This document shows, one piece after another, positions 1 to 49,034 of a stretch of 49,034 bases of DNA. This DNA is from Akkermansia muciniphila (GTDB lineage Bacteria > Verrucomicrobiota > Verrucomicrobiia > Verrucomicrobiales > Akkermansiaceae). Within the stretch, counting starts at the first letter, position 1, and each line of letters begins with the position of its first letter. Under the pieces are notes generated by a model, which was not told the DNA's origin, searched no databases, and saw nothing but the letters and a program-made list of their open reading frames with translations. Position numbers and translations under genes: made by a program. The DNA is taken from NCBI GenBank assembly GCA_945873305.1, contig CAMCCX010000009.1, forward strand, positions 1-49,034, read 5' to 3'.

Positions 1-40
1 CAGCTTGCGCCGGTGCCTGTGTCCCTGTCTGTTCGTTCAT
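1..40 (-). CDS. 5' end of an unidentified minus-strand gene, cut by the window edge
   Basis: Read on the minus strand from position 40, an ATG opens a frame (MNEQTGTQAPAQA) that stays open to the window edge. The composition, rich in Gln, Ala, Thr and Pro, is typical of a soluble N-terminus. Only 13 residues are visible, so no family can be assigned and the frame could be chance. It would be transcribed in the same direction as the PEP-CTERM gene that ends at 352. Confidence 0.35.
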   Translation of the reverse strand, partial: MNEQTGTQAPAQA

Positions 41-72
41 GGTGTTGGTTGGTTTGAATTCAATTCCAAACA

Positions 73-92
73 GGCGATGTCGGAACATCGCC
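73..92. other. Perfect 8-bp stem-loop upstream of the left-edge gene
   Basis: GGCGATGT at 73-80 pairs perfectly with ACATCGCC at 85-92 around a CGGA tetraloop. It lies about 33 bases upstream of the putative minus-strand start at 40. No T-run follows on either strand, so it is more likely a leader hairpin or protein-binding dyad than an intrinsic terminator. Otherwise I see only AT-rich sequence between 41 and 280. Confidence 0.4.
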
Positions 93-280
93 CGATCAAC
101 CAGCACCAATCCATTTTAACGTTTTAACGGAAAAAAATCCGCTTCCAAAGCCTTGTCGCTCCTGGGACTTGCTGCAAGAATTTCCACCGAATCCCATCAG
201 GAGGCTTCTTCGTTTTGCTTTCATTTTGTGTGGTTTAGTTTGGGTTCAAGACCCGCACCCGACCACCACAATCAAAGCTT

Positions 281-326
281 AACCCCTGGCCCGAGTTTCG
301 GGGTCCGCCTCAGAACACGGAGGCGG
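281..326 (-). terminator. Possible termination hairpins downstream of the PEP-CTERM gene
   Basis: Two short hairpins lie just past the stop of the minus-strand PEP-CTERM gene. CCGCCTC (305-311) pairs with GAGGCGG (320-326), and CCCGA (290-294) pairs with TCGGG (298-302). ACCCC at 282-286 can also pair with GGGGT at 300-304. There is no clean U-tract, so the terminator role is a guess from position and stem strength. Confidence 0.3.
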
Positions 327-351
327 CGATACCGACTCCGATCAAACAAAA

Positions 352-3300
352 TTAGCGATTGCGGCGGCGGAGTAGGACCAACAAGCCGAGCCCGCCAAGC
401 AATGCAGCAGCGGGCTCCGGCACCACGGTGACAATCCCCGTGCCCGAGTCAAAAGTGGCCGAACTGTCGCCGCTCAAACCGTTGATGTTGACTGCCGAGA
501 AGTTGCCCGCGTAATGCCCAAAGTCGAAGATTTTCACAGTCGTCTCGTGGATGAAGGTTTCGTCGGGCTTAAAGAACAGGTTGAGAACTCCGCCAAAGCA
601 TACTGTCTGGGCCAATCCGCCCTGTGCGAGATCGAAACTTCCAGCACCAAAAGATCCCGAGGTAAACTCGAAGTTCGATTCCGAGCCGAGTCCCAGAGTG
701 AGGTTGTTGTTGAAGCTGATGGTTCCCGGTGAAGCGCCGATTGCGAGTGTGCCATTGACTACTAGATTGCCAGTCACCGAGCCGCTTCCCGTCAGGAATT
801 GAGTATTGCCCAGAGCGTAACTCGTCACTGCCGAGACGTTGAAATTGCCACCCGCGAGTGAGATTTCAGAGGTATTGGCAATGGAGCCCGTGGAGCCAAT
901 GGCCAAGGTGCCACCGCTGACCGTCGTTTTGCCGGTGTAGGTGCTGATACCATTGATCGTCAGAGTTCCAGATCCGCTCTTATTCAGCGTTGCGCCTGAG
1001 CTGATGAGGCCCGAGGCCATGGTGACATTGCGACCATTGGTGTCGATTTTGTAGGTTTGGCCAGCGGTGGTTGCAAAGCGACCCGAGTAGTCGGTGGCGT
1101 TACTGCTGGAATATTGCAGGGTGCCTCCGCCGAAAGCGATGGAGCCCGTTATACCCAGAGCTCCACTGCTGCCTAATGCCAAGATTCCATCGGAGATCGT
1201 CGTCAGCCCGGTGTAAGTGTTTGCGGAATTCAAGGTGAGTTTGCCCGCGCCGTCCTTGGTGAGAGTCTGGGCAACCGTGGCCGGCGCAAACGCGTCCGAA
1301 AGAACGATGTTGCCCGCGCCGCCCAAGGTGAGACCAAAGTTGCCCGTGATGCTTCCGGAGGAATCGAGGGTGAGGGTGTCTGCATCCGAGTTGATGCGAC
1401 TGGCACTGCCTAGGGTAATTATCCCGGCGTAGCTGTTGTTGCCCTTGATATTTCGCAAGGAGCCGCCACTTAGAATCCCGGTACCGTTGAGGGTTAAAGC
1501 TTCCGCACCGACGGTCAGAGGGCCTGCAGTGCCATCCAGTTCGAGCGTCGCGCCACCAGTGACCGACGATCCCGCAGCAGTGGTTCCAAGCGCCGTGTTG
1601 TTCTTTGCCCTGACGATACCCGCGCTGATCGTGGTGGCGGCGTCATAAAGATTGGCGTTCGCCAAAATCAGCGTCCCGTTGCCGGACTTGGTCACACTCG
1701 CCGTGCTGGCCCCGGAGGCGTCGTTGATTACACCACTGACCGTCGTGTCACCATTTCCACCGAAGGCGATCACCTTGGCCCCTGCCCCTGCTGGGGTTAC
1801 ACTACCCAAGGTAAGCAGCGATCCTGTATCAGCATTGAAGGTGGTCGTCACCGCTCCACCATTCACCGCGACAGCATCAAAAGTGATGCCTGCCGTGCCA
1901 CTACCAACGGTTGACCCCGAGCCGATCGTCAGCGTCTGCCCCGTCATGGTGAGAGTGCCCAGCGAATGAGTTACACCAGCCGCGCCAAGGGTCAGCACGT
2001 CAGAATTGACGGTCGAATTCGCAGAGAGTGTCGTGTTGCGCGCGAAATCGAGGCCTGTGTCATTGGCCAACTCCAAGATCCCGCCAGCCAGAGTCAGCGA
2101 GGCTGCGCCTGCGCCCAAAGCATTATCGCTGGTCGTGGCGCGCAGTGTGCCTGCACTTACGGTGGTCACCCCGGTGTAGGTATTGGCGCCGCTCAGTATT
2201 GCTGTCCCCGTGGTCGTCTTGTTCAGAGCAACTGCACCGGCCAGAATGGCGCTGATCGAGCCACTTTGAACTGCATAAGACGCCCCAGTAAGAACACCGG
2301 TGCTGCCGGTTATGGAACCACTGGCCAGTGTCACGGCACCTACGGTGTCGTTGAAAGTCTTCAGATCCAAGACGCCGCCCGACACCTGAACGGCACCATT
2401 GGAGAGTGCGTTGTTCGCGCCATAGGCAAGCGTGCCGGCCTGCACATTGGTGAGGCCCGTATGAAGATTCGCGCCGGTGATAACCAATTGGCCCGCGCCG
2501 GCTTTATTCAGGCCACCGGTGGTGTTGGTGCTTGCACCACTTAGGGTCAGGTCGGTTTCGGCGCTGGTGACATAGACGGAACTGGTTGTCCCCGTCGTGA
2601 GGGTAAAGTTGCGGTTCATGCTTACCGTACCGCCGGTGTATTGAAGGGTGCCGCCGCCGAGAACCAAATTGGCCGCAGCATTCGTCGATTGACCAAGATT
2701 GCTGGTAGAACCGCCGTTGGCCAAAGATGAGACACTCAGCACCCCTGCCGAAATCGTGGTGATTCCCGTGTAGGTATTGGAGTTGGATAACGTGACAGTT
2801 CCGGACGTCGTCTTAGTGAGGCCGGCGCTGCCAGCAAGAATCGCGCTGAGCGAACCGTTTTGCATGGCGTAAGAAGTGCCAGTCAGGACACCCGTGGAGC
2901 CTGCAATGCTGCCACTGGCCAGCGTCACGGCACCTACGCTATCACTGTAGGTATCAAGATCCAGAATACCTCCGGAAACCTGAACCGCGCCAGTGGCGAT
3001 CGCGTTGTTCACGCCGTAGGCCAGCGTACCCGCCTGCACGTCGGTCAGGCCGGTATAAGTATTCGCTCCGGAGAGCGTCCAGATGCTGTCGCCACTTTTG
3101 TTCAGTGCGGTGGTGTTCGATCCACTGTTATTGATGATTCTCCCGGCAATCTCGCCTGCGCCGGAACCGGTAAGACTGAGCGTCTTAACACCTGCCCCAG
3201 TGGCGGTAAAATTGCTGGTGAACTTTAGAAGACCGGAACCGGAGGCATTAAGCGTCGTGACCCCAGTCGTCCCGGACAAATCGATAACACGATTGCTCGT

Positions 3301-4074
3301 CTCACCCGTTCCGACGTATTTCAAGGTGCCACCGCTAGTGAGCGAACCGATTTTGAGAGTGCTACCCGTACCCAAATTGCTGGTCGTTGATCCGGAGTTG
3401 CCCAAGTTGGCAAGCTGCAGCACTCCCGACTTGATGGTCGTATTACCCGTGAACGTATTGACACCGGAAAGGATCAAAAGACCCGAACTGGCTTCAAGAC
3501 TCAAACTGCTGGCTCCCCCGTTACTGATCACGCCTTCTACCGTGGTAGTACCCAGCCCTGCGATCGCCACGATTTTTGCGCCCGCAGTGCCACCGGTGCC
3601 GCCTTGAATCGTCCCGGCAAAGGTCAGTCCCTTTGTGGTGCTGCTATTGGTAAGGGTGTAATTACTGGCCGTGGCCGTGCCAAGAATCAAATTGGCATTG
3701 AAGAGCTGATCATTCACCACGACTGAATCTACCGAAACAGCACCTGAATTTCCCAAAGTTAGCGTCTGAGACCCGACAGCCCCCGCACCAATTGTGTAGG
3801 CTGCTGAAGTATTCGTGGTAAAATTGATGGCCGCGATTGTCACCCCAGAAACACCGAGATCGATCGTGGTATTGCCGCCGCCTGCCGAGCTGAATACGGC
3901 ATTATCTGTGGTATTAGGAAGGTTGTTCCAGTTGGAGCTCGTTGCCCAGTTAGCGCTGGACGAACCATCCCAAGTGCGACTGGCGGCGTGGACAGAATAA
4001 GAGGAAAGCCCTGCGAACGAGAGCGCGATGGCGGTGAGGTGAAGGCCGTGGAGGGAACGATATTTCGGTTTCAT
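352..4074 (-). CDS. PEP-CTERM surface protein with autotransporter-associated beta-strand repeats
   Basis: This is a 1240-residue secreted, repetitive protein. A signal peptide covers about residues 1-30, with likely cleavage after SVHA. The mature start carries RTWDG and NW motifs typical of this class. At least eight PATR-type repeats resembling LSGANTYTGLTTISAGTL run along the chain, with Gly/Ser/Thr-rich beta-helix sequence between them. The C-terminus has VPEP at about 1218, a hydrophobic stretch and a basic tail (RRRNR), which is the PEP-CTERM signal recognised by exosortase. There is no autotransporter barrel, so I infer exosortase-dependent sorting to the outer surface or extracellular matrix rather than type V secretion. 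The gene is visibly lower in GC than the housekeeping genes nearby. Its ligand or role (adhesion, matrix) is unknown. ATG 4074 is chosen because it gives a complete signal peptide. Confidence 0.93.
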   Translation of the reverse strand: MKPKYRSLHGLHLTAIALSFAGLSSYSVHAASRTWDGSSSANWATSSNWNNLPNTTDNAVFSSAGGGNTTIDLGVSGVTIAAINFTTNTSAAYTIGAGAVGSQTLTLGNSGAVSVDSVVVNDQLFNANLILGTATASNYTLTNSSTTKGLTFAGTIQGGTGGTAGAKIVAIAGLGTTTVEGVISNGGASSLSLEASSGLLILSGVNTFTGNTTIKSGVLQLANLGNSGSTTSNLGTGSTLKIGSLTSGGTLKYVGTGETSNRVIDLSGTTGVTTLNASGSGLLKFTSNFTATGAGVKTLSLTGSGAGEIAGRIINNSGSNTTALNKSGDSIWTLSGANTYTGLTDVQAGTLAYGVNNAIATGAVQVSGGILDLDTYSDSVGAVTLASGSIAGSTGVLTGTSYAMQNGSLSAILAGSAGLTKTTSGTVTLSNSNTYTGITTISAGVLSVSSLANGGSTSNLGQSTNAAANLVLGGGTLQYTGGTVSMNRNFTLTTGTTSSVYVTSAETDLTLSGASTNTTGGLNKAGAGQLVITGANLHTGLTNVQAGTLAYGANNALSNGAVQVSGGVLDLKTFNDTVGAVTLASGSITGSTGVLTGASYAVQSGSISAILAGAVALNKTTTGTAILSGANTYTGVTTVSAGTLRATTSDNALGAGAASLTLAGGILELANDTGLDFARNTTLSANSTVNSDVLTLGAAGVTHSLGTLTMTGQTLTIGSGSTVGSGTAGITFDAVAVNGGAVTTTFNADTGSLLTLGSVTPAGAGAKVIAFGGNGDTTVSGVINDASGASTASVTKSGNGTLILANANLYDAATTISAGIVRAKNNTALGTTAAGSSVTGGATLELDGTAGPLTVGAEALTLNGTGILSGGSLRNIKGNNSYAGIITLGSASRINSDADTLTLDSSGSITGNFGLTLGGAGNIVLSDAFAPATVAQTLTKDGAGKLTLNSANTYTGLTTISDGILALGSSGALGITGSIAFGGGTLQYSSSNATDYSGRFATTAGQTYKIDTNGRNVTMASGLISSGATLNKSGSGTLTINGISTYTGKTTVSGGTLAIGSTGSIANTSEISLAGGNFNVSAVTSYALGNTQFLTGSGSVTGNLVVNGTLAIGASPGTISFNNNLTLGLGSESNFEFTSGSFGAGSFDLAQGGLAQTVCFGGVLNLFFKPDETFIHETTVKIFDFGHYAGNFSAVNINGLSGDSSATFDSGTGIVTVVPEPAAALLGGLGLLVLLRRRNR
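2161..2477 (-). repeat. Internal duplicated module, copy B (PEP-CTERM gene)
   Basis: This is the second copy of the module at 2759-3072, encoding residues around 533-638. It has the matching order of motifs: TGLTNVQAGTLAYG, then VGAVTLASGS, then STGVLTG, then NTYTGVTT. The two copies are in direct orientation about 600 bp apart and could recombine. Confidence 0.8.
2759..3072 (-). repeat. Internal duplicated module, copy A (PEP-CTERM gene)
   Basis: This block of about 315 bp encodes residues around 335-438. It starts at an NTYTGLTDVQAGTLAYG motif, contains VGAVTLASGS and STGVLTG, and ends at the next NTYTG motif. It matches copy B (2161-2477) almost position for position at the protein level, more closely than the ordinary PATR repeats match each other. 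That indicates a recent segmental duplication. Confidence 0.8.
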
Positions 4075-4586
4075 GAGGGGGGATTGGGGGATAAAATCAT
4101 TCGCTCAATGACATCATTAAATCATCACCAATGGATGGGCCGGTCTCTGGGGGAGATTGGCCTAGCAGATAGTGAGTACATCAGCTGTGAGTCATGGGGG
4201 GACTCATCAGCATCGGGGGGATGATTTGAACGAACGGTGGCGTGTTTACCAGCGCATCAAAAATCAGTCAACGTATTTCGATGCCTGATCGAAATAAAGT
4301 TCCTGATGGGAGAAAATCGATCAATCCACTTCCGTTCGGAACAGCGTGGCAGGTAGACCTTCCTGATTAAAGGGCACTTCCAAAAATCACCTTTTCGCGG
4401 CTTGAAGGCGTGATATTCATTGCGGTTGCTTGATCGGGGAAGGTGGATCGCTGGATTTCAGGCCGGTGTCGCGGTTTTCATGCACTTCGGGGCTGCCATG
4501 GCATCCATCTTGATTGTATATCTCTTCCGCCAGATCTGTGGGTGAGACCATGGACTAACCGCCGCGAAGCGGCAGGCCTCTCTTGC
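4075..4586. other. Gene-free spacer upstream of the PEP-CTERM gene
   Basis: I see no credible gene here. The first 100 bases must contain the minus-strand promoter of the PEP-CTERM gene. They include an AATGA-CA-TCATT dyad near 4107-4118 and G-rich runs immediately before the ATG, but no promoter motif I can defend. The rest, up to the inverted repeat at 4587, shows nothing recognisable. Confidence 0.5.
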
Positions 4587-4659
4587 AAGTTGTCCACAAT
4601 AGGCCGATTCGAGAATGGGTCTGAAACTCGTCGGACAAGCGGACTATTGTGGGCAACTT
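4587..4659. repeat. 16-bp inverted repeat with 41-bp spacer
   Basis: AAGTTGTCCACAATAG at 4587-4602 is matched by CTATTGTGGGCAACTT at 4644-4659, which is its reverse complement with one mismatch. It lies directly upstream of two transposase remnants. It could be a mobile-element end, a miniature element, or a transcribed hairpin. The arms do not resemble the ISL3 terminal sequence I know, so it is left unassigned. Confidence 0.6.
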
Positions 4660-4702
4660 TTTCTTCCTGGCGTTGATGGTCGGCCGACGGCATGAGTGCT
4701 TG

Positions 4703-4905
4703 ATGAACCGGCGGCCCATGGCAGATACCGTTGACGACAACAAACCAACCAGGAGGCCGCCGATTCTTCTCAAGACCCTGCTCAACAAAGTCCACCGCAT
4801 CAAGAGCTTCGTTTAACATTCTGTCAGCTTGAGTGGCACGGGGTATTCGATGGGCGAATCATCGCCAAAGTCATTCCCAGGACCAATAGCAAGCCGCTGT
4901 GGAAG
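4703..4905 (+). pseudogene. Remnant of an ISL3-family transposase N-terminus
   Basis: From ATG 4703 the frame reads a short basic leader and then ILLKTLLNKVHRIKSFV, ending at a TAA at 4814. After a frame change, 4831-4905 reads GRIIAKVIPRTNSKPLW. The two pieces in this order resemble the start of ISL3 transposases: a 'LLNRVxxxKSFVY' helix followed by a 'VxPRxNSRPxC' strand before the zinc-binding cysteines. I see the motif similarity directly; the family call is from memory of that pattern. The fragment is frameshifted, stops before the zinc finger and runs into the IS1182-like remnant, so it is dead. Confidence 0.45.
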
Positions 4906-5408
4906 TCACCACCCTGCTCATCGTCGGCTAACACGTCACCCAGCAAGCCAACGACAAAGAGCAACTCATCCCCAATCTCGCCGCCCCCAGCCCGGCCATC
5001 GGCCAGGAGGGAAAAGCCCTCGTCGACACCGGCTATTACAGCGGGGCGGCCGCCCTAACGGCAGAAGCCGGCGACAACCCGCCCACCATCTACGCCGCCA
5101 TGGCCCGCCAGCGCCACGGCCGCAGTGTCGCCCAGCTCAAAGCGCGGGCCGACCCGCCCGCACCGCCGGAAAACGGATCCGTCGCCGAGCGCATGACCCA
5201 CCGTCTGGAAACCGCGGAAGGCAAACAACTCTGCGGCCTGCGCAAGCAAACCGTGGAGCCCGTGTTCGGCATCATCAAGCAAGCCATTGGTTTTCGCCGC
5301 TTCCTGCTGCGCGGCACGGAGAAGGCCGGCCTTGAATGGACCCTGATGGCCACCCGTTACAACCTCAAGCGACTCTTCAACCTCGGGATGAACCTGCAAA
5401 GAGCCTAA
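4899..5408 (+). pseudogene. Decayed IS1182-like DDE transposase, C-terminal part
   Basis: The frame from 4899 reads VEVTTLLIVG, a TAA stop at 4929, then HVTQQANDKEQLIPNL and VDTGYYSGAA, and finally the C-terminus with QTVEPVFGIIK and GFRRFLLRG, ending at 5408. This is the usual order for IS1182/IS5-type DDE transposases: the second catalytic Asp lies in the 'DTGYYS' strand and the catalytic Glu in 'VEPVFG'. The N-terminal half, including the first Asp, is missing, and there is an internal stop. The surviving ATG frame at 5100 (102 residues) could not make an active enzyme. Confidence 0.75.
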
Positions 5409-5856
5409 GCGAAGGCCGTTGGGGGCAAAGATTCTGAAAATCCACGGAATTGCCCAAAAGCGTCCCCCATTCCACCATCCACCTCATCGGTCGGCCGAAC
5501 CTCCAAGACCCCTCTTCTTTGGTTAGCCCGAAACCAAACGTCCGTTTGGATTGTCGCGAGAACCACGGCGGGGTGACTACAACAAATGGTATCCACAAAC
5601 GACCGTGCGCCGCATGTTGACACGGCCTCCGAAAAAAACTTCAAGTCCGGCAGCCTGCTAGGACAATCATTTTAGGTTGGCAATCTTTTTTTGAGAATCC
5701 CAAGAACTTGGGTGCTTGTTTTTTTGAAAATTGGATTTTGTAGCTCGAATCCCCATAAAACAAAGGATTCTTGGGATTGGCGGGACTATAAAAAAACCAA
5801 AGATTTTTTCTTCGTGACGGGAAGGGAGTGGCTGGTAAAAGCCCCGCAGCGGAATT
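5409..5856. other. AT-rich spacer between the IS remnant and purM
   Basis: No gene is visible. The first half may contain the lost right end of the IS1182-like element, but I cannot find a terminal repeat. From about 5660 the sequence becomes strikingly AT-rich, with T7 and A7 runs. It contains AATCCCAAGAA (5696-5706) and its exact reverse complement TTCTTGGGATT (5768-5778), plus a nested CCCAAG-AA-CTTGGG. The purM/purF promoter should lie in this stretch. I cannot fix its boxes. Confidence 0.5.
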
Positions 5857-6852
5857 ATGGCGGGCAAGTTAACATACCAACAGGCAGGAGTGGACACGCG
5901 CAAAGCGGCCGCTCTGGTGGGCGACATCGGCACTCACGTGCGCAGAACTCAACAGACACGCAAATTGTGGGGGGCTTTCGGGCTTTTCGCCGCTTGTTAC
6001 GACCTGAGCAGCTACAAGGAGCCGGTCATGATGACCGGTTGCGACGGCGTCGGGACCAAGCTGGAACTGCTGCTGGAGCACGATCTTCTGGAAACGGCGG
6101 GCAAGGATCTCGTCGCGATGAGCGTCAACGACATCCTCACCACCGGCGGCGACGCGCTGCTTTTCCTCGATTACATCGGCATCGCGGCGCTGCATGAGGA
6201 GAAAATCACCCGCCTCATTTCCGGCATGGCCGATTATCTTGAAGCCTGCGATTGCATTCTCGCCGGCGGCGAAACCGCCGAAATGCCGGGCATTGTTCCC
6301 GTGGACGTGATCGAACTTTCCGGTTTCTGCATCGGCTGCGCGGAAAAACCCGACCTCATCGACCCGACCACCGTCGCCGTCGGCGATGTGCTCATCGGCT
6401 ACGCTTCCGACAGCATCCACGCCAACGGCTGGTCGCTGGTCCGCCGCGTGCTCAACGAATTTCCCGGCGAGGTCACCGACGAGGAACTCCACGCCTGGCT
6501 CAAGCCGACGCGTCTCTATCACGACGTCACCCGCGATTTGAAAAAATCCGGGGTGAAGCCGAAAGCGATGTCGCACATCACCGGCGGCGGCCTTCCGGAA
6601 AACCTCGAGCGCCTCTTCCGCGGCATGGGCGCCGACCTGGAAATCCCGAAATGGAATCTCCCCGGCATTGAAAAACTCCTCTCCCACGTCGATGCGGAAG
6701 ACCGCTTCCACACCTTCAATATGGGCATCGGCTGGGTGGCGATCGTCGCCGAGGCGGACGTCGAAGCCGCGCTCAAGGCCGGCGATGGCGGCACGGTTTT
6801 AGGCCGGATGGTGCCAGAAGAAGGTGTCCGCGTTTGCGTAACCGGCGAGTGA
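5857..6852 (+). CDS. purM: Phosphoribosylformylglycinamidine cyclo-ligase (AIR synthetase)
   Basis: PurM closes the imidazole ring of FGAM with ATP to give AIR in de novo purine synthesis, acting in the cytosol as a dimer. The 331 residues match the family length of about 340. Visible motifs are GCDGVGTKLEL (about residue 66), VNDILTTGGDALLFLDY, CILAGGETAEMPG and ASDSIHANGWSLVRR, followed by the SHITGGGLPENL segment. Together these form the PurM/SelD-type ATP-binding fold. ATG 5857 gives the usual short N-terminus before YQQAGVD; there is no Shine-Dalgarno sequence upstream. purF starts 19 bases after the stop, so the two are probably co-transcribed. The gene is complete and looks functional. 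Confidence 0.96.
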   Translation: MAGKLTYQQAGVDTRKAAALVGDIGTHVRRTQQTRKLWGAFGLFAACYDLSSYKEPVMMTGCDGVGTKLELLLEHDLLETAGKDLVAMSVNDILTTGGDALLFLDYIGIAALHEEKITRLISGMADYLEACDCILAGGETAEMPGIVPVDVIELSGFCIGCAEKPDLIDPTTVAVGDVLIGYASDSIHANGWSLVRRVLNEFPGEVTDEELHAWLKPTRLYHDVTRDLKKSGVKPKAMSHITGGGLPENLERLFRGMGADLEIPKWNLPGIEKLLSHVDAEDRFHTFNMGIGWVAIVAEADVEAALKAGDGGTVLGRMVPEEGVRVCVTGE

Positions 6853-6871
6853 AACTAAGATTTCCCCACGA

Positions 6872-8797
6872 ATGAGCGACTTCCTCACCCACGAATGCGG
6901 AATCGCCGCAGTGCGACTCCGCAAGCCGCTGGCTTATTATTACGACCGCTATGGCACCTGCCTCTGGGGGCTGAACAAGCTGTTTCTCCTGATGGAAAAG
7001 CAGCGCAACCGCGGCCAGGACGGCACCGGGATCGGCTGCGTGAAAATCGACATGCCGATCGGCCAGTCCTACGTGCACCGCCGCCGGGGCGTGGAAAAGG
7101 ACGCGCTGTCCGAGATTTTCCGCAAGGAAACCAAGGATTTCTATAAAATGTCCCGCAAGGGTTTGATGGACGCCAAGGATCCCGAAAGTGTGAAAAAGCA
7201 CTTCGACTTCGGCGGTGAAATCCTCATCGGCCATCTTCGCTACGGGACTTCCGGCGAGTTCGACGCCGGCTGCTGCCATCCGTATTTGCGCCGCAGCAAC
7301 TGGCCGACGCGCACCCTGATGGTGATGGGGAATTTCAACATGACCAACGCCGGCGCGCTCAACGAAGTGCTCATCGACCGCGGTCAGCACCCGGTTTTCG
7401 GCACCGACACGCAGACCGTGTTGGAGGAGATCGGCTATCATCTCGACGAGGCGCACACCGACCTTTACCGCCATCTGCGCGACTCCGGAGTGCCCGGCGC
7501 GGAAATCCCGGCGATGATTTCCGCCGGACTGGACGTGCCCAAGCTCGTCGCGGAATCCGCCGCCGCGTGGGACGGCGGCTACGCGATTTGCGGCGTGATC
7601 GGCAATGGCGACATGTTCGTCATGCGCGACCCGCACGGCATCCGCCCCTGCCACATGTTAGTGACCGACGAGGTCATCGCCTTCTCTTCCGAGCGGGTGC
7701 CTTTGATGACCGTGTTCGAAGCGGACGCCAGCGAGGTCAAAGCGGTCGATCCCGGCTCGATGATCACCATCAAGTCGGACGGCTCGATGTCCGACTCGGC
7801 CTTCACGCCGCCGCGGCGCTACACGCCGTGCTCGTTTGAGAAGATCTATTTCTCCCGCGGCAACGACCCGCAGATCTACCGCGAGCGGAAGGCCATGGGC
7901 GCCGCGCTCGTCTCGCAGGTCGTCAAATCCATCAACGGCGCGTTTGATAAAACCGTCTTTTCCTTCATCCCTAACACGGCGGAAACCGCGTATTACGGCC
8001 TGATGGACGGCCTCCGTCTCTTCCGCCGCCAGGAAGTGCGCGCGGAAATTTTGAAGGCTTCCAGCGAAGGAACGCTCACGCCCGAGTTGGTCGATGACCT
8101 GATCCTCCGCAACTGGCCGAAGGGCGAGAAAGTCGCGCACAAGGACATCAAGATGCGGACTTTCATCTCGCAGGAAAAAGGCCGCGACCAGATGGTTTCC
8201 CACGTTTACGACATCACCTACGGCGTCGTGAAACCGGGGGATTTCCTCGTCGCGCTGGATGACTCGATCGTCCGCGGCACCACGCTCAAGCAGTCGATCC
8301 TCAAGATCCTCGCCCGCACCAAGCCGTCGAAGATCGTCGTCTGTTCGACCGCGCCGCAGATCCGTTATCCGGATTGTTACGGCATCGACATGTCGGAGCT
8401 CGGCAAGTTCATCGCCTTCGCCGCCGCCGTCGCGTTGCACCGCCGGGCGGGCCGGCAATCGCTGCTCGATCAGATTTATGACGACTGCCAGGCGGAGCTC
8501 AAGCGGCCCGCCGGCGAGCGCAAGAACCGCGTCCAGGCGGTTTACAATGCGTTCACCGACGAAGAAGTTTCCGCGGAAATCAGCCGGATGGTCTATCCGG
8601 AAGGCATCGAATGGCATGGCGAGGTGCAGGTGATTTTCCAAAGCATCGACAACCTCCACGCCTCGATCAAAGGCGACTGCGGCGACTGGTATTTCACCGG
8701 CAACTACCCGACGCCCGGCGGCTACGCGATGGTCAACCAAGCCTACATCCGCTGGTACGAGGGCGTCGGCGGCCGGAGTTACGATCTGCCGCTGTGA
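6872..8797 (+). CDS. purF: Amidophosphoribosyltransferase, long form
   Basis: PurF makes 5-phosphoribosylamine from PRPP and glutamine, the committed step of purine synthesis. The N-terminus THECGIAAVRL places the class II glutaminase nucleophile at Cys9, implying removal of a short propeptide. RNRGQDGTG and DPHGIRPC belong to the glutaminase and linker regions. DDSIVRGTT at about residue 465 is the PRPP loop. At 641 residues it is about 130 longer than E. coli PurF. The extra length is spread through the chain and includes a C-terminal region after the PRPP loop, as in Bacteroidetes homologues that begin with a similar HECGIA start. It is downstream of purM, and its 3' end overlaps the convergent RND pump gene by 19 bp. 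Confidence 0.95.
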   Translation: MSDFLTHECGIAAVRLRKPLAYYYDRYGTCLWGLNKLFLLMEKQRNRGQDGTGIGCVKIDMPIGQSYVHRRRGVEKDALSEIFRKETKDFYKMSRKGLMDAKDPESVKKHFDFGGEILIGHLRYGTSGEFDAGCCHPYLRRSNWPTRTLMVMGNFNMTNAGALNEVLIDRGQHPVFGTDTQTVLEEIGYHLDEAHTDLYRHLRDSGVPGAEIPAMISAGLDVPKLVAESAAAWDGGYAICGVIGNGDMFVMRDPHGIRPCHMLVTDEVIAFSSERVPLMTVFEADASEVKAVDPGSMITIKSDGSMSDSAFTPPRRYTPCSFEKIYFSRGNDPQIYRERKAMGAALVSQVVKSINGAFDKTVFSFIPNTAETAYYGLMDGLRLFRRQEVRAEILKASSEGTLTPELVDDLILRNWPKGEKVAHKDIKMRTFISQEKGRDQMVSHVYDITYGVVKPGDFLVALDDSIVRGTTLKQSILKILARTKPSKIVVCSTAPQIRYPDCYGIDMSELGKFIAFAAAVALHRRAGRQSLLDQIYDDCQAELKRPAGERKNRVQAVYNAFTDEEVSAEISRMVYPEGIEWHGEVQVIFQSIDNLHASIKGDCGDWYFTGNYPTPGGYAMVNQAYIRWYEGVGGRSYDLPL

Positions 8798-11700
8798 ACG
8801 GTGCCGCGCGAGAAGATCGCGTAAACGGCCGGCACGACGAAGAGCGTGAGCAGTCCCGAGAAGACCAGGCCGCCGACCACGGCGATTCCTAACGACTGGC
8901 GCGAGCCGCCGGATGCGCCGAGCGAGAGGGCGATGGGCAGGATCCCGAAAACCGTCGCCAGGCTGGTCATCAGGATCGGCCGGAAGCGCGAGATCGAGGC
9001 TTCCAGCACGGCTTCGATTTTCGAGAGTCCGGCTTCCTTCCGCTGGTTGGCGAACTCGACGATGAGGATGCCGTTTTTCGTCACGATGCCGATGAGCATG
9101 ATGATCCCGATCTGGCTGAAGACGTTGAGCGTCTGGTCCGTGATGTGTAGCGAAAGCAGCGCTCCGGCGACGGAGAGCGGCACGGTCAGGATGATGATGA
9201 ACGGGTCGCGGAAGCTTTCGAACTGCGCGGCGAGCACCAGATAGATGATCACCAGCGCGAGCAGGAAGGCGAACAGCAGCGAGGACGAGCTCTCGGAGAA
9301 ATCCCGCGACTGGCCTGCCAGAGACGTGCGGAAATTCTCCGGCAGGACTTTTTCCGCCACGCGGTCGAGCTCCCGGATGCCGTCGCCCAGCGTGAAGCCC
9401 GGCGCGGGCGTGCCTTGGATGGTCGCGGAGACGGTGCGGTTGAAACGGAAGATCGCGGCCGGGCTGGCGGACTCGGTGAAGGTCACCAGGTTGTCTAACG
9501 AAACCATCGTGCCGCCGGTGGTTTTGACGAAGAGTTTTTTCAAATCGCCCGGATCGTTGCGGTCCTGCCGTTGCATCTGCGCGATGACTTGGTATTGTTT
9601 GCCGTTCTTGAGGAAATAGCCGAATCGCCGGCCGGCGTAGGCGAACTCCATGGTCCGGCCGATTTCCTCCACCGAGATTCCGAGCTCCACGGCTTTCTTG
9701 CGGTTGATGGAAATGACGCCTTCCGGACGGTTCACCTTCAGGTCGGCGTCGATCTGGCGGAGGACCGGGCTTTTGTTAGCCTCGGCGAGGAATTCCGGCA
9801 GCACCTTGACCAGCGACTCGAAATCCGGCGCTTGCAGGACGTAAGACAAGGGCTGCCCGCTGCGGCGGTCGCCGATGGTCGGCGGCTGGGTGGCGAAGGC
9901 GCGTACGCCGGTGAAGTCCTGCATGTCCCTGGCGAGTTGCGCGGCGATCTGCGCCTGGCTGCGGTCGCGCTCGGCGGGAGTTTTCAGATAGATGCTCTGG
10001 GTTCCGGCGTTGGCTTCCGAGCGCCCGCCGCCGCCGCCGAGGATGCTGAAGGAGCGGAAGGCTTCGGGCACGTTTTCATCGGTGTGAACCGCGATTTTAT
10101 CCATCCAGCTCTCGGTGTATTCGAAGCTGGAGCCTTCGGGCGCGGTGACGGCGATGCGGATGTTCTCGCGGTCTTCGAGCGGCGCGAGTTCGCGCGGGAG
10201 CGTGGTGACGAGCCACGCGATGATGCCGCCGTTGGCCAGCAGGATCGGGATCGCCAGCCAGCGCCAGCGCAGGAAAGGCGCGAGGCCGGCGCGGTAGCCG
10301 TTAGTCATGGCCCGGAAAAACGGCTCGGTGGAGCGGTAGAAAAAGTTCGGCGCGTCGCCGTGTTTTTTCAGCAGGAAGCGGCACATCATCGGCGACAAGG
10401 TGAGCGCGACGAAGGCGGAAATGAGCACGCAGCCGGCCAGCGTGATGCCGAACTCGCGGAACAACCGGCCCGTGAGTCCGGACAGGAAAATGAGCGGCAG
10501 GAACACCGCCGCCAGCGCGAAGGTGGTGGAAATGACGGCGAAGTAGATTTCCCGCGAGCCCTTGAGCGCGGCTTCCAGCGGCGTCATGCCTTCCTCGATT
10601 TTCGAGTAGATGTTTTCCAGCACCACGATCGCGTCGTCGCAGACCAGGCCGATGGAAAGCACGATGGCGACGAGCGTGAGCACATTGATCGAGAAGCCGG
10701 CAACATACATGATGAAGAAGCCGGAGATGATGCTAACGGGAATCGCGATCACCGGAATGATCGTCGAGCGCCAGTCGCGCAGGAACAGGAAAATGATCAG
10801 CGCCACCAGCACGAAGGCGATCACCAGCGTCTCCTCGACCTCGGCGACGGAGCGCCGGACGAAGCGCGTGAAATCATAGCCGATCTCCACGGTGATGTCG
10901 GAGGGCACTTCCTTTTTCACTTGCTCGAGGCGTTTGTGGAACTCGTCCGCAATGGCGATGGCATTGGTGTTAGGCTGTGGGATGATGGCCACGCCGATGC
11001 GGCGGAGCAGGTTGCTTTTGAGACCGGTGCGGAGGTTTTCCGGTCCCAGCTCGGCGTATCCGACATCGCGGAAAAGGATTTGGCGGCCGTTTTCCTGCTT
11101 GATGATGAGGTCGCCGAATTCCTCGGGCGTCGAGAGCCGGCCGAGCGTGCGGAGGGACAACTCGTTGTCAGCGCCTTCCAGGCGGCCGCTGGGGAGATCG
11201 ACGTTCTGGCGGTCCAGCGCGGTTTGCACGTCCGCCGGAGCGAGGCCGTGGACGGCGAGTTTCACCGGATCCATCCACAGCCGCATGGCGTAGCGCTGCT
11301 CGCCGAAAATCCTAACCGATGAGACGCCGGGGATGGTTTCCATCCGCTCGCGCACGACGCGGTCGGCGATGTCACTGACGTCGAGGATGTCGCGTTTGTC
11401 GCTTTGCATCGACAGGAAGAGGATGGGTGAGGAATCCGCGTCGGCCTTTTCCACGACGGGCGGATTGGCATCCACCGGCAGGCTGCGGGCGGCGCGGGCC
11501 ACGCGGTCGCGCACGTCGTTGGCCGCCGCGTCGAGGTCGGAGTCCAGGGTGAACTCCACGCTGATAGAACTCCGTTCCTGGCGCGACTCGGAGGTGAGCG
11601 TGCGGATGCCGGCGATGCCGTTGATGACCTGTTCCAGCGGCTCGGTGATCTGCGAGGCGACCACGTCCGGGTTCGCTCCCGGGTAAGTCGTGGAGACCGT

Positions 11701-11835
11701 GATGACCGGCGGATCGACCGCGGGATACTCGCGCACGCCGAGGAAGCGGAATCCGATCAGGCCGAACAAAACGATGACCAGCGACATCACGATGGCGAGC
11801 ACCGGGCGGCGGATGCTGGTTTCCGAGAGACTCAT
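8779..11835 (-). CDS. RND (HAE1-type) multidrug efflux pump, inner-membrane permease
   Basis: This 1018-residue proton-driven transporter belongs to the AcrB/MexB class and is near the family's usual length. Starting from MSLSETSIRRPVLAIVMS it shows the classic first membrane helix, the porter-domain repeat, then the helix cluster with GLVCDDAIVVLENIY near residue 400, where the paired Asp residues are the proton-relay positions. A second half repeats the pattern, ending with FGILPIALS and LFVVPAVYAIFSR. Its ATG overlaps the stop of the adaptor gene by 4 bp (ATGA), so the two are translationally coupled. No TolC-type outer-membrane gene is nearby, so one elsewhere must serve. The substrate cannot be told from sequence. 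The 3' end overlaps purF tail to tail by 19 bp. Confidence 0.95.
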   Translation of the reverse strand: MSLSETSIRRPVLAIVMSLVIVLFGLIGFRFLGVREYPAVDPPVITVSTTYPGANPDVVASQITEPLEQVINGIAGIRTLTSESRQERSSISVEFTLDSDLDAAANDVRDRVARAARSLPVDANPPVVEKADADSSPILFLSMQSDKRDILDVSDIADRVVRERMETIPGVSSVRIFGEQRYAMRLWMDPVKLAVHGLAPADVQTALDRQNVDLPSGRLEGADNELSLRTLGRLSTPEEFGDLIIKQENGRQILFRDVGYAELGPENLRTGLKSNLLRRIGVAIIPQPNTNAIAIADEFHKRLEQVKKEVPSDITVEIGYDFTRFVRRSVAEVEETLVIAFVLVALIIFLFLRDWRSTIIPVIAIPVSIISGFFIMYVAGFSINVLTLVAIVLSIGLVCDDAIVVLENIYSKIEEGMTPLEAALKGSREIYFAVISTTFALAAVFLPLIFLSGLTGRLFREFGITLAGCVLISAFVALTLSPMMCRFLLKKHGDAPNFFYRSTEPFFRAMTNGYRAGLAPFLRWRWLAIPILLANGGIIAWLVTTLPRELAPLEDRENIRIAVTAPEGSSFEYTESWMDKIAVHTDENVPEAFRSFSILGGGGGRSEANAGTQSIYLKTPAERDRSQAQIAAQLARDMQDFTGVRAFATQPPTIGDRRSGQPLSYVLQAPDFESLVKVLPEFLAEANKSPVLRQIDADLKVNRPEGVISINRKKAVELGISVEEIGRTMEFAYAGRRFGYFLKNGKQYQVIAQMQRQDRNDPGDLKKLFVKTTGGTMVSLDNLVTFTESASPAAIFRFNRTVSATIQGTPAPGFTLGDGIRELDRVAEKVLPENFRTSLAGQSRDFSESSSSLLFAFLLALVIIYLVLAAQFESFRDPFIIILTVPLSVAGALLSLHITDQTLNVFSQIGIIMLIGIVTKNGILIVEFANQRKEAGLSKIEAVLEASISRFRPILMTSLATVFGILPIALSLGASGGSRQSLGIAVVGGLVFSGLLTLFVVPAVYAIFSRGTVHSGRS

Positions 11836-12857
11836 GGTGCCGTGGCGGCGGTGACTTCGAGACCGGGTCGGAGGCGTGCCAGACTGGTGGTGGCGACCAC
11901 GTCGCCCTCGTTGAGGCCGCGCAGGATTTGGACCTGGTCATCGGTGCGGGTGCCGATTTCCACGGGCTGCAATTTCGCCTTGCCGGCTTCGATCAGATAG
12001 ACGGCCTGGCCGCGGGGCGAGGGGACGATCGCCTGGCTGGGCACCATGAAACCGTGGGTGAGCCCGTCGAGGGTGAGGGTCACTTCGGCGAAGCCGCCGG
12101 GCAGCAGTCCTTGCGGCGTGGCGCAGATCCCGCGGACGAGGAGGCTGCGGGTGGCGGCGTCGATGGCGGGCTCGAGCACGGTCACCGCGCCTTCGAAGGT
12201 TTGGCCGTTGCCGGCGACGGTGAAGGTGAATTTCTGCCCGGTCTTCACCTCGCCGGCGTAGCGCTCTGGCAGCGGGAAATCCACTTTGATGCGCGAAACG
12301 TCCTGCAGCGTGATCAGTGGCGTGGCGGGGGAGACGAAGGCGCCCTCGCTGACCTGCCGCACGCCGACCCGGCCGGCGAAGGGCGCGCGGATCTCGGTCT
12401 TGGAAATTTGCACCGCCTGCGTGTTGCGCTGGGCTTCCAGCAGGTTCAGCGCCGAGGTGGAAATGTCGAATTCCTGCTGGCTGATCGCCTTGCGCGGTAA
12501 CAGATTGTCCACCCGGGTCTTGTTGATGCCGGCGAGTTTCATGCGCGATTCGACTTCGCCGAGTTCGGCGACCAGGTCGCTGTCATCGAGTTTGAAAAGC
12601 AGCTCGCCCGCGGCCACTTCCGAGCCTTCCTGCACGTGGATTTTGACCAGCCGCCGCGAGAGTTCCGAGACCAAGGTGACGGATTCGTTCGCGCGCAAGG
12701 TGCCGACGGTCGAAAGGGTGCGGGCGAAGGGCGCGCTCTTCACGATGTGGACTTCCGCCTTGAGTGGTCCGCCGCCTTTCGGCCCGCCTTGGCCGAGCGC
12801 GCCTGTCACCAGCACGGGCAGGGCGAGGAGGAGAAATTTGGGCGAACTCATGGACAC
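11832..12857 (-). CDS. RND efflux periplasmic adaptor (membrane fusion protein)
   Basis: This 341-residue HlyD/AcrA-type adaptor bridges the pump to an outer-membrane channel. A signal peptide covers about residues 1-22 (KFLLLALPVLVTGALG). It is followed by the barrel-sandwich half-motif (VHVQEGSEVAAGELLFKLDD-like), a short helical hairpin around KTRVDNLLPRKAISQQEFD, the matching lipoyl half IRAPFAGRVGVRQVSEGAFV, and C-terminal beta-barrel and membrane-proximal domains. The short hairpin and lack of a lipobox resemble MexA-like adaptors of the simpler type. It overlaps the pump gene by 4 bp. A PLDc_N gene lies 4 bases upstream, suggesting a shared transcript. Confidence 0.93.
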   Translation of the reverse strand: MSMSSPKFLLLALPVLVTGALGQGGPKGGGPLKAEVHIVKSAPFARTLSTVGTLRANESVTLVSELSRRLVKIHVQEGSEVAAGELLFKLDDSDLVAELGEVESRMKLAGINKTRVDNLLPRKAISQQEFDISTSALNLLEAQRNTQAVQISKTEIRAPFAGRVGVRQVSEGAFVSPATPLITLQDVSRIKVDFPLPERYAGEVKTGQKFTFTVAGNGQTFEGAVTVLEPAIDAATRSLLVRGICATPQGLLPGGFAEVTLTLDGLTHGFMVPSQAIVPSPRGQAVYLIEAGKAKLQPVEIGTRTDDQVQILRGLNEGDVVATTSLARLRPGLEVTAATAP

Positions 12858-12861
12858 CGGA

Positions 12862-13083
12862 TTACTGAAGCCGTTGCTTCGGCGAGATGGTGAAATAGAG
12901 GATCGAGCCGAGTAGCGGGAGGAACAGGATTACGAGCACCCAGACGATCTTGTTGGTGGAGTCCTGGAAGTTGGATTTAAGGCAGCTGATCAATGCGGCG
13001 ATGGATAGGACCAGCGGCAGCAGGAGGATGACGATCACGACAAGCTCTGGCATGCCGATGGCGAATGATGTGGAGGCGTTCAT
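12862..13083 (-). CDS. Small PLDc_N-family membrane protein
   Basis: A 73-residue protein with two membrane helices. The first is ELVVIVILLLPLVLSIAALI and the second is KIVWVLVILFLPLLGSILYF. The WVLxxLFLPxLGxxLYF pattern in the second helix is the hallmark of the PLDc_N domain, which occurs alone in many small bacterial membrane proteins as well as at the start of cardiolipin synthases. No catalytic domain follows, so it is not itself a synthase. It sits 33 bases after pyrE and 4 bases before the efflux adaptor. Its function is unknown. Confidence 0.85.
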   Translation of the reverse strand: MNASTSFAIGMPELVVIVILLLPLVLSIAALISCLKSNFQDSTNKIVWVLVILFLPLLGSILYFTISPKQRLQ

Positions 13084-13116
13084 GGTTTTTCCGGGAAATT
13101 TGGATTTGCTCGCGAC

Positions 13117-13686
13117 TCACTCGTCGAGCAACGAGCTGCGCGTGAAGAGCGAGATGACGTGCACGCCGCGGGCTTCGATGGCTTGGCGGCCGCCTTCCTC
13201 GCGGTCCACGAGGACGAGGGCGAAGGCGACTTTTCCGCCCTCGCGCTCGATGGCGTCGATGGCCTTGAGGGTGGAGCCGCCGGTGGTGATGACGTCATCG
13301 ACGACGATGATGTTGTTACCGGATTTGAAATTGCCTTCGATTTGTTTGCCCGCGCCGTGGCCTTTGGGCTCCTTGCGGACGGTGAAGACCTGGAGCGCTT
13401 CGGCGGGGTTTTTCATGGCGGAGGCCATGCCGACGGCGAGGGAAATCGGGTCGGCGCCGAGGGTCATGCCGCCGATGGCGTCGATCTGGAGGTGCTCGGA
13501 ATGGATCTTGGAACGGACGGCGTGCCAGCCGAGGTCGCCGATGAGAAGGGCTCCGAAGGGATCGAGCGCGGTGACGCGGCAGTCGATGTAGAGGTCGCTT
13601 TGCGCGCCGGATGCGAGGGTGAAGTTGCCGGTGCGGACGGATTTTTGAAGGAGGAGTTTTTTGAGGGCGGAGGCGGTTTGGAGCAT
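13117..13686 (-). CDS. pyrE: Orotate phosphoribosyltransferase
   Basis: PyrE transfers PRPP onto orotate to form OMP in pyrimidine synthesis. The 189-residue length suits the compact bacterial form. The TLASGAQSDLYIDCR segment (about 23-37) is the substrate-binding start of the family. IGGMTLGADPIS (71-82) and the PRPP loop IIVVDDVITTGGST (126-139) are both intact. It is the first gene of a minus-strand run and is divergent from hicB across 109 bases that must contain both promoters. There is no obvious functional link with the efflux genes behind it. Confidence 0.95.
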   Translation of the reverse strand: MLQTASALKKLLLQKSVRTGNFTLASGAQSDLYIDCRVTALDPFGALLIGDLGWHAVRSKIHSEHLQIDAIGGMTLGADPISLAVGMASAMKNPAEALQVFTVRKEPKGHGAGKQIEGNFKSGNNIIVVDDVITTGGSTLKAIDAIEREGGKVAFALVLVDREEGGRQAIEARGVHVISLFTRSSLLDE

Positions 13687-13810
13687 GACGGGATGATGGG
13701 AAACAAGAGTCAGGGGGGCAAGCGCGGATCTATCTTTAGGTGCCGGACCGAGAGGTGCTGGAGAGGAAAAGCACCTTGTCAGCGTTCTCTGTCAGGTGCA
13801 TCATGGGGCC

Positions 13811-14020
13811 ATGAAAGAAATCGTTTTCGAGGTTCTCGAGGATCCGGAAGGAGGATTCACCGCGTCGGCCATCGGCTTGGGAATTCACACGCAGGGAGAC
13901 GACATTGATGACCTGAAGGCCCAGCTCCGGGACGCGGTGGATTGCTATTTTGACGAATCCGAAGAGCGGCCGTCGGTGGTGAGACTCCAGTTTGTGAGGG
14001 AGGAACTCATGGCGGTATGA
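13811..14020 (+). CDS. hicB: HicB-like antitoxin, short form without DNA-binding domain
   Basis: The 69-residue protein shows the HicB partial RNase H-like core: VLEDPEGGFTASAIGLGIHTQGDDIDDL followed by a helix (KAQLRDAVDCYF). It would neutralise the HicA RNase encoded next. The usual C-terminal ribbon-helix-helix or HTH domain is absent, so autoregulation by this protein alone is doubtful. ATG 13811 is preferred; a GTG at 13796 would add five residues. The stop overlaps the hicA start in an ATGA, so the pair is translationally coupled. This short family is often labelled '2-oxoisovalerate dehydrogenase' in databases, which I consider a misnomer. Confidence 0.8.
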   Translation: MKEIVFEVLEDPEGGFTASAIGLGIHTQGDDIDDLKAQLRDAVDCYFDESEERPSVVRLQFVREELMAV

Positions 14021-14262
14021 AGTTACCCGGGGACATCGATGGAGTCCGTCTGGTGAAAGCGCTTCGGGTGTTGGGTTATGAGGTCACACGGCAAAAAGGA
14101 TCCCACAGCCGCCTGACGACCCGGGTCGGCGGTGAGCATCACGAGGTCATTCCGCTGCATCGCCCTATCAAACCGGGAACGCTCGCCTCGATTTTGAAGA
14201 GCGTGGCATCCCATCATCGGGTGACGACCGAGGAATTGATCGGAACGCTGCATCTCCGGTGA
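14017..14262 (+). CDS. hicA: HicA-type mRNA interferase toxin
   Basis: An 81-residue protein with the double-stranded-RNA-binding-like HicA fold. It has a start helix (GVRLVKALRVLGYEVTRQ), the KGSHSRL strand carrying the expected catalytic His30, a second strand ending EVIPLHRPIKPGTL, and a closing helix. HicA toxins cut mRNA in a ribosome-independent way and are held inactive by HicB. It overlaps the HicB stop by 4 bp. The antitoxin-first order is the reverse of the classic hicAB arrangement but is common for this short subfamily. All key residues look intact. Confidence 0.82.
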   Translation: MKLPGDIDGVRLVKALRVLGYEVTRQKGSHSRLTTRVGGEHHEVIPLHRPIKPGTLASILKSVASHHRVTTEELIGTLHLR

Positions 14263-14319
14263 CTGCGGGCTACTTTTGTTGCTCGCCAGCGAGTCGGAGC
14301 CGCGCATAGTTTCGGCCAG

Positions 14320-15030
14320 ATGATATTGGGATTGATGGAACCTTCGGGGTTGATCGAGCAGGGCGGGCCGCTGGTCTGGGTGCTGCTGGGGCTGGCATTC
14401 ATCGGCGCGGTGTGCGTGGTGGAGCGCTTGTTTTTCTTTCACCGGGCGCGGATCAACGTCGGGGATTTGCTCGTCGGTTTGTCGCATCACATCCGTCGGC
14501 GGGCGTTCGCGGAGGCGTTGCACGAGGCGGCGCGGGCTCCGGGACCGGTGGCGCGGGTGGCGCACGCGGCGTTGCTGCGGTATTACTTGCCTCGCGCGGA
14601 TTTGCGGGACGTGGTGCAGGAAGCGGGTCAGTTGGAGGTGCCGCGGATCGAAAACAACATCCGGGCGATCCTCGGTGTTTCCCTGCTCGCGCCGCTGGTC
14701 GGGATGCTCGGAACCTTGGTCGGGATGCTGGAAACCTTTCAAAAAGTCAGCGAGCAAGGCGGCTTCACCGGCCCCGCGGAGCTCTCGGCGGGGGTGTTCA
14801 CCGCGCTGATCACCTCGGTGATGGGGCTGACGGTGGCGATCCCACTTTACTTGTTTTACCTCTATTTCCTCGGCCGGGCGAAACGGCTGGTGCACCGGAT
14901 CGAGCGGGCGGGGATTGAAATGGTCAATCTCATCGCGGATGCGCGGGAGGAGGAGGAATTCGCTCCGTTCCGCGGCGAGGTCACGGCCGGGAAAAAACCG
15001 CTGAAGGCGAAACGGGAGCCCGCCAAATGA
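14320..15030 (+). CDS. exbB: ExbB/TolQ/MotA-family proton channel subunit
   Basis: This 236-residue inner-membrane protein has three helices at about 13-35, 108-132 and 148-175. The third sits in the family signature LSAGVFTALITSVMGLTVAIP, which lines the proton path. LAPLVGMLGTLVGMLETF is the conserved second-helix loop. ExbB-type pentamers, together with an ExbD dimer, convert proton flow into work on a TonB- or TolA-like partner. A later ATG at 14335 is possible. The stop overlaps the next gene by 4 bp. Assignment to Exb rather than Tol rests only on the following genes. Confidence 0.88.
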   Translation: MILGLMEPSGLIEQGGPLVWVLLGLAFIGAVCVVERLFFFHRARINVGDLLVGLSHHIRRRAFAEALHEAARAPGPVARVAHAALLRYYLPRADLRDVVQEAGQLEVPRIENNIRAILGVSLLAPLVGMLGTLVGMLETFQKVSEQGGFTGPAELSAGVFTALITSVMGLTVAIPLYLFYLYFLGRAKRLVHRIERAGIEMVNLIADAREEEEFAPFRGEVTAGKKPLKAKREPAK

Positions 15031-15479
15031 AACTGGAAATGACTCTGCCGGAGCGTCCGGGATTCCTCCACGCGGTGCCGATTCTCAATATTTTCGCGCT
15101 GGTGCAGTTGTTTTTCCTGCTCGGGCCGTCGTTGGTTTTGCAATCGGGCGTGGCGGTGGATCTGGCGCCGTCGCGGTTTCAAATGGAGCGCTATCAGGAT
15201 TCGATCGTGGTCACGCTGGGGCCGGGCGAGCCGGGGCCGCGGATTCATTTCGGGCGCGACGCGGTGACCGTGCAGGAGCTTTCCGACCGCCTCGACAAGC
15301 TGCGGGCGGACGGCGCGCCGACGAAGGCGATCGTGCTGCTCCAGACCGACACCGGCACGCCGGTCGGGATCGAGCGCGAGGTCACGGAACTGGTGTTGGA
15401 CAAGGGATTCCGGCTGGCGCTGGTCGGGAAAAACCCGCCTGCCGGGATGATTCCAAGTTCAAAAAAAGCGGCTGAATGA
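15027..15479 (+). CDS. exbD: ExbD/TolR-like subunit
   Basis: A 150-residue protein with one membrane helix at about 15-38 (VPILNIFALVQLFFLLGPS) and a periplasmic domain. That domain has the ExbD-like strand pattern: IVVTLGPGEPGPRIHFGRDAV, then TVQELSDRLDKL and KAIVLLQTDTGTPVGIEREV. The usual membrane Asp of ExbD (D25 in E. coli) is not obvious in the helix, where Asn20 lies close to the expected place. The energised cycle may therefore differ, or the register may be off. It is coupled by 4-bp overlaps on both sides, which makes it the middle gene of the operon. Confidence 0.72.
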   Translation: MKLEMTLPERPGFLHAVPILNIFALVQLFFLLGPSLVLQSGVAVDLAPSRFQMERYQDSIVVTLGPGEPGPRIHFGRDAVTVQELSDRLDKLRADGAPTKAIVLLQTDTGTPVGIEREVTELVLDKGFRLALVGKNPPAGMIPSSKKAAE

Positions 15480-16273
15480 TGGCGGGCGGCAGGGTCAAAC
15501 CGCGCAAGTTGGCGGGCACTCCGGAGTGGGTGTTTCGCTGGACTGCGGGCAAGAGGCCGCTGCTGCCGAAATTGTTTTCGACGGTGTTGGTGGGTACGGC
15601 GTTCGCGTTTTTCATCACATCGGCCCGGATCCGGGTGACGGCATTGGAGAAATCCACGCCGCGGAAGGCGTCGGTGATTTACTTGCGCGAGGATGCGGAA
15701 GGCCGGGCGCTGACCTTGCGGGCGCGGGAGGGCGGGCCGTTTCCTTCACGTTTCGAGCCGTCGCAGTGGGAAGGCATGGCCGCCTTGGAAAGCAGCGCGC
15801 TGGATGCCGTCCGGTTTCAGCCGCCGCCATACGTGCCCGCGTTGGCGGATTTGCCGGCGGGAAATTTAGTTCAGAACGTGGAGCTGGCGGCCAAGGGGCA
15901 GTCGTTTTTCCCGAAGCGCAATCCGCCGTCCGCCCACCCGCAGGCGCTCCCCAAGCTGAAACTCGCGCCCTTGCTTTACCCGCTTTCCGGGATTTCCGCC
16001 GCGACGCTGCCGGAAGCGCTCCCGCCATTTGCAGCTTCGGTGGATGGCGCGATGTCCTCGGCGTCCTGGCGATTTCTCGTGCGTTTGAATCCCGATGGCG
16101 GCGTGGCGGAGTGCGTTTCGCTCGAAAAAGGCGGCGAGCCGGGGGCTCCGGAGCTGGAGGCCTGGCTGCACCAAATCCCGTTCAAGCCCGAGCTCGCAAA
16201 GCCCTTCCGTTGGATCGCCGTGGGCATCGGATTCACCAATCAACCCGTCGCCGATGGACCTGACGCTCGCTGA
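15476..16273 (+). CDS. TonB-position membrane protein, possible divergent energy transducer
   Basis: This 265-residue protein has a basic N-terminus and one membrane helix at about 34-50. A proline-rich middle follows (FQPPPYVPALADLPAG, NPPSAHPQALPKLKLAPL). The C-terminal segment WRFLVRLNPDGGVAECVSLEK has the strand-turn-strand look of TonB C-terminal domains ('VRLxVDxxGxVxxVxVLxSSG'). The ATGA overlap with the ExbD-like gene and this architecture suggest it is the third partner of the proton motor. I cannot confirm the TonB fold by eye, and it is not a standard TonB. It overlaps the following zinc-ribbon gene by 20 bp. Confidence 0.6.
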   Translation: MMAGGRVKPRKLAGTPEWVFRWTAGKRPLLPKLFSTVLVGTAFAFFITSARIRVTALEKSTPRKASVIYLREDAEGRALTLRAREGGPFPSRFEPSQWEGMAALESSALDAVRFQPPPYVPALADLPAGNLVQNVELAAKGQSFFPKRNPPSAHPQALPKLKLAPLLYPLSGISAATLPEALPPFAASVDGAMSSASWRFLVRLNPDGGVAECVSLEKGGEPGAPELEAWLHQIPFKPELAKPFRWIAVGIGFTNQPVADGPDAR

Positions 16274-16493
16274 CTTCGTGCTCTTCGTGCTGCTGGGCGT
16301 GCTCGTGTTGGTGCCGTTTCTCGCCGCAGTCTCGCGCACCCTGCACTCGCGGGCGGAAAAGCGCTCGCTCGCCAACCGCGTCATTTGCCGGCTCTGCCTG
16401 CACGCCTTCGAGGACACCAGCCATGTCAATACGGTCGATTGCCCGATCTGCGGCGCGACCAACGAAAAAGGCCGCAGCCGCCGACTCGGCTGA
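16254..16493 (+). CDS. Small membrane-anchored zinc-ribbon protein
   Basis: A 79-residue protein with one membrane helix (FVLFVLLGVLVLVPFLAAV, about residues 8-26). A C-terminal zinc ribbon follows, made of CRLC and CPIC pairs separated by about 16 residues (CRLCLHAF ... VDCPICGATNEKGR). It begins inside the end of the TonB-position gene, so it is translated from the same message. The function is unknown. Its place as the fourth gene of an Exb-like operon suggests an accessory role, but that is inference. lepA follows 75 bases later. Confidence 0.72.
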   Translation: MDLTLADFVLFVLLGVLVLVPFLAAVSRTLHSRAEKRSLANRVICRLCLHAFEDTSHVNTVDCPICGATNEKGRSRRLG

Positions 16494-16568
16494 CAGCCTT
16501 TATTTTTCGTGCCTTATTGCGGGTTTCCTGCTTTCCCTCGCGCCGTCCCCGCCGACTTTTCTTTGCCC

Positions 16569-18368
16569 ATGTCCACCGAGCTGACCCGAAATTTCTCCAT
16601 CATCGCCCACATCGACCACGGGAAAACCACGCTTTCCGACCGCCTCATGGAAATGACGAGCACCGTGACGATGCGCGAAAGCAGCGCCCAGCAGCTCGAT
16701 TCCATGGATCTGGAGCGCGAAAAAGGCATCACCATCAAGTCCCATCCGGTCGCGATGGAATACACGGCCAAGGACGGAAAAACCTACAAACTCAACCTGC
16801 TCGATACGCCCGGGCACGTCGATTTCTCCTACGAAGTCTCCCGCGCCCTCGCCGCCTGCGAAGGCGCGATCCTGATGGTGGACGCCGCGCAAGGCGTTGA
16901 AGCTCAGACCGTCGCGAACCTCCATCTGGCCACCGAGCAAAACCTGCTCATCATCCCGGTCCTCAACAAGATCGACCTCCCCGCAGCCGACGTGCCGAAG
17001 TGCAAGAAGCAGCTTGAGGAAATCCTCTGCATCCCCGCCGAGGATTGCATTCCGTGCTCCGCCAAGGCCGGCATCGGCATCGAGGACATTCTCGAAGCCA
17101 TCATCGCCCGCGTCCCCGCGCCGGTGGAAAATCCCGACAAGCTGCTGCGTTGCTCGGTTTTCGATTCGCTCTACGACACCTACCGCGGCGTCGTCTCCTA
17201 CGTCCGCGTTTTTTCCGGCACCGTCCGCAAGGGCCAGCGCGTGAAACTCATGGCCACCGGGAAAACCTATGAGGTCAAGGAAGTCGGCGTTTTCACCCCG
17301 AAGATGAGTCCGCGCGAAGTCCTGTCAGCCGGCGACGTCGGCTACGTCATCGCCAACATGAAATCCGCCAGCGAGGTGAAGGTCGGCGACACGATGACCG
17401 ACAACACCCACCCTTGCCCCGAGGCGCTGCCCGGCTACAAGGAAATCCAGCCGATGGTTTTCTCCGGCATCTATCCGGTCGATTCCTCGGACTACGAGGC
17501 GCTCAAGATGGCGATGGGCAAGCTCCAGATCAACGACCCCGCCTTCACCTATTCCTCGGAAAGCTCCACCGCGCTCGGCTTCGGTTTCCGCTGCGGATTC
17601 CTCGGCCTGCTCCACATGGAAATCATCCAGGAGCGCCTCCGCCGCGAGTTCGACATGGACGTGATCTCCACCTATCCGTCGGTTATTTATAACGTCACGA
17701 TGACGGACGGCACCGAGCGCATCATCGATAACCCGACGCTTTTCCCCGACCCGCAAGGCATCCAGGAAATCCGCGAACCCGTCGTGAACGTCTACATCAT
17801 GGTCCCCGGCGAATACATCGGCGACATGATGCAGCTCGTGCTCGAAAAACGCGGCGATGTCACGAACACCGAAACCATCGACGACACCCGCGTCATGCTT
17901 TCCTGCGTCCTGCCGCTTTCGGAAATCCTCGTCGATTTCAACGACAAGCTCAAATCCATGACCCGCGGCTACGGCTCGATGGACTACGAACACGCCGGCT
18001 ACCGCGCCGCGAAAATGGTCAAAATGGACATGCTCATCGCCGGCGATCCGGTCGAGGCGTTCTCCACCATCGTCCACCGCGACAAGGCGGAATCCTACGG
18101 TCGCTTGTTAGCCGGCAAACTCAAGGAAGTCATCCCGTCGCACCTCTTCGTCGTCGCCATTCAGGCGGCCGTCGGTGGCAAGATCGTCGCCCGCGAATCC
18201 ATCTCCGCGATGCGCAAGAACGTGACCGCCAAGTGCTACGGCGGCGACATCACGCGGAAGCGCAAGCTGTTGGAGAAGCAGAAGGAAGGTAAGAAGAAGA
18301 TGAAGATGTTCGGCAAGGTGAATATCCCGCAGGACGCATTCATCAAGGTGCTGAAGAGCGGGGATTGA
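16569..18368 (+). CDS. lepA: Elongation factor 4 (LepA), ribosomal back-translocase GTPase
   Basis: LepA binds ribosomes and assists translation or ribosome assembly under stress. The 599 residues match the family. The G1 loop AHIDHGKTTL is at 13-22, DTPGHVDFSYEV is the G3 region, and NKIDLP is the G4 motif. The LepA-specific C-terminal domain closes the protein with KCYGGDITRKRKLLEKQKEGKKKMK. ATG 16569 is chosen because the family begins with a short tail directly before NFSIIAHIDHG. An in-frame ATG 60 bases earlier would add unrelated sequence. There is no Shine-Dalgarno sequence upstream (CTTTTCTTTGCCC). Confidence 0.96.
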   Translation: MSTELTRNFSIIAHIDHGKTTLSDRLMEMTSTVTMRESSAQQLDSMDLEREKGITIKSHPVAMEYTAKDGKTYKLNLLDTPGHVDFSYEVSRALAACEGAILMVDAAQGVEAQTVANLHLATEQNLLIIPVLNKIDLPAADVPKCKKQLEEILCIPAEDCIPCSAKAGIGIEDILEAIIARVPAPVENPDKLLRCSVFDSLYDTYRGVVSYVRVFSGTVRKGQRVKLMATGKTYEVKEVGVFTPKMSPREVLSAGDVGYVIANMKSASEVKVGDTMTDNTHPCPEALPGYKEIQPMVFSGIYPVDSSDYEALKMAMGKLQINDPAFTYSSESSTALGFGFRCGFLGLLHMEIIQERLRREFDMDVISTYPSVIYNVTMTDGTERIIDNPTLFPDPQGIQEIREPVVNVYIMVPGEYIGDMMQLVLEKRGDVTNTETIDDTRVMLSCVLPLSEILVDFNDKLKSMTRGYGSMDYEHAGYRAAKMVKMDMLIAGDPVEAFSTIVHRDKAESYGRLLAGKLKEVIPSHLFVVAIQAAVGGKIVARESISAMRKNVTAKCYGGDITRKRKLLEKQKEGKKKMKMFGKVNIPQDAFIKVLKSGD

Positions 18369-18411
18369 CGATGAAGGAGCGTGGGCACCCGGCCCCAAAT
18401 CGTCGCCTTTT
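18367..18411 (+). terminator. Possible weak terminator after lepA
   Basis: GACGAT (18367-18372) can pair with ATCGTC (18399-18404), and GGGC (18383-18386) with GCCC (18392-18395) inside it. CCTTTTAAAATT follows. The stem is interrupted and the T-run short, so this is a weak candidate only. Confidence 0.3.
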
Positions 18412-18459
18412 AAAATTCCGACCATGAAGACACTCAAAATTTCGACCATGAAGACACTC
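18412..18459 (+). repeat. 24-bp tandem duplication of a translation start
   Basis: Positions 18412-18435 and 18436-18459 are consecutive copies of the same 24-bp unit, differing at one base (C versus T). Each contains CGACCATGAAGACACTC, so the duplication gives two in-frame ATGs (18424 and 18448), each with its own initiation context. Eight residues are duplicated at the N-terminus as MKTLKIST followed by MKTLRHLP. Confidence 0.9.
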
Positions 18460-21339
18460 CGCCACCTCCCGCTCGCCATCCTGTGCGGCCTATCCGCCCA
18501 CGCGGCGGATTTCCACGTCTCGCCCGCCGGTAAGGACAGCAATCCTGGCACGCAGGCAGCTCCCTTCAAAAACCTCAGCGCCGCCCGCGATGCCGCCCGC
18601 AAATTCGCCGGCAAGGAAGCCGTCACCATCCATGTCGCCGATGGCGTGTATTACCTGCCGGAAACCCTGCTCTTCACTCCGGCGGACTCGGGATCGGAGA
18701 AATTTTCCGTCATCTATCAGGCCGTCAACGAAGGCAAATCCGTGCTCAGCGGCGGCTTGAAGCTCGACCTGAAATGGGAGTCCCAGGCCGATGGCATTTT
18801 CAAAGCCAGCACCCCGCCGGGCCTCGCCATCGACCAGCTCTTCATCGACGGCGGCCGCCAGCGCATGGCGCGTTATCCGAACTTTGATCCGGCAAAAACC
18901 ACCGCCGCCTATCAGGGATACTCCGCCGATGCCTTCTCCAACGAGCGCGCCGCGAAATGGGCGGATCCCGCGGGCGGCTACATCCATGCCATGCATTCGC
19001 AGCGCTGGGGCGGTTACCACTACCGCATCACCGGTAAGAATCCGGATGGCAGCGTCGCCTACGAAGGCGGCTGGCAAAACAATCGCCAGATGGGCATGCA
19101 TCCGGAATTCCGCATGGTGGAAAACATCTTTGAGGAACTCGACGTCCCCGGCGAGTGGTTCCACAACGCAAAAACCCACACGCTCTATTTCAAACCCGAG
19201 CCCGGAATGGATCTCGCGAAGGCCAACGTCGAAGTCGTCCGCCTCCGCCACCTCGTCGAGTTCACGGGCTCGTCCAAACAAGCGGTGAAGCACATCACGC
19301 TCAAAGGTTTCACCTATCGCCACGCCGCCCGCACCTTCATGGATACCAAGGAGCCGCTGCTGCGCTCGGACTGGACGATCTACCGCGGCGGAGCCGTCCT
19401 TCTCACCGGAACTGAAAACGTCAGCATCCTCGACAGCGAGTTCGACCAGGTCGGCGGCAACGCGGTTTTCGTCAACAATTACAACCGCCGCGCCCTCGTC
19501 AGAGGATGTCACATCCATGATGCCGGCGGCAGCGGCGTCTGTTTCGTCGGCGATCCCGAGGCCGTGCGCGATCCGCTTTTTGAATACGCGCAAACCAACG
19601 ACCTCACCAAGATCGACCGCACGCCCGGCCCGAAGACCGACAACTATCCCGCCGAGTCCGCCGTCGAGGATTGCCTCATCCACGGCATCGGCCGCGTCGA
19701 GCGCCAGCCCGCCGGCGTGCAGATTTCCATGGCTTACAAGATTTCAGTGAGAGACACCTCGATCTACGATTGCGCCCGCTCCGGCATCAACATCAGCGAG
19801 GGAACCTGGGGCGGCCACCTCATCGAGCGCTGCGATGTGTTTGACACGGTGCTCGAAACCCACGACCACGGCTCCTTCAACTCCTGGGGCCGCGACCGCT
19901 ACTGGGTTTCCAACCACCGCGGCGTTTCCGAACCGGAAATCAAAAAGGACTCCAAGCTCCCTTACCTCGATGCCATCAAAACCACCGTCATCCGCGACAG
20001 TCGCTGGCGCTGCGACCACGGCTGGGACATCGACCTCGACGACGGTTCTTCCAACTACGAAATCTACAACAACCTCATGCTCGCCGGCGGCCTCAAGTTC
20101 CGCGAAGGCTACGGCCGGAAAGCCTATAACAACATCCTGGTGAACAACGGCTTTCACCCGCACGTCTGGTTCGACGACAGCGCCAGCGAGTTCCACCACA
20201 ACATCACCATGAGGGCCCACGCCGGCATCGGCCAACCGGATGGCTGGGGCAAACTCATCGACCGCAACTTCTTCATGAGCGAAGCAGACCGCGCGAAAAA
20301 CCTCGGCTCCGGCGGCGACGCTAACTCGATCTCAGGCGACCCGAAATTCCTCGATCCCGCCTCCGGCGATTTCCGCGTGGCGGATGATTCCCCGGCGCTC
20401 AAGATCGGCTTCAAGAACTTCCCGATGGACCAATTCGGTGTGAAGAAGCCCTCGCTCAAGGCCATCGCCAAAACCCCGGAGATCCCGGCGGTGCAAATGC
20501 CTGGCGGCGATTCGCAGGTGAAAGCCGGGCTGAGCTTGTTCTGGCTGGGAGCGCCGCTGCACGGCATCGTAGGCGAGGAGTTTTCCGCCTTCGGCGTGAG
20601 CAAGGACGATGCCGGAGTGCAACTCGTCAAGGTTCCCGCAAGTTCCGCCGCCGCTCAAGCCGGCCTGCTTGACAACGATCTCATCCAAGGCGTGAACGGC
20701 CACAAAGTGTCCAACACGAACCACCTCTTCGCCGCCCTCAACACCGCAGGAAGCGCGCCACTCAAGCTCCGCGTGATCCGCAATCAGAAACCCGTGGATC
20801 TCACCCTGCCAGCCACCCACTTCATCGGCACCGAGACCGCCAATGATGCGAAAAGTTTCACCAAACTGATCCCGGCCGCGATGAAAGACGTCACCGTCAC
20901 CGCCAGCCAGAAGGTGGACAACGATCCGCTCGGGGTTCTAACGGACGGTATCCTCAACGCGGGCTACGGCCCGGTTTTCGGCAACGGCATCCACCTGGGA
21001 ATCTACAAGATGGACCTCGGCACCGCGAAACCCGTCTCCTCCATCAGCTCGTGGTCGTTCAACCAAAACGACAACCGTGGCCGCCAGTTCGTCACCCTCT
21101 ATGGCAGCAATGCCGAGACCGATCCCGGTTGGAACGTCAAGGATGCGAAGAAGTTCACTCCGCTTGGCAGCATCGACACCGCGTCGCTGCCCGCCGCCAA
21201 GTTCACCGCCGCCTCGCTGCGCGCGCCGTCCGGCTCCGCCCTCGGCACCTACCGCTGGATCGCCTGGGAGACTGCACCGGCAAGCGCCGCCGCGGAAAAC
21301 ACCGCCTGGCAGGAATTCTCCGTTGGTGTCGGCAAATAG
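18424..21339 (+). CDS. Secreted right-handed beta-helix protein with PDZ and C-terminal beta domains
   Basis: A 971-residue secreted protein, counted from ATG 18424; the start may instead be 18448. The signal peptide ends near HAAD. FHVSPAGKDSNPGTQAAPFKNLSAARDAA opens a parallel beta-helix of the type found in polysaccharide-active proteins such as GH141 and pectate-lyase-like families. Helix coils with Asn ladders run to about residue 660. A PDZ-like domain follows at about 700-800 (AAAQAGLLDNDLIQGVNGHKV). The last 140 residues look like a discoidin-type beta-sandwich (DPLGVLTDGILNAGYGPV, TYRWIAWETA). I infer binding or cleavage of a complex glycan outside the cell, but no catalytic residues can be assigned. 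It stands alone between lepA and a convergent esterase 8 bases away. Confidence 0.8.
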   Translation: MKTLKISTMKTLRHLPLAILCGLSAHAADFHVSPAGKDSNPGTQAAPFKNLSAARDAARKFAGKEAVTIHVADGVYYLPETLLFTPADSGSEKFSVIYQAVNEGKSVLSGGLKLDLKWESQADGIFKASTPPGLAIDQLFIDGGRQRMARYPNFDPAKTTAAYQGYSADAFSNERAAKWADPAGGYIHAMHSQRWGGYHYRITGKNPDGSVAYEGGWQNNRQMGMHPEFRMVENIFEELDVPGEWFHNAKTHTLYFKPEPGMDLAKANVEVVRLRHLVEFTGSSKQAVKHITLKGFTYRHAARTFMDTKEPLLRSDWTIYRGGAVLLTGTENVSILDSEFDQVGGNAVFVNNYNRRALVRGCHIHDAGGSGVCFVGDPEAVRDPLFEYAQTNDLTKIDRTPGPKTDNYPAESAVEDCLIHGIGRVERQPAGVQISMAYKISVRDTSIYDCARSGINISEGTWGGHLIERCDVFDTVLETHDHGSFNSWGRDRYWVSNHRGVSEPEIKKDSKLPYLDAIKTTVIRDSRWRCDHGWDIDLDDGSSNYEIYNNLMLAGGLKFREGYGRKAYNNILVNNGFHPHVWFDDSASEFHHNITMRAHAGIGQPDGWGKLIDRNFFMSEADRAKNLGSGGDANSISGDPKFLDPASGDFRVADDSPALKIGFKNFPMDQFGVKKPSLKAIAKTPEIPAVQMPGGDSQVKAGLSLFWLGAPLHGIVGEEFSAFGVSKDDAGVQLVKVPASSAAAQAGLLDNDLIQGVNGHKVSNTNHLFAALNTAGSAPLKLRVIRNQKPVDLTLPATHFIGTETANDAKSFTKLIPAAMKDVTVTASQKVDNDPLGVLTDGILNAGYGPVFGNGIHLGIYKMDLGTAKPVSSISSWSFNQNDNRGRQFVTLYGSNAETDPGWNVKDAKKFTPLGSIDTASLPAAKFTAASLRAPSGSALGTYRWIAWETAPASAAAENTAWQEFSVGVGK

Positions 21340-21347
21340 GGACTGCC

Positions 21348-22208
21348 TTATTTCGCGAAGCCTTGGGCTTTCAGCCAAAACAGGCAGTCCGCCGCCCAGG
21401 GATGCCGCTCGCCGCCGCCGAGTCCCATGCCGTGGCCGCCTTTTTGATAGATGTGCAGGTCGAAGGGCACGCCGTTCTTGCGCAGCGCGGCGGCGAAATC
21501 GAGGGAGTTTTCAATTTTCACCGCGTTGTCCTCCCAGGTGTGCCAGATGAAACAGGGTGGCGTTTCCTGGGTGACCTGCTTTTCGTTGGAGAGCAGCTCG
21601 AGGAGTTTCGGCGGCGGGTTCTCGCCCAGCAGGTTTTCCCTGGAGCCGCCGTGCGTGTTGGGCCCCATCGAGATGACCGCGTAGCAAAGAATTCCGATGT
21701 CGGGGCGCGAGCTGAGCCGCTCGACGGGATCGCTGGCGTCGGCTTTTCCCGCATCGAAGTGGGTGAGCAGGGTGGACGCGAGATGTCCGCCGGCGCTGGA
21801 ACCCATGATGCCGATGCGTTTCGTGTCGATCTGCCACTCGGCCGCCTTGGCGCGGGTGAGGCGCACGGCGCGGGCCGCGTCGTGGAGCATGGCGGGGTGG
21901 CGGTAGCCTTTGGAGCCGAGCCGGTATTTTAACACGATGCCGGCGACGCCATGCTCCGCGAGCCATTCCGCGTAGCCTGCTCCTTCATGCGGTGCGAGCA
22001 CGCCGTAACCGCCGCCGGGACAGATCACGATGGCTGCGCCGGTCGCTGTTCCGGGAGCGGGAAGAAAGGCGGTTAGGGTGGGTTGGTCGTCATCCTTGTC
22101 GCCGAGCGCACCGGGTGCGCCCGCCGGCCAGAGGGGCAGGGGCGCGAGCGGCGCGGCATGGAGGGCGGCGGTGAGGAGGGACGCGAAGATCGGTGTTAGG
22201 AGCCGCAT
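21348..22208 (-). CDS. Secreted alpha/beta-hydrolase, acetyl-esterase/BD-FAE type
   Basis: This 286-residue protein starts with a signal peptide ([20 protein letters not shown]). [16 protein letters not shown] is the oxyanion-hole region with the HGGG-like glycine run. [14 protein letters not shown] holds the nucleophilic Ser in GSSAG, and the tail [10 protein letters not shown] supplies the His. This arrangement is that of carbohydrate acetyl or feruloyl esterases that deacetylate xylan or pectin outside the cytoplasm. The substrate is inferred, and fits the neighbouring beta-helix protein. An upstream ATG at 22235 overlaps the HPr kinase stop as ATGA and would add nine residues, so that start is also possible. 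Confidence 0.85.
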
Positions 22209-22231
22209 GTTGTATATGGTGGATGGGGAAA

Positions 22232-23185
22232 TCATTTGCCGCCGGACATGTGGTCGAGCAGTTTCTGGTTGAACTCGTCGGCCATGTTGTAGCCGAGGCG
22301 GCGGAGCTGCTGGTCGAGCGCGGCGATGGTGACCATCCGCGCGGTGTCGCGGCCGGGTCCAATGGGGACTTCGACGTGGACGACGTGCTGGCCGAGGATC
22401 TCGTGGGTTTTTTGTTGGAGTCCGACGCGGTCCACCTCGTTGAGGTCGGCCTGCGGCTTGAGCGTGACGACGAGGTCGAGCCGCTTGTCCGGGCGGATCG
22501 AGGCGAGGCCGTAGAGGTTGGCCACGTTGATGATGCCGATGCCGCGGATTTCCATGTAGCCGCGGGAGAGGTCGGGCGAGGTGGCCACCAGTTCGCCGCC
22601 GACGTATTTGATGCGGACCATGTCGTCGGCGACCAGCGAGGCGCCGCGCTCGAGCAGGCCGATGGCGGTTTCGGATTTCCCCGAGCCGCTCTTGCCGATG
22701 ATCAGCACGCCGACGCCGCGCATGTCCACCATGCAACCGTGGAGGGTGACGCTGGGGGCGAATTCATGTTCGAGCCGGATGGTGGCGGCGTTGAGGAAAT
22801 TCATGGTGACCTGGGAGGTGCCGAGGACCGGGATGCCGTGCTCCAACGCCACGGCGGTTAGGTTGGCGTCGAGCTTGGAGCCGCGCGCCACCACGATGCA
22901 CGGGATGTCGCGGTCGCACATCCTGCGGAAGCGGTCCACGCGCATCGCGTCGGGGAGTTTTTTCAAATACGACAGCTCGGAATTGCCGAGCACCTGCACG
23001 CGCTTTTTGGCGAAGTAGGAGAAAAACCCGGCGAGCGCGAGGCCCGGCCGGTTCATCGCCGGCTCGCTGATCAGGCGGTCGAAGCCGACACGCTCGCCGT
23101 GCAGGATCAATCCGAGCGACTTGGCGTGGGCTTCGAAAAATTTCTCGACGGAGATCGAGGCGACGGTTTTGACGCGTGGAGGCAT
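22232..23185 (-). CDS. hprK: HPr kinase/phosphorylase
   Basis: HprK phosphorylates or dephosphorylates HPr on serine and couples carbon status to regulation. The 317 residues match the family. The N-terminal half has the HprK_N pattern ([13 protein letters not shown]). The P-loop GKSGSGKS lies at 164-171, VADDMVRI follows, and the HprK signature [12 protein letters not shown] comes next. No PTS permease or HPr gene is in the window. In lineages with few PTS transporters this enzyme serves a regulatory role that remains unclear. It is divergent from the FmdB-type gene across about 107 bases and is followed by the esterase gene. Confidence 0.93.
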
Positions 23186-23292
23186 GGGGGCGACTCAACC
23201 AGATCGGATCGCCCACGGCACGCGAAATCCTCCCGCAATCCACGCCGGGGTTGCGCGGCAGGCGGAACGTGTTACAAGACGCGCCACGGACC

Positions 23293-23568
23293 ATGCCAAA
23301 CTACGATTACGAATGTGAAAAATGCGCCGAGCGCTTCGAGATCTTTCAAAGCATGAATGACGCGAAACTCACCGATTGCCCGCAGCCCGAGTGCGGCGGC
23401 AACGTGAAGCGGCTGCTCGGCACCGGCGGCGGCATCATCTTCAAAGGCGCGGGATTTTACCAAACCGACTACCGTTCCTCTTCCTATCAGGCGGGTGCCA
23501 AGGCGGATGGCGCGGCCAGCGCGGCCCCCGCGGCGGCCCCGGCCGCCGCGCCGAAGTCCGCGGAATGA
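23293..23568 (+). CDS. FmdB-family zinc-ribbon protein
   Basis: A 91-residue protein that begins MPNYDYECEKCAERFE, with a second cysteine set DCPQPECGGNVKRL at about 35-48. This is the standard FmdB regulatory zinc ribbon. The rest, after GGGIIFKGAGFYQTDYRS, is a low-complexity Ala/Pro tail. The family is widespread and its role is not settled. ATG 23293 is chosen because PNYDYEC is the invariant start of the family. Confidence 0.9.
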   Translation: MPNYDYECEKCAERFEIFQSMNDAKLTDCPQPECGGNVKRLLGTGGGIIFKGAGFYQTDYRSSSYQAGAKADGAASAAPAAAPAAAPKSAE

Positions 23569-23622
23569 CGCTTTCCGAAGGGAGGCTTTGCAAGTCGCCC
23601 GGGCCGTGCTAAGCACCCACCG

Positions 23623-24321
23623 ATGGCCGAACCCAAAAAGCCCAAATCCGGCGGCGGATGTCTCTCCAAGCTGCTTTTCCTGATCCTGCTGGTGCCCTGC
23701 ATCGGCCTCGGCGCGGCGGTGTTCTGCGCCGTCCAGCCACAGGATTTGACCGATCTCGGCGGCTACGGCCCGGCGGCTAACAAGCCCGCGGCGGAGCGGG
23801 ACATGAAGGTGGTTTTGAAAAACGCCATCGACCGCGGCTATCCGGTCACCCTCTCGGAAACGGAAATCAACCAGTGGCTCGGCCGCACGCTGGTGGCCAG
23901 GCAAGGCGGTTTTCTGGCAGGAAAGGTCAACCTCAACCGCGTCTGGGTGCGCCTCGAAGACGGCCGCGCCGAGGTGGTGATGGAGCGCGATTTCCTCGGC
24001 AAGCCGTTCACGGTTTCGATGTATCTTCAGGTGGCCCGGATGGAAGGCGCGAAAGGCCCGATCACGGAAATCGAGCGCCACGGCGGGCCCTATCACAAGG
24101 ATTTCCCCAACCCGCCGCGCGGCGGACGCTTCGGCAAACTGGTGGTGCCGCAGGGCTTCTTGTTGTTAGTCATGCCGGCTTACGAGAAGCTCGCCGCGGC
24201 GTTTCCCGGGGAAATCGAACTCGCGTTCCGCGACATGGCGCGCATCACCATCGAGAACGACCGCCTCGTTCTCGACCCCCGCGAGCCGATGGGACAAGAA
24301 GGCATGCCGAAGGTTTTCTAA
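23623..24321 (+). CDS. Membrane-anchored protein of unknown function
   Basis: A 232-residue protein with a basic N-terminus, one membrane helix at about 16-38 (KLLFLILLVPCIGLGAAVFCA) and a periplasmic domain of about 190 residues. VTLSETEINQWLGRTLV and the later beta-strand-rich part (VNLNRVWVRLEDGRAEVVMERDF) look like a lipid- or ligand-binding sheet. I do not recognise a named family. The gene is directly followed, after 6 bases, by the degenerate peptidase-like gene, and the two are probably an operon. Confidence 0.75.
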   Translation: MAEPKKPKSGGGCLSKLLFLILLVPCIGLGAAVFCAVQPQDLTDLGGYGPAANKPAAERDMKVVLKNAIDRGYPVTLSETEINQWLGRTLVARQGGFLAGKVNLNRVWVRLEDGRAEVVMERDFLGKPFTVSMYLQVARMEGAKGPITEIERHGGPYHKDFPNPPRGGRFGKLVVPQGFLLLVMPAYEKLAAAFPGEIELAFRDMARITIENDRLVLDPREPMGQEGMPKVF

Positions 24322-24327
24322 TTGGAA

Positions 24328-25704
24328 ATGACCCGCCGCATTCTGTTTCTGGGATTCCTCTTCACCGCGCTCACGCTCGCGGAGGAAATCCCGCGCGCCG
24401 TGCAAGTCGTCGAGCCGCCGGAACCGCTCAAGCTCGACGGCATGGACCGCGTGATCAGCCGCACCAAGCAGTTCCGCATCTCCGGCGGCGAACCCCGCGA
24501 CCGCACCGCCGTCTCCCAGCTCGCCGAGGACGCGAAGGACGAACTGCTGCGCCTCACCGAGGAAAAGGACGCCTGGAAAGTCCCGGTCGCCATCGATCTT
24601 CACGGGAAATCCGGCGACCCCATGCCGCAGCGGACCGTGGCGATCCAGATCCTTGTTAGCGATGTCGGCTACGGCCTGCGGCTCGACGTCCACCTCAGCC
24701 GCGGCATCGAGCACGAGCGCTTCAAGCACGCCGTCACCTCGGCGCTTATTTACGAGCGCGCGCTGCGCGGACTGCCGGCGAAGGAATCCGACAGCCCGTT
24801 TTTCGTGCCGCCCTGGCTGGTGGACGGCCTCCGCGAAGCCACCGCCTGGCGGCTCAACCAGAGCGACCGGCGGCTTTACGAGGCGCTTTTCAAAACCGGC
24901 GGCCTGTTCAAAATCGACGAGCTCTTCGCCCTCGACGAGCGCGGCTTCGAGGAAATGGACGCCGCGATGCGGGCCGCCTTTCGGGTCTCCGCCGGCTCGC
25001 TGGTCATGGCGCTGCTTCAGCAGCCGCAGGGAAAAGAAGGCTTCCGCGCGTTCCTAACCGACGTCGCCGCCTTCGAAGGGGAGGCGCCCGCGCTGCTCCG
25101 CAAGCATTTCCCCGAGCTCAACCTGTCCGAGACCAGCCTCTCGAAATGGTGGGCGCTCCAGCTCGCGAACATCGGCGACCGCAACCTCGCCACCGACATC
25201 CTCAGCATCGCCCAGACCGAGACCGCGCTCAACGAGGCGCTGCGGCTCAATTTCCGCACCCCGGAAGGCATCCTCCAACAGAAAGAACTCGGCGCCTGGC
25301 CCGAGCTCGCCGCGCTGCCCGAGCCCGCCCGCGCCGGCGCGGTCAGGCTCGCCCAGGACGCGCTCGTCCGCCTCAGCTACCGCTGTTTCCCCTCCTACCG
25401 GCCGGTCCTCGCCGAGTATCAGATGGTCCTCAGCGCCATCGCCAAAAACAAAACCGGCGAGGTCGCCAACCAGCTCACCGCCCTCGACGAACGGCGCGCC
25501 ACCATGAGCGCCAAAGCCAAGCGCGCCCGCGACTATCTGGATTGGTTCGAAATCACCCGCGCCCGCGAGACCAGCGGCGCCTTCGACGACTACATGCGCC
25601 TCAAGGACCGCCTCAAGGCCAACCCGCACCGCCGCAGCGACGATCTATCAAAATATCTCGACCGCATGGACGCGATCTTCAGCCGCGGCGCGGAGCCGCC
25701 GTGA
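24328..25704 (+). CDS. Secreted protein resembling a degenerate gluzincin metallopeptidase
   Basis: A 458-residue protein with a signal peptide (MTRRILFLGFLFTALTLAEE). FKHAVTSALIYERAL followed about 20 residues later by PPWLVDGLREATAW has the spacing and flanks of the Peptidase_MA-type pair 'HExxH ... PxWLxEGLAE'. The zinc ligands are absent: no HExxH is present, and the third-ligand position reads DGLREA. A helical tail follows, with SAGSLVMALLQQPQGKEGFRAFLTDVA. I infer a catalytically dead relative used for binding or assembly; the fold assignment is by eye. ATG 24328 is preferred to an in-frame TTG at 24322. Confidence 0.65.
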   Translation: MTRRILFLGFLFTALTLAEEIPRAVQVVEPPEPLKLDGMDRVISRTKQFRISGGEPRDRTAVSQLAEDAKDELLRLTEEKDAWKVPVAIDLHGKSGDPMPQRTVAIQILVSDVGYGLRLDVHLSRGIEHERFKHAVTSALIYERALRGLPAKESDSPFFVPPWLVDGLREATAWRLNQSDRRLYEALFKTGGLFKIDELFALDERGFEEMDAAMRAAFRVSAGSLVMALLQQPQGKEGFRAFLTDVAAFEGEAPALLRKHFPELNLSETSLSKWWALQLANIGDRNLATDILSIAQTETALNEALRLNFRTPEGILQQKELGAWPELAALPEPARAGAVRLAQDALVRLSYRCFPSYRPVLAEYQMVLSAIAKNKTGEVANQLTALDERRATMSAKAKRARDYLDWFEITRARETSGAFDDYMRLKDRLKANPHRRSDDLSKYLDRMDAIFSRGAEPP

Positions 25705-25760
25705 CGCCGCGCCCGCAACTCGCGGTTGCCATTTTCAAATCCGGTGCAAGGGTCGTGCCG

Positions 25761-26270
25761 ATGAAACGAATCAGCCAGATCCTCACCGCCGTTTCCACCA
25801 GCCTCTTCGCCACCAACGCGCTCGCCGAGCCCCTCGCCGTCGGCTCGCCGATCCCCGTGGTGGAGCAGAAAAACCAGGACGGCCAAGTGGTGAAACTCGC
25901 CGAAGCCGCGGCCACCGGCTTCACCCTCGTCTATTTCTACCCGAAGGCCGACACCCCCGGTTGCACCAAACAGGCGTGCAGCCTCCGCGATTCCTACGCC
26001 GCGCTCACGGACAAAGGCGTGAAAATCTTCGGCGTCAGCGCCGACAAGGTGCCCGCGCAGAAAGCCTTCAAGGACAAATACAAGCTCCCCTTCGATCTGC
26101 TGGCCGACGCCGACGCCAAAGTCATCGACGCCTTCGGAGTGCCGAAAACCCTCGGTTTCGCCAAGCGCCAGGCCTTCCTCTTCAAGGACGGCAAACTCGT
26201 CTGGAGCGACACCAGCGCCTCCACCGAACAGCAGGCCCAGGACGTCTTGAAATTCCTCGCCACACAGTAA
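25761..26270 (+). CDS. Secreted peroxiredoxin, BCP/PrxQ type
   Basis: A 169-residue thiol peroxidase with a signal peptide ending ALAEP, so it acts in the periplasm. FTLVYFYPKADTPGCTKQAC holds the peroxidatic Cys in PGCT and the PrxQ-type resolving Cys five residues later. FGVSADKVPAQKAFKDKYKLPF and the C-terminal AFLFKDGKLVW complete the thioredoxin-like fold. It removes hydroperoxides using thiols. It starts 56 bases after the peptidase-like gene and could be read as part of the same transcript, though nothing proves it. Confidence 0.93.
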   Translation: MKRISQILTAVSTSLFATNALAEPLAVGSPIPVVEQKNQDGQVVKLAEAAATGFTLVYFYPKADTPGCTKQACSLRDSYAALTDKGVKIFGVSADKVPAQKAFKDKYKLPFDLLADADAKVIDAFGVPKTLGFAKRQAFLFKDGKLVWSDTSASTEQQAQDVLKFLATQ

Positions 26271-26315
26271 GCGAAGGATTGATTCCATCCGCCGCCCGCA
26301 TAGCCTTCCGATGCC

Positions 26316-26606
26316 ATGAACCCGCCCGATCCCGATCTCGCCGCTGCCGAACTCAAGGCGATGCAGGATTCCATCTACCGGGAAAAAATCCTCCGCGCCC
26401 GCCGCCAGACCCCCGAGGAACGTCTGGCGGATGTGTTCGAGCTGACCAATTCCGTGTTCACCCGCATGCACGAGGGCGCGATGTGGCAGGCTGGCATCTC
26501 CGACGAGCGGCAAGGCTGGGACATCGTCCGCAAGAGACTCGCCCGGCTCCGCCAGGTTTACGATGCCGGTCGCTTTGTGAACCATCTTCCCGCTGCCCTC
26601 CAATGA
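26316..26606 (+). CDS. Small helical protein, partner of the next nucleotidyltransferase
   Basis: A 96-residue, highly charged, all-helical-looking protein (ELKAMQDSIYREKILRARRQTPEERLADVFEL, later QGWDIVRKRLARLRQVYD). No cysteine, membrane segment or known motif is visible. The stop overlaps the ATG of the NTase-fold gene as ATGA, which indicates coupled translation and a shared function. It could be an antitoxin-like partner or an adaptor; I do not recognise the family. Confidence 0.75.
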   Translation: MNPPDPDLAAAELKAMQDSIYREKILRARRQTPEERLADVFELTNSVFTRMHEGAMWQAGISDERQGWDIVRKRLARLRQVYDAGRFVNHLPAALQ

Positions 26607-27169
26607 CTATCGAGCAACTTGCCACCGCAGTCCTTGATGCCTGTGAAAAGGAGGGCGTCCATCACATGCTCACGGGTGCCTTTGCGCATGGACTTTACGG
26701 CATTCCGCGATCGACCAAGGACGTGGACGTCGTTTTGAGCGTCGCCTCCGGAAACCCTATCGAAAGGGTGGTTCGAAGGCTGGAGGGAGTGGTGCAATTC
26801 GAGCAGCAAGTAAAGTTCGACACCCTCACTTGGGGGAAACGTCTCGTTGGCGAATCCACCGGGATGCCTCCGTTCAAGATCGCGCTTTTCGAACTGTTTG
26901 ACGATCCATTCGTCCAATCCCAATTTCAGCGCAGGCGGCGGATGTTTTCCACCCAGATCCAGCGCGAAACCTGGCTTCCCACGCCGGAAGACGTCGTCGT
27001 CCAGAAACTCCGCTGGGGCCGTTCCAAAGACCTCGACGACGCCCGCGACGTGCTCGCTGTCCAAGGCCCCGAAACCCTCGACATGCCCTACATCGAGAAA
27101 TGGTGCGCCCTCCACGGCACCGTCCCCCGGCTCCTCGAAGCCCTCGCCGGCATCCCGCCGTTGGATTGA
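26603..27169 (+). CDS. Nucleotidyltransferase-fold protein (MNT/AbiEii-like)
   Basis: A 188-residue protein with the NTase pattern LTGAFAHGLYGIPRSTKDVDVVLS. G25 and A26 stand for the G[G/S] loop, Arg36 and Thr38 precede Asp40 and Asp42, the metal-binding pair. LPTPEDVVVQKLRWGRSKDLDDARDVL resembles the segment 'xxPEdlixxKLxagrxkDxxDvxxL' of AbiEii/DUF6036-type proteins. It probably transfers a nucleotide to an unidentified target. Gene order and 4-bp coupling with a small partner resemble toxin-antitoxin layouts, but a housekeeping role is equally possible. Confidence 0.78.
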   Translation: MTIEQLATAVLDACEKEGVHHMLTGAFAHGLYGIPRSTKDVDVVLSVASGNPIERVVRRLEGVVQFEQQVKFDTLTWGKRLVGESTGMPPFKIALFELFDDPFVQSQFQRRRRMFSTQIQRETWLPTPEDVVVQKLRWGRSKDLDDARDVLAVQGPETLDMPYIEKWCALHGTVPRLLEALAGIPPLD

Positions 27170-27232
27170 TGTCCCGGCGGATGACGGGGCATCTGAAAGA
27201 ATCCCCGCACCCGCGACGTTTTTCCCGCTCTG

Positions 27233-30200
27233 ATGAAAAACCGTTCCCGCTCTCTCGCCGCGCTGGGTCTTCTCGTGACCGGGTTTCTGGCGGCCTGCGA
27301 CCCCTCCGCCTCCAAAGTTTCGAGCGCGCCGGCCGCCGTGGAAGCCCCCGCGCCGCCGGTGGTCACCGAGCCGGTGAAAATTTCCTTCAACGAGCACGTC
27401 CAGCCGATCCTCTCCGAGTATTGCTATCACTGCCACGGCCCGGATTCCGGCACCCGCGAGCCCAAGAAAGCGCCGCTGCGGCTTGACCGGATGGAGGACG
27501 CGTTTGTCCCGCGCGAGGATGGCCAGCCGGTGATTCTCAAAGGAAATCCCGCGGAATCCCTGCTCGTGAAGCGCCTCCACGAAACCGATCCCGACGCGGT
27601 CATGCCGCCGCCGAAAAGTCACAAGACAATGAAGCCGCAGGAAATCGCCGTGCTCGAGCGCTGGATCGAACAAGGCGCGGAATACGAACCGCACTGGTCG
27701 TTCGCCCAAGTGAAAAAGCCGGAAATTCCCGCCGCGGGCGAGGGCTGGGCCGCCAATCCCATCGACCGCTTCATCGCCGAAAAACTCGATTCATCCGCCC
27801 TCAAACCCAATCCGCCGGAAGATTCCGCACGGTTTTACCGCCGCCTGCACCTCGACCTCACCGGCTTGCCGCCCGCGCCCGAAGCCATCGAGGCGTTCAA
27901 GAAATCTGCCGCCACCGATCCTCAAGCCGCCGTCGAATCCGCCGCCGACGCGTTGCTCGCCACCACCGCCAGCGCCGAGCACTTCGGTCGTCATTGGCTG
28001 GACGCGGCCCGCTACGCCGACACCCACGGCATCCACATCGACAACTACCGCGCCATCTGGCCCTACCGCGACTGGGTGATCCGCGCGTTCCAGGCGAACA
28101 TGCCTTGGGATCAATTCACCACCGAGCAAATCGCCGGCGACCTGCTGCCTGACCGGTCGCTCGACCAGCTCGTCGCCACCGGATTTTCCCGCTGCCTCGC
28201 CACCACCGGCGAGGGCGGCGCGATCGCCGATGAATACGACGCGATCTACGCCAAGGACCGCGTCGAAACGGTCTCCGCCGTCTGGCTCGGCCTCACCACC
28301 GGCTGCGCGGCCTGCCACGACCACAAGTTCGACCCGGTCTCCACCAAGGAATTCTATTCCCTCACCGCCTTCTTCCGGAACACCCCGATGTCCGCGCTCG
28401 ACGGCAACAACGCGGAGCACCCGCCGAATGTTTTCGTGCCTCTGTTGGATGACCGCAAGCGCTGGGAAGCCCTCGCCGGCGAGATTTCCGGCGTCGAAAA
28501 ACAACTCGCCGCGCGTGCCGCAGAGGCGCGTCCGGAGTTCGACCGCTGGCTCACGAGCGCCCGCATCGAATCGTCCCGCGAGATCGATTCCACCCTGTCG
28601 ATCCACCTGCCGCTCACCGAGTCGGACGGCCCGCTGCGCGGCTTCGTCGATGGCCAACCGCGCGAATGGCCGGCCGCGCTTTCGCGGATCGAGGCCCCGC
28701 TCGGCCAGGCCCCGGTCATCAGCGACGCCCCCGTCGATCTCGGCGACATCGGCGGATTTTCACGGGGAGACCAGGTCACCTTCGGCGGCTTCATCCGCGT
28801 CGAGGGACAGCCCACCGGTGCCGTCATCGCCCGCATGAATCCCGCGGAGTCGTTCCGCGGCTGGGACCTCTATCTGGAAGACGGCAGGCCGATCTCGCAC
28901 GTCATCGATTCCTGGGACAAGGCGGCGAACAAACACGTCGCGGACGCGCCGCTCAAGCCCGGCGAGTGGCACCACGTGATGGTCACTTTCAACGGCACCA
29001 TCTCCGGCCATCAGGCGTCCGCCATTTACGTGGATGGGAAAAACGCGGGCGGCAAGACCTATCCGAACACCGTGGGCGGCAACATCGAGACCGCCGTGCC
29101 GCTGCGCCTGGGCTCGCGTCACAACAACGAAGCGAAACTCACCGGCAAGGTGGCTCTTCAGGATTTCCGCTTCTACCGCCGTCTGCTCGCCCCGGATGAA
29201 ATCGAAAAACTGGCGAAGAACAGCGAGCTCCAGCACATCGTTTCCCTCGCCCCGGACCAGCGCTCGAAGGAGCAGGTCGAGTCGGTTTTCAAATACTTCC
29301 TCGCCAATATCGACGGCCCGTCGCGGGAGTTGAAGACCGCGCTGGACGGCAAGAAATCCGAGCAAGCCACCCTCCGCTCGCGTGGGTCGGTCTCGCTGGT
29401 GATGGAGGAAAACAAGACCGAGCCCTTCGCCCACGTCCTCATTCGCGGCGGCTATGCCGACAAGGGTGAAAAAGTTAGCGCCGCCACGCCCGCCGTGCTC
29501 CCGCCGATGGCGGCCGACGCGCCGAAGAACCGCCTCGGCCTCGCCCGCTGGCTCAATGACCCGGCCAATCCGCTGCCCGCCCGCGTGACGATGAACCGCA
29601 CCTGGTCGTACATTTTCGGAAACGGCATCGTCGAGACCAACTCCGACTTCGGCATCATGGGAGCCCGGCCGAGCCACCCGAAACTGCTCGACTGGCTCGC
29701 CGCCGAGTTCGTGGATTCCAAGTGGAACTACCGCCACATGCTCAAGCTGATGGTCACCTCCGCCACCTACCGCCAGTCCGGCGTGGTCACCTCCGAGAAG
29801 CTGGAGAAAGACCCTTCTAACCGTCTCCTCGCCCGCGGCCCGCGCCATCGCCTCGACGCCGAGCAGATCCGCGATCTCGCGCTTTCCTCGGCCGGCTTGC
29901 TCTCGACGAAAACCGGCGGCCCCTCGGTGAAGCCCTATCAGCCGGAAGGCATCTGGGAGGCGGTCGCCATGCCGCAGTCGAACACGCGGACCTACCGCGA
30001 GGACAAGGGAGAGGGGCTCTATCGGCGCTCGCTCTACACGATGTGGAAGCGCACCGCCGCGCCGCCGTCGATGGAGATCTTCAACGCGCCGACCCGCGAA
30101 ACCTTCTGCGTGAAGCGGGATCTAACCAACACTCCGTTGCAGGCGCTCGTGCTTTTGAACGACCCGCAATTCGTCGAAGCCTCCCGCGAGCTGGCCTCCA

Positions 30201-30472
30201 ATGCGCTCAAGACCGGCGCCGATTTCGACGCCCGTCTGGATTTCATCACCGCGCGTCTCGACGGACGGAGCTTCGATCCAGGCGAGCGGCAGATCGCCCG
30301 CAAATCGCTGGATTCCGCCCTCACGACCTTCCGCAAGCAGCCGGATGACGCGATGAAACTCGTCACCACCGGAGCCACGCCGCCGCGCAAGGATGCCGAT
30401 GTCCCGGAGCTCGCCGCCTGGACGCTGCTCGCCAGCCAGATCCTCAATCTCGATGAAACCATCACCCGCTGA
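27233..30472 (+). CDS. PSD1-type cytochrome c-like lipoprotein (PSCyt1, DUF1549, LamG, DUF1553)
   Basis: A 1079-residue exported protein typical of Planctomycetes and Verrucomicrobia. A lipoprotein signal ends in LAAC, with Cys22. Near the start, YCYHCHGP gives CxxCH at 64-68, a haem c site. The DUF1549 part runs from NPIDRFIAEKL through DLTGLPPAPEAIEAF to a second motif CAACHDHKFDP near 358. A LamG-like domain follows around 460-650. The C-terminal DUF1553 begins near NRLGLARWLNDPANPLPARV and includes VTSATYRQSG. Such proteins pair with DUF1501 proteins and are thought to act in outer-layer polysaccharide breakdown; the reaction is not established. Confidence 0.95.
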   Translation: MKNRSRSLAALGLLVTGFLAACDPSASKVSSAPAAVEAPAPPVVTEPVKISFNEHVQPILSEYCYHCHGPDSGTREPKKAPLRLDRMEDAFVPREDGQPVILKGNPAESLLVKRLHETDPDAVMPPPKSHKTMKPQEIAVLERWIEQGAEYEPHWSFAQVKKPEIPAAGEGWAANPIDRFIAEKLDSSALKPNPPEDSARFYRRLHLDLTGLPPAPEAIEAFKKSAATDPQAAVESAADALLATTASAEHFGRHWLDAARYADTHGIHIDNYRAIWPYRDWVIRAFQANMPWDQFTTEQIAGDLLPDRSLDQLVATGFSRCLATTGEGGAIADEYDAIYAKDRVETVSAVWLGLTTGCAACHDHKFDPVSTKEFYSLTAFFRNTPMSALDGNNAEHPPNVFVPLLDDRKRWEALAGEISGVEKQLAARAAEARPEFDRWLTSARIESSREIDSTLSIHLPLTESDGPLRGFVDGQPREWPAALSRIEAPLGQAPVISDAPVDLGDIGGFSRGDQVTFGGFIRVEGQPTGAVIARMNPAESFRGWDLYLEDGRPISHVIDSWDKAANKHVADAPLKPGEWHHVMVTFNGTISGHQASAIYVDGKNAGGKTYPNTVGGNIETAVPLRLGSRHNNEAKLTGKVALQDFRFYRRLLAPDEIEKLAKNSELQHIVSLAPDQRSKEQVESVFKYFLANIDGPSRELKTALDGKKSEQATLRSRGSVSLVMEENKTEPFAHVLIRGGYADKGEKVSAATPAVLPPMAADAPKNRLGLARWLNDPANPLPARVTMNRTWSYIFGNGIVETNSDFGIMGARPSHPKLLDWLAAEFVDSKWNYRHMLKLMVTSATYRQSGVVTSEKLEKDPSNRLLARGPRHRLDAEQIRDLALSSAGLLSTKTGGPSVKPYQPEGIWEAVAMPQSNTRTYREDKGEGLYRRSLYTMWKRTAAPPSMEIFNAPTRETFCVKRDLTNTPLQALVLLNDPQFVEASRELASNALKTGADFDARLDFITARLDGRSFDPGERQIARKSLDSALTTFRKQPDDAMKLVTTGATPPRKDADVPELAAWTLLASQILNLDETITR

Positions 30473-30478
30473 ACCGCG

Positions 30479-31942
30479 ATGACACCCTTGGAATCCCACA
30501 ACGCCGCCTACAGCCGCCGTCAGTTTTTCCGCAAGTCCGGCACCGGTCTCGGCATGGCCGCGCTCGCTTCCTTGCTCGGCCAGCGCGGAATCTCCGCCGC
30601 GGAGAGTCTCGCCGGCATCAACGGCATGCTGCCGCAAATCGCCCCCAAGGCAAAGCGGGTGATTTACATTTCACTCATCGGCGCGCCGTCGCAGCTGGAT
30701 CTGTTCGACTACAAGCCGGACTTGAAAAAGCGCTTCAAGGAAGACCTCAACGGCTGGCTGAAGGAGCAAGGCCAGCGTCTCACCGGGATGACCTCAGGCC
30801 AGGCTAACTTCCCGTTAGCCCCGTCGATCTTCAATTTCCAACAGCACGGCCAGTCCGGCGCGTGGGTCAGCGAGCTGCTGCCATGGACCGCCAAAATGGT
30901 GGACGACCTCTGCATCATCAAGTCGATGCACACCGACGCGATCAACCACGAGCCCGCGAACCAGTTGGTTTACACCGGCTCGATGCAGTCGGGCAAGGCC
31001 TCGCTCGGCTCGTGGCTGTCCTACGGCCTCGGCTCGATGAACGAGGAGCTGCCGTCCTTCGTCGTGCTGCACGCCACCCACACCTCGCCGTTCGCGAACG
31101 TGCAGGCGATTTCCTCGCGGCTCTGGGGCTCGGGCTATCTGGCAGGCAAGCATTCCGGCGTCGCGCTCCGCTCGCTCGGCGATCCCGTGCTTTTCCTCAA
31201 GGACACCGCCGGAATCTCGCGGGAAACCCGCCGGACCATGCTCGACGGGCTGAATGAACTGAACCGCCGTTCGTTCTCGGCGATCCGCGATCCGGAGATC
31301 GAGAACCGGATCCAGCAGTATGAAATGGCGTTCCGGATGCAGGCCTCCGTGCCGGAACTCACCGATCTATCCGGCGAGCCCGAGAGCACCTATCAACTCT
31401 ACGGCGAGGACAGCAAGAAGCGCGGCACCTTCGCCAACTCCGCGATCATGGCCCGCCGCCTGGCCGAGCGCGGCGTGCGCTTCGTGCAGATTTTCCACCG
31501 CGGCTGGGACCAGCACGGCGACCTGCCGCGCGACCTCGCCTCGCAGTGCAAGGACGTGGATCAAGGTTGCTACGGCCTGATCCAGGATCTCAAACAACGC
31601 GGCATGCTCGAAGACACGCTCGTCGTCTGGGGCGGCGAATTCGGGCGGACGATTTACTCGCAGGGCAAGCTCACCGAGACCGACTACGGCCGTGATCACC
31701 ACCCGCGCTGCTTCACCATCTGGATGGCCGGCGGCGGCATCAAGGGCGGCCAAGTTTACGGCGAAACCGACGAGATGTCCTACAACATCGTCAAGGATCC
31801 CGTCCACATCCGCGACCTTCACGCCACCATGCTCCACGCCCTCGGCCTTGAACACGAGCGACTTAGTTTCAAATTCCAAGGCCTCGACCAGCGCCTCACC
31901 GGCGTGGATCCCGCGAAGGTTTTGAAGGAGCTCTTCGTTTGA
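30479..31942 (+). CDS. DUF1501 family secreted protein (Tat substrate)
   Basis: A 487-residue protein whose N-terminus has a twin-arginine motif ([24 protein letters not shown]), so it is exported folded. The body shows alkaline-phosphatase/sulfatase superfamily features: [22 protein letters not shown] at the start and [15 protein letters not shown], then [18 protein letters not shown], near the end. Both are typical DUF1501 sequence with likely metal-binding His and Asp. It starts 6 bases after the PSD1 stop, the usual operon order. No substrate is known for this family, although a sulfatase- or esterase-like role on polysaccharide is widely assumed. Confidence 0.95.
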
Positions 31943-31953
31943 TTGTCCCATCA

Positions 31954-31969
31954 TCATATCTGGATATGA
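31954..31969. promoter_or_regulatory. Palindromic operator candidate before the metH locus
   Basis: TCATATCTGGATATGA is a 7-2-7 perfect dyad, 46 bases upstream of the metH homocysteine-module ATG and 11 bases after the DUF1501 stop. The two-base centre is too small for an RNA loop, so DNA binding by a dimeric repressor is more likely. Helix-turn-helix repressors such as the ArsR-family SahR control metH genes in Proteobacteria. Whether the same motif applies here is inference. Confidence 0.5.
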
Positions 31970-32014
31970 AGATTTGTTTCTTGAAGTCGGCGGGGTTGTG
32001 ACTAGGTTTCGGCC

Positions 32015-33109
32015 ATGCCGCAGCCCGACTTTACTGATGAAATCCAGCGCGCCCTCACCGAGCGAATCTTCGTTCTCGACGGGGCGATGGGCACCACGAT
32101 CCGGACTTACGGGCTCAATGAGTCCGACGCCCGTGGCGAGCGCTTCGCGGACAACGAAAAGGACCTGCTCAACAACGGCGACATCCTCTCGATCACCCGC
32201 CCGGAAATCATCGGCGACATCCACAAGCGTTTCTACGAAGCCGGTTCGGATATCTGCGAAACGAACACGTTCTCCGCGACCGGCATCGCCCAGAGCGAGT
32301 TCTTCGTCGAGGACCCGCGCGAAAAGGGCGGGCGCAAGGATCCCGAGTTTTTCCAGAAGATCCTCGAAAACCCGTTTCTGAACGACCTCGCCTGGGAAAT
32401 GAACGTCGAGTCATCCCGCCTCTGCCGCAAGTGGGCGGACGACATCGGCACCGACACCGGCCGCAAGCGCTACGTCGCCGGGGCCATCGGGCCGCTGACC
32501 GTTTCACTCACCAATTCACCCGACGCCAACGACTCGGGCTTCCGCGTGGTGACATTCGACCAAGTGCTCGCCGCTTATAAACATCAGGTCCGTGGCCTCA
32601 TCGAAGGCGGTTGTGACATCCTCATGATCGAGACGATTTTCGATTCGCTCAACGCCAAGGCCGCCGCCGTGGCGGTGCAGGAAGTCTACGATGAGGACCG
32701 TGTGCATCTTCCGGTGATCATTTCCGCCGCTGTCGGCCTGGGTGGAGAAACGATGATTTCCGCGCAAAAAGTCGAGGCGCTCTGGAATGCCTTCGCCCAC
32801 ACCAAACCACTCGCCATCGGGCTGAACTGCTCGCTCGGGCCCGACCTGATGCGGCCTCACCTCGAAGAGCTCTCCGAGTGCGCGGCCACCTGCATTTCCT
32901 GCTATCCGAACGCCGGCCTGCCCAACCCGCTCGCGCCGACCGGCTTCGATCTCGATCCGGAGCACATGCACGACTACATGGCGGAGTTCGCCAAAGCGGG
33001 CCTCTTGAATCTAGCGGGTGGGTGCTGCGGAAACACCCCGGAGCACGTCGCCGCGATTGCCAGGGCCGTGGCGAAATACGCGCCGCGGGAGGTGCCGGTC
33101 ATTCGATGA
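32015..33109 (+). CDS. metH: Methionine synthase, homocysteine-binding module as a separate protein
   Basis: This 364-residue protein corresponds to the first domain of MetH. FVLDGAMGTTIRTYGL is the barrel's opening strand. GLNCSLGPDLM gives the first zinc Cys, and GGCCGNTPEHV supplies the two adjacent Cys near the end. All three residues for activating homocysteine thiolate are present. The other MetH modules are encoded from 33600, so methionine synthesis needs both proteins. The protein ends cleanly three residues after a VPVIR tail, at the linker position. It is therefore a separate gene, not a broken one. An inverted-repeat element begins 7 bases after its stop. Confidence 0.93.
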   Translation: MPQPDFTDEIQRALTERIFVLDGAMGTTIRTYGLNESDARGERFADNEKDLLNNGDILSITRPEIIGDIHKRFYEAGSDICETNTFSATGIAQSEFFVEDPREKGGRKDPEFFQKILENPFLNDLAWEMNVESSRLCRKWADDIGTDTGRKRYVAGAIGPLTVSLTNSPDANDSGFRVVTFDQVLAAYKHQVRGLIEGGCDILMIETIFDSLNAKAAAVAVQEVYDEDRVHLPVIISAAVGLGGETMISAQKVEALWNAFAHTKPLAIGLNCSLGPDLMRPHLEELSECAATCISCYPNAGLPNPLAPTGFDLDPEHMHDYMAEFAKAGLLNLAGGCCGNTPEHVAAIARAVAKYAPREVPVIR

Positions 33110-33115
33110 GATTGA

Positions 33116-33147
33116 ACCGCAGAGACGCAAAGGTCGCAGAGGAACGC
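33116..33147 (+). repeat. Left 32-bp inverted repeat flanking the GxxExxY gene
   Basis: The arm starts ACCGCAGAGACGCAAAGG at 33116. It is the reverse complement of 33553-33584 with 29 of 32 positions identical. It begins seven bases after the metH module stop. Similar 'CGCAGAGACGC' sequences accompany GxxExxY genes in other genomes, as far as I recall, so the arms probably delimit the inserted unit. Confidence 0.85.
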
Positions 33148-33158
33148 AAAGGAAGATT

Positions 33159-33548
33159 ATGAAGGAATACTTGAACAAGCTTTCGGGTGAGGTGATCGGT
33201 GCAGCCATTGAGGTGCACAATGACCTGGGGCCGGGGCTTCTGGAGTCGAGCTACGAAGCCAGTCTTCAGCATGAACTGAAACTTCGAGGATATGAATCGG
33301 TGAGGCAATTGGGCTTGCCTATCAAATACAAGAATTTGGTCGTTCCCGAAGCCTATCGAATAGATCTATTGGTGGAGAATTGTCTAGTGATCGAACTCAA
33401 AACCGTTGAATCGCTGCTCCCGATCCACTCGGCACAGCTTCTCACCTATCTCAGGATGTCCGACAATCATCTGGGACTCCTCATCAACTTTCACACCGTC
33501 CGCCTCACCGACGGCATCAAACGCCTCGTCCACAACTTCCCGTCTTAA
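33159..33548 (+). CDS. GxxExxY protein, PD-(D/E)XK nuclease-fold
   Basis: A 129-residue protein with the defining signature GPGLLESSYEASLQHEL, where GLLESSY gives GxxExxY. VIGAAIEVHNDLG precedes it, and YRIDLLVENCLVIELKTVESL supplies the Asp and E-x-K pair of a PD-(D/E)XK nuclease core. QLLTYLRMSDNHLGLLINF closes the fold. The catalytic residues are present, but no target is known. The gene and its two inverted-repeat arms lie between the two metH genes, in the same direction. Base composition is lower in GC than the flanks, consistent with arrival by transfer. ATG 33159 is chosen over an upstream frame that reads into the repeat. Confidence 0.9.
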   Translation: MKEYLNKLSGEVIGAAIEVHNDLGPGLLESSYEASLQHELKLRGYESVRQLGLPIKYKNLVVPEAYRIDLLVENCLVIELKTVESLLPIHSAQLLTYLRMSDNHLGLLINFHTVRLTDGIKRLVHNFPS

Positions 33549-33552
33549 CTCC

Positions 33553-33584
33553 GCGTCCCTTTGCGACCTCTGCGTCTCTGCGGT
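33553..33584 (-). repeat. Right 32-bp inverted repeat flanking the GxxExxY gene
   Basis: This is the partner of 33116-33147 in opposite orientation and ends CTCTGCGTCTCTGCGGT. It starts four bases after the GxxExxY stop and ends 15 bases before the second metH ATG. The three mismatches between arms are transitions, as expected for an old, slowly decaying pair. Stem formation in the RNA between the two metH genes is possible and could affect their coupling. Confidence 0.85.
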
Positions 33585-33599
33585 AAACTCTTCTCCTAA

Positions 33600-36359
<2,760 letters not shown>

Positions 36360-36370
36360 GCGAACTGACC

Positions 36371-36991
36371 ATGAGGCTGGCACTGTGGTTTCTGGGACTC
36401 GCGATTCTCGTTCTCGGGACATGGGCGATCTGGGGCGCGGGCTGGGACGAGCGTTTCACTCTCGCAGGGAGCGTGGCGTGGCTGGAAAGCGCCGGGCCGT
36501 GGGCCTGGGCGGCGGGGATTGCTTTGTTAGTGGGGGACTTGGCGTTGCCAGTTCCCGGCACGGTGGTGATTTCGGCGCTGGGCTACATTTACGGAACTTT
36601 CGTCGGCGGCTTGTTGGCTGCGACGGGGTTGATGTTAGCCGGGATGGCGGGATACTGCGTGGGCTGGTGTTGCGGGGAGCGGTTCGCACGGCGCTGGCTG
36701 GGTGAGCGGGATTATGAGAAGGGCCGCCGGCTTTTCGCGAACGGCGGCGGCTGGGTGGTGGCCTTGTCGCGGGCGCTGCCGATTCTACCGGAAGTCATTT
36801 CCTGCACGGCCGGGCTGGTGCGGATGCCGTTCAGACGATTTTCGGTGGCACTGGCCTGCGGCAGTGTGCCGATGGGATTTCTTTTTGCCGCGATCGGCCG
36901 GGCGGGGCATGAGGCGCCGGGTTGGGCGTTTGGGTTGAGCTTGCTGGTGCCGGGGTTGCTTTGGCTGGTGGCTGGCAGAATCACGCGTTGA
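36371..36991 (+). CDS. VTT-domain (DedA/TVP38-like) membrane protein
   Basis: A 206-residue integral membrane protein. The first helix is MRLALWFLGLAILVLGTWAIW. The VTT core contains ALPVPGTVVISALGYIYGTFVGGLLAATG, with the typical P-x-P and G-x-x-x-G pattern, and the amphipathic RALPILPEVISCTAGLVRMPFRRF loop carrying the conserved Arg. Proteins of this fold flip lipid carriers or phospholipids, and the exact substrate is unknown here. ATG 36371 follows the metH stop by 11 bases; it may be read from the same transcript. Confidence 0.85.
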   Translation: MRLALWFLGLAILVLGTWAIWGAGWDERFTLAGSVAWLESAGPWAWAAGIALLVGDLALPVPGTVVISALGYIYGTFVGGLLAATGLMLAGMAGYCVGWCCGERFARRWLGERDYEKGRRLFANGGGWVVALSRALPILPEVISCTAGLVRMPFRRFSVALACGSVPMGFLFAAIGRAGHEAPGWAFGLSLLVPGLLWLVAGRITR

Positions 36992-37018
36992 GATATCGGG
37001 CCTTGAGTCGCCGCCGGG

Positions 37019-38278
37019 ATGTCGCAGATTCGCGCCGTGAAACTTGAAGTCATCAATACCGGAACAGAACTCCTGCTGGGAAACACTCTCAACACCCACG
37101 GCGCGTGGTTCGGTCGCGAGTTGTTCAAGCTCGGCCTGCGGATTTCCCGCCAGACGACGGTGCCGGATGGCGATGCGATCCGCGACTCGCTGCAGGAAGC
37201 GCTCGGCCGCGCGGACGCGGTGATCGTGACGGGCGGGCTGGGGCCGACGAGCGATGACCTCACCCGCGAAATCACGGCGGAGGTTCTGGGCTTGGAATTG
37301 ATCACGGACGAGGCGGCGTTGCGCTCGCTAGAGGGCTTTTTCGCCCTGCGCGGCAGGCCGATGGTGGATGCGAATCTCAAGCAGGCGCTGTGTCCGGTGG
37401 GTGCTGATATTCTGCCGAATGCGAATGGGACGGCACCGGGAATCTACGTGCCGCCGCGGCTTAACGGGCGGTCGAATTGCGCGGTGTTTCTGTTACCCGG
37501 ACCACCCCGCGAACTCTATCCGATGTATCACGCCGAGGTCGTGCCCCGGTTGCGCGCACTGGCGGGGGTGGAGAAGCTCCATCAGGCGCTGGTTTTGAAA
37601 TTCACGGGCATCGGCGAGAGCGATTTCCACCAGGGCATCGACGCGCGGTTGGCGGAGGTTCCCGGTTTGGAATACGGCTACTGCGCGCACATCGGCGAGG
37701 TGGACTTGCGCCTGATCGGTGATGAGGAGGCTTTGGAAAAGGGGCGGAAGATCACTCTCGAACGATTCGGTTCCTATCTGATCAGTGATGATGAAAGTTC
37801 ATTGGAGGCAACCGTCGTCCGCTTGCTCAAGGAGCGAGGGATGAGCTTCGCCACGGCCGAGAGTTGCACGGGCGGGCTTGTTGCTAACCGGATCACCAAC
37901 GTCCCGGGCGCGAGCGAGGTTTTCACCCACGGTTTCGTGACTTACGCGAACGCGGCGAAGACCGGGATGCTCGGAGTTTCCGCGCAGGACATCGAAACGC
38001 ATGGTGCCGTTAGCGAGGTCGTCGCCCGTGCGATGGCGGACGGGGCGCTTGAGAAGAGCGGCGCGGACATCGCGGTTTCTGTCACCGGCATCGCCGGTCC
38101 GGGCGGTGGTTCGGAGGAGAAACCGGTGGGCACGGGGTGGATCGCGGTGGCCGTGCGGGGCGGTCAGACGGAGGCTTTCAGCGTGTTTCATCCGCGCAAT
38201 CGCAAGGATTTCAAGCTGGCGGTTAGTCAGGCGGCGCTGGAGGCCGTGAGGCGGCGGTTGAAGGCGCGGCTCAGTTGA
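37019..38278 (+). CDS. cinA: CinA-family protein, NMN amidohydrolase
   Basis: A 419-residue two-domain protein. The N-terminal MoCF/COG1058 part has GTELLLGNTLNTHG and VTGGLGPTSDDLTREI. The C-terminal NMN-deamidase part (PncC) has TAESCTGGLVANRITNVPGAS and VSVTGIAGPGGGSEEKPVGT. Full-length CinA proteins take part in pyridine-nucleotide recycling by deamidating NMN or by cleaving ADP-ribose in the N-terminal part. The length matches the family. The start ATG 37019 gives the usual N-terminus ahead of LEVINTGTELL. Its 3' end overlaps the convergent toroid-protein gene by 8 bp. Confidence 0.94.
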   Translation: MSQIRAVKLEVINTGTELLLGNTLNTHGAWFGRELFKLGLRISRQTTVPDGDAIRDSLQEALGRADAVIVTGGLGPTSDDLTREITAEVLGLELITDEAALRSLEGFFALRGRPMVDANLKQALCPVGADILPNANGTAPGIYVPPRLNGRSNCAVFLLPGPPRELYPMYHAEVVPRLRALAGVEKLHQALVLKFTGIGESDFHQGIDARLAEVPGLEYGYCAHIGEVDLRLIGDEEALEKGRKITLERFGSYLISDDESSLEATVVRLLKERGMSFATAESCTGGLVANRITNVPGASEVFTHGFVTYANAAKTGMLGVSAQDIETHGAVSEVVARAMADGALEKSGADIAVSVTGIAGPGGGSEEKPVGTGWIAVAVRGGQTEAFSVFHPRNRKDFKLAVSQAALEAVRRRLKARLS

Positions 38279-39446
38279 AAGACCGATCTGCCAGAGTCTC
38301 CCGGCACCAGGCGAGGGCCATGAGCGAGTAGCCGGTGCCGTAGGCCTGGTGGTAGTCGTAGAGCGGATAGTCCCACCACGAGCCGTCCTTTTCCTGTCGC
38401 TCCAACAGAATTGCGGCGAGGCGCTTGGCGTAGGCGGCGTGGGTTTCCTTGGGCAGGAGCTTCACGGACTCGGTGAAATAATAGATGCCGTAGTAGTAGA
38501 AATAACCGGCGATCCGGAACGCGCCCTCATGCGGGACCGGGCGTTTGCGGACGTTGCTGAGGAAGCCTTCGCGGGCGAGGAAGCGGTCGGCCCAAGTGGT
38601 GAGGATTTCGTCGGTGACGGATTTTTCTCCAAAGACGCGGAGGGCGGCGTTGCACGCTTGGGAGCGGGCGAGCGAACCGGCGGGGCGGTTGATGTCTGCC
38701 CGCGGACGCATCCGGTGGTCGAACGAATAAGTGTAGGAGAAGTCGGGCGTGCGCTGATAGTTGATGCCGGCGATGGCTTTGCGGACGAGGTCCTCATCGA
38801 GTTTCACCCCCATGCCGGAGCGGGCCTGATCCATGGCCAGCAGCACGCTGGCGGTGGTGAAGGAGGTGGGGATGCCGGAAGGTTTCTGGGTGGTGAGGTT
38901 GTCGAAAATGTCGAGGTAGCCCCAGCCGCCGTTGATGTCGGCGTAGCGGTTGGCGAGATCCACCTGGCCTTGGGCGAGGGCGGCCCATCCGGCTTTTTTC
39001 GCGGAGTCTTGCTCGCGGGAATGGAGGCGCGAAATGGCGCGCAGGGCGTAGGCGTGGCCCCAAATATTGTAGGTGGTCGTTTGGTCCGCGCGGCGGAGTT
39101 TCGGCAGCTCGGCGGCGGTCCAGGCGGCGGCTTTGGCGATGGCGGCCTCGACCTCGGGTCGCGGGTCGGCGGCGTCGATGATGCCGGACAAGGCGAGGCC
39201 GGAGGCACCGGCCCGGTAGGCGTGGTGGGCACCGGGGAGGGGCGCGTAAATGTTGAGGCCTTTGGTGCGGGTGGCGCCGCCCCAGGAGCCGTTAGGATTC
39301 TGATGGGTGATGAGGAAATCGACTCCGCGGCGGATCGCAGCGTCGAGCGACGCGCGGGTGATTTCCGGAAGCTCCCCGGGCTTTTCCTGGGCAACCGCGA
39401 AGGTGGAAAAACCGAGCAACAGGACGATGAGCGGACGTGATCTCAC
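38271..39446 (-). CDS. Secreted alpha/alpha-toroid protein of the prenyltransferase/squalene-cyclase fold
   Basis: A 391-residue protein with a signal peptide (SRPLIVLLLGFSTFAVAQ). Repeats of the toroid type are visible: AIRRGVDFLITHQNPNGSWGG, then ADINGGWGYLDIF and QEKDGSWWDYPLYDYHQAYGTGYS. These QW-like motifs belong to the family of squalene cyclases and protein prenyltransferases. There is no DXDD cyclase acid motif that I can see and the protein is exported, so a classical cyclase role is unlikely. GTG 39446 overlaps the adaptor stop as GTGA; the longer upstream frame lies in the adaptor gene. Function unknown. Confidence 0.85.
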   Translation of the reverse strand: MRSRPLIVLLLGFSTFAVAQEKPGELPEITRASLDAAIRRGVDFLITHQNPNGSWGGATRTKGLNIYAPLPGAHHAYRAGASGLALSGIIDAADPRPEVEAAIAKAAAWTAAELPKLRRADQTTTYNIWGHAYALRAISRLHSREQDSAKKAGWAALAQGQVDLANRYADINGGWGYLDIFDNLTTQKPSGIPTSFTTASVLLAMDQARSGMGVKLDEDLVRKAIAGINYQRTPDFSYTYSFDHRMRPRADINRPAGSLARSQACNAALRVFGEKSVTDEILTTWADRFLAREGFLSNVRKRPVPHEGAFRIAGYFYYYGIYYFTESVKLLPKETHAAYAKRLAAILLERQEKDGSWWDYPLYDYHQAYGTGYSLMALAWCRETLADRSFN

Positions 39447-40843
39447 GGCACCACGACGACTTGTCCGGCTTCGAGGCCGGACAGGATTTCGGTGTCGTCC
39501 TTGGATATCCGGCCGCGCTTGACGGGACGGCGTTCGGTCTTGCCGTTGGCGAGCTTGACCTCGACGGTCCAACCGTCGGCGGTGAAATTGAGGGCCTTGG
39601 TGGGAACGACGATGGCGGTGGCTTGCTGATAGGCAATCAGGCGGACTTGGGCGGTCGCGCCGGCGGCGGGAACGGGCTCCGTGGGCCAGGCGGCGGAGAA
39701 ATCCGCGCGGTAGGTGCCGTCGGGGCCGGGGGTGGCGGCGAGCTTGAGGAGCTTGACGGGGATTTCCACATCCTCGCGGCCGGGGAGTGTGGCAGCACCG
39801 GTTAGTTCGGGCTTGAGCGAGCGCGCGGTCGTTTCGTCGAGGAATGAAACAAGGGCTAATTTGGCACTTCCGGGAATGAAGGTGGCGAACGCGGCGTGGG
39901 CTGGCGGACGGCCGTCGGGGAGGAGGGTGTCGGTGATTTTGCCCGCGGTCCAGCGGCCGTTGTCGATAGAGCCGTGATAGAACCAGCCGTCGGCGGGGGC
40001 TTTGAATTCGAAGCGGGCGCGGTCGGCGTCGAGCTCGGCGAGGTCTTGTTCGGCGCGCTGGTGGGCGGTTTTCAGGGATTGGAGCTCGAGTTTTTTCAGC
40101 TCGATGGAGCGCGGGATGTCGGCCTCGGCCTTTTTGAGGGCGATTGCGGCGTCGCGCTCGTTGTCGGCGAGGGTTTTGGCCTCGCGGGGAAGGGTGACTT
40201 CGAGGGTGCGCTTGTGGTCGAGTCCCTCCATGCGCTGGGCGAACTCGGCGGCGGCGACGGCGTCTTGCTGACGGACGAGGATGATTTCCTCGGTGTTTTC
40301 CGTGATGTCGTCCGCCTCGTACATTTTGGCGAGTTGCTTGAGCTCTTCGCGTTGGTTAGAGAGGATCTGGTCGCTGCGTTTGAGGGCTTGTGCTGCGTTG
40401 TCCTCGCTGGCCTTGCGGCGGACTTGGGTGAAGTAGCTGTTTTCCTCCTTGGCGATTCCGGCGGCGCGGCGGAGGGCTTCGAGTTTGTCAGGAGCGGTTT
40501 CCTGAAGAATCCTGAAGTCCTGCTCGGCCTGTGCGAGGGAGAGTGAGCCGGCTTCGAGGCCGCGGCGGGAGTCTTCGAGTTTCTTGTCGATCGCCTCGGA
40601 ATCGAAGCGCACGAGCACGTCGCCCTTCGCCACCTTGGAGCCGTGGCTGGTGATTTGGGCGATTGCGAAATCCGTCCAGACTTTGGGATCGAGTTTCAAA
40701 AGCACGCATTCGCCAGCTGGCAGGGCGGTGGTGGTGAATGATTTTTCGACGGAAAATGGCCGCGGTTCGATGGTGATTTCACCGGCGTGGGAAGCAGCTG
40801 CTATCAATGCGGGAAGGATGTGGAAAGGAGTGAGACGGGCCAT
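39443..40843 (-). CDS. HlyD-family periplasmic adaptor with long coiled coil
   Basis: A 466-residue exported protein with a signal peptide ending ASHAG. Lipoyl halves are ITSHGSKVAKGDVLVRFDSEAID near 64-86 and FEFKAPADGWFYHGSIDNGRW near 300. The segment between them, about residues 88-292, is charged and heptad-rich (DKKLEDSRRGLEAGSLSLAQAEQ and onward) and would form a long hairpin. The C-terminus is a beta-barrel with TKALNFTADGWTVEVKLANGK and a DTEILSGLEAGQVVVVP tail, common for MFPs. No permease or TolC gene is adjacent. The next gene in the unit is the toroid protein, coupled by GTGA. Confidence 0.88.
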   Translation of the reverse strand: MARLTPFHILPALIAAASHAGEITIEPRPFSVEKSFTTTALPAGECVLLKLDPKVWTDFAIAQITSHGSKVAKGDVLVRFDSEAIDKKLEDSRRGLEAGSLSLAQAEQDFRILQETAPDKLEALRRAAGIAKEENSYFTQVRRKASEDNAAQALKRSDQILSNQREELKQLAKMYEADDITENTEEIILVRQQDAVAAAEFAQRMEGLDHKRTLEVTLPREAKTLADNERDAAIALKKAEADIPRSIELKKLELQSLKTAHQRAEQDLAELDADRARFEFKAPADGWFYHGSIDNGRWTAGKITDTLLPDGRPPAHAAFATFIPGSAKLALVSFLDETTARSLKPELTGAATLPGREDVEIPVKLLKLAATPGPDGTYRADFSAAWPTEPVPAAGATAQVRLIAYQQATAIVVPTKALNFTADGWTVEVKLANGKTERRPVKRGRISKDDTEILSGLEAGQVVVVP

Positions 40844-40879
40844 GGGTTCGGCGCAATCAAGCAGCCCGCCGGAGAAAGA

Positions 40880-41557
40880 TCAATCCGCGGCTTTGCCTTT
40901 GCGGGCGAGCCAGATGGGGAGGAAGCGGGGGCGCTTGGCATTGGGCGAGGAGGGCACGGTGAATTCCGCCACCTCAAAGCCCGAGCCTTGGAGGCGGCGG
41001 GTCAGGTTGGCGACGTGGCGCGAGCCTGCGATAGCGAGCAGGCCGCCTTGTTGGAGCGCTTCGTAGGCGGCGGAAACCCAGCGGCGCTCGTCCACCCAGC
41101 TGCGGTTGCGCGGGCCGGTGGGGGAGGCGTCGAGATGGACGAGGATCGCGTGGAGCAGTCCGGCGTGGCGCATGAGCGCCTGCGGGCCGCAATCGTTTTC
41201 TAACGTGACGCGGCTGTCAGACAGTAACGGGCTGTCGGGGATGTGGGCGCGGTGCCAGTCGGGAATGGCGGCAAGCGGCTCGGCGACGAAAAAGCTGGCG
41301 CGTTTCTGCGGGAGTTCCTTGGCCACGGCGGCGATGGTGTGGCCGAGGCCGAGGCCGGCAAACCAGATTTGCGGCTGGCGGGCGGGCCGGAACGGCGCGC
41401 AGGCGAGGCGGGCGAGTTCCTCCTCGGCCGCGCGGGTGGCGGGTCCACAGATTTGCTGGCCGTGAACGAGGAGGGACTTGCGTCCGTCGTGCTCCTGGAG
41501 CGAGAGGATGTTTCCATCAGGGAGTTGGGTTTCTGCGAGAGTGATTCTTGGTTTCAT
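40880..41557 (-). CDS. Spermidine-synthase-like protein (Rossmann methyltransferase fold)
   Basis: A 225-residue protein in which PQIWFAGLGLGHTIAAVAKEL is the glycine-rich nucleotide-binding loop of the SpeE/methyltransferase fold. FFVAEPLAAIPDWHR follows at the acidic-residue position, and AILVHLDASPTGP at the DxxPxG position. The N-terminal half has the beta-hairpin 'LSLQEHDGRKSLLVHGQQ' of spermidine synthases. The polyamine pocket residues are not obvious, so the substrate is uncertain; these shorter homologues are common and often uncharacterised. It lies 36 bases upstream of the adaptor gene, in the same direction. Confidence 0.8.
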   Translation of the reverse strand: MKPRITLAETQLPDGNILSLQEHDGRKSLLVHGQQICGPATRAAEEELARLACAPFRPARQPQIWFAGLGLGHTIAAVAKELPQKRASFFVAEPLAAIPDWHRAHIPDSPLLSDSRVTLENDCGPQALMRHAGLLHAILVHLDASPTGPRNRSWVDERRWVSAAYEALQQGGLLAIAGSRHVANLTRRLQGSGFEVAEFTVPSSPNAKRPRFLPIWLARKGKAAD

Positions 41558-41607
41558 GGCTCTTGAGGCTTGCTTCGTCGGGCAGGGCTTAGTAGATCAA
41601 AAGCACT

Positions 41608-41871
41608 ATGTCCACAGAACCTGCAACACCCGCGCCTGCTGGCGCCGAAAAAAAATTGCTCGCTGGCTTGCTCGGAATCCTTCTCGGATGGACCGGAGCC
41701 CATAAATTCGTCCTGGGATACACCAAGGAGGGGGTGATCCAGCTCGTCATCAGCTTGGTGACCTGCGGCCTGTTCGGCATCGTCGGGTTGATCGAGGGGA
41801 TTATTTATCTGACCAAGAGCGACGCGGAGTTCGTGGCGACCTATGTCACGAACAAGAAGGGTTGGTTCTGA
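41608..41871 (+). CDS. TM2-domain membrane protein
   Basis: An 87-residue protein with an N-terminal Pro/Ala tail and the TM2 domain: two helices, LLAGLLGILLGWTGAHKFVLGYTKEG and LVTCGLFGIVGLIEGIIYLT. GAHKFVLGY is the conserved turn. These small membrane proteins occur widely and have no established role. ATG 41608 is preferred; the frame ends with NKKGWF. A strong bidirectional terminator lies 28 bases downstream, separating it from the convergent HU gene. Confidence 0.85.
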   Translation: MSTEPATPAPAGAEKKLLAGLLGILLGWTGAHKFVLGYTKEGVIQLVISLVTCGLFGIVGLIEGIIYLTKSDAEFVATYVTNKKGWF

Positions 41872-41899
41872 TAAATTAGCCGACGGATTCGTTTCAAAA

Positions 41900-41931
41900 A
41901 AAAAACCCCGGCCAGATGGCCGGGGTTTTTT
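41900..41931. terminator. Strong bidirectional intrinsic terminator between TM2 and HU
   Basis: AAAAACCCCGGCC (41901-41913) pairs perfectly with GGCCGGGGTTTTT (41918-41930) around an AGAT loop, and 41900/41931 extends the stem to 14 bp. A-runs to the left and T-runs to the right let it terminate on both strands. It fits the convergent arrangement of the genes ending at 41871 and 41976. Confidence 0.95.
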
Positions 41932-41975
41932 GGTTTTTCAGGGACGGGTTAGAGAGGCTTTCGCCTCCCCGCAAA

Positions 41976-42251
41976 TCACAGGCTGCCCTTGAGGACGGAC
42001 GAAGGCTTGAAGCCGACCGACTTGGATGCGGCGATCTTCATGGCTTCACCGGTTTTCGGGTTGCGACCTTGGCGTGCGGCGCGCTTTTTCACTTCGAACG
42101 TTCCAAATCCGATAATTTGGACTTTCTGGTCCTTCTTCACGCCTTTGGCGATAGAGGAGAGGACTGCTTCGAGGGCTTCGTCGGCAGCACGCTTGGTAGC
42201 GTCTTTCCCGAGGGCGATTTGGATAGCATCAATCAGTTCAGATTTGTTCAT
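41976..42251 (-). CDS. hup: HU-family DNA-binding protein
   Basis: A 91-residue nucleoid protein. MNKSELIDAIQIALGKDATK is the helical dimerisation start. VQIIGFGTFEVKKRAARQGRNPKTGEAMKI holds the beta arm with the conserved GFGTFxxxxRxxRxGRNPxTG signature that inserts into the DNA minor groove. It bends and compacts DNA as a homodimer or heterodimer. The family's usual start is MNK(S/K)ELI, so ATG 42251 is chosen over longer upstream frames. Confidence 0.96.
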   Translation of the reverse strand: MNKSELIDAIQIALGKDATKRAADEALEAVLSSIAKGVKKDQKVQIIGFGTFEVKKRAARQGRNPKTGEAMKIAASKSVGFKPSSVLKGSL

Positions 42252-42635
42252 GGCAGCGACGTTTGTGCGAATGGCACCGGGGATTGGCAAGAGAAAATCC
42301 ATTGAAAATAAAGGGGATCTTCCGCAGTGGCTGCTTGACTTACAGGGGTTTTCTGGCTTGTGCCGCTGGGGGCTCAACGATTGGACGACGCGCCTTGTTC
42401 CATGTTAAGTTCGGTTAGCCGGGCGTTCCCCGCGGCGATTTCCGAACCGGCCGGGTGGCCCCACTGGCGGTCGATTATCAATTGATATTATGGGGGATCG
42501 GTCGGTCCGGATTCCATCTCATCCTTGTTAAATAGCGGAATCTCCCGAGCTTGTGAAATTTTTCACAAATTGAACTTGCGGAGGTTGGCGGCGATTCATT
42601 AAAGACCGCTCGCCCGCCGTCAGCAGGCTCTTTGC
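42252..42635. other. Divergent regulatory spacer between HU and atpB
   Basis: This 384-base stretch holds no gene that I can support. It must contain the minus-strand promoter of HU and the plus-strand promoter of the ATP synthase operon. It also holds the 12-bp palindrome TATCAATTGATA (42476-42487) and the CRP-type dyad at 42551-42568. There is no atpI homologue, which often precedes atpB. Confidence 0.55.
42551..42568. promoter_or_regulatory. CRP/FNR-type palindrome upstream of atpB
   Basis: TTGTGAAATTTTTCACAA is an 8-2-8 perfect dyad containing TGTGA-N6-TCACA exactly, the consensus of the CRP/FNR family. It lies 68 bases upstream of atpB. I infer regulation of the ATP synthase operon by a CRP/FNR-type factor; no such gene is in the window. 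Confidence 0.6.
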
Positions 42636-43526
42636 ATGCGTTTTTTCCTCTCCACCTCGATCATTTGGCTCTTCGGATTGATTTCTGCTTTCGCGGGATC
42701 GGAATCGCACGACCATCTCCCGGCCAATGCAGAGGAAGTCCTGCGCCTCGGTGATTTTGTGGTGACCAACTCGATGGTGATGGTCTGGATCGTGGCCGCT
42801 TTCATCATCATCGTCGCCCAACTGGCGACGCGCAAGATGACATCCGTGCCGAGTGGCTTGCAGAACTTCGTCGAGTGGTTGGTCGAAAGTTTGTATAATT
42901 TCCTCGAGGGTATCCTCGGAAAGCACCTCGTGAAACGGACGTTTTGGTTCTTCGGGACGATTTTCATTCTGATTCTTTTCACCAACTGGTTCGGGCTGAT
43001 TCCTGGTGTGGGCACTTTCGGCTGGCAGTTGAGCGGGCCGGGGGTGGATCCGCACGACACGTTCCGCCCCTTCCTTCGCGGGGGTAACGCGGATTTGAAC
43101 ATGACCGCCGCCATGGCCTTCACTTTCGCACTGCTGTGGTTTTACTGGGCGATCACGGAAAACGGCTTGAAGGGCTTCTTCTCCCATATCTTCGCGCCCA
43201 AGGGCAAGTTCTCCGGAATCATGAGCCTGATGATGCTCGTCGTGTTCGGGTTCGTCGGCGTTCTTGAAGTGATCTCGATCCTCTTCCGTCCGGTGGCGTT
43301 GTCCTTCCGTCTTTATGGAAACATCTTCGCGGGTGAAAACATCCTGGAAAACATGATGTTGATGGGCGGCAAATACCTCGCCTGGCTGCCTCCGCTGCCA
43401 TTCTATTTCCTCGAGCTGCTGGTCGGCTTGATTCAAGCCCTGGTCTTCATGCTGCTCACCGCAGTCTTCCTGAAGTTGATCTGTGATCATGGCGATCACG
43501 ACGACGAGAGCGAGCATTCCCACTAA
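42636..43526 (+). CDS. atpB: ATP synthase F0 subunit a
   Basis: A 296-residue membrane protein with an N-terminal signal-like helix (MRFFLSTSIIWLFGLISAFAG), as in Bacteroidetes and Verrucomicrobia homologues. Later helices include FFGTIFILILFTNWFGLIPG and LYGNIFAGENILENMM. FRPVALSFRLYGNIFAGE carries the essential Arg that interacts with the c-ring. The C-terminal helix is rich in aromatic and hydrophobic residues and ends with a His/Asp-rich tail. First gene of the atp operon, with no atpI before it. Confidence 0.95.
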   Translation: MRFFLSTSIIWLFGLISAFAGSESHDHLPANAEEVLRLGDFVVTNSMVMVWIVAAFIIIVAQLATRKMTSVPSGLQNFVEWLVESLYNFLEGILGKHLVKRTFWFFGTIFILILFTNWFGLIPGVGTFGWQLSGPGVDPHDTFRPFLRGGNADLNMTAAMAFTFALLWFYWAITENGLKGFFSHIFAPKGKFSGIMSLMMLVVFGFVGVLEVISILFRPVALSFRLYGNIFAGENILENMMLMGGKYLAWLPPLPFYFLELLVGLIQALVFMLLTAVFLKLICDHGDHDDESEHSH

Positions 43527-43598
43527 AACAATTTCCCGTATTCGACCATGGAATCAACCGTGGGAATCGGAAAAACAAACAACCAAACACACTATATC

Positions 43599-43811
43599 AT
43601 GTTGACTCCAATCCTTGCCGAACTTTCCGGTAACATGCACGTCGCCTTCGCCGCCATCGGTGCAGCGCTCGGCATCGGCCTTCTCGGCTCCAAGGCTGCT
43701 GAAGCCACCGGCCGCAACCCAGGTGCTGCCGGCAGCATCCTCACGCTGTCGATCATTCTCGCGGCGCTTATCGAAGGCATCGTGTTCTTCGCGATCTTCC
43801 TTGCCAAGTAA
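43599..43811 (+). CDS. atpE: ATP synthase F0 subunit c
   Basis: A 70-residue hairpin: helix 1 AAIGAALGIGLLGSKAAEATG, the polar loop GRNPGAAG, and helix 2 ILAALIEGIVFFAIFLAK with the proton-binding Glu at 'LIEGIV'. The Gln-(x)-Glu-Ser pattern of sodium-dependent rings is absent, so it should be proton-driven. ATG 43599 is chosen because it gives the usual short start; an in-frame ATG at 43548 would add 17 polar residues. Confidence 0.95.
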   Translation: MLTPILAELSGNMHVAFAAIGAALGIGLLGSKAAEATGRNPGAAGSILTLSIILAALIEGIVFFAIFLAK

Positions 43812-43901
43812 GTTTGATCCCAGCCGGGCCAGGGGAACCTGGTCCGGCCTTTCCTTCCCGACCTTCTGTTTTCACTCGATTCTCCTAACGAATTTTTCCC
43901 G

Positions 43902-44453
43902 ATGATGTTCGATCTCCTTGCCAGTGTCCCCGCCGCCGAATCCGAAGGCGTGGTGGGTGAAATCATGAAAACGTTCAACGTCACCTGGTCGCTTTTCATC
44001 TCTCAGTGTGTCAGCTTCCTGATTGTCGCGCTCCTGCTGAAGAAATTCGCGTTCGGCCCGATCCAGGCGATGCTCGAACAACGCCGCTCGAAAATCGCCG
44101 AGGGCGAGGAGAAGCTCAAGCGCATCGAGCGCCAACTCGCCGAGTCCGAAGCAACCACCGCCGCCGCCATCGCCAAGGCCAACGACGAAGCCGTCCGCCT
44201 GGTCAACGAAGCCAAGCAAGGTGCCGCCGCTTTCACCGAGCAGAAGGCCCAGGAGGCGATCGCCAGCGCCCAACAGATTCTGGCCAAGGCCGAGGCCGCC
44301 GCCAAGGCCGACCGCGACCGCCTCAGCACCGAGCTGAAGCGCGAATTCGGCCGCCTCGTGGCGCAGACCACTTCGCAAGTCACCGGCAAGATCCTCAACG
44401 CCGACGACCAGAAGCGCATCAACGAAGACGCGCTCGCCAAGGTCGAAGCCTGA
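43902..44453 (+). CDS. atpF: ATP synthase F0 subunit b
   Basis: A 183-residue stator subunit. A membrane helix (SLFISQCVSFLIVALLLKKF, about 31-50) is followed by a long charged coiled-coil stalk with FGPIQAMLEQRRSKIAEGEEKLKRIE, typical of b subunits. The two successive ATGs at 43902 and 43905 leave the precise start uncertain. An N-terminal extension of about 30 residues before the helix is longer than in E. coli. Two b subunits would link F0 to the delta protein encoded next. Confidence 0.93.
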   Translation: MMFDLLASVPAAESEGVVGEIMKTFNVTWSLFISQCVSFLIVALLLKKFAFGPIQAMLEQRRSKIAEGEEKLKRIERQLAESEATTAAAIAKANDEAVRLVNEAKQGAAAFTEQKAQEAIASAQQILAKAEAAAKADRDRLSTELKREFGRLVAQTTSQVTGKILNADDQKRINEDALAKVEA

Positions 44454-44482
44454 TCTTCCAATTTCATCTCTCTCACCTCGCC

Positions 44483-44875
44483 ATGAAGATTTCCAAGACC
44501 GCCGCCGCTGCCGCTCGCCGCCTGTTTGGCCTCTGCCAGACCAACGGCCGGTTCGACGAGTCGAAACTGCGCACGGTCATTTCCCGTCTGGCAGAGTCCA
44601 AGCCGCGTGACTACCGCGCGATCCTCGTGGCCATCCAGCGCCTGACCCGCCTCGAGCTCGAGCGCCGCGAGGTGACCGTCGAGAGCGCCGTGGAAATCGA
44701 CGACTCGACCCGCCAGCGCGTGGTCGCCGGCCTCGCCAACCAATACGGCCCCGACCTCGTGGTCCAATACCAAGTCACTCCCGCCCTTCTGGGAGGCCTC
44801 CGCATCCGCGTGGGCAACGACGTTTTCGACGGCTCCGTCCAGGGCCGCCTCGAACGCCTCGCAAACGCGTTTTAA
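44483..44875 (+). CDS. atpH: ATP synthase F1 subunit delta, short form
   Basis: This 130-residue protein corresponds to subunit delta (OSCP) by position and by its C-terminal part (YQVTPALLGGLRIRVGNDVFDGSVQGRLERL). The 'VTPALLGGLRIRVGNDVxDGSV' segment is the family's hallmark. Usual length is about 175-180, so the N-terminal helical bundle is roughly 50 residues shorter. No alternative upstream start extends it convincingly, so the short form appears real rather than a misread start. Confidence 0.85.
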   Translation: MKISKTAAAAARRLFGLCQTNGRFDESKLRTVISRLAESKPRDYRAILVAIQRLTRLELERREVTVESAVEIDDSTRQRVVAGLANQYGPDLVVQYQVTPALLGGLRIRVGNDVFDGSVQGRLERLANAF

Positions 44876-44914
44876 CTTTTTCAAACATCCTCACTTTCTA
44901 ATAGATACCTTGTC

Positions 44915-46456
<1,542 letters not shown>

Positions 46457-46507
46457 GCTCTTTCCTCTTCCTTGATTCTGGATTCCTGACTCTACCCTCT
46501 CGATAAC

Positions 46508-47401
46508 ATGGCAAACCTCCGCGACATCCGCCGGCGCATCAAGTCGGTCAAAAACACCGCGCAGATCACTCGCGCGATGCAGCTTGTCGCTGCCGCCAAG
46601 ATGAAGAAGGCGCAGGACCAAGCGCTCGGCGGGCGTGAGTATGCGAAGCAGCTCACCCAGATGCTGTTCAACATGCGCAAGAACTTCGGCGAGGAATCCC
46701 ACCCGCTGCTAGAGCACCGCCAGGGCTCCCGGGAGCTGGTGCTGGTGATCTCCACCGACAAGGGCCTCTGCGGTCCTATCAACACCAACCTCGCCCGCAA
46801 GCTCAAGCTGCAGACTTCGCCAGACGCGCACTTCGTGACCGTCGGCCGCAAGCTCCGCACGATGGCTGAAAAGCTCGGCATCAAGGTCATCGCCGATTTC
46901 ACCGTCAAGGATCCGGTGCCGTTCTCACAAGCGCGTCCGATCGCCAAGTTCATCACCCAACAGTTCCTCGTCGGCAACTACGACAAGGTTTCCATCGCTT
47001 TCACCAGCTTTGTGAACACCCTGCGCCAGGAGTCCGAAGTGGTGACGCTTCTTCCGATCCAAGGCCACCGCCAGGGCGAGGAGCAGGCGTTCGAGGAGAT
47101 CGGCGCGGGATTCAAGGTTGAGGAACACGAGAACGATCCGACCAGCGACTACATCTTCGAGCCAAGTCCGGCCGGTGTGCTCGGCGCGATTCTTCCGCTC
47201 TACGTCAATTACGAGGTCTTCCAAGCCCTCATGGAGGCCCGCGCTTCCGAGCACTCCGCACGGATGGTCGCCATGAAGTCCGCTACCGACAACGCGAAGA
47301 AATTCATCAAGGAGCTCACGCTCGAATACAACAAGCTCCGCCAGGGAGCCATCACCTCCGAGCTTCTCGAAATCACCACGGCCATGAAGGCCATGGAGTG
47401 A
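46508..47401 (+). CDS. atpG: ATP synthase F1 subunit gamma
   Basis: A 297-residue rotor subunit. The N-terminal helix MANLRDIRRRIKSVKNTAQITRAMQLVAAAKMKKAQ and the C-terminal helix ending in the conserved pattern YNKLRQGAITSELLEITTAMKAME form the central coiled coil. The Rossmann-like middle has LVLVISTDKGLCGPINTNL. All are intact and length is normal. Confidence 0.96.
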   Translation: MANLRDIRRRIKSVKNTAQITRAMQLVAAAKMKKAQDQALGGREYAKQLTQMLFNMRKNFGEESHPLLEHRQGSRELVLVISTDKGLCGPINTNLARKLKLQTSPDAHFVTVGRKLRTMAEKLGIKVIADFTVKDPVPFSQARPIAKFITQQFLVGNYDKVSIAFTSFVNTLRQESEVVTLLPIQGHRQGEEQAFEEIGAGFKVEEHENDPTSDYIFEPSPAGVLGAILPLYVNYEVFQALMEARASEHSARMVAMKSATDNAKKFIKELTLEYNKLRQGAITSELLEITTAMKAME

Positions 47402-48904
<1,503 letters not shown>

Positions 48905-48911
48905 AAATTTC

Positions 48912-48942
48912 AGCTTTTCAGCATTTTAGCTTTTCAGCATTT
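48912..48942 (+). repeat. 16-bp tandem repeat in the atpD-atpC spacer
   Basis: AGCTTTTCAGCATTT occurs at 48912-48926 and again at 48928-48942, a period of 16. It fills most of the 47 bases between atpD and atpC. No coding role; it may be slippage product or a leader feature tuning the lower epsilon yield. Confidence 0.9.
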
Positions 48943-48951
48943 ACCACCGCC

Positions 48952-49034
48952 ATGGCTCTCCAACTTGATATCGTCACGCCCGAGAAAAAGATTTTCTCGG
49001 ACACCGTGGACAACGTCTATCTCCCTGGAGCGGA
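48952..49034 (+). CDS. atpC: ATP synthase F1 subunit epsilon, 5' part
   Basis: The first 27 residues (MALQLDIVTPEKKIFSDTV and onward) match the beta-sandwich start of subunit epsilon ('LxVVTPEKxxFSdxVdxVxLPG'). It is cut by the right window edge. Position after atpD gives the canonical order atpB-E-F-H-A-G-D-C. Epsilon joins gamma to the c-ring and inhibits ATP hydrolysis. Confidence 0.93.
   Translation, partial: MALQLDIVTPEKKIFSDTVDNVYLPGA

What the first reader, a model, noticed from the sequence alone, without database searches (positions are those of the whole stretch)
33110..33590. GxxExxY nuclease-fold gene bounded by 32-bp inverted repeats, sitting exactly between the two metH genes
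Arms at 33116-33147 and 33553-33584 match 29/32 in opposite orientation and closely enclose one small PD-(D/E)XK gene with intact D and E-x-K residues. The unit starts seven bases after one metH stop and ends 15 bases before the next metH ATG, so it interrupts an operon without damaging a gene. The layout suggests a minimal mobile or self-spreading element whose repeats may be its recognition sites. GxxExxY proteins have no established function.
Basis: partly seen in the sequence, partly recalled or inferred. Interest (0 to 1): 0.78.

Follow-up and report, generated by a model that had tools for sequence, protein, structure and literature searches.

The report
Nuclease cassette with word-array arms
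A small unstudied DNA-cutting-enzyme gene sits between two mirrored arms built from a repeated seven-letter DNA word, and the same arrangement, with a different word in each copy, surrounds this gene family across many bacterial and archaeal phyla and behaves like a tiny mobile element, one that no paper I could search describes.

Summary
Each arm is ACC plus 3-4 tandem copies of a 7-nt word (C-R-C-N-R-A-N, 8-10 nt apart). In 129 GxxExxY loci from related genomes, 83% have matched inverted arms (shuffled 0%, mismatched pairing 5%); in 77 named loci from about 19 phylum-level groups, including Archaea, 68% do (control 8%). The word differs between elements but is shared by both arms and follows the protein tree. 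Arms are strongly conserved at inherited sites.

The unit is mobile. At metH1-metH2 and pheS-pheT, close relatives show empty, full, gene-less, solo-arm or different-element alleles. Free and gene-less arm pairs are scattered through genomes.

RAYT transposases in the same genomes have their own, different repeats. Four-helix-bundle genes have a third arm class.

Not shown: that the nuclease binds the words or drives movement; no target-site duplication was resolved. One correction: the two "metH genes" are halves of one methionine synthase, fused in sister families.

The parts
32015..33109 (+). metH1: N-terminal (homocysteine S-methyltransferase) half of methionine synthase; left host flank
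   Evidence: ORF; PF02574 E=7e-75; fused in sister families
33116..33152 (+). left arm: ACC + 4 words (CGCAGAG 33118-33124, CGCAAAG 33126-33132, CGCAGAG 33135-33141, CGCAAAG 33145-33151), spacing 8, 9, 10
   Evidence: does not fold on its own
33159..33548 (+). GxxExxY protein, 129 aa, PD-(D/E)XK nuclease fold, predicted catalytic D69, E79, K81 plus Q93
   Evidence: TIGR04256, PF13366, AlphaFold2 pLDDT 95.3, fold matches, dN/dS about 0.05 against the ortholog
33549..33584 (-). right arm, inverted copy: ACC + CGCAGAG, CGCAGAG, CGCAAAG, CGCGGAG read on the minus strand; the last word abuts the GxxExxY stop codon
33600..36359 (+). metH2: pterin-binding, B12-binding and activation domains of methionine synthase; right host flank
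   Evidence: PF00809, PF02607, PF02310, PF02965

Best explanation
The 470-bp unit is a one-gene mobile cassette. Its two ends are arrays of 3-4 copies of an element-specific 7-nt word in inverted orientation, and its gene encodes a small Cas4/lambda-exonuclease-like PD-(D/E)XK nuclease. Shown: gene and arms form one unit, conserved together under purifying selection, present, absent, replaced or decayed at the same site in close relatives, and accompanied by gene-less arm pairs and solo arms. Inferred: GxxExxY subunits bind the words, which recur about once per helical turn and so on one face of the DNA. They bring the two arms together and cut or nick at the arm edges, so that the unit, or a gene-less arm pair recognised in trans, is copied or moved into new places. 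Insertions that survive lie in the short gap between a stop codon and the next start codon of housekeeping operons. It works like RAYT/REPIN but is not a member of that system.
For: Arms around most GxxExxY genes: 83% of 129 loci in related genomes and 68% of 77 named loci. Tandem words: 128 of 213 loci have at least 5 words in chains, 1 of 213 for shuffled flanks. Word positions 1, 3 and 6 are fixed, 2, 5 and 7 are element-specific and 4 is free. Word letters follow the protein tree: position 7 needs 7 changes against 22 shuffled, position 2 18 against 35.5. Arms travel with the gene to non-orthologous sites: at 70% or more protein identity, 95% of pairs share arms. Arm divergence 0.11 against 0.58 at four-fold sites in 28 orthologous pairs. 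dN/dS 0.03-0.13 in most pairs. Mobility: pheS-pheT is empty in G001 and holds a 493-bp element in G013 with 90-95% identical flanks; metH holds different GxxExxY elements in G007 and G065 with 94-96% identical flanks. Gene-less pairs: 18 of 55 sampled arms, some letter-identical to arms of the resident GxxExxY element in G010 and G032. Y1 transposases never share these arms. Arm density rises with GxxExxY count (rho 0.36, p 0.013).
Against: G018 (97% complete), and the incomplete G038, carry many arms whose word matches no resident GxxExxY element. No consistent target-site duplication could be read. A lone PD-(D/E)XK nuclease is not known to transpose DNA. No residue-to-word code could be resolved, as there were too few independent changes. 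About a quarter of the distant loci lack clear arms.
Confidence: 0.55

Rival explanations
1. The arms are mobilised by some other enzyme in trans, and GxxExxY is a passenger or a helper/repressor carried inside one class of arm pair.
For: Abundant arms without a matching resident GxxExxY gene in G018 and G038; 32 of 55 sampled arms have no detectable partner; the same landing sites are shared with four-helix-bundle elements.
Against: The association of this arm class with this one protein family holds across about 19 phylum-level groups; four-helix-bundle genes (0/30) and Y1 transposases (0/23) never carry these arms; no sampled arm pair is spaced over 500 bp, so no other cargo was seen.
Confidence: 0.22
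2. Homing-like spread: GxxExxY cuts element-free sites and is copied in by recombination; the arms are binding or protection sites.
For: Recurrent occupancy of the same conserved operon junctions (metH, pheS-pheT, several nuo positions) in many relatives; nuclease fold; element replacement between close relatives.
Against: Does not explain gene-less arm pairs at many unrelated sites or unrelated subfamilies with different words at one site; the flanks carry no words before insertion (empty alleles of 0-7 bp).
Confidence: 0.12
3. RNA-level element: the arms pair in the transcript to protect or process the operon mRNA, as in 23S rRNA intervening sequences.
For: The arms could form a long stem; co-directional operon contexts are preferred (35 of 64 distinct sites ++ against 12 --).
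Against: Left-right mismatches show no excess of sense-strand wobble (68 sense, 94 antisense, 171 transversions). Tandem words are not needed for a stem. No Rfam match.
Confidence: 0.07
4. Static host feature: the arms are operators for autoregulation of a host gene and do not move.
For: Strong conservation of arms and gene at orthologous sites.
Against: Clean presence/absence between close relatives, non-orthologous copies, gene-less pairs and solo arms.
Confidence: 0.04

Closest known systems
RAYT (TnpA-REP, PF01797) with REP/REPIN elements (PMC3116915, PMC8266576)
   Same: Single enzyme gene flanked by inverted repeats, gene-less inverted doublets dispersed in the genome, extragenic positions.
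   Different: The enzyme is PD-(D/E)XK, not a Y1/HUH transposase. A single arm is not palindromic (arm fold -1.5 kcal/mol against -11.1 for a REP of the same genome). Arms are tandem words that differ between elements of one genome; RAYT loci in the same genomes have different repeats.
S23p / 23S rRNA intervening sequence (four-helix bundle, PF05635; Coxiella IVS, PMC4990558)
   Same: Small ORF between terminal inverted repeats, thought to be selfish or mobile; dispersed PF05635 genes in these genomes also have word-array arms.
   Different: Unrelated protein, unrelated word class, not in rRNA.
Cas4 / lambda-exonuclease type PD-(D/E)XK nucleases
   Same: Fold and motif order D, E-x-K, Q-x-x-x-Y; best structural matches SSO0001 Cas4 Z 8.9; weak Cas4 profile hit E=0.04.
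   Different: 129 aa, no cysteine cluster seen in the invariant columns, no CRISPR context tested.
Rpn (YhgA-like, PF04754) recombination-promoting nucleases (PMC5350276)
   Same: Multi-copy chromosomal PD-(D/E)XK nucleases linked to DNA movement.
   Different: Different family (only PF13366 was matched); no word-array arms described in what I read.

Membership tests
TIGR04256 / PF13366 GxxExxY protein | profile score above the curated cut-off | tested here: met
   137.8 bits against 35; 132.7 bits against 22
TIGR04256 / PF13366 GxxExxY protein | PD-(D/E)XK core with D, E-x-K and Q | tested here: met
   invariant D69, E79, K81, Q93 in 44 sequences; model pLDDT 95.3 with REase-fold neighbours
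RAYT / REPIN | Y1 (HUH) transposase gene | tested here: not met
   the gene is PF13366 only; PD-(D/E)XK model
RAYT / REPIN | palindromic, hairpin-forming REP in each arm | tested here: not met
   single arms fold no better than shuffles, a REP from the same genome does (z -4.9)
RAYT / REPIN | dispersed gene-less inverted doublets | tested here: met
23S rRNA intervening sequence (S23p) | four-helix-bundle ORF inside 23S rRNA | tested here: not met
   different protein and site
Insertion sequence / MITE with target-site duplication | target-site duplication | tested here: inconclusive
   metH and pheS-pheT junctions gave no consistent duplication; the exact empty progenitor is unknown
Homing endonuclease gene | cleavage of the element-free allele | not testable with these tools
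   needs biochemistry
Known anti-phage defence gene | match to a PADLOC model | tested here: inconclusive
   only a weak Cas4 hit, E=0.04

The most novel reading that the evidence does not exclude
GxxExxY proteins are the founding enzyme of a new class of mobile element: single-gene, word-addressed cassettes in which a PD-(D/E)XK nuclease reads an evolvable 7-nt word repeated in both ends and mobilises itself and gene-less arm pairs. Four-helix-bundle (S23p-like) genes would be a second, parallel class with their own words. Word and protein would coevolve, giving a natural series of nucleases of graded DNA specificity in Bacteria and Archaea.
Probability: 0.4. Interest if true: 0.95.

Novelty: new variant of a known kind. 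Interest (0 to 1): 0.85.

Why it matters
A protein family annotated only by a motif, found in most related genomes and in about 19 phylum-level groups, gains a concrete hypothesis that can be tested at once: its binding site is written on either side of every gene. It would explain widespread interspersed repeats of the CGCAGAG / CACGGAT type, show how new splits or spacers arise in essential operons, and offer natural nuclease-word pairs for studying how DNA specificity evolves.

Tried and rejected
RNA hairpin: wobble asymmetry absent, no Rfam family. RAYT mobilisation of these arms: 0 of 23 Y1 loci carry them, although 16 of 23 carry their own inverted repeats, which also validates the test. 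Residue-to-word code: underpowered, not claimed. Search for solved relatives by sequence: none. Phage or plasmid carriage: none in 50,697 phages, 8 in 72,556 plasmids. Papers on GxxExxY, PF13366, TIGR04256 or the repeat strings: only incidental mentions; the library holds open-access papers only. Coding remnants inside the small gene-less pairs: none in 20, but clear ones in L201 and L226. Causal order of metH split and insertion: not settled (the tree needs at least 2 fused/split changes and at least 12 element-state changes).

Full report
WHAT IS THERE. The arms at 33116-33147 and 33553-33584 match 29/32 and enclose a 129-aa ORF, 33159-33548. It is a GxxExxY protein (TIGR04256 E=1.9e-40; PF13366 E=1.1e-38). 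Each arm reads ACC followed by four 7-nt words (CGCAGAG or close variants) 8, 9 and 10 nt apart. In the window this pattern occurs only at these two arms. The window is a whole contig of a 3.06-Mb, 171-contig genome that holds three GxxExxY genes. The second and third also lie between inverted arms, with other words: CGCAAAG-type around L002, and CGCAGAT with CACAGAT around L003, which lies between hisS and aspS.

A GENERAL RULE. I collected 133 GxxExxY loci from related genomes. Of 129 with enough flank, 83% have inverted arms scoring 16 or more, against 0% for shuffled flanks and 5% for mismatched left/right pairing. Words differ widely (CGCAGAG, CGCCAAG, CACGGAA, CACTGATT, ACAGGATTA, CGCGAAT and others) but are the same in both arms of one element, even when several elements with different words share a genome. 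In 80 named loci from about 19 phylum-level groups including Archaea (77 scored), 68% score 16 or more against 8% for mismatched pairing. Bacteroides fragilis L388, for example, has letter-identical arms GTTCACCACAGATTACACGGATTAACACAGATT.

WORD GRAMMAR. Of 213 loci, 128 have at least five C-R-C-N-R-A-N words in chains with at least two per arm; shuffled flanks give 1. Identity within an element against between elements, for positions 1-7.96/.89.88/.47.96/.89.63/.36.86/.55, 1.0/1.0.91/.63. Positions 1, 3 and 6 are fixed, 2, 5 and 7 are element-specific, 4 is nearly free. (The search pattern itself fixes part of positions 1-3, 5 and 6, so the contrast at 2, 5 and 7 is the informative part.) On the protein tree the letters change far less often than when shuffled (position 2: 18 against 35.5; position 5: 15 against 33.5; position 7: 7 against 22). 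Pairs of elements with non-homologous flanks share arms in 95% of cases at 70% or more protein identity and in 1-3% below 40%. So gene and arms travel as one unit. A residue-level code could not be tested.

SELECTION. Ortholog pairs have dN/dS of 0.03-0.13 where dS is measurable, except one very young pair (0.465). In 28 pairs at shared sites, arms differ at 11% of positions and four-fold sites at 58% (Wilcoxon p = 7e-9). Arms were delimited by left-right similarity, which may lower their divergence somewhat, but zero arm changes against 65% of four-fold sites (L024/L031) cannot come from that alone.

MOBILITY. At metH, 27 loci share the site. Relatives without the element have 7-nt gaps (L190, L200), solo arms (L199, L204, L212), a truncated gene (L201, L226) or a gene-less pair of another word class (L205). 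The element lies exactly between a stop and a start codon. At pheS-pheT, one genus shows empty junctions of 0-7 bp, CGCCAAG GxxExxY elements, four-helix-bundle elements, gene-less CGCAGATG or CGCAGAG pairs, and solo arms. G013 carries a 493-bp element where G001 has a few bases, with flanks 95% and 90% identical. G007 and G065, with 94-96% identical flanks, carry different GxxExxY elements at metH. G068 carries a GxxExxY element where G063 has the gene-less AACATCGAAC pair, with flanks about 92% identical. Genome-wide, an arm pattern found almost never by the reversed control occurs up to 100 times per genome. Of 55 sampled arms, 18 are in gene-less pairs 23-195 bp apart, 4 in pairs of gene size, 1 at 272 bp, 32 have no detected partner, and none has a partner beyond 500 bp. 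Near-identical gene-less copies recur within G038, G044 and G010.

CONTEXT. Distinct insertion sites favour operons read in the same direction (35 ++, 12 --, 9 +-, 8 -+). By my own reading of the flanking ORFs they include pheS-pheT, hisS-aspS, several nuo junctions and purD-pyrB. metH1 and metH2 are halves of one methionine synthase, fused in sister families and in two genomes of the same genus. The tree needs at least two fused/split changes but at least twelve changes of element state, so the split may be older than most insertions; cause and effect stay open.

THE PROTEIN. AlphaFold2 gives pLDDT 95.3. The best structural neighbours are Cas4 SSO0001 (Z 8.9), 3ijm (Z 8.8) and type II restriction enzymes; Foldseek's top hits are Cas4 and lambda-type exonucleases, none with E below 0.001. 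G24, G26, E29, Y32, D69, E79, K81 and Q93 are invariant in 44 sequences. It has no relative of known structure by sequence.

CONTROLS AND PARALLELS. Y1 transposases (RAYT) in the same genomes have their own inverted repeats in 16 of 23 loci but never these arms; their REPs fold alone, these arms do not. Four-helix-bundle genes (PF05635), even more common, have inverted word arms in 24 of 30 loci (mismatched pairing 4%) built from other words such as GTTGATGG, GGGGCTAG and AGACAGAAG, and never the GxxExxY type. Three small gene families thus each keep their own class of ends.

MECHANISM. Shown: a conserved gene-plus-arms unit that moves, decays and leaves gene-less derivatives. Inferred: the nuclease binds the words, about one per helical turn, and acts at the arm edges. 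The arms do not look like RNA stems. The weak points are genomes with many arms but no matching gene (G018; G038 is incomplete), the modest correlation of arm density with gene number (rho 0.36), and the unread target-site duplication.

KNOWN OR NEW. Nothing in the searchable literature describes arms around GxxExxY genes; papers outside the open-access library were not searched. It works like RAYT/REPIN (PMC3116915) but fails two of its defining features. I file it as a new variant of a known kind; it would become categorically new if the nuclease is shown to move the arms.

Noticed in passing
L153-L182, L298:1486-1943, L399, L408, L409, L413: Dispersed four-helix-bundle (PF05635, S23p-like) genes outside rRNA are also enclosed by inverted arms of tandem short words of a different class; they share insertion sites such as pheS-pheT with GxxExxY elements.
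   Followed up: partly
L205 (metH junction of G063); G000:C21:21469-21561 (L286); A further arm class built on the period-7 word AACATCGAAC occurs up to about 77 times per genome as gene-less pairs about 76 nt apart; in L298 it encloses what looks like a four-helix-bundle ORF (judged by eye).
   Followed up: partly
window 32015-36359: Methionine synthase is split at the homocysteine/pterin domain boundary in this genus and several sister genera but fused in others; the split point is the insertion site.
   Followed up: partly
L404 (pheS-pheT junction of G000): The window's own genome keeps only a degraded solo arm at pheS-pheT where close relatives hold full or gene-less elements or nothing.
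   Followed up: no
L061, L068, L076: Some GxxExxY loci have much longer inverted flanks (about 60 to over 100 nt, nearly identical), perhaps recent or nested insertions.
   Followed up: no
L031, L065, L085, G134:C285:2007-2348: Some GxxExxY reading frames stay open for 270-390 codons, extending through an arm; possible translational coupling or fusion with the neighbouring gene.
   Followed up: no
L418 (G048 pheS-pheT junction, 454 bp): A different, unidentified insert lies at the same junction next to one CGCAGATG-like arm.
   Followed up: no
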